Source of the DNA: Lampris incognitus
Lineage: Eukaryota > Chordata > Actinopteri > Lampriformes > Lampridae
Assembly: GCF_029633865.1 (NCBI RefSeq)
Contig: NC_079224.1
Coordinates: 23,182,895-23,246,894, forward strand
Direction: 5' to 3'
Length of the DNA stretch: 64,000 bases
Positions 1 through 64,000 of this stretch are shown piece by piece (position 1 is the first letter of the stretch; each line of letters begins with the position of its first letter). The notes below the pieces were generated by a model that saw only the letters and a list, made by a program, of their open reading frames with translations, ran no database searches and was not told the origin of the DNA. Made by a program: the position numbers and the translations under genes.

Positions 1-58
1 GTGTCTCCATGCCTTGCCACCGGGGTTGGGACACAGAATACTTTTTAAGAGTATTTAG

Positions 59-520
59 AGGTGTCCAGGTAGTGTAGCGGTCTATTCCATTGCCTACCAA
101 CATGGGGATCGCTGGTTCGAATCCTCATGTTACCTCCGGATTGGTCAGGTATCCGTACAGACACAATTGGCCGTGTCTCCGGGTGGGAAGCTGGATGTGG
201 GTATGTGTCCTGGTCGCTGCACTAGTGCCTCCTCTGATCGGTTAGGATGCCTGTTCGGGGGGGGGACCTGACCTGGGGTGAATAGCGTGATCCTCCCATG
301 TGCTACGTCCCCCTGGCGAACTTCCTCACTGTCAGGTGAAAAGAAGCCGCTGGCGACGCCACATGTATCGAAGGAGGCATGTGGTAGTCTGCAGCTCACC
401 CCGGATCGGCAGAAGGGGGTGGAGCAACAACCAGGACAGCTCGGAGGAGGGGGGTAATTGGCCGGGTACAATTGATGAGTAAAACAGGGAAAAAAGCCAC
501 AAAAAAAAAAGAAAAGAAAA
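59..520 (+). mobile_element. tRNA-derived SINE, family A, copy 1
   Basis: This is a full-length copy of a roughly 440-bp SINE seen five times in the window. The head is tRNA-like, with an A-box-like stretch (GTAGTGTAGCGG) and a B box (GGTTCGAATCC, near 115). The tail is A-rich. A 9-bp target-site duplication (AGTATTTAG at 50-58 and 521-529) brackets it exactly, which shows LINE-mediated insertion. It lies in the putative slc7a7 intron. The open frames inside it are chance. I cannot give a family name. Confidence 0.85.
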
Positions 521-1161
521 AGTATTTAGTGCCTCAATACTGGATGCACTTTCTTAAATCTCACCAGTTATAATACTCAGAGTAAGTTATTAAGATTAAA
601 TTTATAATACATGTTTAAAAGGCACATGTGATACAGTTGTGTTGTATCATTAATATTACTGATGTCATCTACTACTACTACTGCTACTGTCATATTGTTT
701 CTTATTCCTTGGTACCTCCATGACCTATGGTGCCATTATCTCAACATGTTTTGACCATCTGCCAATTACTGCTGTGTTCTACTGACACAGGGTCGGTGCC
801 AGGGCATAACTTACGGGCTGGCATTAAGTTTCACGGGGGCCTTTCCAGTTGACCTCACCTTGGTATTATGTTTGAATGAGAGATGGGACAGACAAGCACA
901 CATTTACACACTGGAACTGTATGCAGACACACGTGTGCGAATGCACAACATGAACTTGGCAACAAGTTGAAAATGCAGCCTAAGCCAACCCTTTAAAAGA
1001 CAATTTCCTTCCATTCGGTTATCAATGTTCATGTGAGATTGTGCTCGCCTGCCAAAGAAACAGTCCAACGCACAGCACCGACACCAAACAGGAGGGAGGT
1101 ATTCTAAAAGCATTCTCCTCAACATTTATAAAGTAACTGTAATCTTAAAACTGGTGTTTTG

Positions 1162-1600
1162 GGGGCGTCCGGGTAGCGTAACGGCCTATTTCGTTGCCTA
1201 CCAACATGGGGATCCCGGTTCGAATCCCCGTGTTACCTCCGGCTTGGTCGGGCATCCCTACAGACACAATTGGCCGTGCCTGCGGGTGGGAAGCTGGATG
1301 TGGGTATGTGTCCTGGTCACTGCACTAGTGCCTCCTCTGGTCGATTAGGACGCCTGTTCGGGGGGGAGGGGGAACTGGGGTGAATAGCGTGATCCTCCCA
1401 TGCGCTACGTCCCCCTGGTGAAACTCCTCACTGTCAGATGAAAAGTGGCTGGCGACTCCAAATGTATCAGAAGAGGTGTAAGGTTGTCTGCAGCTCTCTC
1501 AAGATCGGCAGAGGGGGTGGAGCAGCGACCAGGACGGCTTGGAGGAGTGCGGTAATTGGCCAGATACAATTGGGGAGAAAAAGGGGGGGGGGCAAAATAA
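1162..1600 (+). mobile_element. tRNA-derived SINE, family A, copy 2
   Basis: This is the same family as the copy at 59-520, with clearer promoter boxes (GTAGCGTAACGG, and GGTTCGAATCC near 1217). It is bracketed by a 15-bp target-site duplication with two mismatches (1147-1161 and 1601-1615). The body ends in a G-rich and then an A-rich tail. It sits in the putative slc7a7 intron. Confidence 0.85.
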
Positions 1601-1615
1601 AAAACTGGCGTTTCG

Positions 1616-2819
1616 AAACGTAATGTGGGCTGAATACAGATACTTCATCTATGCATACTGAAAACATATGACCCAACCTGTTTGCCACAAAACACCAGTT
1701 TTTCCAGAGCACCACATCTCTCACGCTTCTCTTCAAAACAGCTTCATGAGCTACCGGAATAAAATCCAGAAGTCCTTGCAGCAGTTGTAAAGTTACATTT
1801 TGTAAACGGGGACATTTCATGAGTTAGAAGATAAGGTTACTGCACAGCACAAAGAACAAAGTAAAAAAACAAAAGACCTCTGTGCATTCAGTAAATGTTC
1901 ATATTCTGGCAAAGCTTTCCACAGGCCTCTTCTCTTATGTCTCACCATGGTTTACTTGGCTAATGAGTCAATGGAGGCCATTATTCATCCAACCATGACT
2001 AAACAGCGGCAGCATCACTGTCCAAACAGAGAATTTCAAACAGAGTGCATGTGACTATGCTGAAAGCAGGAAGTATATGAAAAAGGGGGAAGTGAACATT
2101 GAGGAGAGAGGTGACAGAGCATTTACACATTGACCAGAAGGTCCGTTTCATGAAACAAGATAAAAGTGGGCCGACTTTTAAAAAGGGTACTTCACCATGT
2201 AAAGTGAACCACACACTTAACCTGCTTGTTTGTGGACAATGTTATGGCTATGCAAACACGCAAACAGTACCGCAATCCAAGAAGGTCCCATGTATTTGGG
2301 TGCACAGATAGTGTGATCGGTTCTTCAAGGGGCTCAGTAATTTCAAGATCAGCAGAGCTCCTTTTCTTTTCCTGATGAACATATATATCACAGATACAGA
2401 TTCTTTGCAGGGGGATTGGTCCACTTTTGTGTGGCTCATCAAAGCTGTAACATCACCGTTGCTTACAAGACCATTTACTTTTCTTCCAATTTCTCTTTTG
2501 GCAATTGTCCAAAGTGGGTCTCTTTAGCTGTGGCAACAGCAGCAGTAACATTTTCCTCTGCTATTGTTTCCTACAGAGATATTTTCTGCTACTTCTTTGG
2601 CTCTGCCTATGTTCTATGTGATTGGATGGCCACAGAGACCAATCAGCCATGGTTACCATTGTTTGGTTCTGCATCGCCAGCTACTACAAACATTCCCTGA
2701 CTATGTTGAACGTCCTTCACAAAGAAGGCACAAGGCTTACACTGGGACAATGCTGGCTGTTGTTTTGACTTTCAGTGGTTATAAACACAATATACGGGTG
2801 CTGGTGTACATATTTTCTG
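1616..2819. other. Intronic DNA with no recognised feature
   Basis: I see no exon, structured repeat or RNA here on either strand. It falls inside the presumed fourth intron of the slc7a7-like gene. Confidence 0.5.
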
Positions 2820-3660
2820 CTTCCGGTGTGGGGAGATAGCAGCGCGAACTCACGTTTGCAGCGGCCTCACCCAGTACCGGTGTAGGAAGATGGCGGTGCG
2901 AATTCATGTTCGCAGCAGCCTCACCTAGTACCGTCCATGCAGTGTCTTTGTCCATGTCTGCGTCTAAGTTGTGTCTTCGTTTGTTGGCTGGGAGAGCTGG
3001 CACTGGATTGGCTGGGAGAGCTTGGGCTGCTGCATCTTGTGGGCCCAGAGACCGCAGCCCTGCCCGGAGCTGCACCTGAAGAGGTAACACCAAGGGCGGT
3101 CTGACAGGACAGAGAAGTAGGGCAGGCTAAGTTAACTGCTAGCCCATGTAGACTGGCAGTTCCGATAACACTGAGGGCGGTCTGGCAGCGGCCTCGCCTA
3201 GCCTTGACTGTTTTTAGTGTCATCGTGTGGAGTGCGGGGAGGTGTGTCGAAGGTGTCTGGCTGGGAGAGCTGGCATTGGATCAGCTGAGGGAGCTTAGTC
3301 TGCTGCATCCAGTGGGCCCAAGGACCACAGCCCTGCACGGAGCTGCGTCCGAAGAGGAAACACCGAGGGCGGTCTGACAGGACGTGGAAGTAGGGCAGGC
3401 TAAGCTAACTGCTAGCCCATGCAGACTAGCAGTTCCGACAGTCATCCTGGCTGGAGTTCGTTTTCATGGACTGATTTTTTTTTGTGTGTTTAGTTTGGAT
3501 ATATGTGTTAGTTTGGATATATGTGTTCTTGTAGTTCTTGTAGTTTTTGGATATGTTTTTGTCTGCTGTGGGCTGGGGGAAACAATATTTTGTTTCATTT
3601 CATATACGCAAGTACATGAAATAAAATGACAAATAAAACGTCCCTGATTCCTGATATAAG
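2820..3660 (+). repeat. Unclassified retroposon-like repeat with internal tandem duplication
   Basis: A GC-rich block contains two imperfect copies of a segment of about 183 bp (2986-3169 and 3259-3440). Shared marks are GGCTGGGAGAGCTGGCA, AGGGCGGTCTGACAGGAC and TAACTGCTAGCCCATG. It is followed by a T-rich stretch with short direct repeats (TTTGGATATATGTGTT, twice near 3490-3525) and an A-rich end with two AATAAA motifs near 3620-3640. Duplicated 5' GC-rich modules followed by an AATAAA-type tail suit the 5'UTR plus 3' tail of a LINE or a nonautonomous derivative, but I see no reverse transcriptase. Confidence 0.45.
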
Positions 3661-3786
3661 GAAGTAGCAGTACCATATAGTGCAATGACTGGAGTGTCAG
3701 GCTTATGTATGTGCAGGTGACTGCATCTATTTTTATGAGCGGTGGCCTCAGTGTGCCCATCCAAAGTATTTGTGCTTGTATGTTAC

Positions 3787-3931
3787 CTCACTGGATTCTG
3801 AATCTCTTCCGTCACAAAGTTGAGGGTATCCCAACCAGAATAGGAGAAGAGCGCGGAGTAGAGCGCCAGAGCTATGCTACCGAGCTCTGTGGAGGATCCC
3901 TCAAACGGATTCTCAAAGTTCTTTGTCTCTC
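3787..3931 (-). CDS. slc7a7: slc7a7 coding exon 3
   Basis: This 145-bp exon has acceptor CTTTCTAG and donor GTAAC, phases 1 to 2. It encodes [10 protein letters not shown], then the conserved [17 protein letters not shown], and ends in an Arg codon split by the intron. Confidence 0.88.
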
Positions 3932-5702
3932 CTAGAAAGACATAAAGAAAAAAAAGTTACGGAGTGCAATACACTGTTTAGATGATCCTGAGTCCTTTCA
4001 TGTTCTCTTAGTTTTTTTTTGTTTTTTTTTTTGTACCTACCCCGTTCAACTTACCAACTGATATTTTCAGGATCCCTATGATGATAATGAGGAAGAGTGC
4101 CATGAGCTTGGTGTAGGTGAAGAGGTCTTGGACAATAGTTCCCCACTTCACATAGGCACAGTTGATGAAGATGAGCATGGCTGGGCAAATGGGAAGAACA
4201 GCAGAACAATAGATAGATATCGGTAGTGTACAGCAGATTGTCGTCAAAACATTTTCAAAGCATAACGACCATGTGGGTTGAAAAAAAGATGTTGTGACCT
4301 TGGCAACCTAATATTTTGTTACTGGAAATAGGTACAGTTCATGCTGTCTGAGTACAAACTGTCTCTTGTAGTATGAGAGGAATGGACAGGGAAACCTCTT
4401 GGTACTACTTTTGAGTGACCAGCACTCACGTTTGATGATCCACACATGCATGTGTCTCGTTCTGTGATGAGTTACATGTGTGTGTTCATCAATACCTGTA
4501 GGAGTTCACTGTGGTCTGTGTGAGATTGTGTTTGTGTGTGAGCATTTGCCAAAATGGCTGTATGGGAATAAAATCACTCTATTCGGTATGCCATCAAATT
4601 TATATCAGCATGGACGTGGTCATATGGGTCATCGCTGATCACTCATAGTTTTGCTGTGAACCATGTTGGCCCTCATCTGATTTACATGTCCGACATACAA
4701 CTGGGTAAAGAAACAGAAACTCAATTCATGGTTGGCTTGCTGATGCAAGTCTGTGCTCTCAATACCAGTTTTAGCTGAGATCATTCACTATATAAAGCCA
4801 TGCCAAATAATAGCTGTAAAGAAACGTGACAACCTTCTGGATCTGTAGTCTAACAATAGCATCTGTCAGTAACACTTAGGGTCACTGAGTTTCTGTGTTG
4901 GCATCAATAAGTAACATTGTGTAACACCGTAACATTGTGCATGTGTTCTTTTATCAGGAAAAAGGGAACAATGCTCTTTCCATTTGCAAATGCACAAACA
5001 TGCATATAGACCAAAAAAAAAAATCTAGACCTTATATTGGATACAATAACTTTCTCCTGATAAAAGTAATCTGGTTTTCATGTTTATATCTCTCAATGAC
5101 CTTACTGATCCTCACTGGGTGATTAACCCCATTTGACTAAACTCTGATCTATCCATGCCGAACAAAGCGGAGTGTTTCTTACAAAGGCAGGCAGCAGCTA
5201 TGAGGCGTACGGCATCATATGGAGGCTGGCAGGTGGGGTAGATGGCCTCCACCAGGTAGTTTGCAAAGGTCAGTGAGATCACAGCCTGGCTGGCCGGTTC
5301 AATCAGCAGGATGGACGTCCACAAACGAATAAAGGCCAGGAACCCGCCAAATGACTCCAGGATGTAGGCGTAGCTGGCGCCGGACTTGGTAATGGTTGTG
5401 CCCAGTTCTGCGTAGCACAGGGCCCCAAACACAGAGAAGATGCCACCGAGTGCCCAAATGACAAGAGATAGCCCGTAGGAGGCGCTGTACATCAGAACGC
5501 CCTTCGGTGAGACAAAGATCCCTGAGCCAATCATATTGCCCACGATGAGACAGATCCCGTTGATGAGGGAAATTTCTCTTTTCATCTGCATCTTCTCGAC
5601 TTTCTCGCCGCTCGGGGCCTTCAAGTCCTCATCGGACGGAGTCCTCGAACCGGGGCAAATCGTCTGTCTCATGACCCCCAGCGTCTCTCTCATGTCTCCC
5701 AT
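3787..5702 (-). CDS. slc7a7: y+LAT-type amino-acid transporter light chain, 5' part (three coding exons)
   Basis: Coding exons 5183..5702, 4055..4180 and 3787..3931 (minus strand) join in phase (phases 1, 1, 2) with GT/AG borders to give the first 263 residues of an SLC7 light chain. These proteins pair with the heavy chain SLC3A2 (4F2hc) and exchange cationic for neutral amino acids plus sodium at the plasma membrane. Visible motifs are [19 protein letters not shown] (TM1, with the GSGIF substrate loop), [28 protein letters not shown] and [17 protein letters not shown]. The wording around TM1 and the third exon is closer to SLC7A7 than to SLC7A6 as I remember them; that choice is inference. 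Start: the ATG at 5702 opens a usual cytoplasmic N-terminus. The remaining roughly 250 residues are not found in 1-3786, so they should lie beyond the left edge. Confidence 0.88.
4055..4180 (-). CDS. slc7a7: slc7a7 coding exon 2
   Basis: This 126-bp exon has acceptor TTTGCCCAG and donor GTAAGT, phases 1 to 1. It encodes the end of one helix, then [19 protein letters not shown] and the next helix. Confidence 0.88.
5183..5702 (-). CDS. slc7a7: slc7a7 coding exon 1 (residues 1-173)
   Basis: It begins at the ATG (5702-5700) and ends before the donor GTAAG at 5182. It holds the cytoplasmic N-terminus and the first four membrane segments, including GSGIF. The acceptor just upstream is either at 5715 (GTTAG) or at 5703 (TTTGTAG), so a noncoding exon precedes it. 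Confidence 0.88.
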
Positions 5703-6285
5703 TCTACAAATGGTGCTAACACAGAGAGGTTAGGGCAAGATTTAAATTGAGTTGTTCAGGTAATATTACTTAATTATGTCAAAAGTCATAATTAGAAAAT
5801 ATCTTGTTCAATTTACCCTATATGATTGTTTATGATAAATGAATCAACAAAAGACTGAGGAACAATCTATATACCACCGAACCATACAGTGTTGACAGCC
5901 CCTGTATGCCCTGTTCTCAGTTTCCAAGTGGGGGTCCTTTACAAAAACTTTGTATTCAAATGTGTTCAAAGTGGTCATAGAAAAAAAAGCAAAAGAAAAC
6001 AGGTGAACTTTGCACCCAAAGATCTGTTGGATTTGGAACCAAAAATACACATGGTTCTGTGGTCATTTTCAATAGTGTTTCCCGAACCATTCTGCCATAG
6101 TCCTGTCACACCAATGGTCAAAAAGTACTTGAGTTTAGAGAGTTATTAAGTAAAGTTGTGCCTATTTCTCACTGTGAGAAAGTAAAGCTTTTTGAGACTG
6201 TAAGCGTCATTTGCAACTACACAAACTTGACTTGAGACCCGAGTAGTAAAAGCAAAAAGAATTAGTGTAAGGAGACAACACTTAC

Positions 6286-6473
6286 CTGATACACTGGAGA
6301 ATATCAAGACCAGTTTTATTCCCTCTAAGGGTAATGAGTCTTGTTCAGACTGGCGCTGTTTTTCTGAAGCAACTATCCTGGGTCATGTCATTGAGAACCA
6401 AGGAAACTCACGTCTGAGAGGCAGCAACAAGATGGTCGATGTCGCAATCCCTAGCGCTACCTTTATATATATA
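6286..6473 (-). promoter_or_regulatory. slc7a7: Probable slc7a7 promoter (TATA box) and noncoding exon 1
   Basis: On the minus strand a TATA-like run (TATATATAAAGG, about 6462-6473) is followed some 180 bp later by a strong donor (ATCAG|GTAAGTG, exon end 6286). That leaves a leader exon of about 150 bp (roughly 6435-6286) spliced to the ATG exon. Mammalian SLC7A7 also has noncoding first exons. The start site is inferred from the TATA spacing. Confidence 0.5.
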
Positions 6474-6837
6474 GTCAGTGAGCACAACGACAACGGGTGT
6501 TTTTCCAGTACCAGATGTACCGTTTGTGTGTACCCCCCAGCCCCACACCCATTTAACCTGCTATTTTGAGAGAAGCCTCGCCTCCTTTCCCCCAGGGAGG
6601 CCTTCTAACGTGAGGCAGAGGGAGGCAGGCGGTCTCTGGATCAAGATCTAAACTGCAGGGCTTCTTTTATTATTTTTTTTGTGATACACTGCAATTCCCG
6701 AGAGGGCATTTCATGAATACCTAGAGGAAATCCATCTTCTCATCATCTCACAGTCAAATGGGAAAGAGCAAATTTACATACCTCTATCTTTGATTTGTCC
6801 TTTAATGGAAAAAAAAGTACATTTTTGTAGTAATATA

Positions 6838-7221
6838 CAGGGTTCCCAATCTGTTTAGGTCATTTTCCAGGAGTTTTTCAGGAAGTTTTGCAGGACATTT
6901 GCTTGGATATAAATGACAGCCATTGCTCACAGAAGGTCATATAATTCAGTATTAACTACCAGTGGAAGCCTCAACAGTCTCTAAATGGACTGGGTAACTT
7001 TTATCTGGTCACTGACCATAGCATCCAAACATCAAGCACATACACATACACACGTATGTGCAATCTCAGGGTAAAAATACGATTCTATAGCCAAACTTTT
7101 TCCATGACCTCGATAATATTTCTAGGACATCGGATCAATTTCATAATTTTTCCAAGATTTTCCCAATACTGAAAAAGTAGTCTTTAAACTTATTGGGTTT
7201 TCAGGACATACAGGATCCCTG
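6838..7221. mobile_element. Degenerate hAT-type MITE
   Basis: The ends are CAGGGTTCC (6838) and GGATCCCTG (ending 7221), short inverted repeats with one mismatch. The interior repeats fish-MITE phrases such as TTTTCCAGGA, TTTCCATGACC and TTTTCAGGACAT. The flanks share AATATA, the remnant of an 8-bp hAT target duplication. There is no coding capacity. Confidence 0.6.
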
Positions 7222-7839
7222 AATATAGCTGACAAAAAACAAAAACAACCATCAGTCTCTCTGGTTGGTTTAATCTTTAACAGATTAAACAAATGCATTG
7301 ATACTATGCATATTTTGAAGACCTGACCAGTTCTCTCTCAACTTTTACATTTGAATATAGAATGTTTTCAAATATCTTTGTCAGGGTAGACCACATACAA
7401 GTTTGGCTTATTCTGCCTCGCTTTTGGGCCATTTTACCCTACAAGAAATAATTAGGCCATATCAGTTTTCCCTTTTGCATGCCCTGCATCCCTGTTCTGG
7501 TGGGACATCACATCTTTCATCTAGCTTCATCTTGCATCCGTCCTCACATTCAGGTCTGACTGTTTCATGGTGCAGTGGACAAACAGCATGCTAAAGTCAA
7601 TAGAGCAAAACTTGAAAGACATGATTTCTGCAAAAAAAAAAAAAAAAAATATTGTCCCCAAAATTGGACTTTGTTTTGATTAATCACATGGTGGATTAAT
7701 TTGATTTGTCTCCTCAATGTTTTCTCTCTTCTTCTAAAACAACTGTTAATTGAATTAAAGACATCTGTGCCCCAGATCCCCCTACTTTTTGGAGGAGCAA
7801 ACTGATAACATGTCCAATTTGTTGAATTTCCAGGCTGGA

Positions 7840-8600
7840 GGAAGTCTCTTCTGGTATATGGACAGGCAGCACTGGTGCTCCACAGGGGATGTGTCCTCTC
7901 ACGCTTCTTCTTCTACACCAACAACTGCATCTCCAAGGACCCAGCTGTTAAACTACTGAAGTTTGCAGATGATACTACAGTCATCGGACTCATCCAGGAT
8001 GACGAGTCTGCATATTGGCGGGAGGTTGGGCGGCTGGTGCTCTGGTGTAGTCAGTACAACTTGGAGCTGAACACGTTCAAGACTGTGGAGATGACTGGAC
8101 TTTAGGAGACACCCCTCAGCACTGCTCCCCCTCACAATATCCAACAGCCCTGTGTCAACTGTGGTGACCTTCAAGTTTTTGGGAACTACCATTTCCAGAG
8201 ACCTGAGATCAACATCAACTCCATCCCCAAAAAAGGCTTAGCAGAGGATGTTCTTTCTGCTGTAACTGAGGAAATTTAGTCTGTCACAGGAGCTGTTGAG
8301 CCAGTTCTACATCACCGTCATTGAATCTGTTCTGTGCACATCCAGCAACAAAACAGGATAGGAACAGACTGCAGTGAGCAGTAAGGACAGCAGTAAAAAT
8401 CATTGGCATTCCCCTGCCCACCCTGCAGGACTTTTACACCTCTTGAGCCCAGAAACAGGCGGGCAGAATCAGCACAGACCCCCCCACACACACACACCCA
8501 CGACACAGTCTGTTTTCTCTGGTAAGCGTTACAGAGCAATGTGCACTAAAACCACCAAATATATGAACAGTTTTTTCCCCCACAGGCCATCTCTCTCATG
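7840..8600 (+). pseudogene. L2/CR1/Rex1-like LINE fragment, reverse transcriptase C-terminal part
   Basis: The frame starting near 7875 reads HRGCVLSRFFFYTNNC and then LLKFADDTTVIGLIQDDES, the RT motif with FADD catalytic aspartates. It continues with LNTFKTVEMTGL and then a stop at 8103. Further frames to about 8600 carry the family's C-terminal wording (TKTTKYMNSFFP) after frameshifts. Both 5' parts and frame are lost, so it is dead. Confidence 0.7.
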
Positions 8601-8636
8601 AATACTTAACAGTATGGTGCAGCATATATATATATA

Positions 8637-9012
8637 GCGGCGTGGTGGCGCAGTGGTTAGCATGGTCGCCTCACAGCAAGAAGGTTCTGGGTTCGAGCCC
8701 TGGGGTAGTCCAACCTTAGTGGGCCATCCCAGGTCATCCTCTGTGTGGAGTTTGCATGTTCTCCCTGTGTCTGCGTGGGTTTCCACCGGGGGCTCCGGTT
8801 TCCTTCCACAGTCCAAAGACATGCAAGTCAAATGAATTGGCCATACTAAATTGTCCCTAGGAATGAATGTGTGCGTGTGTGTTTTGGCCCTGTGATGGCC
8901 TGGCAGCCTGTCCAGCGTGTCTCCCTGCCTGCTGCCCAGTGACTGCTGGAATAGGCTCCAGCATCCCCGCGACCGTGGGGGCAGGATAAGCGGTTAAGAT
9001 AATGGATGGATA
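8637..9012 (+). mobile_element. tRNA-derived SINE, family B, full-length copy
   Basis: The head is tRNA-like (GTGGCGCAGTGGTTAGC, B box GGTTCGAGCC). It is followed by the typical fish body (GTTCTCCCTGTGTCTGCGTG, CCTGGCAGCCTGTCC, GGATAAGCGGTT) and a short GGAT repeat tail. Truncated or variant copies lie at 37512-37862, 46520-46803, 49990-50371, 50776-50893 and 63573-63712, with a scrap at 28974-29026. Confidence 0.85.
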
Positions 9013-9020
9013 TATACATA

Positions 9021-10183
9021 CACCTTGCTAGTACCGGGTTGGACCCCCTTTTGACTTCAGAACTGCCTTAATCCTTCGTGGCATAGATTCAACAAGGTAC
9101 TGGAAACATTCCTCAGAGAGTTTGGTCCATATTGACATGATAGCATCACACAGTTGCTGCAGATTTGTCGGCTGCACATCCATGATGCGAATCTCCCGGT
9201 CCACCACATCCCAAAGGTGCTCTATTGGATTGAGATCTGGTGACTGTGGAGGCCATTTGAGTACAGTGAACTCATTGTCATGTTCAAGAAACCATTCTGA
9301 GATGATTCGAGCTTTATGACATGGCGCGTTATCCTGCTGGAAGTAGCCATCAGAAGATGGGAACACTGTGGTCATAAAGGGATGGACATGGTCAGCAACA
9401 ATACTCAGGTAGGCTGTGGCGTTGACACGATGCTCAATTGGTACTAAGGGGCCCAAAGTGTGCCAAGAAAATATCCCCCACACCATTACACCACCACCAC
9501 CAGCCTGAACCGTTGATACAAGGCAGGATGGATCCATGCTTTCATGTTGTTGACGCCAAATTCTGACCCTACCATCCGAATGTCGCAGCAGAAATCGAGA
9601 CTCATCAGACCAGGCAACGTTTTTCCAATCTTCTATTGTCCAATTTTGGTGAGCCTGTGCGAATTGTAGCCTCAGTTTCCTGTTCTTAGCTGACAGGAGT
9701 GGCACCCGGTGTGGTCTTCTGCTGCTGTAGCCCATCTGCCTCAAGGTTCGACGTGTTGTGCATTCAGAGATGCTCTTCTGCATACCTCGGTTGTAATGAG
9801 TGGTTATTTGAGTTACTGTTGCCTTTCTATCAGCTCGAACCAGTCTGGCCATTCTCCTCTGACCTCTGGCATCAACAAGGCATTTTCTCTTTTTCGGACC
9901 ATTCTCTGTAAACCCTAGAGATGGTTGTGCGTGAAAATCCCAGTAGATCAGCAGTTTCTGAAATACTCAGACCAGCCCGTCTGGCACCAACAACCATGCC
10001 ACGTTCAAAGTCACTTAAATCACCTTTCTTCCCCATTCTGATGCTCAGTTTGAACTGCAGCAGATCATCTTGACCATGTCTACATGCCTAAATGCATTGA
10101 GTTGCTGCCATGTGATTGGCTGATTAGAAATTTGCGTTAACGAGCAGTTGGACAGGCGTGCCTAATAAAGTGGCCGGTGAGTG
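9021..10183 (-). mobile_element. Tc1/mariner element, one end missing
   Basis: The transposase-5' end is intact: the terminal inverted repeat reads CACTCACCGGCCACTTTATT on the minus strand, ending at 10183 next to a TA. The other copy of this repeat is absent. The left end stops within sequence reading CCGGTACTAGCAAGGTG and runs directly into the GGAT tail of the family-B SINE. It is therefore immobile. Confidence 0.85.
9028..10036 (-). pseudogene. Tc1-like transposase, frameshifted
   Basis: The N-terminal helix-turn-helix starts at the ATG at 10036 (MGKKGDLSDFERGMVVGARR) and runs into a stop at 9872-9874. The remaining protein resumes in another frame and is open from 9852 to 9028 (274 residues). 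It keeps all three catalytic residues in [16 protein letters not shown] and [12 protein letters not shown] (DD34E) and ends GGPTRY. The frame break looks like a small deletion between the paired-like DNA-binding domain and the catalytic domain. Confidence 0.85.
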
Positions 10184-10187
10184 TATA

Positions 10188-10244
<57 letters not shown>

Positions 10245-10245
10245 G
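10184..10245. repeat. (GT)n(AT)n microsatellite
   Basis: Alternating GT and then AT dinucleotides directly abut the Tc1 terminus. The TA target of the transposon lies at its first bases. Confidence 0.9.
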
Positions 10246-10289
10246 TATATGTATATACGATGTGCACTACCTCTTCAAATGTGCAATAC

Positions 10290-10690
10290 AAATAAGGCTT
10301 TAAATGGTCATGCTCTTACATACATTTATGATTTACTGACTTGGTATATGCCCCCTTGACCATTAAGATCCGCAGATGGCACCCTGCTGGTTATTCCCAG
10401 ATCTCGGTTTGTCACAAAGGGTGATCAGGCCCCCACACTATGGACCTCTCTTCCTGTTGAACTAGGACCAACTAAGTCTATAGCTTCTTTTAAATCTTGT
10501 CTTAACACTTTTCTATTTATGAAAGCTTTTACAAATGTTTGATATTTGTTTTTTATTCATAGTTTTTATTTTTACTCTTACTTATTTGGTCTTGCTCTTA
10601 TTTTTGCCTTGTCTGTTTTTATTTCTTTGTAAAGCACTTTGTAACATTGTTTTAGGAAAGTGCTATACAAAGTTATTGTTTGTGCAATAC
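10290..10690 (+). pseudogene. LINE 3' fragment (L2/CR1-like RT C-terminus and tail)
   Basis: The plus strand encodes the family's C-terminal wording, including APTLWTSLPVEL and SFKSCLNTFLFMKAF. It is followed by AAAGCACTTTGTAACATTG and GTGCTATACAAAGTTATTG, the usual 3' tail of fish LINEs. It is 5'-truncated. Confidence 0.6.
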
Positions 10691-10699
10691 AAACGTATA

Positions 10700-11759
10700 A
10701 TTGTAAATACACATACAACTGCTGTATACTGGTGCTGTTATTGTGGTTGTAACATTGGTATGTAATATATGTGGTTGTGAGGTGGATGGTAGGTGAATTA
10801 CATAGAGTATACTTCTGGTACATAAGATTATATAGTGTAATATAGTGGGAGAATATAGCATTGTATATGGACATGATAGGTTGTGGAATTTTTATATGGT
10901 ATAGTATATGGGCAATATAGTATTTAACCAATATGGTATAATATATGGGCATAGGCCAAAACTCTGTATAGTAGCGACATACCTGCTGTGCATACATGCT
11001 TGCCTCCAATGTCCTGTTGTTGTTCCATTTATTTGTTTTTTGTTGTTGTTTTGTTTTCTGTGAATGATGTCTACAAGTGCTAGAAGTTGCTGTGTACCAG
11101 CGTCAAATTCCTCATGTGCACAGGAACACTTGGCCAGTAAAGTTGATTCTGAGATGATCTGGGCTGTGGTGATATGCTCATGATGTGATCTAGTTTTCCA
11201 TTGGGCTCTTTGGCAGCCAAGCGCCATCGAAGCATGTGTGGCAGTGTGAAGTTAACCACATGCAGATATGACGGTGTAGCTAAGCCAATGAGTGTGTGCA
11301 TCTCTGTGAGCATAAGAAGCCATACACAACACAGACATGAAAAGAGTTTCCACTTTAATTATCTTAAATATAAGCCTAGTTCTTATTACATCTGAATCCA
11401 TACGATTTCTGCACTTGTACAACTTTTGCCATGTCCTCTTTGTTTGACCGACACTGACAATGGCATGAACGCCAAAATAGGCTACAATTTCACATGAGGC
11501 TTTTTGAAAAGTATCAAATCTTCCCTTTACAACAACAATGCATGAGTTGTGACAAAAAATTTCTTGGTGGAAACGATATAAAAAAAGATATGACTATCAT
11601 CTATAGTACAAAATGTGCTACCACAACAAATTGAAGACTAACAAACAAACCCAAATTTGTACTCAATCAATCCTGCTTGATATGTGCAAAAGGCTTGGCG
11701 CAACACTATCGTGAACTGAAAGCAGATTATGAGGCACAGTAACAAAGAAAAGGCAGGTA
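10700..11759. other. Intergenic DNA with no recognised gene
   Basis: AT-rich sequence with many TATA/ATAT words. Open frames here are low-complexity and have no family resemblance. Confidence 0.5.
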
Positions 11760-12390
11760 CAGGGACAAGACCAGGAATGGTGAGGATGCAAGGAGTAGAG
11801 GTGAAGTAGGCATATGAGTTTAAATACTTGGGGTCAACTGTTCAAATTAACAGAGAGGGTGGAAGAGAGATGAAGAGGAGAGTGCAGGCAGGGTGGAGTG
11901 GGTGGAGAAGAGTGTCAGGAGTGATTTGTGACAGAAGGGTACCAGCAAGAGTTAAAGGGAAGGTTTACAAGATGGTAGTGAGACCAGCTATGTTGTATGG
12001 TTTGGAGACGGTGGCACTGATGAAAAGACAGGAGGCAGAGCTGGAGGTGGCAGAGTTGAAGATGCTAAGATTTTCATTGTGAGTAATGGAGGAGGACAGA
12101 ATATGGAACGAGTATATTAGAGGAACAGCTCAGGTTGGACGGTTTGGAGACAAAACAAGAGAGGCAAGATTGAGATGGCTTGGACATGTGTGGAGGAGAG
12201 ATGCTGGGTATATTGGGAGAAGGATGCTGAATATAGAGCTGTCAGGGAAGAGGAAAAGAGGAAGGCCAAAGAGGAGGGTTTATGGATGCGGTGAGAAAGG
12301 ACATGCAGGTGGTTGGTGTGACAGAGGAAGATGCAGAGGACACAGGAAGAGATGGAAACGGGTCACCAGTTGTCCACGGGTAAAGTACCT
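11760..12390 (+). pseudogene. RTE-like LINE, copy C (5'-truncated 3' end)
   Basis: It encodes the region after the RT core: YEFKYLGSTVQ, RRVQAGWSGWRR, VYKMVVRPAMLYGLE and RLRWLGHVWRRDAGYIG. It has an in-frame stop after LKMLRFSL and a frameshift near 12290. It matches the C-terminal third of the intact copy at 46895-49243. It lies between the slc7a7 promoter and the ripk2 3' end. Confidence 0.85.
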
Positions 12391-12399
12391 TATAGTGAC

Positions 12400-14044
12400 A
12401 ACATCTCATAGGTAGGACATTTTTAAAGGAGTTCTGTATTACCATTTAAGACCCGATAGATACCAACTGTGACTTGCCATAGACAACAAGTTAAGAAATG
12501 GTGAAAGATTTGTGTATGCCCTCACTGTCAGGGACCACCATGAAGTGTACCAATCTACAACAGAAACAAAGTAATCTGTAAAACTACCACTCATTTAACA
12601 GCCAGATTACACAGCCAATACTAGGGTTTTCTCTGCTACACCACTGTTATATTAGAAAAATAATGAACATTAACTATATTCTACATTTCCATGTTAATGA
12701 GCAATGAGGTTGAGCTTTGGGCACAACGGACATTTGCAGTGACCCCAGCATCCATTTACAGGGGGTGGAGTTAGTCATGCGACAGCAAGTCCCTAAACAA
12801 ACAAAAGGTTTGGGGAATGTGGATGGGGACCACAAAAACTTCTCAATATAATGGGAACCATTTTGTTCTGACAAGGACACGAGTCAACTCCAGTGTATTT
12901 TGGCACCCAAAAATACATTGTGCATTGTGGTGCACTCACACAACAGGGTTCAAGTGCTTGAACCCTGTTGTGTGAAAACAGGTGTTAGTTGGATAAAGCA
13001 CTATTAACAGTCTTAAAGATACAATCCGCAATTGATGCACAACAGCAGATGTCAGCACCACTTCTACTGTGGCTTGGTCAGACTTTGTAAACTTTCACAT
13101 CATCACTTGCGAATGAGAGTGTCTCAAACAAACCTGACGGTGAGACATGCCATGTAGATTGCTCATGTTGTTGCAGTCCTCCACACGGCCATGGCGGCAC
13201 ATGCCATTATGGATTGTGCCTTTAATATGAATATGTGTATCCATTTAGATGTAACAGACATGTTTCGTTAAAATAAAATAAATAATAATAATAATAATAA
13301 AGCATTTTCTGCAACAGATCTGCACTGAAATTGTAAAAAGATTCCCACCCAAGAGAATGTGGCTGAGTCCACCATGGCTGACAATAAAAGTGTCGTTGTC
13401 ATCTGAGCATGTAAAATAGTACAGTGAGGCCGTTTCAGAACAATGCCGGTGATTGTGTACAAGTCACAAGAGCTGTACAACAACATCTTTTTATCGACAG
13501 TAAGGTCTGAAAAAAAAAAACATGAGATGAGCAGCTTGAAGTTAATAGCAATCCTGTATAAGCTGCATGTTTGCTTAACAATTAAATTCCAGCACAACTA
13601 ATCCACTGAGGCACAGCCTAAGGGTATGCTACATGCAAGATAGGTTGACATACCTTGGTAACATATTGCAGTTATGTTATGTCTTGGTATGACTCATGTT
13701 GTAAAGCAAAGTTTTTACCCAAGTTAGTTTTTGATGCCTTCATATCCAAAGTTACCCAGTTCAAGAATCCATAGGAGCACGTTAATTCTAGCAGTGTCCA
13801 GGTGACTACAGAAGACAGTGATATTTGGTATTCCCTACTTGGAGAGCATAGTACTGTGGGGCTATTTGAGAACAGTAGGAAGAAGTGTTTGCCTGGGTCC
13901 AGACCTTTGAATCTACCCACTCCACCAAGTTGACCGATGGAAATGGAGTGTTAACAAGTTGACAATTCTGTCTGATATCAGGTAAAAGTGTAGCTTCCAA
14001 TAAGAAGGGAAAAAAAGCAAAAAAACATATGCAGTCCACTTTAA

Positions 14045-14049
<5 letters not shown>
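12400..14049. other. Intergenic DNA downstream of ripk2
   Basis: Apart from the palindrome at 12936-12975 and an (AAT)n tract near 13277-13300, I see no gene. Part of it may be ripk2 3'UTR if the polyadenylation site lies farther than 14155. Confidence 0.4.
12936..12975. repeat. Near-perfect palindrome, 19-bp arms, 2-nt centre
   Basis: The left arm CACACAACAGGGTTCAAG (12937-12954) and right arm CTTGAACCCTGTTGTGTG (12957-12974) are exact reverse complements around TG. One more T/A pair extends it on each side. No transposon end or terminator explains it. Confidence 0.9.

Positions 14050-14124
<75 letters not shown>
14050..14124. repeat. (CA)n microsatellite
   Basis: About 37 uninterrupted CA units. 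It gives spurious long His-Thr and Cys-Val frames on both strands. Confidence 0.97.
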
Positions 14125-14126
<2 letters not shown>

Positions 14127-14154
14127 TTCTGGATTCAATGTGAAGAGTCACCAT

Positions 14155-14160
14155 TTTATT
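14155..14160 (-). terminator. ripk2: Candidate ripk2 polyadenylation signal
   Basis: This is the first canonical AATAAA on the minus strand after the ripk2 stop codon that I found (AAAAATAAAATG context). It would give a 3'UTR of about 1.4 kb. This is position and motif only. Confidence 0.3.
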
Positions 14161-15576
14161 TTTGATCCATGCCTTGGCAAATCTCATCAGCCTACCATTA
14201 ACACTGGGCAGGACAGGCTGTACCAAAAACCAACAGACTCCATGTGGTATTTCAAACAGACTGGGAAATTCTGGCCTCACTGGCTGGAATTCCAGTTCAG
14301 AAGACTAGTAATGCTAGATCGCTGACTAAGCTTAAAGGGTAGCAAACCTTTTTTTCACCATTTTTTTGAGCTGAAACATGGGGCCTCAGATGGCAGAACC
14401 AATTGCCCTCATGATGAACTCAACAATAAACAAGATGCATCATATTGCCCCTTTGAGGGACAAAATGTAAGCTTTATCTTACTTCTGGGGGAAACACGTT
14501 AAGATCAGTCCCCTCCGAAATTGTCTACTTAATACAGAGGAATCAAAGATGCCTAGACCCATAAGACATAGGCGACACACATGGGGTTCAACACATAAGT
14601 TCAATAAAACTGAGCTGAATAGAAAAGCAACATGCTGGCTTTAGCCAGCTTAGCTCTCTGCACAGACTTGTGAGATGCCATGGCGTGTTGTTGTACTATA
14701 GACCCCCCCCCCCAAACACACACTCTCTGTTCTCTTGTTCTCCAGTCCTTTTTTCACCCTTTTCAAAATGTGAATTGGCAGAGACATGAAAAACAAAAAC
14801 GAGTGCTTACTTATTCCTTTAGACCACATATTAGATGACCAAATGGCTGAGGTCATGTGTACTCTGGTCTTGTTCAACACTTGACAGTCCATTCATTTCC
14901 TGGTTTGTACTAGATGGTTCAGAACAAATGCAGTAGTCACAGTAGTAATACCTATACTTGGAAGGCAGAAAAGAGTCTGAATAAAGCAAAAGATGAACGC
15001 AACGGTCGACTTAAAGAGAAGGGTTTTACAATTGAACGTATACTGTTTTAGGCTGACATTTCTCTGGCCTGTTAACATTCCAAATTTTTCTGAATCTCTC
15101 TCGGATTAAGTACATCGGTGGAACATTTGCATTATATAAATAAGGCCACACACACGGGGCTGTAACAGTATACCTTTCAGGTAACTTTGAGTTTATGTAG
15201 ACAAAGTTAAAAAACATAACCATCGGGGTGAGGCTCCAGCAGTAGATCCAAGTTCACTCAGAATGAAGTGGATCATATTTTTTAATTAAACCACTGATTC
15301 AGTCAGAATAGACTGGGTACTGCTGATTATATATACTAGAGAAGAATATCTGGCATATTGGAATCCGTCCTAGCATAGTGGATAGCTTTGTGAAATCCAA
15401 CCGTTTTCAAACATCTTTACATTTGATTCCTTTTGCCTACCTTCAAAGCCACAAGCCACTAGTCAGACCAGCTTGAATTTTTCCGCCTTTTCATGTGAGA
15501 CACTGGCAGAGCTTGAGCCATGACAATCATCTTGACAACAACTGAAGCATTTCCACTGCTTGTCTGGGGACTGCCG

Positions 15577-15965
15577 CTACATGGTCCTGGGGATATTATA
15601 GGATATGGAAAGTGTTGGTGTGCTGTGGACAAGGGGGACTGTAGGGAAGCCCAGTTCAGCTGGGTATGGCTGTAGGCCCATCTGTTTGTTTTCATATAGC
15701 TTGCGGACAACCACGTAACAGAAATCCTCATTGCGGCGATTGCATGTGTCTAGAAGATGGCGGACCTTGGCAGTGCGCGTGGGCTGGTTGATCACCAGCT
15801 CATAGTCTTCGTGCATCAACAGTGAGCGTGCCAGCAGGGCATCCAAGCTCTGATTCAGGCAGGCATCAGTCATCTGGCGGATGATTTCTTCGCGCCGCAC
15901 TGCAATCCACTTTCCGATGGGGCCCTGCGAGGGAGTGGAGAGGGGCAATGGAGGCGAGTTGTCGG
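15577..15965 (-). CDS. ripk2: ripk2 exon 11 (CARD, stop)
   Basis: The acceptor is TTGCTGTAG and the stop TAG lies at 15579-15577. It carries the whole CARD and the tail ending NIPRTM. Confidence 0.97.
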
Positions 15966-18900
15966 CTACAGCAAAGAAAAGGATTCCGATTTTATTCACA
16001 GTGGATAAGAGTTGTTAAGAAAGACAACATATCTACAGAAATGTGTGTACACATCAGTTGTCATGAACTGCAATGTCCCACACCTTGTTGCTGTAGCGTG
16101 ATATTCTCTAGACGGCTCTCACATTCATTTATAGGTATCATTGTTTTGACAGGTATATTCAAGTCATTCATAGGTTTGGCACTCTGGTAGTCACTTTGAT
16201 TGTTGACTGGGTTGTGGTCCTGCAGTGACTTAGGAGGCTCAAGAGCATTGGACATGAATGACAATGGAGACTCTTCTACATTAGAAAGGACAGCAAGAAT
16301 GTAGAATGACAGCAAAATTATACAAAATATCAAAGTCAGCATCTTAAGCCTTAACTCATGAGAGTTTATTCCCGGTTACCTATAATGGTATGGCATGTAA
16401 AAATCTACTATGTCAATACAGGACTACGTCAAACTAATACACTAACTATTACAATTTCCAACAGCAACAGCACAGTCCTAAGTAATGTAATGACATCAGA
16501 TAACTTGGTTTGTGATGACATGGATTAATTACCTTTAGAGGGTGGCACAATGCTGCAGCTGGTGAGGAAGCCTGGCTGAGATACTTCTACTTCCTGGGAT
16601 GAACAAGACCCTGATCCTGAGGTGGAGCTCTCCTGTAGAGTGGACAGTAAGAGAAAAGGTAAACTTAAAGACAAACACCCTATATAAAAATACAAAAAAC
16701 AAATTTATCGATTGGTTGATGAACTTGACTGATCCCCTAAAGGGAAAATGCATCAGCCACCACACATAAGGACATACAGTGCATCCGGAAAGTATTCACA
16801 CCCCTTCACTTTCCCCACATTTTGTTATGTTACAGCCTTATTCCCAAAGGGATTAAATTCCTTTTTTTCTCATCAATCTACATACAATACCCCATAATGA
16901 CAAAGCGAAAAAGGTTTTATAGAAATTTTTGCAAATTTATTAAAAATAAAAAAAATGAAATATTGCATGTACATAAGTATTCACACCCTTTACTCAGTAC
17001 TTGGTTGAGGCACCCTTGGCAGCGATTACAGCCTCAAGTCTTCTCGGGTATGAAGCTACAAGCTTGGCACACCTATATTTGGGGTATTTCTCCCATTCTT
17101 CTCTGCAGATCCTCTCGAGCTCTGTAGGGTTAGATGGGGAGCGTCGCTGCACAGCTATTTTCAGGTCTTTCCAGAGATGTTCAATGGGGTTCAAGTCTGG
17201 GCTCTGGCTGGGCCACTCAAGGGCATTCACAGACTTGTCCCGAAGCCACTCTTTCGTTGTCTTGGCTGTGTGCTTAGGGTCGTTGTCGTGTTGAAAGGTA
17301 AACCTTCGCCCCAGTCTGAGGTCCTGACCGCTCTGGAGCAGGTTTTCGTCAAGGATCTCTCTGTACTTTGCTCCATTCATCTTTCCCTCAATCCTGACTA
17401 GTCTCCCAGTTCCTGCCGCTGAAAAACATCCCCACAGCATGATGCTGCCACCACCATGCTTCACTGTAGGGATGGTATTAGCAAGGTGATGAGCGGTGCC
17501 TGGTTTCCTCCAGACGTGACGTTTGGCATTCAGGCCAAAAAGTTAAATCTTGGTTTCACCAGACCAGAGAATCTTGTTTCTCATGGTCTGAGAGTCCTTT
17601 AGGTGATTTCTGGCAAACTCCAAGCGGGCTGTCATGTGCCTTTTACTGAGCAGAGTCTTCCATCCGGCCACTCTACCATAAAGGACTGATTAGTGGAGTG
17701 CTGCAGAGATGGTTGTCCTTCTGGAAGGTTCTCCCATCTCCACAGAGGAACGCTGGAGCTCTGTCAGAGTGACCATCGGGTTCTTGGTCACCTCCCTGAC
17801 CAAGGCCCTTCTCCCCCGATTGCTCAGTTTAGCTGGGCGGCCAGCTCTAGGAAGAGTCCTGGTGGATCCAAACTTCTTCCATTTACGAATGATGGAGACC
17901 ACTGTGCTCTTTGGGACCTTCAAAGCTGTAGACATTTTTTTGTACCCTTCCCCAGATCTGTGCCTCGATACAATCCTGTCTCGGAGGTCCACAGACAGTT
18001 CCTTTGACTTCATGGCTTGGTTTCTGCTCTGACATGCACTGTCAACAGTGGGACCTTATATAGACAGGTGTGTGCCTTTCCAAATCATGTCCTATCAATT
18101 GAATTTACTATGGGTGGATTCCAATCAAGATGTAAAAACATCTCAAGGATGATCAGTAGAAACAGGATGAACCTGAGCTCAATTTTGAGTGTCCTAGCAA
18201 AGGGTGTGAATACTTATGTACATGCAATATTTCAGTTTTTTATTTTTAATAAATTTGCAAAAATTTCTACAAAACCTTTTTCACTTTGCCATTATGGGGT
18301 ATTGTGTGTAGATTGATGAAAAAAAAAAGGAATTTAATCCATTTTGGAATAAGGCTGTAACATAACAAAATGTGGGGAAAGTGAAGGGGTGTGAATACTT
18401 TCCGGATGCACTGTATATGACAGAAATATAAGGGTAAAAACAACACTAAAATGGTGCCATTCAGGACAAAACCTTGCCCCTTGACGGTTACTCAAAGTGA
18501 AAGTCAAGGTGCCAGATAGAAGCCTGACTGGGACTAATGTTAACTAATACAATTTAATTTCTCATTGTGGCTTCCCCTTAAAAAAAGTGTTTCTCATAGA
18601 CTGAAAAGAGGACACAGGGCACACTTTGAAAAATACAAGTGTTGAGCCAAAAACAAGTGTTCCCGACAAATCCCCCATACTTTTAGCAGAGCCAATTTGC
18701 TGAAAGGTCACCAAATACGATAGGAAACCCATTTTGGTAGAACACCTGCGACAGATTACTTCCATAGATTAGACCCAGAGATGGGTCTGTCCGACCGTAA
18801 TACTGTCATTCATGATTGGTTGGAAAGAAGTTTGATTATATCTGCTAGTTGCTGCTTTTTTTTCCTAAGTACCTGGCTGTTTGCAAAGTCTGAGAGATTT

Positions 18901-21900
18901 TTGAGGGTTGAATTTGAAATCGCAAATACAGAATTCCAGAGAATGTTAATTTTTAAACTGTTCTTCTCCCAATTACATTGAAACTGGATGTTGAAAACTC
19001 ATTTTCAAATAGGCTGAAATTCAGATTTTAACAATTCAGAGTTAAAGAAATTAAGACTGAAACTGACTAGCTAGAATATACAATTCAAATTCAGGTCTCT
19101 GCTGACACAAATGTCATACCAGAGGGAACATGCTTTTGGCTTGGTATTGGCCTACAGGGTGTGGATTGTGCTGACGTGCTGTTTTTGTAAATACTGACCG
19201 GCCAGGAGCTGGGGCTGTCCTTCAGTGATTCCTGCTCTTTCCTCTTTTCACAGGCTGGCTGGGCTGTGCAGCTGGCTGTCATCCTCATCAACTGTGGTTG
19301 GGGGTGATGTGGATTAAAATAAAGGAGAGTCAAAAGAGAGGAGTCATGTAACAGAGATTAGTGGGACCTAGTGAATCAAAATAAAAATCAGAATTGCTAT
19401 TGTTGTGATGGTTATGACAGATTTATGTGCAAATAGAAGAACAATCCATCATAATTTATTACTGCCACTTGCCACTCAGTCACTTTAAAATTTCATTTAA
19501 CCTTATCTATAACTACTGTGTAGTGTTGTGTATTGTTGTATGGTGTGCACTGTCTCATATGCCGGTGCCAAAGACAAATTTCCATTTTATGTAAATTTAA
19601 TGGACGATAAAGTAATCTGAATCCGAACCCGAAAAACATTTGCTATTTTAATGTTGCCTCAAATATGTAAACCATTCAACTATGTGACAATAATCAGTGG
19701 TAGTACTTATCCATCTCAAACCCCAATAATACGGAGGTTTCTCCTTACATGCACTGTAAGCAGTTTTACCAAGATACAACAATGTGCCAATACATAGTAC
19801 AGCTGTGTGAAAACGTGGTCTCCATCGCATACACAAATGAAAGGAGGAAGGATGTTTCTAGAGGATATGGTGAAAATGAAATCTGTCAAGTCATTCCTTT
19901 CAAGTTATGCTACATGTCCAACATCACCCAATTAGTCACAGTTTAACAGTCAATTTTGCTGTGTCAAATGTGAACATCTCAGCTTATGAAAACATGTCAT
20001 AACTCTTTGTATTGTTTAATAAGAGCAGTACAATGAGCACAGTGTACCCTGAATTCTGACAAACCTTTGATTTCTTGATCTCCAACACAGCTTCCATAAA
20101 ATCAATCTCATTGAATCTCCTCAGCATGGGCTCCAGCTCAATCAGACACTCTAAATTAATAATAAATTATAAATAATGATAAACATTTTATTTAAAGGCA
20201 CCTTTCATGACACTCAAGGTCACCTTAGATTTAATACAGTAAAACAAAGCAGTAAAAACACTGGCACAACCAACAATAAAACACACAAGCAATAGAGCAT
20301 ACATCAACTGGAATTAAAAAAAAAGAAGATGAATTTCATGCTGTCAATGCTGTTAAAGTGAGTATGCTAGCTTAAAAAGGTGGGTTTTAAGAGCAGATCT
20401 GAATTCTGTTAAGGAGTCCAGTAAGCGGATGTGACAGGGAATGGAGTTCCAGAATTTGGGTGCAGCACAGGAGAAAGCCCTGGCATCTATTGTTCTGAGG
20501 TTGATGGCTGGTAGTGCCAATAGACCTGCTGGTGAAGACCACAGGGAGCAAGATGGAGTGTAATTCTGAAGGAGGTCTGTGAGGTAAGCAGGGGACGGAT
20601 TATGAAGAGTTTTGAATGTTAATAATACAATTTTAAAATTAATCCGCTGTGGCACAGGAAGCCAGTGTAATCGAATCAGCAGGGGAGACATGGTCAGTAA
20701 ACTTTAACATTTAATAATGTGCTGCAGAATTCTGGATGAGTTGAAGTCAGTGAAAAGTTGGGGATGCCTGCCAGGACTGCATTGCAGTAGTCAATGCGTG
20801 ATATGACCAAAGCATTGACTAAGACTACCATGGACCGTGGAGTGTTGTATTAAAAGCAGGGCATAGTCTGGAGATGTTTCTCAGATGGAAAAAGGCAATC
20901 CAGGAGACATAGTTTATGTGACTGGAAAAGGAAAGGGTACTATCTAGGATAACACCAAGGCTCTTAGCCTGAGGGGAGACAGGCATGGTGGCTCCAGTAA
21001 TGGAGAGTGAGCAAATATTGGTTTTGAGAATGTAGATTTAATGCCAATGAGGAGTAGCTCAGTTTTACTTCTGTTGAATTTCAGATTATCGTTAGTCATC
21101 CATATCTGTATATCATGGAGAAAAGCAGTGAGGGTACCGGAGGGTAGAGTGGAAGTGGGCTTAGTAGACACAAAGCTGTGTATCATAAGCATAGCAGCGG
21201 AAATGGATACCATAGTGCCAGAAGATGTTGCCAAGAGGGAGGAAGTAAATAATAAACAGGTGTGGCCCCAACACTGAACCCTGTGGAACTCCATGAGGAA
21301 CTATCAAACTTTCTGACCGGTAATTCCGAATTAGTACAAAATGTGTCCTGTTTGTAAGGTAGAAAGCAAACCACTGATACACAGTGCCCCCAACTCCAAT
21401 GCTAGCCAGATAATCCAAGAGAAGCTGATGAGATATAGTATCAAAGGCTGCTTTGATGTCAAGGAGGATGAGGATAGAGAGTAGACCAGAGTCAGCTGCA
21501 TGAAGGAGGTCATTAGTGATCTTAACCAGGGCCGTTTCGGTACCATGTTTGGGGCAAAAGCCAGATTGGAATTATTCAAAGAGACTATTTGCTATCAAGG
21601 TAGATCTAGAGTTGAGATGCAACTACCTTCTCAAGGATTTTGGAGATAAATGGTAATTGTAAAAGTAAAAAAGTAAAAAGTAGAAAGAATACAGCAAATC
21701 ATGAAAAGATACTATGAGATCCTACATTTTCAGAACCAAACAACTGCACTGCGTGAGCACATCAAATTCATTTTGCAATCAAAAGGAGATAATAAATTGA
21801 AGTAGGTTGTGAAATAATCAATATTATCAATAGTGAAGACATGAAATTTTTTTTGCCAGACTGAAAAGTCCTTTTCATGTTTTACTTTCTCTGTTTAAGT

Positions 21901-23717
21901 ATAGATTTGTAATAAAGTACATTAAAAAGGAATAGGGCTTTGAAAAAAGGAGGAGAGGACATCTTAAATCGTATTCCTACAGTTGCACCACTTATCATGT
22001 GTCCCTTACTGAGGAAGGAGGGTCGTTCATCAGGGTTAGCGGTCCAGCCGCAGGTCATAATGTTGATGAGAGTCTCTCTACTGGGGATATTGGCGGGCAG
22101 GCTATCCAAGCCTGTGTCAGGACGCCGTCCCCGCAGCACGCTAAACATGATCTGCATGGGGTTGGTCACTTCTGTCCACACAAAAACACACGGAGGATTG
22201 GTAATTACACTTTCAATAAAACAGTGGAAAAAAAAAAAGGAATAGAAACCAAGTGAAAAACATGTCAATCCAGGATGTTGTCTTCATATACTACTGAACT
22301 AATAGTTACCTTCAAATGGAATCTGCCTGGACAGAACTTCCCACATAATTATTGCATAGCTAGAACGTAAACAAAGGGGGAAAACAGATTAGGTAATGAC
22401 AAATACATGTTCCATGTAAAATGGTATTCCCCATGGCTGGAGGGAGAAATTACAAACTATTCCCTTTATTTTACATTTAGTTGGAAATCAGAGCTTAACA
22501 AAGAGCATCTCTCCTGCTGGTTGAGCCTGATATGGTCAATGGATTTAAGCCCTTGGCCAGGTGACTCACAATGTGTTTGTTCTTAGTATATTAAGAATCC
22601 ACGCTTTACTGTCACACTGTTTTGACTTATCGGTTGCGCAACATTTCTCACACAATGTCACCGGGCTGTCGGGGTTGTCAGCTACAGCGCATTAAAGACA
22701 CCAACCTATGGTGATAACTATGACATAGTTTGTGAATGGGTGTGGTTCACACTGAGGTTTAAGTCACCTAAAATTATGTATGCAAGAGATGTCCAAAAAG
22801 TTAGTTAAATTGTTTGCTTTAGCATGTAGCAGATACCTTAGGTACTGGTTTATATCCAGGATAAGTTCAAATTTGTCATAAGTTTGTAATGTGCACCGTC
22901 ATATTCTTATCTGAATATATGAATGAGAAACAAGTCATTGCAAATATTTCCACTAAGACAAAGCTTACATATAATGAGCCCCAACAATAAATTTGATAAG
23001 ATCTTAACTATCATTTCAAGGATTCTGATATTTGGGATATGAGAACATTCAGGTAATGCAACCAGAATGAAGCATGAACATGTTCAAAATCAAACAGAAT
23101 ACTCAGTGTGTCCAGAACAATGCCAGGACATTAAAGTGCACACAAATACACTTGATGTTCACAACTTGACTCAAAGCAACTGATTTTAGGGATCAATGTC
23201 TCACCTGTACATGTCGTGTTTGACATCAGCCCGCCGAGTGTTGGAAGGCTCATACTTTTCGGGGGGCATATAGATTACTGTGCCCCCCATTTCTGTAGGC
23301 TTGGACCCTGAACCTTTACTGACTGAGAGCTGCCGCCATTTTGAAAGGCCAAAGTCTGCAATCTGGACAAAAGATTAGCATAATGTTAGAGGTCAGCTTT
23401 GTAAAGGATGGGTAGCTTTAGAAAATCAGCTATCCTTCCACGGAGAGCAATTAATCGAAAGATTAAGGAAAAAAAACATCAAATTTAAAGATCTGTATTA
23501 GGGGCTGTGAACCTCAGGAGAAAAAAAAACAGCTTTTGAATACAGGTTGTTTAAATGAGTCAGATCAGGATCAGACTGGTTCTTGCTTGAGGACAGCTTT
23601 TAATCAAGAATTAATTCATATGCAAATCTACAACAACTCTGTTTAATATGGCATGGGAAAGTTTGAGTGAGTCTGTGATTGAGAGTATATTATTATATCA
23701 GAGATAGATTTTCTGCA

Positions 23718-23750
<33 letters not shown>

Positions 23751-24623
23751 GTAACGTGCATGACCAAATAGACTCGCTGGCCCTTGGTTAACGGGTCAGA
23801 CCCTTTAGTTGACTGGTTAACATAGTCACCCGTGGTGCAGGAGATCCGGGTTCGCGTCCTGGCTGCGGTGGTTCCCACGCTGCTCCCCAAATTCGCCACA
23901 TTGGTGTCAGAAGTAGGATGGTGAGACTGTGAGGCCATCGGAAGCACGTGCGCCCAGAGGCATGAGGGAGCTGATATGCTGAAGCGTGGGGATGCACTTC
24001 CCGAAGGATGGGGGTAGTGTAACGTGCATGGATAAATAGACTCGCTGGCCCTTGGCTAACGGGTCGGACGCTTTAGTCGACTGGTTAACGTAGTCAACCG
24101 TGGTGTGGGAGATCCGGGTTCGCATCCCGGCTGTGGCGGTTCCCGGGCTGCCCCCCGAATTCGCTACATTCCCAAATTTGCTACATTCCTGAAGGAGGGG
24201 GGTAGTGTAACGTGCACAGATAAATAGACTCGCTGGCCCTTGGTTAATGGGTTGGACCCTTTAGTCGACTGGTTAACATAGTTGTCCATGATGTGGGAGA
24301 CACGGGTTCGCATCCTGGCTGTGGCAGTTCCCGGCTGTCCCCCTGAATTCGCTACATTGGTGTCCGAAGTGGGATGGTGAGACCGTGAAGCCATCGGAAG
24401 TGTGTGCGCCCAGGGGCGTGAGGGAGCTGATACACTGAAGCACAGGGACGCGCTTCCTGACGGAGTGGAGTAGTGTAATGTGCACGGATAAATAGACTCG
24501 CTAGCCCTTGGCTAACGGGTTGGACCCTTTAGTCGACTGGTTAACGTTGTCGCCCATGGTGCGGGAGATCCGGGTTCGCGTCTTGGCTGCGGCGGTTCCC
24601 GGACTGGCCCCCGAATTCGCTAC

Positions 24624-24675
<52 letters not shown>

Positions 24676-25280
24676 GTAACGTGCATGACCAAATAGACCC
24701 GCTGGCCCTTGGTTAACGGGTCGGACCCTTTAGTTGACTGGTTAACATAGTTGCCCGTGGTGCAGGAGATCCGGGTTTGCGTCCTGGCTGCGGTGGTTCC
24801 CACGCTGCTCCCCAAATTCGCCACATTGGTGTCAGAAGTAGGATGGTGAGACTGTGAGGCCATCGGAAGCACGTGCGCCCAGAGGCATGAGGGAGCTGAT
24901 ATGCTGAAGCGTGGGGACACACTTCCCGAAGGATGGGGGTAGTGTAACGTGCACGGATAAATAGACTCGCTGGCCCTTGGCTAACGGGTCGGACCCTTTA
25001 GTCGACTGGTTAACATAGTCAACCGTGGCGTGGGAGATCCGGGTTCGCATCCCGGCTGTGGCGGTTCCCAGGCTGCCCCCCGAATTCGCTACATTCCCAA
25101 ATTTGCTACATTCCTGAAGGAGGGGGGTAGTGTAACATGCACAGATAAATAGACTCGCTAGCCCTTGGCTAACGGGTTGGACCCTTTAGTCGACTGGTTA
25201 ACATAGTTGCCCATGGTGCGGGAGATCCGGGTTTGCGTCTTGGCTGCGGCGGTTCCCGGACTGGCCCCCGAATTCGCTAC

Positions 25281-25323
<43 letters not shown>

Positions 25324-28300
25324 ATGACAAATTATCAACATCAATAACATGTGACCCCTTAAAAAGATGTCCAAACTGGAGGTGTCCCTCAATTGAGACG
25401 TAGGCAGGCTAAGTGTTTTGGTGGAAGTTTGTATGAGGAAGACTCAAGAGCGAACACTCGAAAAAAAGTCAAGAGCAACCCTTCAAAAAGGTGAGTGATT
25501 AAACATCACAGAACTCTCCTCAGTGGTGACTTTGATGTCGAGTTGTTGAACATAAGGCTTAGTTGGTAGTTTACTCCTTAATTTTACCAAACTACGAGCC
25601 AGGATATTGGCACGGTTAGGCCAGTTAGTAGACTTAAGGTGTCATATGATGACTAGTAGTTCTCCTGATTTCCTACGTTAAATGCACTTATCGTAAGTCG
25701 CTTTGGATAAAAGTGTCGGCTAAATGACTGTAATGTAATGTAATTTACATCACATATATAGCTATGTAACTGCAGATGGTGGAGGGAGCCCTTGCTGATA
25801 TCCAAGTAAAGTGACTGCAATAATCAAGCCAAGAACAGATAAAAGCATGTACAACTTCTTGCAGATCAGCAATTGATGAAAATAAAATAATAATAATAAT
25901 CATTACATTTATATAACATTTTCCTAGACACCCAAGGTGCTTCACAGTGAAGGGGGTAACTCACTTCAACCACCACCAATGTGTAACACCCACCTGGGTG
26001 ATGCACAGCAGCCATTTTGCGTCAGAATGCTCGAAACATCAGCTTGACGTGGAGAGGGGGGAATCATTGAGCCAGTTACATAGAGGGATGATTAGGTGGC
26101 CAGTTGGATACAGCCAGGTTGGGAATTTTGCAAGGACACCAGGGAAACCCCCTACTCCTTGTGATAAGTGCCACGGGATCTTTATTGACCACAGCGAGTC
26201 AGGACCTCCGTTTAACGTCTCATCCGAAGGACAGCACCTCCTAAAGCAGAGTGTCCCTGTCACAGCACTGGAGCAATGGGATTTGATATTTGTTGTTTTT
26301 ATTAGGACCAGAGGGAAGACTGCCCCCTACACCACTTCCAGCAGTAACTCAGTTTTCCTGTGAGTTCTGCCATCCAAGTATTAGCCAAGCCCATACCTGC
26401 TTAGCTTCCATCATTTGGCAGAGCCAGGGTACATGTTGGTATGGCTGCTGGCATAATGACCTAATTTTACAGATTACCTTGAGCTGGAGAAAGCATGACT
26501 GAACAACAGGTTTGATTTGATTATCAAAACCGAGGCTAGCATTGAATATTACCCCAACATTCCTAGCAGCCTGCTTAAGACTACCTGACAGACCACCAAG
26601 ATTAGTACTAAAAGGGCTGATGGAATTTGGGGGACCGAACAGATTGACCTCAGACTTATCATGACTGCATTTAAGAAATTTTTCAGAAATCAAGGATTTA
26701 ATGTCAAAGAGGCAAGTTGTAAGATTTGCTAGGCCGCTAGGATCTGTGGGTTTTAGTGGCATGTATAATTGAGTGTCATCAGCATAAAAATGGTAAAACA
26801 TATCATGATTTTGAATGACCTGGCCAAGGGGCAGCATGTATATAGAAAACAAAAGGGGTCCAAGAACTGAGCCTTGAAGGGCACCACAACTCAACTGAGC
26901 CATCAAGGAAGCAGTTACCCAGAACAACAAGTTCTGTTGGAGAGGTAAGAGCATAATAAACTAAGAGCTGAGCCTTTGATGCCAACCCAAATCTCTAAGC
27001 AATGTAAGAGGATACTGTGACCGACTGTGTCAAAAGCAGCACTTAAGTCTAACAGAACTAAAATCGAGCAGTCACCCCTGTCTGCAGTCAGTAGTAGGTC
27101 ATTAGTAACCTTAAGTAGAGCTGTCTCGGTACTATATGAAGTGCTCTAAAACCAGACTGGAAACTGTTAAAAAGGAATCAACTGAGATTAAATTACTCTC
27201 TCCAGAACCTTAGATAAAAAAGACAATTTGGAGATTGATCTGTGGTTACTTAAGGACAGGGGCTCTAAATTAGGTGTTTTCAGCAATAGGTGAACAACGG
27301 CATGCTTAAAACTCTGGACAAGAACCAGAGGCCAGAGAATCATTAAGAATTTGCAAAAACAACAGGGCTAACAGTTGAAAATACCTCCTTCAGCAGCTTA
27401 GTGGGAATGATGTCTAGGATACAGGAGGAGGAGTTCATATTGAAGACTGCACTCTCTAACACTGAAATTGTAATTGGCTGAAACTGGGTAAGAGGCAGAA
27501 TTAACATGGGGAATGGAAAGAATGCAAGAGTCAGGCTGGATTTGGGACCTGATATTTTCCACCGTATTTACAAAATTAGTAAGACATTTTTCAGACAGCT
27601 CAACATCAGGCTCAAAAAAAGTGGAGGGACCATTAATAACAATCAATAACCCTAAAGAGAACTTTAGGATTATCAAGTCAAGTTTATTTATCGAGTTTAT
27701 TTATAGAACCAAAGTGCTGCACAAGCTTAAAATACAATATAAAATAAGTGACACAGACGAATATAAAAATATATGCAAAGAAAACATAATAAAATAAAGA
27801 ATATAAAATATAAACAATAAAACACAAGAGTAAAAGTATATTTGCACAATAAAATCATGGTATCAAGCTCAACTTGAATTGACTGCCAGCGAGAAGAGGT
27901 AGGTCTTTAACAAAGATTTAAAAGTCTTTAGGGTCTGAGCAGATCTTATGTGTACTGGTAGATTGTTCCAGAGATCAGGGGCAGCCACTGCAAAGGCTCT
28001 GTCGCCCCTATTGTGGTTATTTCTAGACATCAATTCAGAAAAGTATGCTGATCTCGCATCCTTAACTGCCTCCTGAGAAATTAACAATTGGTTTTTAAGG
28101 GTGTTGTGTGATAATTTGGACTTGTTGACCATTCAGGTTTTCTATAGTGTCTCCTAAGGGCATGAGTGTGATTGTTCAGCCAGGGGAGGTTATTTGATTT
28201 TTGTTTGTTTCCTAGTTTTAAACAGTGCCATTTGGTTAAGGATGGATAGGCACCGATCGTTGAATGAATTTAACAGTGCATCTGGATTGAGAGTGGATAT

Positions 28301-31300
28301 AGAGGGATTAAAGGATGATGAATTAATAGCATCACAGAATTTAACTGCAGAACCAGGATTGAGAATGCGAGTAGATAGCGATAGTGACTAGGAATAGAGA
28401 GCTGTAGTGGAACTTTGAAAACAACAGCTTTATGGTCAGTTACAAACATATCCACCAGATTAAGACACTTGAGAGACCAGATGATAGTACAAGGTCTAAA
28501 ATATGACCTTTAGAATGTGTGGCCCCTTTAAGAGATTGAATGAGGTTAAAAGAGTCTATAAAATCCCAAAAATTTGAAATTGGGGAACGGGAAAGACATT
28601 CATGAATATTAAAATCACCAATCAATAAACACCCTGTCATATTTTGGCATGACAATAGATAGCAGGTCAGAAAACAGAAAACTCAGAAATAAAACTTAAT
28701 GAATTAGGGGTCTATAAATTAAGATGCAGAGTAAAGGGGGAGGGCCAGTGATTAAAAAAACTTAAAATCTCAAAATAGTTGAATTACCAAAATTAACAGG
28801 ATGGCACTCAATACCTAACTTATAAAAAAACAGCTAGGCCACCCCCTCTTCCAGAGGGCCTGGAAATATTAAAATATTTAAAATCAGGGGGCCTAGCCTC
28901 AATCGGGGGATTAGTGTCCCCTGGGGACAGTCATGTCTCAGTAATCATAAAAAAGTCCATATTATTAGAAACATCCATCCATCCATTATCCAAAACGCTT
29001 ATCCTGCTCTCGGGGTCGCTGCAGCCTATCAAAATCATTAATGATAAAGGACTTATTACTAAGAGAGCTCACATTCAAGAGGCCAAAATTATTATAACGA
29101 CAGATAAAGCCAGTGGAGGGGGCTAGTGGGCAGAACAGTACTGTGGCGTGCCACTATAGGCGGAAGTGGAGGTTCCGGGAGGGAAGTGTGGGATGTAACA
29201 GTCAGTCATGTGAAGAAGACTGTACAGTGTGCTTTGTCCGCTAGCATCCAGCTACCCAGCCTGTTTGGGTGGACTCCACCAGTTCTGAAGAGGGAGAAAC
29301 GATTCCTAAACAGATTAAAATTGTCAATAAAACCTATCTTGTGAGCTCTGCAGGCGGAGATGAGCCATGTGTGCAGGCTGGGGATTCTGCTGAAATGCCC
29401 TGCTTCATGGGCCAGTGTCGGAATAGCACCTGAAATAAAAACAGACTTTCCACAAGTACTGAAAAAGTCAATAAAATCCTTCTTGGTTAATTAAGACTGC
29501 TGATGAGCCACATTGTTTGTCCCCACATGAACGATCACTCGATTGGTGGAGGATGGGAGTGAGCGGATCAACCCCGGGAGCTTTATCCAGGATATCAGGG
29601 ACTGTGGCTCTACGGAAACAGTGACCAGCTGCATTGAGAAAACTGATATTCCTGATTATGGCATTCCCAACTATTTTCCCCCCTTTTTGCCCCCAACTGT
29701 ACCTGGCCAATCACCCCATTCTCCAAGCCATCCTGGTTGCTGCTCCACCCCCTTTGCCAATCCGGGGAGGGCTGCAGACCACCATGTGCCTCCTCCGATA
29801 TATGTGGAGTCAACAGCCGCTTCTTTTCACCTGACGGTGAGGAGTTTCCCCTGGGGGATGTAGCGCTTGTGAGGATCACGCTATTCCTCCAGTTCCCCCT
29901 CCCCCCTGAACAGGCACCCTGAGTGACCAGAGGAGGCACTAGTGCACCGACCAGGACACATACCCACATCCGGCATCCCACCTACAGACACGGCCAATTG
30001 TGTCTGTAGGGACACCCGACCAAGCCCTTGGAGGAACCAGGGGGATTCGAACAGGCGATCCCTGTGTTGGTAGGCAATGGAATAGACCGCCACGCCACCC
30101 GGACACCCCAGAATCCCCAACTATTAATGTGCCTGGAGAGAAAAGGGGATGAGGTGATGTTGGCTGTGGCTTCTCATAGCAGGAGAGTACAAGATCCACA
30201 CTGTGTTGAAATCGCCGACTGGGGATGTGGTGTCTGAAGTCGCAAGTGTTGTGACGGGGCAGTGACGTCAGCTCTGAGAATGGATTTCTCTGCCGGCTCA
30301 GGGCAAGGAAGACTTCGGGGGTGTCTAATCACGGCCTCTTTCAGGAACTTATGAAAGGAAGAGGAGGTCATTACCCGGGATGAGGGCCGTTGTTTTGGCT
30401 TCACAGAGGGATGGCAAGCCATCTTAACATTGCTAGCCACCCGCAGGATAGTTGCAGTGTCAGCAGGTGCCATTGTCGCAGAAGGGCCCAGACCAAGATG
30501 TGTCAGAACCGCAGGAACATCAGCTGGGTGGACTGGAGTGTCGTCAGAAGACAGCGGTTGGAGAAGCTTAGGTGAGGAGGGAGGCAGCCCCGTCCGAGCC
30601 TCTCTTGCGACCAGGGACCACCTCTTTGGCCCAGGACGACTGGTAGTTAGGTGTTGAGTAGAAAGAAAGCTGTGGAGAAGTGGAGGGGTCCCACAGAACT
30701 GTGTCCTGGATGGCTGTACTGAGAGAGGAAATGTATTTGGACTGCCCATAAGCCATGTCCATGAAGCTGGTCAAAAGGGAGTCTCTTATGGAGTTCATCA
30801 GAAAGCCATCGAACATACTCTTCAAGGTCAGCGATCTTTCTATTTGCTTTCTTTAGCAGGGTTCAACAATAAGGATTGTCCAGGGCAAGTAAAATGCCAT
30901 GCCGGGCTAGTAAATCTAGCAACTCACTTGAATGGGCAAGCAGTAAAAAAAAAGTTAAAAAAAAAACACAATAAAAATGATTCACTTTTTTTAAATCATC
31001 GTCATATGTCATATCATAAATTATGTTCTCGTTCACTGGTCAACAGTATAGCCCCCTCCTCTTGCATGCATTGGAGAATATTGGCACACACCATTGGCCA
31101 ATCAAGAATTAAGTAGGCTAGTCATGTGATGCATGGACGCCAGACTTGACACTCATGAGAAAATGGCAGCGAATAAAGACAAAATTTATGAACTGAAGCG
31201 CAAGAGAGTATTTCAGTTATCCTGGAAACAGGAGTTTGGTTGGGTTGCATTAGAGGATGTGGGCAAAACTCCAACAATGTATTGTACAGTATGCCGGAAG

Positions 31301-33521
31301 TTTAACAGCAAGGCAGATAAAATGGGGTCGTTTTTCAAAGGCAGGTCAAGTTTCCAAAAACATCACTGGAGTACTAAACAAGAGCCAACAGCATGTGGAT
31401 TGCAAGGCAGGTAAGAGGGCTACCGGCAACCCCTCCTCCGAGGCCTTGCTGGCGCTTGTACTAAACATGAACACTGAGGAAAGTCACTAGTTGCTAAACT
31501 GATTACCACAGCGTATCATTTTTTTAAAAACGTGCAGCCATTCATGGCGTACTCCAGTGTGATTGCTCTTCAACAGAAGAATGGGAGTGACCTGTGTACG
31601 CAGTACCACAACAACATGGCTTGGCGAAGACAAGTATCTATCTAATGTTACACTATTTATCATTCTGTCAGTCAAACCTTGCACTCGCAGTTTATTTTCT
31701 ATGGGTTTAGCATTTTGTGTTTTCCATAAAAATATTTTTTGATGATCAAACTGATTATTTTACAACTGGTGTTATGAATAGCTTATCATTTGACCACATC
31801 AAAACCATGAAAAGGTAATGGGCAATTCACAACACCATATATACATGGTGCTCACATAAATTATTAAAACACAGAAAAAGTTTATTTTGTATTTTGTCCA
31901 TAGAAAACGAATTGTGAGTTAAAAATGTGACGAGTAGCCACCAACTGGCTAAGGTTAGAGGTTAGGGTAATTCATACTAAAACTTGCAACGAAACCAAAT
32001 GCATACATTCAGCCGACATGCACTTACCTTAACATGAAATTCCCCATCCAATAGAATATTTTGTGTCTTAAGATCATGATGTAAAAGGGGTGGAGTCATG
32101 TTGTGAAGAAAGTTGACCCCCAGAGCAATCTCATACAGAATCCTGAGCCGCAAAGGCCAAGCAAGCAGGGGGTAAAGAACTTTCTGTGGGCAGAAAAGAG
32201 AAAGCAAGTAATTTAAAAAGTGTGACGTGAGGGTAGAATGAGAAAGGGGAAGTAGTATTAGAGCAGGGAATCAGGGAATTTCCCCTAAAACTATGCCTGA
32301 TTGCATCATTACTCAACTATTCCTTCCCCTGCATAGTTCAAGGGTTTATCAGACATTGCAAACAATTCCAGTTTCGATTTTCAATCTATACCTGAAAAGG
32401 CAAAATATAGCAATCAGGCAACAAAAAACAATGGCCCCAGTTTCAATTAAATCATTTAGGCTGTACACAATCCAAGTGAGGGTGTAACTTGGCAAAACCA
32501 GTAACTAAAGACTGGTGAAGACATCTACTCTATCAGCTTTTTTTTTGTCACCACAAAGCAAGAAGATGACACTCACTGCAAAATTAGAAAATACATTATC
32601 AAGAGCCATATGAAGAGAATCACAACTACAGGGTGGCTGTCTGAGTGAGTTAATGGAAAAAGGATAAAGAAACCTCACTTCTCCCAATAGAAAAAAAGAA
32701 AGAAAGAAAACAAAACAAAACATGTGCCTGAGATGATTACCTTAAATCAGAGCCATGGATTAGGGTTATACAACGATATCAAGACATTAAGACTTTAAAT
32801 ACCACATGGTCATTAGTATCCAATGACAACTTCCAAAGAAAAAATGACGTCTGATGACAATCAACGGCCAAGTCAACACCCCTGCCCCGTGTATTTTAAT
32901 GGTTTGTTTTGGCACGTAGTTACCTCGTGGAGCAGCAGGTCTAGGGAGCCATTGCTCATGAACTCTGTAACTATGCAGAAGAACTCGGGCTCATTACAGA
33001 CGCCGAAGATCTGGATGATGTAGTTGAACCTGGCTTTATGCAACACCTCTGCCTCCTTCAGCAGGCAGTTTCTTTCCCTGCAAAACGAGGTTAGAGTCAG
33101 CCGTTACATTCAGAAAGTGCTGAGTAATTTCGATTTACCAATATAGCGATGCCTTATTTGCATAAAACGAGCTGTTTGACAGCACACCAAGAAACTAATG
33201 TAATGATCGCAACAAGGAATGAAGATCACTTGTCAATTACACAGCATGTCATCACGACCCCTAACCTATATAATACGTCTCTTAAACTTCAAATACATTA
33301 GCGTGCATTCGATTAGTTGTTAAGTACCTTTCGCCAACGGGAGAATCGAGCTTGAGGCACTTGATGGCCACAGTTGTCCGCCAGTCCGAGTGCTGAGCCT
33401 TGAATACAGTACCGAAACCACCTTTACTCAGGTAGTGAAGGTTTGTCAGCTTCTGGTAGGGAATTACTGGTAAGGTGCTAGTCAGACTGCCAATGTTCAC
33501 ACAGCCCGTGTGCGGCTCCAT
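15577..33521 (-). CDS. ripk2: Receptor-interacting serine/threonine-protein kinase 2, 11 coding exons, complete
   Basis: The exons join in phase into 577 residues (human about 540). RIPK2 is the cytosolic kinase adaptor that NOD1 and NOD2 recruit through CARD-CARD contact to switch on NF-kB and MAPK signalling. Kinase domain, about residues 22-300: glycine loop KGGFGTV (33-39), VAIK Lys54, alpha-C Glu73, catalytic loop HHDLKTQN with Asp153, DFG at 171-173, then MPPE. The activation-loop Ser183 aligns with the human autophosphorylation Ser176. A linker of about 150 residues follows. The CARD spans about 465-555 ([28 protein letters not shown] with Tyr503, MGLQPYP). Exons: 33328-33521, 32924-33077, 32028-32183, 23205-23362, 22310-22359, 22010-22171, 20065-20150, 19199-19291, 16533-16632, 16084-16275, 15577-15965. 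Intron 3 is 8.7 kb and filled with transposons. The gene stands head-to-head with snx16. No disabling change is seen. Confidence 0.97.
16084..16275 (-). CDS. ripk2: ripk2 exon 10 (linker)
   Basis: This 192-bp exon has acceptor TAATGTAG and donor ACAAG|GTGTGG. It encodes [20 protein letters not shown] and further Asn-rich linker, phases 1 to 1. Confidence 0.85.
16533..16632 (-). CDS. ripk2: ripk2 exon 9 (linker)
   Basis: This 100-bp exon has acceptor CTCTACAG and donor AAAG|GTAAT. It encodes a Ser-rich linker ([20 protein letters not shown]). Confidence 0.85.
16777..18413 (-). mobile_element. Tc1/mariner element, both ends present, in ripk2 intron 8
   Basis: The terminal inverted repeats are very long (well over 60 bp): CAGTGCATCCGGAAAGTATT begins at 16777 and its reverse complement ends at 18413. 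TA target duplications sit at 16775-16776 and 18414-18415. It lies wholly within intron 8 and in the same orientation as ripk2. Confidence 0.93.
16994..18013 (-). pseudogene. Tc1-like transposase, disabled
   Basis: The N-terminal half is open at 18013-17690 ([23 protein letters not shown] domain). The C-terminal half is open at 17464-16994 with FQHDNDPKH and [13 protein letters not shown]. In between the frame is broken. The first catalytic Asp reads Gly (WSGETK instead of WSDETK), and two residues later a TAA stop replaces a sense codon (KI-stop, near 17543). Confidence 0.88.
19199..19291 (-). CDS. ripk2: ripk2 exon 8 (linker)
   Basis: This 93-bp, phase-0 exon has acceptor AACCACAG and donor CCG|GTCAGT. 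It encodes linker sequence including [17 protein letters not shown]. Confidence 0.85.
20065..20150 (-). CDS. ripk2: ripk2 exon 7
   Basis: This 86-bp exon has acceptor ATTTAG and donor AAAG|GTTTGT. It encodes [16 protein letters not shown] and [13 protein letters not shown], the end of the kinase domain. Confidence 0.93.
20190..21640 (-). pseudogene. L2/CR1-like LINE, degenerate, in ripk2 intron 6
   Basis: Minus-strand frames give [18 protein letters not shown] and [10 protein letters not shown] (the RT catalytic motif, now YAYD instead of YADD), [38 protein letters not shown], and a C-terminus with [18 protein letters not shown] and [12 protein letters not shown]. The frames are split by several shifts. 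An AT-rich tail ends just 40 bp from exon 7. Confidence 0.8.
22010..22171 (-). CDS. ripk2: ripk2 exon 6
   Basis: This 162-bp exon has acceptor GTGGACAG and donor CTCA|GTAAGG. It encodes [29 protein letters not shown] and [14 protein letters not shown], the C-lobe with the conserved Arg of subdomain XI. Confidence 0.95.
22310..22359 (-). CDS. ripk2: ripk2 exon 5 (50-bp exon)
   Basis: It encodes [16 protein letters not shown] with acceptor CGTTCTAG and donor GAAG|GTAAC, phases 2 to 1. This is the alpha-F helix region of the kinase. Confidence 0.93.
23205..23362 (-). CDS. ripk2: ripk2 exon 4 (DFG and activation segment)
   Basis: This 158-bp exon has acceptor TTGTCCAG and donor ACAG|GTGAG. It encodes [31 protein letters not shown] and VKHDMYS. 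The open frame is short at the ends, so it is seen only by reading the minus-strand translation. Confidence 0.95.
23750..24168 (+). mobile_element. TRIM-like unit 1: LTR, 117-bp internal, LTR
   Basis: LTRs at 23750-23900 and 24018-24168. The internal segment (23901-24017) starts with one T and then TGGTGTCAGAAGTAGGAT (23902-23919), a primer-binding site one base off the tRNA-Leu complement. It ends GAAGGATGGGGGTAG. The second LTR contains a perfect tRNA-like T-arm at 24114-24130: stem CCGGG/CCCGG, loop TTCGCAT. Confidence 0.8.
24206..24624 (+). mobile_element. TRIM-like unit 2: LTR, 117-bp internal, LTR
   Basis: LTRs at 24206-24356 and 24474-24624. The internal segment (24357-24473) starts T-TGGTGTCCGAAGTGGGAT (24358-24375), one base off the tRNA-Leu complement at a different position from units 1 and 3. 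Its end (GACGGAGTGGAGTAG) is a weaker purine tract. The second LTR runs straight into a CA/TA microsatellite. Confidence 0.8.
24675..25093 (+). mobile_element. TRIM-like unit 3: LTR, 117-bp internal, LTR
   Basis: It is almost identical to unit 1, including the altered first base of its first LTR, the CCACA end and the same primer-site variant (24827-24844). It is therefore a recent local duplicate. Its second LTR repeats the perfect T-arm (25039-25055). Confidence 0.8.
25131..25281 (+). repeat. Seventh LTR of the array, mosaic of LTRs 3 and 4
   Basis: It begins like LTR 3 (ACAGATAAATAG), then carries LTR-4 marks (CGCTAGCCC, GGCTAAC), an LTR-3 mark (ACATAGTTG), and finally the LTR-4 end (GGACTGGCCCCCGAATTC), which runs into CA repeats as LTR 4 does. 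This indicates recombination or gene conversion between neighbouring LTRs. Confidence 0.7.
25655..25741 (+). repeat. SINE/LINE 3' tail fragment
   Basis: It contains GTAAGTCGCTTTGGATAAAA and GTCGGCTAAATGACTG with GTAAT repeats, the common fish L2-type 3' tail used by V-SINE-like elements. No head is visible. Confidence 0.6.
25880..26453 (-). mobile_element. 5S-rRNA-derived SINE (SINE3-like)
   Basis: The minus-strand head resembles 5S rRNA: CAGCAGCCATACCAACATG, GGAAGCTAAGCAGG (box A region), GGCTAATACTTGGATGG (box C region). The body has GGTGCTGTCCTTCGGATGAG, CACATTGGTGGTGGTTGA and an (ATT)n tail, matching the zebrafish SINE3 type as I remember it. It splits the LINE reading KIRS...FSSIADLQ, so the insertion point is clear. 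It is not a functional 5S gene because the head diverges and the body is SINE. Confidence 0.85.
27676..28003 (-). mobile_element. LINE 3' end inserted in the L2-like LINE
   Basis: The minus strand reads [20 protein letters not shown] and [20 protein letters not shown], a LINE RT C-terminus, then an AT-rich tail and TAAACTTGACTT. It interrupts the host LINE between [14 protein letters not shown] and [10 protein letters not shown], which are adjacent in intact relatives. It is 5'-truncated. Confidence 0.7.
29676..30112 (-). mobile_element. tRNA-derived SINE, family A, copy 3
   Basis: A full-length inverse copy inserted in the LINE ORF1. A 13-bp target-site duplication with one mismatch (ATTCCCAACTATT at 29663-29675, ATCCCCAACTATT at 30113-30125) fixes the borders. 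The tRNA-like head is at the 30112 side. Confidence 0.88.
30857..31490 (+). mobile_element. hAT-type element fragment with zinc-finger coding start
   Basis: It starts with a hAT-like end, CAGGGTTCAACAATAAGG (30857), directly beside the LINE ORF1. A frame from 31133 gives a 93-residue N-terminal piece ([37 protein letters not shown]) like the TTF-type zinc finger of hAT transposases and related host proteins. It then shifts frame. No dimerisation domain or matching 3' end is seen within the next kilobase. Confidence 0.5.
32028..32183 (-). CDS. ripk2: ripk2 exon 3 (catalytic loop)
   Basis: This 156-bp exon has acceptor CCCACAG, donor AAG|GTAAGT and phase 0 at both ends. It encodes [14 protein letters not shown] and the catalytic loop [12 protein letters not shown]. 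Confidence 0.95.
32924..33077 (-). CDS. ripk2: ripk2 exon 2
   Basis: This 154-bp exon has acceptor TTTTGCAG and donor GAG|GTAAC. It encodes the alpha-C helix ([13 protein letters not shown]), then [16 protein letters not shown] and [11 protein letters not shown]. Confidence 0.95.
33328..33521 (-). CDS. ripk2: ripk2 exon 1 (residues 1-64)
   Basis: ATG at 33521-33519 and donor GAAAG|GTAC. It encodes the N-terminus, glycine loop and VAIK lysine. The loop is canonical (G-G-F-G), unlike the human protein, where I recall an Ala-Ser version. Confidence 0.95.
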
Positions 33522-35048
33522 GGCAGCCCCTTTTTACGGAAACTACAGCTAAATTTAACAAGCACCAGTGCTAGTGGCAGAGAGATGAATTAACCGTTCT
33601 CGTAAGCGCAAGGAAAAGTCCCATTCATCTGTTTTTCCACCCAGACGTCGCTTATCGCCGACAAGCTAAGCTAATGTTAATTTCGTTAGCTGTGGCAGAC
33701 GGGTGAAAAAGGAACAACCAGATGAGTTTCTCCACGAATTAGGTGCCCGTATACAGCAGCCACGATTGGAGAGCCACGCTTTCACTGTCTCTTCAACTCA
33801 TCGGCTCTGTCGAAAGACTGGCTAGAAAGGGGTACGTCAGGAAGTTGTAAGTCTGTTGTCATTCATGGCAGGTGAGTTACTGCCAATGACGACAGACTTC
33901 CGGGTTTCATAAAGCGCGTTAATGGCGCAAACGTTTCTGGATGGCGTCGTATTTTTTCTAAAGTCCTATACAATTAATGCATATATTTTTGTTTTAGTCA
34001 AATAAGAGTAAATATGTTTCAATTATTGTCTAACAATTGCAAGCATCGCCTTTCACAAAGAAAAAAAACAGTTAGAAATCATGACGTGTGCGCGTACACG
34101 TTTATTTACGGTAGCCCACAAGTTTTGTATGTTTGGGTACATCTACTGTGCGTTTGTTTCATCACGCCCGCATGCGACGACGAGATATTCATCCGGTTAA
34201 AGAGAAATAACTGTGTTTCAGATGTACAAATTTATATTGTAATAATGCAGATTTCATAGAATTACATCATATCATGGTTACACATCCTACTGCAGCTTTA
34301 ACCCCTAAGCGATTAAGTCGCTGAATTGCAAGGAATTTCCCCAAAACTGGGAATTTCCTAAACTGGCTTTTCTAAATCGCGAGGATGTAATATGGGAAAA
34401 AAGACTCGAGTTTCGGGGAAGTTGAAAGTGAATTTGTAAACGGAAAAACAAATAGTTGGTAGTCAGCCGACAACGGATGTATAATAATCTTGTGTCGATG
34501 TGACTTTTGCTTTACTGTATCCTACTTGGTCTGGTTTCGGTTTTTGATCTATAAGTAACGCACTTCTACGTGTAAAAACGCGATGAAAAAAAATAGGTTA
34601 ACTCAAAATCTCTATCGATGTTAAAGGTGAACATGCGCTTGCTCTGTTGTTGGTTTAGTGTTTGGCGTGTGCGTGTCCCCGTAACCTGAATCCCGAATGA
34701 GGAAAGGGTGTCAACAAATCCTTAACCAAGAACTGCCCCGTTGAACGGGCGCATACGTGGAATTGGTTGAATGCACTTTTCATCGATTGGTTCGAAATGA
34801 GAACCTCATTGATTAAGTAATAGCATGCACTTCAGCAACATCTTTCCAGTTCAAGCGGAAGTCAGACTGAGAAACTGAATCGGATCAAAGACGCGTCAGA
34901 CTACTGTACTTTATCCTCCATCTTTGACAGTGATCATATTCGCGCTGAATTTCAGTAAGTAGCACCCCCCCCCCCGTGGCTGTTGTGTCTGACTAACCCT
35001 CTTGTTCATTGAATCTACGGTATCAAAATCCTACCAAGGCGACCACAT
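33522..35048. promoter_or_regulatory. Divergent ripk2/snx16 interval
   Basis: The two start codons are 1.53 kb apart and point away from each other. ETS-type words occur on both sides (ACTTCCGGG near 33897, GCGGAAGT near 34855). A probable snx16 leader exon of about 100 bp ends at 34954 (TTCA|GTAAGT), with an acceptor near 35038. A 15-bp-arm inverted repeat lies at 33849-33899. No TATA box is obvious for either gene. Confidence 0.6.
33849..33899. repeat. Inverted repeat in the divergent promoter
   Basis: The arms AAGTCTGTTGTCATT (33849-33863) and AATGACGACAGACTT (33885-33899) pair with one G-T mismatch. Inside them a second pair, GGCAG and CTGCC, continues the stem around GTGAGTTA. The right arm overlaps an ETS-like ACTTCCGG. 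Confidence 0.85.
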
Positions 35049-35363
35049 ATGGCAGCCCCCTTCGTTCCAGTTCAGTTCCCAGTGATCCGGACGGGGACGT
35101 GCAGGTCTTGGCCCAAGTGGACGTCCTCGACGAGCAGCTCTTCCCCTGGTCATCAGTCTTCCTCTCCTGCTTGGATTCCCTGGGTGAGAGGGTCCAGGTC
35201 CTGCTGCCCCAGCACAGAGGAATATCCAAGTAGGCTTAAAAAAGGTACGGAGCAAGGATCGTCCCTCCTGGAGGATAAGAGTCCCATCAACAGCTGGGTA
35301 GAGAGGCCCATTACCCCTACACTGATGGGCTTTGAAATCATGGAGGAGAGGGCAAAGTTTACG
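35049..35363 (+). CDS. snx16: snx16 coding exon 1 (residues 1-105)
   Basis: The ATG at 35049 opens [12 protein letters not shown] Ser/Pro-rich disordered stretch follows, then [20 protein letters not shown] at the PX start. Donor ACG|GTAAGG. Confidence 0.92.
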
Positions 35364-36039
35364 GTAAGGAGTCAAGAAGGAATTTCTTACTGGAGGCAGA
35401 AGCTACATTTTAATAATTATGAAGTTGTAATGAATTAAACTGTTAATGATAATAATTGTTGTAGTTGAGTTTGTACTGTGCAGCACAACTTGCATTGAAT
35501 TTGAGCTATACGGTACAGTGGGAATTGAGTTTGAAATGTATAGTTGCTGAATTAATTTAAGAGTAGGTGAGAAGGGGTAGGATAAAAAAAGTGTATACTT
35601 GCTCCTATACTCCTTTTCAAACACGTAACAAATAATCTGATGCATACGGAGACTGTTCACTGAGTTTGATGTGTGGATTTGTTGATCACTTCAGATTATT
35701 GGCAATGGCTTACCTGTATGTTATATCCTGCTTATTTACATGTTCGAAATATATCATTCATTCATAATAATAATGATTTTTTAAAAGGAAGAAGCATAAA
35801 ATGAGAGTGTGCTATCATGCATCAATGTCACCTTTTTCAGTTTTAAAATAATGGCACAACTACTAAATACAGTGCAAATAAGTAAACATTTTTGGAGCTA
35901 TGGCAAGCAAGCCAGCTAGCATTAGCTGCTTTATAGTGCTTCTTGAATCTGTGCTACTTTCTGAGAGACAGCTGGAATGTCTGATACTGAGTCACACCCA
36001 CATCACATGGTCTCATTTTAGAGTGGCCGAACAAATGCA

Positions 36040-36093
<54 letters not shown>

Positions 36094-36239
36094 CATGCAT
36101 GTGTGGTTTTTTTTAAGGCACCCTATTTACTGCCCTCACACTGTTGTTGGATGCAGAATCAGTCACAGTCACATGATAGTGAGTTCGAGAAGAGTGATTT
36201 AGTTTCCGTTTTCTTCGCAGGGTAGTGATTAATAACCAC

Positions 36240-36286
<47 letters not shown>

Positions 36287-39200
36287 GTGTGTGTGCGTGT
36301 GTGTGTGGTGTGTGTGTGTGTGGTGTGTGTGTGTGCACACATGTATGTGTGCATGCACATGTTCAACATTTTGCTCCAGAGTATAACTTCAGTTTGATCC
36401 GCATTTACATTTTAGAAACCTAAATGTTCTCTTTCGCAGCAGCAACTAACAATTTCCATGGTAATGGAGACACTGAAAGCTTATTTACAGTATTTCAAAG
36501 TATTTCAACTTCCTTGTGCAAGGCAATTGTGGTTTTGGTGTTTGTGTCTCTGATGTAGGTTTATAAGATCTTGGTGACAGGGAGTCATGGAGACAGCTGG
36601 GTGATTTTCAGAAGGTATGCTGACTTCGCCAGGCTTAATGACAAGGTGAGGGGCTGTGAAACACAATAATTACCTAGAAACTCCTTCCACATTGTTGTGC
36701 ACAAGCATTTGAGCTCCAGTATTTCAGCCACAGGTCTTTCATCAGCATGTGGAAAGCATTTCCACATCAAAAGTGTTTGGATTGATAAGAAATACGTAAT
36801 ACTGGTGCAGTCATTTACACAAGTAGGAATCCGATTAAATGATTGTGTAAATAAAATGTCACATGAAAATGGGAAAAGGTTCATCCTGAGGTTCTTAGTT
36901 CAGACCCTAGCGTTTCCTCCGGCAGTGCTCCATAGTGGTGAGCCAGAAGGGTTAATGTGTCCTGCCATTACAATCAGAGACTCCTGCATATGGTGTGGCA
37001 TTTGTACAGCTGCATGTAGATCTTGGGGAAATAGTTATGTTTTCCTGGAGAAACCTGAAGTTTGTAGTGGGTCTGACTCTGCATTGTGTAAGAAATGATG
37101 ACAGACTTCCCGAGATCTGCATAAGTGATCTGTATTTGTGTGTAGAGAAACATTCACGTTATGAGTTTCTTACATGCTCTCATTCCGCGCCTTTCCCCAA
37201 GAAATCCCAAAACAGAAAGGGAAAGAAGGCAGTTGGCGACTCCATGCTTATCAGAGGATACATGTGGAAGTCTACACCTTCCCCAGTGGTTGGGGCCTTA
37301 GGACAAGGAAATGGACAAGCCAGATTGGGATGAAAAAGGGAAACCCCCTCCCAAAAAAAAAAGAAAAAGGGAAAAGGTTTGTCTTGCTTTAAGGCACTTC
37401 ATAGGGGACTGGAACCCAAGTCTTCTGGTTGAAAGACAGCCCCCCTTACTCACTACTCCACCCTTCTGCCCCTCAACAATTGTTTTTGATTTTTTTTTGA
37501 TTTTGATATACTTTATTAATCCTCATGGAGAAGTTCTGCTCTGCATTTAACCCATCCTAGCTGTGTAGCTAGGAGCAGTGGGCAGCCACTGTGCAGCGCC
37601 TGGGGACCGACTCCAGTTCGTTTTGCCATGCCTCGGCCAGAGGCACAGACAGGAGTATTAACCCTAACATGCATGTCTTTTTGATGGTGGAGGAAACCAG
37701 AGCACCTGGAGTAAACCCACCACAGACACGGGGAGAACATGCAAACTCCACACTGAGGACGACCTGGGATGACCGCCAAGGTTGGACAACCCTGGGGTTC
37801 AAATCCAGGACCTTCTTGCTGTGAGGCAACAGCGCTAACCACTGGGCCACCGTGCCACCCCTTCTGTTTTTTTATTTTTATTATTGAATTTATTATTTTT
37901 TTATTTTAATTTTAATTGTGTTTATCTTTTCAACCTTTCTTTAAGTCTCTGATATCATTGTCCTCGAGTCTCGGCGAGTTTTGATTCTCTTTTTTTATCT
38001 TCATAAAAGAGATATGTTCTATCATCATCTTGTTTCGTCATTATTTCTCTCCCTTTGTTGCTTTTTGTACGGCTGCAGCTCAAAGAGCACTTTCCAAGGT
38101 TTCGTCTTGCTCTGCCACCCAAGCGATGGTTTAAAGACAACTATGACATGGAGTTTCTGGAGGAGAGGCAAATCGGACTGCAGACTTTCCTACAGAATCT
38201 GACAGCACACAAAGACATAATCAACAGGTGCACAGTGGCGTGTGTGTGTTAAACCTTTGTTTCACTTTGTTGTCTGTCTACCCTCCATACTGCAGAATTT
38301 CTTGAAAAGCCATTTTAAACTTATCAGAATTACTCCAGAGATTACAGTGTTTATCACAGCTCCCTTTCTCTCTTTAGTGAGGCAGTCAGACAGTTCCTGT
38401 GTCTGGATGATCCACCAAGCCCATTTGACAGTCTGGAGGAAAGTAGGGTGAGCTCTCTCTACAGATTTATTTATATTTTGCAATAATAATAATAATAATA
38501 ATAATATGCTTTATTCAGAACACTGCTCAAAACAGATGTTTCACAGTGTTTCACAGAAAACGAAAAGACAGCATAAAACAAATACAAAAACAATAAATTA
38601 AAACAGGCTACAAAAACACAAGATAGCTTTTGGAAGAAGGCAGTGATTTGAAAAATTGGCACTGCATAAACTAATTGATTTTCTTCTGGTCGGTTATCTT
38701 AATGTTAAGAAGCCCCGACAAGGCCTGATCATGATAGCAAACGCACAATCACATTCAAAAGCTTTGCACGCCAAGTCAGAATTTTTACGATGTTTTTTTT
38801 TTTTGTAATCTGTCATCAAGGTCCAACAACTCAAAAATCTCTGAGAGCTTATTGGCGGATGCAAGAAACCGCAGAAAATCAAAATTGTTCCAACCAAAAC
38901 ACTTATGATGAACGACATTTTTGGAGTTTGTGTACAAACTTATTGGACAAAACATGAAGTCATATTTATTTTTTTAACAAATGAAATTTTGGGACGAAAA
39001 AGCCTCACTTGATGTGCAAAGGCCTCCAGTCTGTGGCTAAGAACTGTCAATAAAGCATTGTTAGCAGATCATGAATTACATAAGAGCTCTGAGATACAAA
39101 GGGACCTTACCATTTAGTGCTGTAAAAGTAAAAGTGGGGATCTTGAAATCAGTTGTAAAATGCACTGGGAGCCAATGCAGGGACACTGAGTTGTTCTAGT

Positions 39201-42000
39201 TTGAAGTCTGGCTGAAGCGTTCTGAACCAGCTGAAGACGAAAACAATCTTTACTACCACGGCAAGAGAACAGCAAATTACAATGATTAAGATGGGTCGTA
39301 ATGAAAGTGCAGACAACTTTCTCCGATAAAAATGACTACGCTCTGGACACGTTTCTCAAAATTTCAGAGTTGAATTAAAACTACTCCTGTAATTTCATCA
39401 GATGGTTTGACATGAATGGAAAGGTTGCCGAGAGTAGCTTGGACACCTCCCGATGGGCTCATTGCGCCAAATAAAACATCAAGTGCATCATCATATTTAG
39501 AGCACATCAAAGTTAGATCGAAAAAATAATGTTTGTGGACCAAAGTAGGAAAATTGTCGATGAATGAGATGCTAATTGATTTGTGGAAACCTTCTCATCA
39601 AATATGCAGCCAATGAACGCGGCTGTATCAAATACCACCATAACAGGGAGATGGCAAAGGGCCAGAGTTAATGCAGGCATTTCCTGAGCCAAGAAAAAAT
39701 GTCAAGTAGACCTTTAAAATCCTCCTTAACCTTTGCTGATTCTTGTTGTTTAATGTTGTTGGAGCCCGTGTGGACGATAAGAGAAGAAGCAGTAGAATTA
39801 GCATCAGATACCTGTGCACCAGGGTACCAGAAAGTCTCAGCTTCAGATAATGAAATCTCCATACCATAGATGACCCTGCTACAGGTTTGAGAGGGGTGAT
39901 AAGACCCCAATAGAAAGAAAAAAAATCAACAAAAAAGTAAAGCGCAAGTTGTGTTGGGCTGTCAACATTGACAGCTGTCTAACTGCCTGTGAGTGCAGGG
40001 CCACCCATAAAGTGTGTGTGTGTGTGGGGGGGGCAGCTTTCTGAGGCCCAGTCACTAGGGGGGGGGGCCATGGAGGCTAGCAATAATCACATTCATCCTA
40101 AATTTAAGCAATGATAATGGTAATACTTGCCATTAAGTGTGAACTGGCTACACAGATGGACTTTAAAGACATTATAATAAAGGACTTTTTATCCAGCAAG
40201 ACAAGGAAAATGGCTGTATAAGAGGCAAAGATGAAGCCATATGGTAAGAAACTGCATTTTCTACTAAGAAATGTGTGGTGTAAGTGTAGCAGATCTTTGT
40301 TGACCTTGGTGTATTTAAGTGTGTTAAATAGTTCTGTTGTGGTGTGTGTGTGTTTGTGTGTGCCTATGCCTATATAGCCCCCATTACTGAGCAAGTCTCT
40401 CAGTTTACATGTATATGTGTAGTAGGAGCGAGAGAGCACGTGCATGTGTTGATATGAGTAAAGCAGATTGGGGGGGGGGGGCAGTCACTCGACCTTTTCA
40501 GGGGCCCAGCCATTTCTGTGGGCGGGCCTGTATGGGTGGATTAAAAAATTGTGGCAAATCAGGACATAATCAAGAAGTAACATAATAAAACTAGTGGTAA
40601 AAAAAACCCCAGCTTTATTATTCTTATTCTTTTTTTTTTAAAGTGGTAATGATGAACAAAATGACTCACAATAAGAATAAATTGTTATAATCTACACAGC
40701 AAAGAGAAAGCAAAATTTAGTTATATGTGACATGAAAAATGTATGTATTGATTTGTACATTTGCCAAATGGCTGGAAGCTTCTGTGTATCATATTAGTGT
40801 GTCAGTTGTCACTATTGTAACTTGTGCTATAGTTCAACTGGACAAGAATTTGGTGATGATTACAGTTACAATGGGAAGTCAAATCTACACCCCTAGTGGA
40901 CCTAATTCAAGCAGTCAGTTGCTTTATTTATCCTTGGAGCCCAGAACTTAAACCTCAAAGCCGAACCTTACTCTCATTCTCACAATATAAAGTGTTTTTT
41001 GTTGACATTAACCCATCTGGTTTTTGTTTGGTTTTTTTTTCTTTTGCTTTTTGATTGTGTCCAGGCTTTTTGTGAGACCTTGGAGGAAACGAATCATCGT
41101 CTCCAGAGAGAACTTCTAGAAAAGCAGAGAGAAATTGACAGTTTGAAGATGGTCCTGGAAGACAGAGAACACCACATCATACTCTTGGAGAAAAAAGCCA
41201 AGTAAACAACACTGTTCTCATTTAGGAAAGTGAGGTGCGGTCGTGTGCATGCATGTGTGTGCATGCGTGCAAGTGTGTGTGAATGCCTCTCTGTGCTTCA
41301 GCACAGTGGACAAAATTACATGCGTGTGTGGTCAGTATCAGTGCATACGCCATACGCACACTGTTACGTTCATGTTTGTCTGCAGTATCACCATTTGTTC
41401 CCCTTACATAGTGGTGTGGCCCTCGCTGTGGAGAGCTCTGAGGGTCTTTGTCAGCGGTCAGCCGCGGTCAGTGAGAGCGGCACAGGACAAAGCACGAACG
41501 AGTGTATAGGCACAGACACCAACACACAAGGGCAAAGAGATGCAGACACGTATATAAATGGACAAGGACAAACAGGCAGTAATGAAGAAGCAGTTGTCGG
41601 CCGGAGACGCTCCATAACAGAGGCTGACCGGGAGTTGAGCCCTGCAGAAAGGTACGTAATCTGTTACAGAAGGCCCAGCAGTATTGCCATTCACTCATAT
41701 GGCACTGTTTGCACCGACCCTGTATTCTAGTACCTCTGTTCTTAAATTGTATTTGATAGTTGCCAGTAAAGTTTATAAATATTCATTTTAAAATGTCAAA
41801 AACTTCATGGATGAAAATTATGAATTATGAATTTTTTCCTCTTCATTCCTGGAAAATCTAAAATTCAGTTTCTGCCGGATTGATGATGACATTTTGCCCT
41901 TTTTTTTAACCCTCCCAGCTGTGAGGCACCCGGCGCCGTAAAACATCATGGAGCTTACTGGAGTACTCTGGTCACCACCGGTTCCCACCTGCCGTCTTAA
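35049..42000 (+). CDS. snx16: Sorting nexin-16, seven coding exons, complete
   Basis: Exons 35049-35363, 36559-36645, 38079-38227, 38378-38447, 41065-41201, 41412-41651 and 41919-42000 join in phase into 359 residues (human 344). SNX16 binds PtdIns(3)P on early and late endosomes and takes part in receptor sorting. The N-terminus [11 protein letters not shown] matches the family start. The PX domain (about residues 97-207) shows [13 protein letters not shown] (Arg123/124, phosphoinositide contact), [13 protein letters not shown] and [13 protein letters not shown] coiled coil follows ([19 protein letters not shown]). The last two exons are acidic and polar and poorly conserved; the C-terminal 27 residues do not resemble the human end, so the last exon is less certain. 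It stands divergent to ripk2. Confidence 0.95.
36039..36091. repeat. (TG)n microsatellite
   Basis: It lies in snx16 intron 1. A second TG array follows 150 bp on. Confidence 0.95.
36240..36345. repeat. (TG)n compound microsatellite
   Basis: TG units with CG and GGTG interruptions, in snx16 intron 1. Confidence 0.95.
36559..36645 (+). CDS. snx16: snx16 coding exon 2
   Basis: This 87-bp exon has acceptor TGATGTAG and donor CAAG|GTGAGG. It encodes [20 protein letters not shown] and the PtdIns3P-binding RRYADF. Confidence 0.95.
37512..37862 (-). mobile_element. tRNA-derived SINE, family B variant
   Basis: The minus-strand head (GTGGCCCAGTGGTTAGCGC, B box GGATTTGAACCCC) matches family B. The 3' half differs: it ends in GGGTTAAATGCAGAGCAGAA and GAGGATTAATAAAG instead of the GGAT tail. 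It lies in snx16 intron 2. Confidence 0.8.
38079..38227 (+). CDS. snx16: snx16 coding exon 3
   Basis: This 149-bp exon has acceptor CGGCTGCAG and donor ACAG|GTGCAC. It encodes [18 protein letters not shown] and [20 protein letters not shown]. Confidence 0.95.
38378..38447 (+). CDS. snx16: snx16 coding exon 4
   Basis: This 70-bp exon has acceptor CTCTTTAG and donor AGG|GTGAGC. It encodes [19 protein letters not shown], the PX C-terminus. Confidence 0.95.
38460..39920 (-). pseudogene. Degenerate LINE, 3' tail and ORF1 esterase-like remnant, in snx16 intron 4
   Basis: The (ATT)n end near 38482-38506 and the following 700 bp resemble LINE 3' sequence. Farther on, minus-strand frames (39910-39628) read [20 protein letters not shown] and [14 protein letters not shown], similar to the SGNH-type ORF1 domain of L2-like LINEs (compare 29230-29675). 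It is heavily decayed. Confidence 0.5.
39996..40530. mobile_element. hAT-like MITE
   Basis: It begins CAGGGCCACCCATAAAG and ends with a partly complementary GGGCGGGCCTG. The flanks TGTGAGTG (39988-39995) and TATGGGTG (40531-40538) look like a decayed 8-bp target duplication. It contains G-runs near both ends. Confidence 0.55.
41065..41201 (+). CDS. snx16: snx16 coding exon 5 (coiled coil)
   Basis: This 137-bp exon has acceptor TGTGTCCAG and donor CAA|GTAAAC. It encodes [20 protein letters not shown] and a heptad-patterned helix to LLEKKA. Confidence 0.95.
41412..41651 (+). CDS. snx16: snx16 coding exon 6
   Basis: This 240-bp exon has acceptor CTTACATAG and donor AAAG|GTACGT, phases 2 to 2. 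It encodes [16 protein letters not shown] and a Gly/Gln/Thr-rich polar stretch, then [19 protein letters not shown]. Confidence 0.85.
41919..42000 (+). CDS. snx16: snx16 coding exon 7 (stop)
   Basis: The acceptor AACCCTCCCAG follows a strong T/C tract. It encodes [20 protein letters not shown] and ends at TAA 41998-42000. It is supported by phase and splice site, not by family similarity. Confidence 0.6.
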
Positions 42001-44394
42001 ATCTAAGGAAGAAAGACTAGAAATAACAGCGAGAAGACTCCAGAATGGAAGAGTTTGATTTAAGGATCACAAACGCAAGTTCATGTAGCGAATAACCATA
42101 GGAAATCATGGACAGTTGTATTTGGTCTTATTAGGTACCATAAAAAATGTCTCTCCATCATTTATCACCCCAAATGTATTTCAACTCCTTTTTATGATAT
42201 AAATTTATGTGTAGGTCACATTTGTGTGGGTAAGCCCTTTCCTTGACTGTGGGCGTAGAAGGTTTTGATGCGCTAGGGATACGGGAGGGTACTCACTTTA
42301 AAGGTGCCACTGTTTCATCGACATCTAAACATGACCTTTATAGCGTACTAACCAAAAACACTCAAAAGGATCCCACAAATCGTACATAATGACAATTAGC
42401 TCCACATGTCAACCTGGCTGTAATTTTTAGTGTTGTAGCTGTACAGAGAATGGGAACAGGTTTCACCAGAAGGTGGCACTGTGACGACAGTTTCTGAAAG
42501 TCCAACGAGTCAACACAAAGGTGAAGAAACTGGGTACTTGGATTCTATACGTGTTGTCATCATGGATGTACTACTATAATACATCCATGCTTGTCACCAT
42601 GAAGGTCATTTATATGAACATTGGACATAACACAGTGGTCTTAACTAACAGGCAGAGACACTTTCTCTCGCTTTATATCTCATAAAATAACTGCAAGGTT
42701 TTGCTTTTGTTCGCTGAGCTAATGGCGCTTGGACTATTGATTACCAAAGACTGATTTCCAGAGCTTTAAGCACAGCCAGGTTACGTCCACAAGTAATATC
42801 CTTCATATTCAAGCATGGTTATTGGATCCATTGAGGGAAGCATTTGAAAATAGATGTTAGATTTACCTCACGGAAACCTTGTGAAAGCATGAGGCAGTTC
42901 ATGCCAACGCACACTTCCAGTATTTTATTTTAAGCATCGGTGAAAGAGTCATTGTATTTGAGTAAATATTAATGGTGAAATCCAAGGTCCATAAACATTT
43001 CTTTAGGGCCTTTTGGAAATACCAGATTTTCTAGTGTTGTGTGTCAACAGAAGCTTTATCACATCTTCTCATCGAGCCAAAGCAAACATTTTGATTATAG
43101 GCTGACCAATATCAGTACATTAAATTATTCATGTGCACTTTAATAAAGGTGTTTACAAAAGTATAAAAATATTCAGTGCCGTACTGAATCTTATTTGCCA
43201 TGCAAAGTGATTTTGTTACTGATCATAACTTTCCAATTGAAGGACCAACTGTTGTAGTTGGCTTTGTTTCAAATGAATTTTTATTGAAGGTCAAGACAAG
43301 TAACTTTGCACATACAAGGAATTTGACTTGAGTGGATAAAAAGCACAATGGAACGTAACATGACATAACTGTGTCCTAGGAAAACGATCCTAAGAGTTTC
43401 GAAGAGATGGTTGATGAGTCTAAGATGTTCTACATATTTAAAAGAAAATGTTAACTAGCAAGTTAATCAAGGAAACTGGGTATCTTGGTATGCCAAGTTG
43501 GCAACTCCTAGTCGGAGGGACATGCTCTGATCCATCTGAGGGGGACTAAGTACATCGAGTTGTTCATTTTCATGTTGTACTTGAGGTTGTTAAATGTATT
43601 GTGTAATTTCTTTGTTTTCGTCATCAAGCCTCAAGTATTGTTAAACACATTTCAAATTTAGAGCCTGCTATCGTTTTGTTTTTCTTAGCCTTCATTCCCA
43701 TCTGCTGTGAACTTGTACAAGCTAACTGTGCATTGTACCTTGAGTAAGCGAGTTTGGAGTCCATGGGGTTGCTTTACGTGGAAAACAAACAGTCTATACA
43801 ATCTGACAAGAACCATTTGTTCTACGGGGCTCCTGGGATTTCTCACTTTCATATAAAATTGTACCACTAATGTAAACTTCACTTTTCAGCATGTGCCTCT
43901 AAAATCATAACGTGCTGGAAATTTAAATCATCTTATTTCCTATGAATGTGCAGTGCTGTCTCATGCTTTGAAGGACTCCAGGCTCATTCTGTTCAAAAGA
44001 AGTACAGGCATAGAAGGTAAAAGAGGTTTTAGACAAACATATAGTCATTTGTCTTGATAAAAGCCATTGCCGAGACTTCTTTTCATTGTCATTCTTTAAC
44101 CGTGACAATTTTTGAACTGGAAATATGTTGGTATCTCACGAGAATGGTAAAACTGATTATGCTGGCGATAAATTTAAGAAAAAAGGAGAAAATCTACACT
44201 TTCTCTTTCCTGTAGGGTAAAATGCACATCACAATCAATCCCCCGGATTGCCTACGTCATATGGGGGCATCAGAATTGCCTGTCAGAAGGGGGCATCGGA
44301 GGCACCAATACCCCGCATCACACAGCCAACACATGTAGTGTCCAATGTATTAGAGCAATGAAATATGACTAGAGTATAAAGGTGACATCATTGT
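42001..44394. other. snx16 3'UTR and intergenic DNA
   Basis: The first good AATAAA after the snx16 stop is at 43142-43147 (TTTAATAAAGGTG), which would give a 3'UTR of about 1.15 kb. A LINE-tail-like phrase (TTATTGAAGGTCAAGACAAG) lies near 43280. No other gene is seen. Confidence 0.45.
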
Positions 44395-45345
44395 CATCAT
44401 CATCATCAGCGATCACTTGTGGTTGAGTATGATTGTCCTGTTGGTGAGTTGGATTATTTGTGAATCTTCAGATGGCTGTAGAGGCCGATCCTGGATCCAC
44501 AGTCTGTTGCATTGTAGGCAGTTGTGTGTAGATGTTGTAGTCGTAGGTGGAGGAGGAGTTTTGGTGGTGGTTCTCTCCTTTCTTCATTGCCTTTTTGCTT
44601 CCATGACACGGTGGTGGTCCTTTTCCTGTTGCGCTGTGCCTTCATATATCATCCTTCTCCAAAGGTTCCTCTCCCCTGCTGTTGAGGTTGAAGTGGCATT
44701 TCCTCAGGTGGGATACGAGGTTATCCTTGTACCGCTTTTTTGTCCCCCTTGGGTGTGCTTCCCCTCCTTAAGTTGGCCATAGAGGGCCTATTTCGGAAGA
44801 TGGGAGTTTGACATGTGGATTATATGGCCTGTCCATCGCAGCTGGTGTCATGTGATGGTTGTGGAGATACTTAGTAGGTTGGTTTCCATCAGGATGCTGA
44901 TGTTTGTTCACCTGTCTTCTCAGTTGGTGCTGAGGATCTTCCATAAGCTTTGCTAGTGATATTGCTCCAGAGCTTTGATGTGCCTGCTGTAGGTAGTCCA
45001 GCTTTCAGCACCATACACGAGTGAGGGTAGAACTACTGCTTGATAAACAAGCAGTTTGGTCTTAGTCTGGATGTCCCGATCCTAGAAAATCCTATGCCTC
45101 AGCCTTGCAAAAGCCCTCCTGGCGCATTTTATTCTGTGTTGTATCTCAGCATCAATGTCTACCCTGGTGGACAGGAGGCTGCAGAGATATGGGAAGTGAT
45201 CGACATTCTCGAGAGTAATGCCATCAATGTGAATTGCGGGGGCTTGGGATGTTCCTTTAGGTACATGTTGATGGAGGATTTCTTGATGTTGATGTTGAGT
45301 TCCAAGAGCCGGTATGCCCAAAGGTGACATATGCCAGCGCCGGCC
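44395..45345 (-). pseudogene. LINE 3' portion with C-terminal zinc-finger wording
   Basis: Minus-strand frames give AIHIDGITLENVDHFPYLCS and DIDAEIQHRIKCARRAFARL (RT thumb/connection region). At the 3' end come a split zinc-finger-like NATDCGSRIGLYSHLKIHK and an (ATG/ATC)n tail near 44394-44408. Frames between are shifted, so it is dead. Confidence 0.7.
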
Positions 45346-45459
45346 AACTAAACTCTCTGGGTAGACGTGTGAGAAGCTGAGGTGTGTTGTTCTACTACAA
45401 CACTGCCGCCCTCAGTCTAACCAACACCACCACGACTGCTCTCTTCATCAATATGCCTT

Positions 45460-45745
45460 TTCTTTTTTTAAAGATTCAAAGGTTTATTTATCCTCTACTT
45501 CATGTACAAGTACAATATGCAGTGAAATGCTTCTTCTTTTTTTTTTTTGCAAACTGCCGCTGTGCAAAAAGAGGTAGAAAAACAATTAGAATCAGAAACA
45601 CTTCATTTGTTATTTCATTTCATGCACTTGCACACATGAAGCAAGTAAAATGGAATAAAATTAATGTAAAATTTGCAAAGTTAAATCTAATACAATATTT
45701 GAATACCAATGTGCAAATACTCTATTTGAAGGAAAGTGTCAGAGG
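45460..45745 (-). repeat. LINE tail fragment
   Basis: Sequence of the type AAGATTCAAAGGTTTATTTAT, GTACAAGTACAATATGCAG, GTGAAATGCTTCTT is the reverse complement of a common fish LINE 3' end. No coding part remains. Confidence 0.4.
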
Positions 45746-45964
45746 CAAGTGACAGTAGTGACAGTTCTTAATATGTATACACAGTGTATGTTATTAAGTG
45801 TTACCAGAAAGGTAAATCAGTTCATCTGGTCATGAGAAAGATTTCATCACTCGTCTAAATGACTTTGCCAGTGTCATTTGACTGCAAGTTAGAGATTGAT
45901 CCTAGGATTTCCTTAGCTGATTACTGAGCATGTATCAAGACATTATTTGTTGTTCAAAGAAAGT

Positions 45965-46190
45965 TGAATAGCGTGATCCTCCCACGTGCTACGTCTCCCT
46001 GGTGCAACTCTTCACTGTCAGGTGAAAAGAAGTGGCTGGTGACTCCAAATTCATTGGAGGAGGCATTTGGCAGTCTGCAGTCTTCCCCGGATCGGCAGAG
46101 GGGATGGAGCAGCGACCGGGATGGCTCGGAAGAGTGGGGTAATTGGCCCGATACAATTGGGAAGAAAAAAAAAGGGGGGGGGACTTTCCA
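45965..46190 (+). mobile_element. tRNA-derived SINE, family A, copy 4 (5'-truncated)
   Basis: It holds only the 3' half (AATAGCGTGATCCTCCCACG to GGGAAGAAAAAAAAAGG). The tRNA-like head is missing, as expected from incomplete reverse transcription. Confidence 0.85.
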
Positions 46191-46519
46191 CTGCTGATTT
46201 ATAAAAGGAGGCAGTTGTGAGACAATAATCTCCCTCAGTTTGCCTAAGGACAGCACCCATTGTTTAACCTTCCTGACAGAACAGATGTTCCCGTCACACT
46301 GGACTGGATGGTTAGGGTCAGTTCTGCAAACTAAAATGACCCAGCTACCAAACAGTTTCTTCTGAAAACTGTCACTTGGGAGTAGGATTGTGAATGCAAA
46401 CAGTTTTCACTGACCTGCATTGAAAAGACCTTGACCTTGCTCCCAGTCTGTAAGAATTAGGACATTATGAAAGCCACTTTATTGACTTTGTATTCTTCCA
46501 ATGAATTATATTCTTAAAA

Positions 46520-46803
46520 TGAATTTGTTCACTGCATTTAACCCATCCTATTGTATAGGAGTAGTGGGCAGCTACAGCGCCCAGGGACCAACTCCAGCTC
46601 TTCTTTCCATTGCCTTGGTCAGTGGTACAGACAGGAGTATTAACCCTAACATGCATGTCTTTTTGATGGTGGGAGGAAACCCATGCAGACACGGGGAGAA
46701 CATGAAAACTCCACACAAAAAGAACCTGGGACGGCCTGGGGTTCGAACTCAGGACCTTCTTGCTATGAGGCAACAGTGCTAACCACTGGGCCACCATGCC
46801 GCC
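46520..46803 (-). mobile_element. tRNA-derived SINE, family B variant
   Basis: This is the same variant as 37512-37862: head GTGGCCCAGTGGTTAGCAC at the 46803 side, and GGGTTAAATGCAGTGAAC near the other end. Confidence 0.8.
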
Positions 46804-46863
46804 CAACCCTAATGAATATGCAAAGCAGATACAAACAAAAATGTATCATTTTCTGTGCAAGAG

Positions 46864-49325
46864 TATCTACTACTACTACTTTCGGCTGCTCCTGTTAGGG
46901 GTCGCCACAGCGGATCATCCGTTTCCATTTCTTCCTGTCTTCTGCGTCTTCCTCTGTCACACCAGCCACCTGCATGTCTTCCCTCACCACATCCATAAAC
47001 CTCCTCTTTGGCCTTCCTCTTCTCCTCTTCCCTGGCAGCTCCATATTCAGCATCCTTCTCCCAATATACTCAGCATCTCTCCTCCACACATGTCCAAGCC
47101 ATCTCAATCTTGCCTCTCTTGCTTTGTCTCCAAACCGTCCAACCTGAGCGGTCCCTCTAATATAATCGTTCCTAATCCTGTCCTTCTTCGTTACTCCCAG
47201 TGAGAATCTTAACATCTTCAACTCTGCCACCTCCAGCTCCACCTCCTGTCTTTTCGTCAGTGCCACTGTCTCCAAACCATATAACATAGCTGGTCTCACA
47301 ACCATCTTGTAAACTTTCCCTTTAACTCTTGCTGATACCCTTCTGTCGCAAATCACTCCTGACTCACTTCTCCACCCACTCCAACCTGCCTGCACTCTCT
47401 TTTTCACCTCTCTACTGCACTCCCCGTTACTTTGGACAGTTGACCCCAAGTATTTAAACTCAAATGCCTTTGTCACCTCCACTCCTTGCATCCTGACCAT
47501 TCCACTGTCCTCCCTCTCATTCACGCATAGGTATTCCGTCTTGTTCCTACTGACTTTCATTCCTCTTCTCTCCAGTGCATACCTCCACCTCTCCAGGCTC
47601 CCCTCAACCTGCACCCTACTCTCGCTACAGATCACAATGTCATCCGCGAACATCATCGTCCATGGAGACTCCTGCCTGATCTTGTCCGTCAACCTGTCCA
47701 TCACCATTTCAAACAAGAAAGGGCTAAGAGCCGATCCTTGATGTAATCCCACCTCCACCTTGAACCCATCTGTCATTCCAACCACACACCTCACCATTGT
47801 CACACCTCCCTCATACGTATCCTGCACCACTCCTACATACTTCTCTGCAACTCCTGACTTCCACATACAATACCACACCTCCTCTCTCGGCACTCTGTCA
47901 TAAGCTTTCTCTAAATCTACAAAGACACAATGCAACTCTTTCTGGCCTTCTCTATACTTCTCAATCAACATTCTCAAAGCAAACATCGCATCTGTGGCGC
48001 TCTTTCGTGGCATGAAACCATACTGCTGCTCGCTGATCGTCACCTCTCCTCTTAACCTAGCTTCTATTACTCTTTCCCAAATCTTCATGCTGTGGCTGAT
48101 CGACTTTATACCTCTGTAGTTGTTACAGTTCTGCACATCACCCTTGTTCTTGAAAATCGGTACCAGTATGCTTCTTCTCCACTCCTCAGGCATCCTCTCA
48201 CTTTCCAGGATTGTGTTAAACAATCTAGTTAAAAACTCCACTGCCATCTCTCCTAAACATCTCCATGCCTCCACAGGTATGTCATCAGGACCAACTGCCT
48301 TTCCACTCTTCATCCTCTTCATAACTGCCCTCACTTCATCCTTGCTAATCCGCTGAACTTCCTGATTCACTATCCCTATATCATCCAACCTTCTCTCTCT
48401 CTCATTTTCTTCATTCATCAGCCCCTCAAAGTATTCCTTCCACCTTCTTAGCACACTCTCCTCGCTTGTCAGCACATTTCCATCTCTATCCTTGATCGCC
48501 CTAACTTGCTGCACATCCTTTGCAGCTTGGTCCCTCTGTCTAGCCAATCGGTACAAGTCCTTTTCTCCTTCCTTAGTGTCTAATCTGTCATACAACTCAC
48601 CATATGCCTTTTCCTTTGCCTTTGCCACCTCTCTCTTTGCTTTACGCTGCATCTCCTTGTACTCCTGTCTACTTTCTTCATCTCTCTTACTATCCCACTT
48701 CTTCTTTGCCAACCTTTTCCTCTGTATACTTTGCTGTACTTCCTCATTCCACCACCAAGTCTCCTTGTCTTCCTTCCTCTGTCCTGATGACACACCAAGT
48801 ACCTTCCTAGCTGTCTCCCTCACTATTTCTGCAGGGGTTTTCCAGCCATCTGGCAACTCTTCACTACCACCCAGTGCCTGTCTTAACTCCTGCCTGAACT
48901 CCACACAACAGTCTTCCTTCTTCAACTTCCACCATTTGATCTTCGGCTGTGTCTTCACTCGCTTCCTCTTCTTGGTCTCCAAAGTCATCCTACAGACCAC
49001 CATCCGATGCTGCCTAGCTACGTTCTCCCCTGTCACCACCTTGCAGTCTCCAATCCCTTTTAGATGGCGCCTTCTACATAAGATATAGTCCACCTGTGTG
49101 CACTTTCCTCCACTCTTGTACGTCACCCTGTGTTCCTCCCTCTTCTTGAAATATGTATTCACCACAGCCATTTCCATCCTTTTCGCAAAATCGACCACCA
49201 TCTGTCCTTCCACATTTCTCTTCTTGACTCCATACCTGCCCATCTCCTCATCACCTCTGTTCCCTTATCCGAGCTTGGGACCCGCACTAAGAATACATTG
49301 GCTTCCTCAGTGGCTGGGTTAGTGG
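46864..49325 (-). mobile_element. RTE-like LINE, copy A (internal deletion)
   Basis: The 3' end reads GGAGCAGCCGAAAG followed by (TAG)n at 46864-46880, an RTE-style simple-repeat tail. The 5' end keeps 5'UTR sequence (CCCAGCCACTGAGG, then ATTCTTAGTGC). The 5'UTR is joined at about 49264 directly to the late endonuclease region. Compared with copy B, roughly 650-700 bp are missing, including the endonuclease start. Confidence 0.85.
46895..49243 (-). CDS. RTE-like LINE polyprotein, 782 residues, reverse transcriptase intact, endonuclease truncated
   Basis: The open frame covers the C-terminal part of the AP-type endonuclease (VDYILCRRRH, ARQHRMVVC; about residues 1-90) and a basic linker. The reverse transcriptase follows: SGKAVGPDDIPVEAWRC, ILVPIFKNKGDVQNCNNYRG, YGFMPRKSATDAMFALRML, HCVFVDLEKAYDRVP, GLHQGSALSPFLFEMVMDRL and the FADD box in WTMMFADDIVI. 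The end carries RLRWLGHVWRRD and GKRRRGRPKRRF. Upstream of the ATG a TAA is in frame, so this ATG is only the first available one. It has no endonuclease catalytic start, so autonomous target-primed insertion is unlikely. The frame has no stops over 2.3 kb, which suggests a young copy. Confidence 0.88.
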   Translation of the reverse strand: MGRYGVKKRNVEGQMVVDFAKRMEMAVVNTYFKKREEHRVTYKSGGKCTQVDYILCRRRHLKGIGDCKVVTGENVARQHRMVVCRMTLETKKRKRVKTQPKIKWWKLKKEDCCVEFRQELRQALGGSEELPDGWKTPAEIVRETARKVLGVSSGQRKEDKETWWWNEEVQQSIQRKRLAKKKWDSKRDEESRQEYKEMQRKAKREVAKAKEKAYGELYDRLDTKEGEKDLYRLARQRDQAAKDVQQVRAIKDRDGNVLTSEESVLRRWKEYFEGLMNEENERERRLDDIGIVNQEVQRISKDEVRAVMKRMKSGKAVGPDDIPVEAWRCLGEMAVEFLTRLFNTILESERMPEEWRRSILVPIFKNKGDVQNCNNYRGIKSISHSMKIWERVIEARLRGEVTISEQQYGFMPRKSATDAMFALRMLIEKYREGQKELHCVFVDLEKAYDRVPREEVWYCMWKSGVAEKYVGVVQDTYEGGVTMVRCVVGMTDGFKVEVGLHQGSALSPFLFEMVMDRLTDKIRQESPWTMMFADDIVICSESRVQVEGSLERWRYALERRGMKVSRNKTEYLCVNEREDSGMVRMQGVEVTKAFEFKYLGSTVQSNGECSREVKKRVQAGWSGWRSESGVICDRRVSARVKGKVYKMVVRPAMLYGLETVALTKRQEVELEVAELKMLRFSLGVTKKDRIRNDYIRGTAQVGRFGDKAREARLRWLGHVWRRDAEYIGRRMLNMELPGKRRRGRPKRRFMDVVREDMQVAGVTEEDAEDRKKWKRMIRCGDP

Positions 49326-49424
49326 CTGGGACAGTAGGCTATCATACATGAACAGGATTGTAAAAAGTCTCTTACCTTACTATTTAAGTTGAATAACATG
49401 CCAAAACCAAAGCGGTTTCACATT
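49326..49424 (-). repeat. 97-bp repeat shared with 56165-56261
   Basis: On the minus strand it reads GTGAAACCGCTTTGGTTTTG through GATAGCCTACTGTCC, about 88% like the plus-strand sequence at 56165-56261. Here it flanks the 5' end of RTE copy A; there it flanks the 3' end of RTE copy B. Confidence 0.8.
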
Positions 49425-49989
49425 AATAATACAAAATACTAAAGCTCCATATGAATTATTTTCAGTAAAATAAAGTGTTGACATTTGCGACTAGCCTTGG
49501 GTCTCTTTGTGTTCTTCCTCTTCTTGGGGGAAGACTTGCCAGATGACTCCATGAAGCTATCAGTTATGAGACCATCATGGCCCCATTTTCTGTCAATCAC
49601 AAATTATGAATATACTGCATTACAGAGCTGGTTAATCTAACTACCTTGCCTTCAATCATGTTTTATTCTCACGCAAGAAAACTGTCCCGTCTCACCTCCA
49701 ACACACAAACTGGACTTATTAGGCTACTACTAGCTAACATGGTGGCTGCAATACTTGACTAAATGGCTGGTGGTGATGATAGGCTAGCTAACGTTAGCTA
49801 GCTAAAATGGTAGCTGTCACACATGGCTGGCTATGACTACGTGGAAGCTAAATTCTTTCAAGTTGTTTGGGCAGGTGATGTGAAAGGGTGCTATGCTAGG
49901 CTGACGTTAACAAGATAGCTATGCTAATATAGCTAGCAAGCTAAAAAGATGATCACTTATTTAGAGCTATCTGTGCTCTAAATAATGTG
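49425..49989. other. Intergenic DNA with GCTAGC/TTAGCTA words
   Basis: Repeated GCTAGCTAACGTTAGCTAGC-like words near 49780-49950 and no gene. A minus-strand Lys/Ser-rich reading near 49490-49560 has no splice or family support. Confidence 0.4.
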
Positions 49990-50371
49990 CTCTGTCACCT
50001 CACAGCAAGAAGGCCCTGGGTTCAAGCCCCGAGGTAATCCAACCTTGGGGGTCGTCCCGGGTCGTCCTCTCTATGGAGTTTGCATGTTCTCCCTGTGTCT
50101 GCGCGGGTTTCCTCCGGGTGCTCCCGTTTCCTCCCACTGTCCAAAGACATGTAGGTCAGGTGAATCAGCCGTACTAAATTGACCCTAGGTGTGAATGTGT
50201 GTGTAAGAGTCGGCCATCACCCTGTGATGGCCGACTCTTACCTGTGATGGCCTGGCGGCCTGTCCAGGGTTTCTCCCTGCCTGCCGCCCAATGACTACTA
50301 AGATAGGCTCCAGCATCCCCGCAACCCTGAGTAAGGATAAGCGGTTTGGATAATGGATGGATGGATGTGAT
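49990..50371 (+). mobile_element. tRNA-derived SINE, family B, with inserted palindrome
   Basis: The head lacks its first bases, but the B box (GGTTCAAGCCC) and the full body and GGAT tail are present. Relative to the copy at 8637-9012 it has an extra inverted repeat at 50203-50241. Confidence 0.85.
50203..50241. repeat. Perfect 18-bp-arm hairpin inside a SINE
   Basis: GTAAGAGTCGGCCATCAC (50203-50220) and GTGATGGCCGACTCTTAC (50224-50241) are exact reverse complements around CCT. The next bases repeat CTGTGATGGCC of the normal SINE. Confidence 0.95.
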
Positions 50372-50775
50372 TTAGCTTGATAAAAATTAATAATTATGAA
50401 AAAATGAACCTGTAACATTGAAGCAATGATCATTACTGTCTCAAACATCAGCTAAAGGTAGGTCTTTTATCTTACTTGTGTCCAGCATGCAATTTGCAGT
50501 TTACACCAGTTGAGATTGTCTACAGTGATGGCGATTTGAAGAGACTGTCACTACCTGATCTGAGTCAGCAGTAGGGTCACGCATGCATTATTTTAAGACA
50601 TTTTACCAGTCGGTAAGTAAATGTGGTATTTCTTGGGCTTCTTTTGACCCAGAAATATTTGTGTTGCAAACTATTAAATTAAGGGCGTTATTGAGCTCTA
50701 AAGTGTCAAAATGTCCTTTAGTGTAACTGTCTGGGTTAATATTCTAATGACAAAAGTGTTTTTAAAATGTAGAAA

Positions 50776-50891
50776 TTCCATCCGTTATCCAAACCGCTTA
50801 TCCTGCTGTCAGTGTCGTGGGGATGCTGGAGCCTATCCCAGCAGTCATTGGGCGGCAGGCAGGGGGACACCCTGGACAGGCCGCCAGGCCA

Positions 50892-50893
<2 letters not shown>
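50776..50893 (-). mobile_element. SINE family B 3' fragment
   Basis: Reverse complement of the GGATAAGCGG...CCTGGCGGCCTGTCC end, running into a CA array at 50894-50946. Confidence 0.85.

Positions 50894-50946
<53 letters not shown>
50894..50946. repeat. (CA)n microsatellite
   Basis: About 26 CA units abutting a SINE fragment. In the full SINE copy this position is a GTGTGT run, so the array may have grown from it. Confidence 0.95.
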
Positions 50947-50947
<1 letters not shown>

Positions 50948-51914
50948 AATTATTATATTATCAAATTATCAAATCAATCAAATTGTAAAGTCCACTTTTT
51001 TAATTATCCCGTAATATAAATGAACACCCATGGCATAATTGTGGTAGTGTTTGCAACAATATGTAGAATAATGGGCAACATACTGTATCTAAAAAAATGT
51101 TTAAAAACTTGAATAACCTTTGTCCAGACTTTTGCGCTACATCATTGTCATTAAGTATAACGAAGGAAAAAAAACATTTTAAAGCATGTCACAGTGTGAC
51201 ATCACAAAGAAGACCCACTGAAAACCCTCTATCAATGTGATCAGGTGAGTTAATATCTGAAATATTTGTTTATTTCCCCTTTTCACCCTCTAGTAACCTT
51301 TGTAACAAAAACACATGTCCTTCAGTACAACACAGAAAACATACTTTTAATTTCATAATTTTATAAAAAGCTATATTAAATATGAAAAGTAAGAATAATT
51401 TTATAGGTCAAGGTCATTACTTTATATTGGTGGCCAAGGAACTGCCGGTTAAATGTGTTTATGCATGAAATCTGTACTTCAGCATCACACTTTTGTCTTT
51501 CAGCACAACAAAAGTTTAATTTTATACCACAATGTCAACTGTTATGCTGACTGACAGTAGCTTTGTTATCTCATGTTTTCACTAGCTTACAAAATTTCAT
51601 CATGCAATTCATATTTACTTGTATGAACACTGGATATTATCATTTTAAACTATTTTAGGGAATTTTAAGGTATGTCAAGACACACTGTATTTATACTGTA
51701 GATGCTATTGTCTAATAAGGAGAGGGCACAGACAAAAGATTAATGCAGATTCAGTTGCTAGGGAGGAAAGACTACACGGAAGAAAAGTAAGGTATTATTT
51801 TCATGGCTTCACGCTACTTTCAGCAACAGAACAGGATATAAAGCTGAGTGGGTAACACTTAACATTAAGTTGCACTATGACACTGTCGTTAATGTTTTAT
51901 TGCACTGCAGTTAA
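50947..51914. other. Intergenic AT-rich DNA
   Basis: No gene, RNA or clear repeat seen. Confidence 0.5.
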
Positions 51915-53844
51915 GGCACTGATGGAACCCAGCCACTGAGGATGCACTAGCCACTGCATTCTTAGTGCCAGTAACAAGCCCGGATAAATGTGGAGGGTTG
52001 CGTCAGGAAGGGCATCCCCCATAAAAACTTTGCCAAATCAAATATGTGGATCATAAATCAGATTTCCATACTGAATCGGTCGAGGCCTGGGTTATCAACA
52101 ACCACCACTGGTACTGTTGGCCAGCAGGGTGCCAGTGGAAACTCTGCTACTGTTGGGTGAAGGAGAAGGAGAGGGGGAAGGCATGTCCAGAAGCAGTGCG
52201 AGAGGAGGAAGGGTAGGAGTGTGGAGGTGAGAGTCAGAACTTTGAATGTTGGTACTATGACTGGTAAAGGCAGAGAGCTGGCTGATTTGATGGAGAGAAG
52301 GAAGGTAGGTATACTGTGTGTGCAAGAGACGAGGTGGAAGGGGAGTAAGGCCAGAAGCATTGGAGGTGGGTTCAAACTCTTCTACCATGGTGCAGATGGG
52401 AGGAGAAATGGGGTAGGGGTAGTTCTGAAGGAAGACTAGTTCAAAAGTGTGTGGGAGGTGAAGAGAGTGTCAGACAGAGTGATGAGGATGACGCTGGACA
52501 CTTAAGGGGTGATGATGAATGTTATCAGCGCATATACCCCGCAAGTTGGGTGTGAAATGGAAGAGAACGAATAATTCTGGAGTGAGTTAGATGAATTGGT
52601 GGAGAGTGTACCCAAGGAGGAGAGAGTGGTGATTGGAGCAGACTTCAATGGGAATGTTGGAGAAGGGAACAGAGGTGATAGGTAGGTATGGTGCCCAGGA
52701 GAGGAATGTAGAAGGACATATGGTGGTGGAATTTGCGAAATGGATGAAAATGGATGTGGTGAATACATATTTCAATAAGAGGACGGAACACAGGGTGATG
52801 TATAAGAGTGGAGGAAAGTGTACACAGGTGGACTATATCTTATGCAGTAGGCACAATCTGAAAGAGATTGGAGACTGCAAGGTGGTGACAGGGGAGAACG
52901 TAGCGAGGCAGCATCAGATGGTGGTTTGTAGGATGACTTTGGACACCAAGAAGAGGAAGAGAGTGAAGGTTGAGCCAAGGATCAAACAGTGGAAACTGAA
53001 GAAGGAAGACTGCTGTGTGGAGTTCAGGGAGGAGTTAAGAGAGGCACTGGGTGGTAGTGAAGAGTTGCCGGATGGCTGGGCAACCACGGCAGAAATAGTG
53101 AGGGAGGCAGCTAAGAAGGAACTTGGTGTGTCATCTGGACAGAGGAAGGAAGACAAGGAGACTTAGTGGGGGAATAAGGAAGTACAGCAAAGTATACAGA
53201 GAAAGAAGTTGGTAAAGAAGAAGTGGGATAGTCAGAGTAGAAAGTAGACAAGAGTACAAGGAGATGCGGTGTAAAGCAAAGAGATAAGTGGCGGAAGGCA
53301 AAGGAAAAGGCATATGTTGAATTGTATGACAGGTTGGACACTAAGGAAGAACAAAAGGACTTGTATTGATTGGCGAGCCAGAGGGACAGAGCTGGGAAGG
53401 ATGTGCAGCAGATTAGGGCAATCAAGGATAGAGATGGAAATATGCTGACAAGCAAGGAGAGTGTTGAAAAGGTGGAAGGAGTACTTTGAAAATGAGAGAG
53501 AGAGAAGGTTAGATGTTGTAGGGATAGTGAATCAGGAAGTGCGGTGGATTAGCAAGGAGGAAGTGAGGGCAGCTATGAAGAGGCTGAAGAGTGGAAAGGC
53601 AGGTGGTCCAGATGACATACCTGTGGAGGCATGGAGGTGTTTAGCAGAGATTTCAGTGGAGTTTTTAACTAGATTGTTTAACACGATCTTGGTATGTGAG
53701 AGGATACTTGAGGAGTGGAGAAGAAGCATACTGGTACCAGTTTTCAAGCGTATGGGTGATGTGCAGACATATAGTAACTATAGAGTTATAAAGTTGATCA
53801 GCCACAGCATGAAGATTTGGGAAAGAGTAGTGGAAGCTAGGTTA

Positions 53845-54979
53845 TAGTTTTTCTTGATTGCTTACACACATTTAGCGAATCATGGGTCAACTTAATCTAA
53901 TGCTCACACCTTCTTTGCACAGCAAGAGTCTTGTCTGGCGAATGGGTTAACTATTTTTCATTGTTTTCACACAATTTTCTTTGAGTTTTAACACACTTTT
54001 CAAAACAGTTAACACACTTCTCAGAGAAAGACATGAAACCTAATTGAATAACCATGTCAACACATTGCAGACACTCAGTAGCAGCCTACTGAAACTGCTC
54101 TCTCAATTCTAAATATCATCAGCACCTGTGCACCTGTATGAAAGAGGTCAATAGATTGAAGTTGATACCAAGCATGGACCGAGGAGGCTGCTACCAACAA
54201 CCTCAGCGAGGACGAGGAAGAGGTAGAGGGCTGCCTGTCAGGGGACGTGGCGTTTGTGTAAGATGTTCTAATGAAATTAGGGCATCAGTCATTGATCACG
54301 TAGTCAATCGTGGCCTCTCCATGAGAGAGGCTGGCCAAAGGTTTCAGCCAAACCTGAGCCGTCATACTGTGGCATCAATTGTTCGTACGTTCCGCAATGA
54401 AAATAGGTAAGTCACTTTGCCGGCCTTTACAGTCAATTTACTGTGTTTCACTGTATTTGCACTCTTGGCAACAACCATTTCTATACTTTTGTAAAGTGTG
54501 TTGCCACAATACAATGCAGTACTGTAGTTTCACTGAAGCCATTTGCAATAGAGTAAGTGACTTTCAAAATATACAATTTCAAATACTTTCTGACAGCATA
54601 TTCCCTAAGTAAGAGTGCTCTGTACCAAACCCAAATTGTATTATGGTTGTCAGTGGTAAAACAGTCAGTACTGTGAGGGTGCTGCACAAAGGTTGAAGTG
54701 ATCGTTGCAGAGGTTGATATTGATAGTTGTAGTTTCAATTTTGCTATCCATTGTTAAATAAATGAGAAAACATACATTTTCAATTGAGCACAAATTGTAG
54801 ATTTTGATGGAAATGTTTGGTTTTGATGGGTGTGTGACAAGCGTTGAGAAGGTGGTGTCATTCTGCAAACATTATATGCTGTTTTGGTCATTTTGTCTTC
54901 AGTTAAGGGGTGTGTGTGAGCTGTTCTGAAAAAGTGAACTGTGAATGGAAAAATGTGCCAAAGGAATCGAGAAAAACTG
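53845..54979 (+). mobile_element. Mariner/Tc1-superfamily nonautonomous element nested in the RTE LINE
   Basis: The ends TAGTTTTTCTTGATTGC (53845) and GAATCGAGAAAAACTG (ending 54979) are inverted repeats with a C/T change at the first base. TA is duplicated at 53843-53844 and 54980-54981. Removing it restores the LINE sequence of copy A (GGTTA-AGAGG) exactly. It carries only the 5' part of a transposase. Confidence 0.88.
54138..54410 (+). pseudogene. Mariner-like transposase N-terminal fragment
   Basis: This 90-residue frame has an RGRGRGRG-type N-terminus and a helix-turn-helix region (EIRASVIDHVVNRGLSMREA, NLSRHTVASIVRTFRNENR). It stops right after. The catalytic domain is absent from the element, so it is an internal-deletion derivative. 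Confidence 0.75.
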
Positions 54980-56164
54980 TAAGAGGAGAGGTGACGATTA
55001 GCAAGCAGCAGTGTGGTTTCATGCCACAAAAGAGCACTACAGATGAAATGTTTACTTTAAGAGTGTTGATGGAGAAGTATAGAGAAGGCCAGAAGGAGTT
55101 ACATTGTGTCTTTGTGGATTTAGAGAAAGCATATGACAGGGTGCCGAGAGAGGAGGTGTGGTATCGTATGAGGAAGTCGGGAGTGGCAGAGAAGTATATA
55201 AAGATATGTAGGAGTGATGCAGGATATGTATGAGGGCAGTGTGACAGTGGTGAGGTCTGCGGTAGGAATGACAGATGGGTTCAAGGTGGAGGTGGGATTA
55301 CATCAAGGACCGGCTCTGAGCCCTTTCTTGTTTGCAATGGTGATGGACAGGTTGACAGAGAAGATCAGGCAGGAGTCTATGTGGACTATGATATTCGTGG
55401 GAATATCATAGTAGGGAGCAGGTTGAGGAGAGCCTGGAGAGGCGGAGGTATGCACTGGAGAGAAGAGGAATGAAAGTCAGTAAGAGCAAGACGGAATACA
55501 TATACATTAATGAAAGGGAGGAAAGTGGAATGGTGAGGATGCAAGAAGTAGAGGTGGTGAAGGCATATGAGTTTAAATACTTATAGTCAACCGTTCAAAG
55601 TAACAGGGAGTTCAGAAGAGAGGTGAAGAAGAGAGTGCAGGCAGGGTGAAGTGGGTGGAGAAGAGTGTCAGGAGGGATTTGCGACAGAAGGGTACCAGCC
55701 AGAGTGAAAGGGAAGGTTTACAAGATGGTAGTGACACCAGCTAGCTATGTTATATGGTTTGGGGATGGTGGCACTGACCAAAAGACAAGAGGCGGAGCTG
55801 GAGGTGGCAGAGTTGAAGATGCTAAGATTTTCATTGAGAGTGACGAAGAAGGACAGGACTAGGAACGAATATATTAGAGGGACAGCTCAGGTTGGATTGT
55901 TTGGAGACAAAGCAAGAGGCCAGATTGAGATGGCTTGGACATGTGCAGAGGAGAGATGCTGGGTATATTGGGAGAAGGATGCTGAATATGGAGCTGCCAA
56001 GCAAGAAGAAAAGAGGAAGACCATAGAGGAGGTTTATGGATGTGGTGAGGGAGGATATGCAGGTGGCTAGTGTGTGACAGAGGAAGATGCAGAGGACAGG
56101 AAGCGATGGGACTGGATGATCTGCTGTGGCGACCCCTAACGGGAGCAGCCGAAAATAGCAGTAG

Positions 56165-56261
56165 AATGTGAAACCACTTTGGTTTGGGCATGTTCTTCAA
56201 CTTAAATAGCAAGGTAAGAGACTTTCTACAAACCTGTTCATGTACGATAGCCTACCGTCCA
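56165..56261 (+). repeat. 97-bp repeat shared with 49326-49424
   Basis: GTGAAACCACTTTGGTTTGG through GATAGCCTACCGTCC, starting about 10 bp after the 3' end of RTE copy B. The counterpart precedes the 5' end of copy A on the opposite strand. Confidence 0.8.
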
Positions 56262-56531
56262 AGTATATACACTACATGGTCCTGTATTTTCTAACAAAGA
56301 AACTAAAAACATTTTAACATTTAACATTTTATTGCATGTGATCTGCTTTGAAAAATTTGATATGGACTTTAGTGTTGCTTAATTAATGTTTAATTTATGA
56401 GAAATTGAGCGTCACTTTATAGAGACAAGAAGCATTTAATTCATACATCATTCATGGATGTGCTAGTCAAATGAATGTACAAACAGGCGTTTAGGTTCAT
56501 GATATAGACACTTTATTAAAGATAAATTAGG

Positions 56532-56960
56532 AGCGGCGTTCGGGTGGCGTAGCGGTCTATTCCGTTGCCTATCGGGGATGGCCGGTTCGAATCCCTGTGT
56601 TACCTCCGGCTTGGTCGGGCGTACCTACAGACGCAAATGGCCGTGTCTGCGGCTAAGAAGCTGGATCTGTCCTGGTCGCTGCGCTAGCGCCTCCTCTGGT
56701 CGGTTGGGGCGACTGTTCGGGGGGGGGGGACTAGGGGGAATAGCATGATCCTCCCATGCGCTACGTCCCCCTGGTGAAACTCCTCACTGTCAAGTGAAAA
56801 GAAGCGGCTGGCGACTCCACCTGTATCGGAGGAGGCATGTGGTAGTCAGCAGCCCTCCCCGGATCGGCAGAGGGGGGTGGAGCAGCAACCGGGACAGCTC
56901 GCAAGAGTGGGGTAATTGGCCAAGTACAATTGGAAGAAGAAAAAAAAGGGAGGGGGGTAA
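56532..56960 (+). mobile_element. tRNA-derived SINE, family A, copy 5
   Basis: Full-length: head GTGGCGTAGCGGTCTATTCC, B box GGTTCGAATCCC near 56584, body and A/G-rich tail as in the other copies. A target duplication is not clear. Confidence 0.85.
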
Positions 56961-58626
56961 TCCAAGGGAAAAAAAGCTAATTTGGGAGTCAATTTACAAA
57001 GGCTAACGAGAATTCCTTCATAGACCATTCATTCATTGACGTGTTATGAAGCAGAACGGCAACGAAGTACCTCCTGACGAGACAGGTCAATTCCATAAAT
57101 ACCATAGTGTTAAAAATAAAACATACATAGATATTACATCAATGTGTCATAGATTTTGTCTTGCTGAATACTGGTGGGCAACTATGAGATTTGCTCACGG
57201 CCTTGACGGAGGATTCAAAGACTTCTGATCTTGACTGAGTGTTCAGCTCTCCAGATGTGGTATGGTCTAATCATCCATCATACAGCAACATTAATGGAGG
57301 CGAGAAAGCAGTCGGTCGGCCTAACACGAGACGTATCAGCCTGCGAGGTGGAATCATAAAAGGCTAAGCGGTTCAGCACCAGGGGGGCCAAAGTATATGT
57401 TATGAATGTGACGCGGCATTACTCATAGCATATGGGCAAAACCTTTACGAATCATACTGGATCAGTTATGGCATATAACTGTAATGAATGTGCCATGTAT
57501 ATATAATGTAAATCGTGACCAGCAGCATATGTTTCATTGACACAGCGTTGTGTTCATTGATTGCTATGGATTCAAAACAGCATTAGGCCTAAACGTCACT
57601 CGTGAAGAACCGCAGATTTAACTGGTGTTTAAATAGTTTCCCATTGTGACAGAGGAAGTTCTTTACGAGGCTTAGGAGCAAATTAATGTCGATGCATGTA
57701 AACCAGGACATAAAGTAGCATGTCTTCCTAAAGATAAGGTTGGGTCGTGATCTACAGGCTGGAAAAACTCAGAATAAAATTCGTAGCCACGCCCAAACAG
57801 CGCCAATGCAAAAATAATTTATTGTGTAAAAAGGTTTCAACGGTTTAGGCTTTCTTCACCACATTAAATGTTTATACAGGCTGGCTGCCACGGGTTATAG
57901 CTTACCGTCAAAATATCGCCTTGTTATGACGCCATGAACAATTCTCAGAGCTATGAAAGTACAGCAATAAGTCTTCTTTTGAATTATGTCTGAATAACAT
58001 CAGGACAGCACAGATTGGTTATTTAGCAGGGATCCAGTTTCTGCTGGAGATGAGATGGAGATTGGCTCACGCACCCAATTTCAATTAACTAAACCGCTAC
58101 GTAGTCTTGAAATAAAGTATATGATCAAGAGCGATGTAACGCCTTTTATGCTCGATCTTTTGCTAATAAAATCATTTAAAACGTCATCATCCTCCGAGGT
58201 TGCCCTTGTGTTATACCTGGAGGAGAGGCCTGTGACAGAGTTTACATCATTGAACAGAAAGCTCAAATAATTACACTTTCAGATATGAAATCACAGGGGA
58301 AAAAAAGAAGCTTTTTTGTCCCTGCAACTGGTTTCTTTTTGCTGTCATGAGATCTCTCAAAATGTCAAAGTCCCCATCGCCCGACTAAATTCATCCATCT
58401 TTATAATCTAATTGTGCAGTATTGACATGAAGAAATGTCACAGTGTTTGCTATTTAATATGTGTTGAGATACTATGAGGTACGATCCACCCATTGTCTGT
58501 CATATTTCTATCTATCTATCTATCTGTATCTACGATCACTCTAAATAATATTTGAATATGTACTGTGTAACATAAAATAAGTTATTTTATTCTGAGAATA
58601 AAGTATTGGGGCTGGAGATGCAATGG

Positions 58627-58628
<2 letters not shown>
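56961..58628. other. Intergenic DNA with no recognised feature
   Basis: No exon or repeat family recognised. A short TATC repeat lies near 58508-58525. Confidence 0.45.
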
Positions 58629-58710
<82 letters not shown>

Positions 58711-58740
58711 CGTGCGTGCGTGTGCGTGTGCGTGTGTGTG
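58629..58740. repeat. (TG)n(CGTG)n microsatellite
   Basis: About 40 TG units followed by CGTG and CGTGTG units, a sequence class prone to Z-DNA. Confidence 0.95.
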
Positions 58741-59508
58741 TTGCAACCATACTAATGAACCAGGTATGCAATGCTTTACTAACCAGTTATCTGACTTCAC
58801 CAGAGGATGGGAATGGGGACTCGGGGTTTCGCCGCCTTTTTTCACTTTGGTCCATAAGGTGGAATGACTGCGTGAATCAAGCAGGCAACAAATACAAGTC
58901 AGTTCATCAGACTGCCACACAAGAAGCGTCGAGGCAACTCTATCATTGGTAGGTAGTGTAGACTCTCTGGTGGCTACACCTTTTAACATCAATGCTGCGG
59001 CCCCGATCCGAACGTCCCTCAGATGACGTCATTCACCTGTGACGGTGTTACGGTAACGCTAACGAACATGGACCAGCCGTTTTACACGTTACTCACGTGT
59101 GTAGTGATGGTATATGTGCATGACGGACCTATAGCCGTCCATACGATTTTGCCAAGAGTGAGCAATTACCCACTGAAGGCTGCTCATGAAACTAAAAATG
59201 TGAGCATGTCTCATGGGATTCAGTTAGATTTACCAAGAAGTACACAAGCCTGATGAGAAACATCTATAGTGCACTACACATAATAACCAATGTGTGCACA
59301 GGCACACGCCAAAGGAAAAAAAAAAAAAAACAACGCCGCCCTCACTTTACCCTCCCATCATCTATAATAAGCTCACGTCATAACGACGATCGCACGAAAC
59401 TGCTTAAAGCCTCTTGCACCTTAAAGTGACCAAAAAAGAGAAAACAAATAGGAAGTACCATTTAGAGGAGAAAACCCACCACCGGCTCTCATCACAACCT
59501 GCAGAATT

Positions 59509-59605
59509 ATGGGTAAATACTTGCTATGCATTTGCCTGCTCGCGATCCCGTTGTCTTCGGCGGAGGACATGATGAAGAGAGCGCGTGAGACGCAGAGGGA
59601 CGCAG
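59509..59605 (+). CDS. First coding exon of an unrecognised secreted or membrane protein
   Basis: The ATG at 59509 opens MGKYLLCICLLAIPLSSAED, a good signal peptide (hydrophobic core, cleavage near SSA-ED), then MMKRARETQRDA. It ends at a consensus donor (GCAG|GTGAGTC), phase 1. No next exon was identified in the following 4.4 kb, so the gene would continue to the right of the window. I do not recognise the family. It could be a chance open frame, but the combination of signal peptide and strong donor argues against that. Confidence 0.5.
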
Positions 59606-60754
59606 GTGAGTCTCGTCATTATAGAGTCCTGCTGGCGTTTTGACGCAAACTGGACGGGTGCTAGTGAAAATGTGCTAGGGGGACATGCCCGGTGTTTTTA
59701 TTCCGTCGGCTGACAGATATTGGCTCAGCAGATGATGTGTAAAGTCCGTCAGTATCAGGTGCGCACGAACAAACTTCAGAATGATGCAGGTTGAACGGTC
59801 GACAAACTTGCCGACAAACTTGCAGATTTGAAACGCGTTGCTTTCATTGCTCTCTATTACGCCCATTAACAGGGTGAGTTTTGAATTGAATAAACGGAAC
59901 GACGGTAGTCGATGGCAATAACAATTAGGCCTAACTGAGATGTAACACGAGATCTAATATTGTTTTATGTTTGCCATATCCCATCCAACACATCCAGCAA
60001 CTGGCTGTAAGAGCGGGATTTTACTGTTGCAGTACTTTGAACGACAGTTGATAAGGAAGAGTGAAAGCAGCGGAGATGTTTGCTTTGCAAGCATTTACAG
60101 CACCTTGTAGTTAAAGGTTAACTAACATAATGGGAGGAGCGGAATAAAATGATAGCAGACAAAACAGTGACCGTTTTTTACATCTTCTTGTCATGATCAA
60201 ATTTTAGGTGCAGTCTTTTATAAAGCTGCATGTTCTTGTCGCTAATTGGCTTGTAGAGCGCCATGTGAAATGCACAATCACAACAAATAAGAATGGAAAC
60301 GTTAATTACCTATCGATTAAAACAACGGGAGTGGTGAGACACGGCGTCGACCATCCGTCACACCGGGTGCAAATAAGGGAACTTTAATCTGATGCAGCCT
60401 GCCTGTAGGTGGGTCGGCCATCTGGTGCGCCAGATGTGTATGTCTGACTCCATTCACACCTGGCGTTAACATGCGCTCTTTATCCGGACACGTTATCCGG
60501 AGAAGGGAAAAGCATGTTTTTGCAAGGTGTAAATGCGCCGTGATGGGATGTGTCTGACCACATCTGGAGGTAGTCTGGCTCGCATCCGGATTATTTGATG
60601 GCATCCGTATTTAGGCAACGTTATCATTCCCGCTCTGACCTCTGACCGTAAATCCCAGCGGGGACCCGCCCCGCGATTTATTGTTATCATTATTATTAAT
60701 GCTATTATTATTTTAATCTCCGGACCGCGCGGGCCGGTCCCCAGAGGTGGTGGT

Positions 60755-60788
<34 letters not shown>

Positions 60789-61352
60789 GGGGGGGTTAAC
60801 TGACGTCCGAACAAGTCAAGTCAATTTTATTTTTACAGCCCAATATCAGAAATTGCAAATTAGCCTCAAGGGGCTTTACAGCAACACACCATCCTGTCCT
60901 TAGACCCTCGCATCAAATAAGGAACAACTCCCAAAAAAACCCTTTAACAGGGAGGAAAAACAGGGGGAAAGCTCAGGGAGAGCAGCAGAGTCTCTCTCCC
61001 AAGGACACAGTCCAGCGTGTCGTGTCGCTTATTACGCAACTGCAAAACAAACAAACACCATTGGCAGAATACTGTTTCATTTTCGCACCATTTGAGCAAT
61101 ATAGCCGCATGTAGCGTTTGTAATAAATACAACCTGTCGCGTGGACATGTTTTAGAGAAAAGATTTGAAAGTGTCATGATCAACCAGACGCGCGAGCTGC
61201 CTTCCACAGCATGACGTCAGTCATTTCTGTTGTAGCGAGACGACCGGTTGGAAGCCGTCAGAAGGAAGGCAAACTATATGAACTTCTGTAATTACGCGGT
61301 CAAGCCAAAACTGAAATCCAGCAACCAATCAGTTTCTGACCACTTGGTGCTA
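59606..61352. other. Presumed intron 1 of the signal-peptide gene
   Basis: It contains a TG microsatellite (60750-60785) followed by G10, and a LINE-tail-like stretch at 60816-61000 (CAAGTCAATTTTATTTTTAC, CTCAAGGGGCTTTACAGCA). No exon found. Confidence 0.4.
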
Positions 61353-62932
61353 CACTGCTCAAAAAAATAAAGGGAACACATAAGCGATGCAATGTAGCTC
61401 CAAGTCAATCACACTTTTGAGATATCAACCTGTCCAGTTAGGAAGCAACACTGATTTGTGAATCAATTTCACCTGTTGGTAAATTGTCAAATTTCCACCA
61501 GGTGGAAATTAGACAATTTGCAAGACAACCCCTATAAAAGGAATGGATTTGCAGGTGGTGGCCACAGACCATTTGCCTGTCCTCATCTTTTCTGGCCGAT
61601 CTTTGGTTAGTTTTTCATTGTGCTAGTGCCCTCACCACTAGAGGTGGCATGAGGCGGTATCTGCAACCTACAGAAGTTGCTCAGGTAGTGCAGCTCATCC
61701 AGGATGGCACATCAATGCGTGCTGTGGCAAGAAGATTTGATGTGTCTCCCAGCACAGTGTCCACAGCATGGAGGAGGTACCAGGAGACAGGCCAGTACAC
61801 CAGGAGACGTGGAGGGGGCCGCAGGAGGACAACAACCCCGCAGCAGGACCGCTATCTGGTCCTTTGTGCAAGGAGGAACAGGAGGAGCACTGCCGGAGCC
61901 CTACAAAACGACCTTCAACAGGCCACTAATGTGCAGGTTTCTGCTCAAACAGTGAGAAACAGAATGCATGAGGATGGTATGAGGGCCCGACGTCCACAAT
62001 TGGGGCCTGTGCTCACAGCCCAACACCGTGCAGCCCGATTGACCTTTGCCAGAGAACATCTTGGTTGGCAGATTCGCCATTGGCGCCCTGTGCTCTTCAC
62101 AGATGAGAGCAGGTTCACACTGAACACATGTGACAGACGTGAGAGAGTCTGGAGACGCTGTGGAGAACGTTCTGCTGCCTGCAACATCCTCCAGCATGAC
62201 CGGTTTGGCGGTGGGTCAGTGATGGTCTGGGGAGGCATATCCTTGGAGGGCCGCACAGACCTCTACGTGCTAGCCAGAGGTACCATGACTGCCATTAGGT
62301 ACCGGGATGAGATCCTCAGACCCATTGTCAGACCATATGCTGGTGCAGTGGGCCCTGGGTTCCTGCTCATGCATGACAATGCTCGTCCTCATGTGGCCAG
62401 AGTGTGTCAGCAGTTCCTGTATGTCGAGGGCATTGATGCTATGGACTGGCCTGCACGTTCCCCAGACCTGAATCCAATCGGGCACCTCTGGGACATCATG
62501 TCTCGTACCATCCGCCAACGCGATGTCGCACCACAGACTGTCCAGGAGTTGACCGATGCCCTGATCCAGGTCTGGGAGGAGATCCCTCAGGAGACCATCC
62601 GTCGTCTCATCAGGAGCATGCCCAGACGTTGTAGGGAGTGCATACAGGCACGTGGAGGCCACACACACTACTGAGCCTCATTTTGAATCGTCTTGAACAA
62701 TTTCCACAGAAGTTGGATCAGCCTATGTTCTCATTTTCCACTTTGATTTTGAGTATGATTCTGAATCCAGACCTTAATGGGCTAATGATTTTGATTTCCA
62801 TTGATCATTCTTAGGTTATTTTGCTCTAAACACATTCCTCTGTCTAATAAATAAAGATTTTCAGCTGAAATATTTCATTCATCGAGGTCTATATTGTGTT
62901 TTTAGGTGTTCCCTTTATTTTTTTGAGCAGTG
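61353..62932 (+). mobile_element. Complete Tc1/mariner element
   Basis: The inverted repeats CACTGCTCAAAAAAATAAAG (61353) and its reverse complement ending at 62932 are almost identical over at least 28 bp. TA is duplicated at 61351-61352 and 62933-62934. At 1,580 bp it has the standard size with one long transposase frame. It lies to the right of the signal-peptide exon. Confidence 0.95.
61649..62674 (+). CDS. Tc1 transposase, 341 residues, uninterrupted, catalytic Glu replaced by Gly
   Basis: The N-terminal paired-like DNA-binding domain ([20 protein letters not shown], about residues 9-60; [17 protein letters not shown]) is followed by a GRRR AT-hook-like basic stretch (GGGRRRTT) and the catalytic domain. 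First Asp in FTDESRF, second Asp in LMHDNARPH. The residue 35 positions after the second Asp, where DD34E enzymes have Glu ([11 protein letters not shown] in the copies at 9028 and 16994), is Gly here: [11 protein letters not shown] (codon GGG, 62480-62482). The length and termini are normal for Tc1 (about 340 residues). The protein is probably made but catalytically dead, while the element could still move if another copy supplied the enzyme. Confidence 0.92.
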
Positions 62933-63386
62933 TATATCACGCCTAGGCTTACGTAGGGGATGTGTCCTTCACACATGAGCGCGCACAGCCCAAGCGCGCT
63001 GGCAACCATGTTAAAAGTGAAATATCAATTTGTTTTAAATCACACTGTTACGCTTTCATTTTCCACGTTTCCTTTTAAACATTAAGTGTGCGCACGAACT
63101 TATGTCGTGTTAAATTGAAAAAATATGCGTACTCACTCATGATAAATTTATAGCGCGCACACGCACACGATTGGAAAACATTTTTATTAGACTCACTGCG
63201 GTGGCGGATTTCAGCCGCCCCGCGTGTCCCCGCAGCTGATTTGCCGCCACCTCAAATTACTGGCGGGAAGGTTTTGCTCTGGAGGACACAGATCCGGTCT
63301 CAGCGAGGGTAACGAGAACGCATTAAAAATACCAGTTAAACACACGCAAAGGCAAAGGCAAGATCGGTTTGTTTATTATCCGGACC

Positions 63387-63388
<2 letters not shown>
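62933..63388. other. Non-coding flank with no recognised feature
   Basis: No exon or repeat recognised on either strand. Confidence 0.4.

Positions 63389-63466
<78 letters not shown>
63389..63466. repeat. (CT)n(CA)n compound microsatellite
   Basis: About 24 CT units followed by about 15 CA units. Confidence 0.97.
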
Positions 63467-63468
<2 letters not shown>

Positions 63469-63572
63469 TGTGCAACACGGTCAGAGGCTGTAGCAGTACT
63501 ACAACACGTCCACGGTAACCATTTAAGGCTCGCTGATGCGCAATTCATTCTTCTACCACCTATCGAAGAAAC

Positions 63573-63712
63573 GGACTCCATCCATCCATTATCCAAACCG
63601 CTTATCCTGCCGTCAGGGTCGCGGGGATGCTGGAGCCTATCCCAGCAGTCATTGGGCGGCAGGCAGGGGGACACCCTGGACAGGCCGCCAGGCCGCCAGG
63701 CCACCACAGGGC
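63573..63712 (-). mobile_element. SINE family B 3' fragment
   Basis: ATCCATCCATTATCCAAACC through AGGCCGCCAGGCC is the reverse complement of the family-B 3' half. The GGCCGCCA unit is doubled. Confidence 0.85.
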
Positions 63713-64000
63713 TCATTTTGCGAAAACCTAGTTGTTGTTGTTTTTTTTTTTAGCAAGATACCTAAACAAGATACGCAAATACAAGTCCACATTTCCAGAA
63801 ATAGGCTACAGCTTTATTTTTTATCGACAGTCAGTCAAGTCCCACTCCAACACTTTATCTGTCCTTGAAGTATTGACACGGTTGTCAGTATAACGGGAAT
63901 AGGTTTGGTCATCGTTCCATCACAGTTTAAATTTACATTAAGAATTTAAGGTCAGTTTCCTTGCAATAGTTTCAACACTCCTTAACTGGTGCAGCCAGTT

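Follow-up and report, generated by a model that had tools for sequence, protein, structure and literature searches.

The window, that is, the whole 64,000-nucleotide stretch of Lampris incognitus DNA analysed here, carries at positions 23750–25281 an array of seven LTRs, three 117-bp internal segments, two 37-bp stubs and one microsatellite that lies between two duplicated blocks. Its parts, and the microsatellite that borders it, are as follows.

23750–23900, + strand: LTR1, 151 bp, with A rather than T as its first base
23901–24017, + strand: internal segment 1, 117 bp, consisting of a T, the primer site at 23902–23919 (17/18) and further sequence with a purine-rich end at 24003–24017
24018–24168, + strand: LTR2, with a box A-like sequence at 24074–24084 and a box B-like sequence at 24117–24127
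24169–24205, + strand: 37-bp internal stub with no primer site, made up of part of an LTR end and then the purine-rich end (origin judged by eye)
24206–24356, + strand: LTR3
24357–24473, + strand: internal segment 2, 117 bp, primer site at 24358–24375 (17/18)
24474–24624, + strand: LTR4
24625–24674, no strand: CA/TA microsatellite between LTR4 and LTR5, separating the blocks; not an internal segment
24675–24825, + strand: LTR5, duplicate of LTR1 (96.7%)
24826–24942, + strand: internal segment 3, 117 bp, primer site at 24827–24844 (17/18, mismatch as in the first)
24943–25093, + strand: LTR6, duplicate of LTR2 (96.7%)
25094–25130, + strand: second 37-bp internal stub, identical to the first, with no primer site
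25131–25281, + strand: LTR7, 95.4% identical to LTR4, with a left end like that of LTR3
25282–25321, no strand: CA microsatellite bordering the array on the right

An earlier note on this DNA had described seven 151-bp units, three of them followed by a T and an 18-nt site, and a 117-bp internal segment whose purine tract abuts the next LTR, giving a 419-bp unit with no coding room, and our coordinates bear all of this out. Each of the seven LTRs is exactly 151 bp long; the first bases are TGTAA in five of them and AGTAA in LTR1 and LTR5, which lie next to a (TA)n tract, and the last are GCTACA in five and GCCACA in two. The three primer sites each match TGGTGTCAGAAGTGGGAT at 17 of 18 positions. 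The single difference per site had been seen before, but that these positions differ is true only in part: the first and third sites have the same mismatch because they are duplicates of each other, and only the second (24358–24375) is mismatched elsewhere. Purine-rich tracts (GAAGGATGGGGGTAG and similar) close the 117-bp internal segments, and the full unit is 151 + 117 + 151 = 419 bp; an internal segment this short leaves no possibility of an element-specific gene. The two 37-bp stubs and the CA/TA microsatellite are additions to the earlier description. Elsewhere in the window, open frames at 9028–9966, 16994–17542 and 61538–62674 resemble, by eye, Tc1/mariner-type transposases, and one at 46895–49264 resembles a LINE reverse transcriptase.

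The tandem repeat has a TRF score of 2155, and the exact 18-nt primer site occurs 5,346 times in the 1.48-Gb genome against 0 for the reversed control pattern; together these exclude an array formed by chance. The tRNA-Leu match, too, is better than chance would give. Complete junctions (exact LTR end, T, primer site, 80–110 bp and LTR start) are present 1,015 times genome-wide and 0 times in the reversed control, and the 14-base LTR end is found exactly 9,766 times, followed in 1,982 cases by TTGGTGTC; all such exact-pattern counts are lower bounds. If one 3′ LTR is allowed for each LTR end that bears a primer site, about 59% of the exact LTR ends are solo LTRs, LTR-only arrays or copies with altered primer sites. 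The copies fetched from the 1,015-junction set, and most other loci, come from contig C1.

Target duplications were sought at 68 loci (L001–L038 and L055–L084), which were searched with natural LTR copies. A first pass gave 14 rows of two-LTR copies with complete outer ends, nine of them with an exact 4-bp duplication. Two rows (L032 and L037) were then removed, their left flank being a purine tract and hence an internal junction, and two were added: L033, which was read directly after having been chained with a neighbouring element, and L070, which had been classed under arrays when an alignment gap split one of its LTRs. In this final set an exact 4-bp duplication flanks 11 of 14 copies (the exceptions are L007, L012 and L015), and all 11 are of the form xTAx, TA making up 5.8% of dinucleotides in L001–L038. 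Shuffled pairings of the flanks gave a mean of 2.6 duplications and reached 11 in 0 of 2,000 trials. Among single-LTR rows 13 of 16 adjoin a primer site or purine tract, and the remaining three are free solo LTRs, two with ATAT on both sides (L025 and L061) and one whose flanks agree at three of four bases (L008). Thus the single LTR-internal-LTR copies and solo LTRs with 4-bp duplications, to which the earlier note had looked for support of a retrotransposon, do exist elsewhere in this genome.

Could the repeat instead be satellite DNA that merely resembles LTRs and was never retrotransposed? Tandem arrays do occur at other loci, with six LTR-like units in L031 and, in L058 (1524–2930), ten partial LTR units in a row at 136–161 bp spacing with no internal segments, and among the first 100 primer-site places three same-strand pairs lie 200–320 bp apart (by eye). 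Most copies, however, are dispersed single elements, and the complete junctions, the conserved primer site and the 4-bp duplications just described lead us to reject a satellite-only account, which we consider very improbable; in L058 an LTR is on its way to becoming a satellite. A SINE derived from a tRNA, copied by a LINE and arranged in tandem by accident, would account for the tRNA-like box A and box B of the repeat unit (below), and yet it is an extremely improbable source for two LTRs with TG..CA-type ends, for a primer site at a fixed spacing of 1 nt, and for duplications fixed at 4 bp instead of varying together with a tail; no A-rich or LINE-like tail is present in the copies whose flanks were read.

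Several structural variants were seen among these loci. The distance from primer site to next LTR is only 54 bp in L063, L068, L078 and L079 and 47 bp in L059, and L082 is by eye another such short-internal copy. LTR positions ∼22–61 are repeated in L087. Inverted LTRs face each other across the primer site in L062, L065, L088, L098 and L104, possibly the result of strand switching during reverse transcription. Just upstream of the copy in L018, positions 1130–1210 match Twister-P1 with 46.3 bits (gathering score 67.2) and an E value of 4.2e-07.

With two LTRs, a primer site, a purine tract, a length below 1,000 bp and no coding capacity, the element has the features of a TRIM, and the short target duplication that also belongs to TRIMs is present in dispersed copies and not preserved at the window array. 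The TRIM-type reading proposed earlier is thus supported both by the LTR-T-primer site-purine tract-LTR anatomy and by the dispersed, duplicated copies. The accompanying remark that no named fish family has such a structure does not hold, since the available text of Kojima (2024, PMC10886601) describes Helenus, a group of TRIMs whose LTRs contain a tRNA-like sequence and which includes LTR-11_DR of zebrafish. According to that text, Helenus elements make 4-bp duplications in animals and use tRNA-His, -Leu or -Lys primers in vertebrates; LTR-11_DR is very abundant, with 5,575 LTRs and 2,618 internal segments, and forms tandem arrays; and related families occur in Cypriniformes, a catfish and milkfish. 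The L. incognitus element likewise is short and gene-less, has box A- and box B-like sequences in its LTR, a tRNA-Leu primer site and 4-bp duplications, and is present in thousands of copies, some of them in tandem (compare PMC10886601, as far as available). By these features it is a Helenus element, its likeness to LTR-11_DR being one of described features, and the window very probably holds a local tandem array of a non-autonomous LTR retrotransposon of ∼420 bp of this kind. As such the array is ordinary, tandem arrays being already known in Helenus; the xTAx preference and the over-extended primer copies treated below are not mentioned in the available text of PMC10886601.

Two other kinds of small LTR element were considered and rejected. 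Plant Cassandra elements, as described in the accessible part of PMC7215508, are likewise TRIMs whose LTR includes a promoter of Pol III type, and they form tandem arrays of LTRs and internal domains, but they carry 5S rRNA, to which the array has no match at E ≤ 1. Retrozymes (PMC4918200, in the part available) are small and non-autonomous as well, but carry hammerhead ribozymes, and here too the array has no match at E ≤ 1.

The LTR has a tRNA-like region that the earlier note did not mention. Box A-like and box B-like sequences (e.g., TAGTCGACTGG and GGTTCGCGTCC) stand 43 bp apart in 16 of 18 LTRs of this first family, the best pair lying at different positions in L012 and L021, and in the array all LTRs share the offsets of LTR2. 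For 17 of the 18, no more than 6 of 100 dinucleotide shuffles scored as high as the pair or higher; the pair of LTR7 was equalled by 14 of 100. A working tRNA inside the LTR is rejected, as neither Rfam (E ≤ 1 for the window array and E ≤ 0.05 for 20 loci) nor ARAGORN (window and L001–L038) calls one, and such negative calls are expected for most Helenus families, to judge from the available text of PMC10886601. Judged by its sequence, a Pol III promoter in the LTR is plausible, and the tRNA-like region would act as that promoter; with Pol III transcription the element would count as a TRIMp3. A TTTT terminator, at which a Pol III transcript would end, is absent from all 19 LTRs examined, a point against this reading.

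The history of the array can be partly read from its own sequence. Block 2 aligns with the LTR1–LTR3 part of block 1 at 94.7% identity over 642 columns, and this match, together with the similarity of LTR5, LTR6 and LTR7 to LTR1, LTR2 and LTR4, respectively, indicates that the array is a duplicated block whose second copy lacks one LTR-internal unit. LTR3 and LTR4 differ at 23 sites; at the first two of these and at three central ones LTR7 agrees with LTR3, and at the other 18 with LTR4. On these sites LTR7 looks like an LTR3/LTR4 recombinant with the crossover near its left end, and the three middle sites could be due to conversion or to later changes in LTR4. Repeated LTR-LTR recombination, to which the earlier note had attributed the array, is therefore upheld as a process but not as the sole route, since part of the array is a duplication of a block flanked by CA microsatellites. 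The array has no intact target duplication (ATAT on the left, ACAC on the right), although the xTAx preference fits insertion into the TA part of the CA/TA microsatellite. Most likely the element was inserted into this microsatellite first and the array grew afterwards, most likely by unequal exchange between LTRs and by block duplication through the flanking CA tracts. Alternatively, the array could have been built before insertion, by reverse transcription of a multi-unit read-through RNA. Read-through would be favored by LTRs that lack a TTTT terminator, and multi-unit transcripts are reported for Cassandra, for which both routes are discussed (PMC7215508, in the part available). We regard this as unlikely here, as the microsatellite between the blocks places at least that step at the DNA level and LTR7 looks like the product of an LTR3/LTR4 crossover.

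A candidate for the autonomous partner was sought among 30 loci drawn from a set of 675 primer sites whose next base is not G. Three of them (L064, L073 and L076) have a different LTR that ends GCCACA or GCCACT and is followed by the same T and 18 primer bases, a spacer and site imposed by the search itself on these Gypsy-like copies. An exact search for places of this type found five, and of the four fetched one was L064 again. By eye, the LTR starts with TGTAGCG in all four starts seen (L073, L076, L108 and the 3′ LTR in L105), ATAT precedes the start in L073 and follows the LTR end in L105, AAAA precedes the start in L108, and internal-like sequence precedes the LTR of L076. Seven open fragments were compared with Pfam; one contains a zf-CCHC zinc knuckle (E 9e-06) and one an RVP match below the cut-off (E 0.003), while the other five had no meaningful Pfam match and no reverse transcriptase was read. 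This Ty3/Gypsy-like element with its similar LTR end is a tentative candidate for the partner; its proteins would copy and integrate the RNA of the small element, which has the same primer site. An ERV-like group (L055, L056, L077 and L083) with the same 18-nt tRNA-Leu primer site was also seen by eye, and it was set aside as partner, its LTR ends being different.

Weak LTR matches in L012, L033, L037 and L070 turned out to come from a further family that resembles Helenus. Its LTR is ∼135 bp long (TGTAAACTAC...GGTTACA) and is followed by one T and then the primer site TGGTGGCAGCGGTGGGAT; exact junctions of LTR end and primer site number 1,726 genome-wide, and the matching tRNA 3′ end, which we take to be that of tRNA-Leu(AAG), occurs seven times. 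In the one copy examined for boxes the pair was equalled by 1 of 100 shuffles. This second family, with a different tRNA-Leu-like primer site, is new here.

The common primer site of the first family is exactly complementary to the last 15 bases of host tRNA-Leu genes (which end ...ATCCCACTTCTGACA) plus CCA, so the tRNA-Leu assignment of the earlier note stands; its choice of the CAA isoacceptor does not, as will be seen. On the 18-nt site alone tRNA-Leu(CAG) and tRNA-Leu(CAA) are indistinguishable here, because their 3′ ends are alike. Exact copies of the tRNA-Leu 3′ end number 38 in this genome, of which 20 were fetched and 14 of those run through ARAGORN. Thirteen of the 20 have no CCA and comprise ten of CAG type, among them L101, which ARAGORN calls tRNA-Leu(CAG), and three of CAA type (L085, L086 and L099), in which an intron can be read but which ARAGORN does not confirm, calling L086 tRNA-Val. 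The other seven, near position 1500 of their loci (L087, L088, L098, L100, L102, L103 and L104), have the order LTR, T, TGG and primer site, and continue into the body of the tRNA; TGG is the complement of the CCA added to mature tRNAs. The two isoacceptors are alike up to base 32 of the copy, and beyond it the bodies of L088, L098, L102, L103 and L104 are of CAG type, while L087 departs after 26 bases and L100 after 37. Genome-wide, with up to three mismatches, the CAG body is found at 12 places, ten with TGG and two without (genes), and the CAA body at a single place (L086), without TGG. Beyond the loci read, the CAG places with TGG lie on C12, C26 (two), C5 and C10:47140287, and further CCA-bearing copies lie on C11 and C14. 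Ten CCA-bearing CAG bodies against no CAA body indicate that the recorded primer is tRNA-Leu(CAG), which would be the primer of the element.

Over-extended copies of this kind may retain more than the identity of the tRNA. The clean insertion in L100 consists of an LTR, T, primer site, 37 nt of tRNA, a purine tract and an LTR, with ATAT on both sides, and the tRNA copies of L088, L098 and L104 continue into an LTR fragment in inverted orientation. Position 33 of the copy lies, in our own numbering, opposite C-e2 of the variable loop; there the ten CCA-bearing CAG copies have A in nine cases and T in one, whereas CAG-type copies with no CCA have G in the ten read and in two more from the genome-wide search (Fisher p 1.5e-06 if the copies are independent, which the clustered L091–L097 are not). 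L100 also has A there, which may belong to its junction. In three of the seven copies read (L098, L102 and L104) the copy is 45 nt long and stops immediately short of G37, a base that we take to be m1G in tRNA-Leu(CAG); the length is 43 nt in L088, or 45 with one mismatch allowed, 26 in L087, 37 in L100 and 62 in L103. Opposite A58, eight of the ten genome-wide CCA copies have the expected T and two have C (C5 and C10:47140287), and in copies found through the exact tRNA-Leu 3′ end the T was required by the search.

In zebrafish, Leu-CAG carries m3C at e2 and a stable m1A58, and m1G37 is present in many tRNAs (tRNA sequencing, PMC11417395, in the part available). In HIV-1, according to the accessible part of PMC13191261, plus-strand synthesis halts at m1A58 once the 18-nt site has been copied, and when this stop fails and A58 is passed, over-extended plus-strand strong-stop DNA results, of which only some short over-extensions are usable as templates. 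The copies described here would correspond to such products, with the difference that those are laboratory and viral products (PMC13191261), and ours are integrated in a genome and involve a different tRNA. The change at position 33 and the ends before G37 suggest that modified bases were copied. We tentatively propose that the reverse transcriptase passed A58 in mature tRNA-Leu(CAG), misread C-e2 as A or T and often stopped before position 37, and that derivatives arose by template switching, which from over-extended products would give both shortened and inverted forms.

It is also quite possible that modified bases had no part in this, the A at position 33 coming from an unseen tRNA-Leu(CAG) isodecoder or an amplified founder and the 45-nt length from priming by a tRNA 3′ half. 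There are only ten CCA-bearing copies, a variant gene with an unlike flank could have escaped the CAG-body search, and a length of 48 nt including CCA is close to that of a 3′ half. Against this account stand the G in all 12 CCA-less CAG copies, although several of these lie in one cluster, and a fossil that has T and not A. A founder and a 3′ half are both disfavored for the copies read, because six of them (L088, L098, L100, L102, L103 and L104) have different junctions and L103 copies 62 nt, past the anticodon loop.

No paper found in our searches of an open library treats over-extended tRNA copies kept in genomes, to judge by titles and the openings of abstracts; these fossils of over-extension are new here and are the part worth following. 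Unlike the 18-nt site, they could identify a primer tRNA without biochemistry, and if our reading of them is true, the genome keeps in its DNA a record of the identity of the primer tRNA and of the positions at which that tRNA was modified. Provided that the signatures at e2 and G37 are borne out, old LTR elements would document, as fossils, tRNA modifications and lapses of the m1A58 stop, and any genome with many small LTR elements would allow a check.
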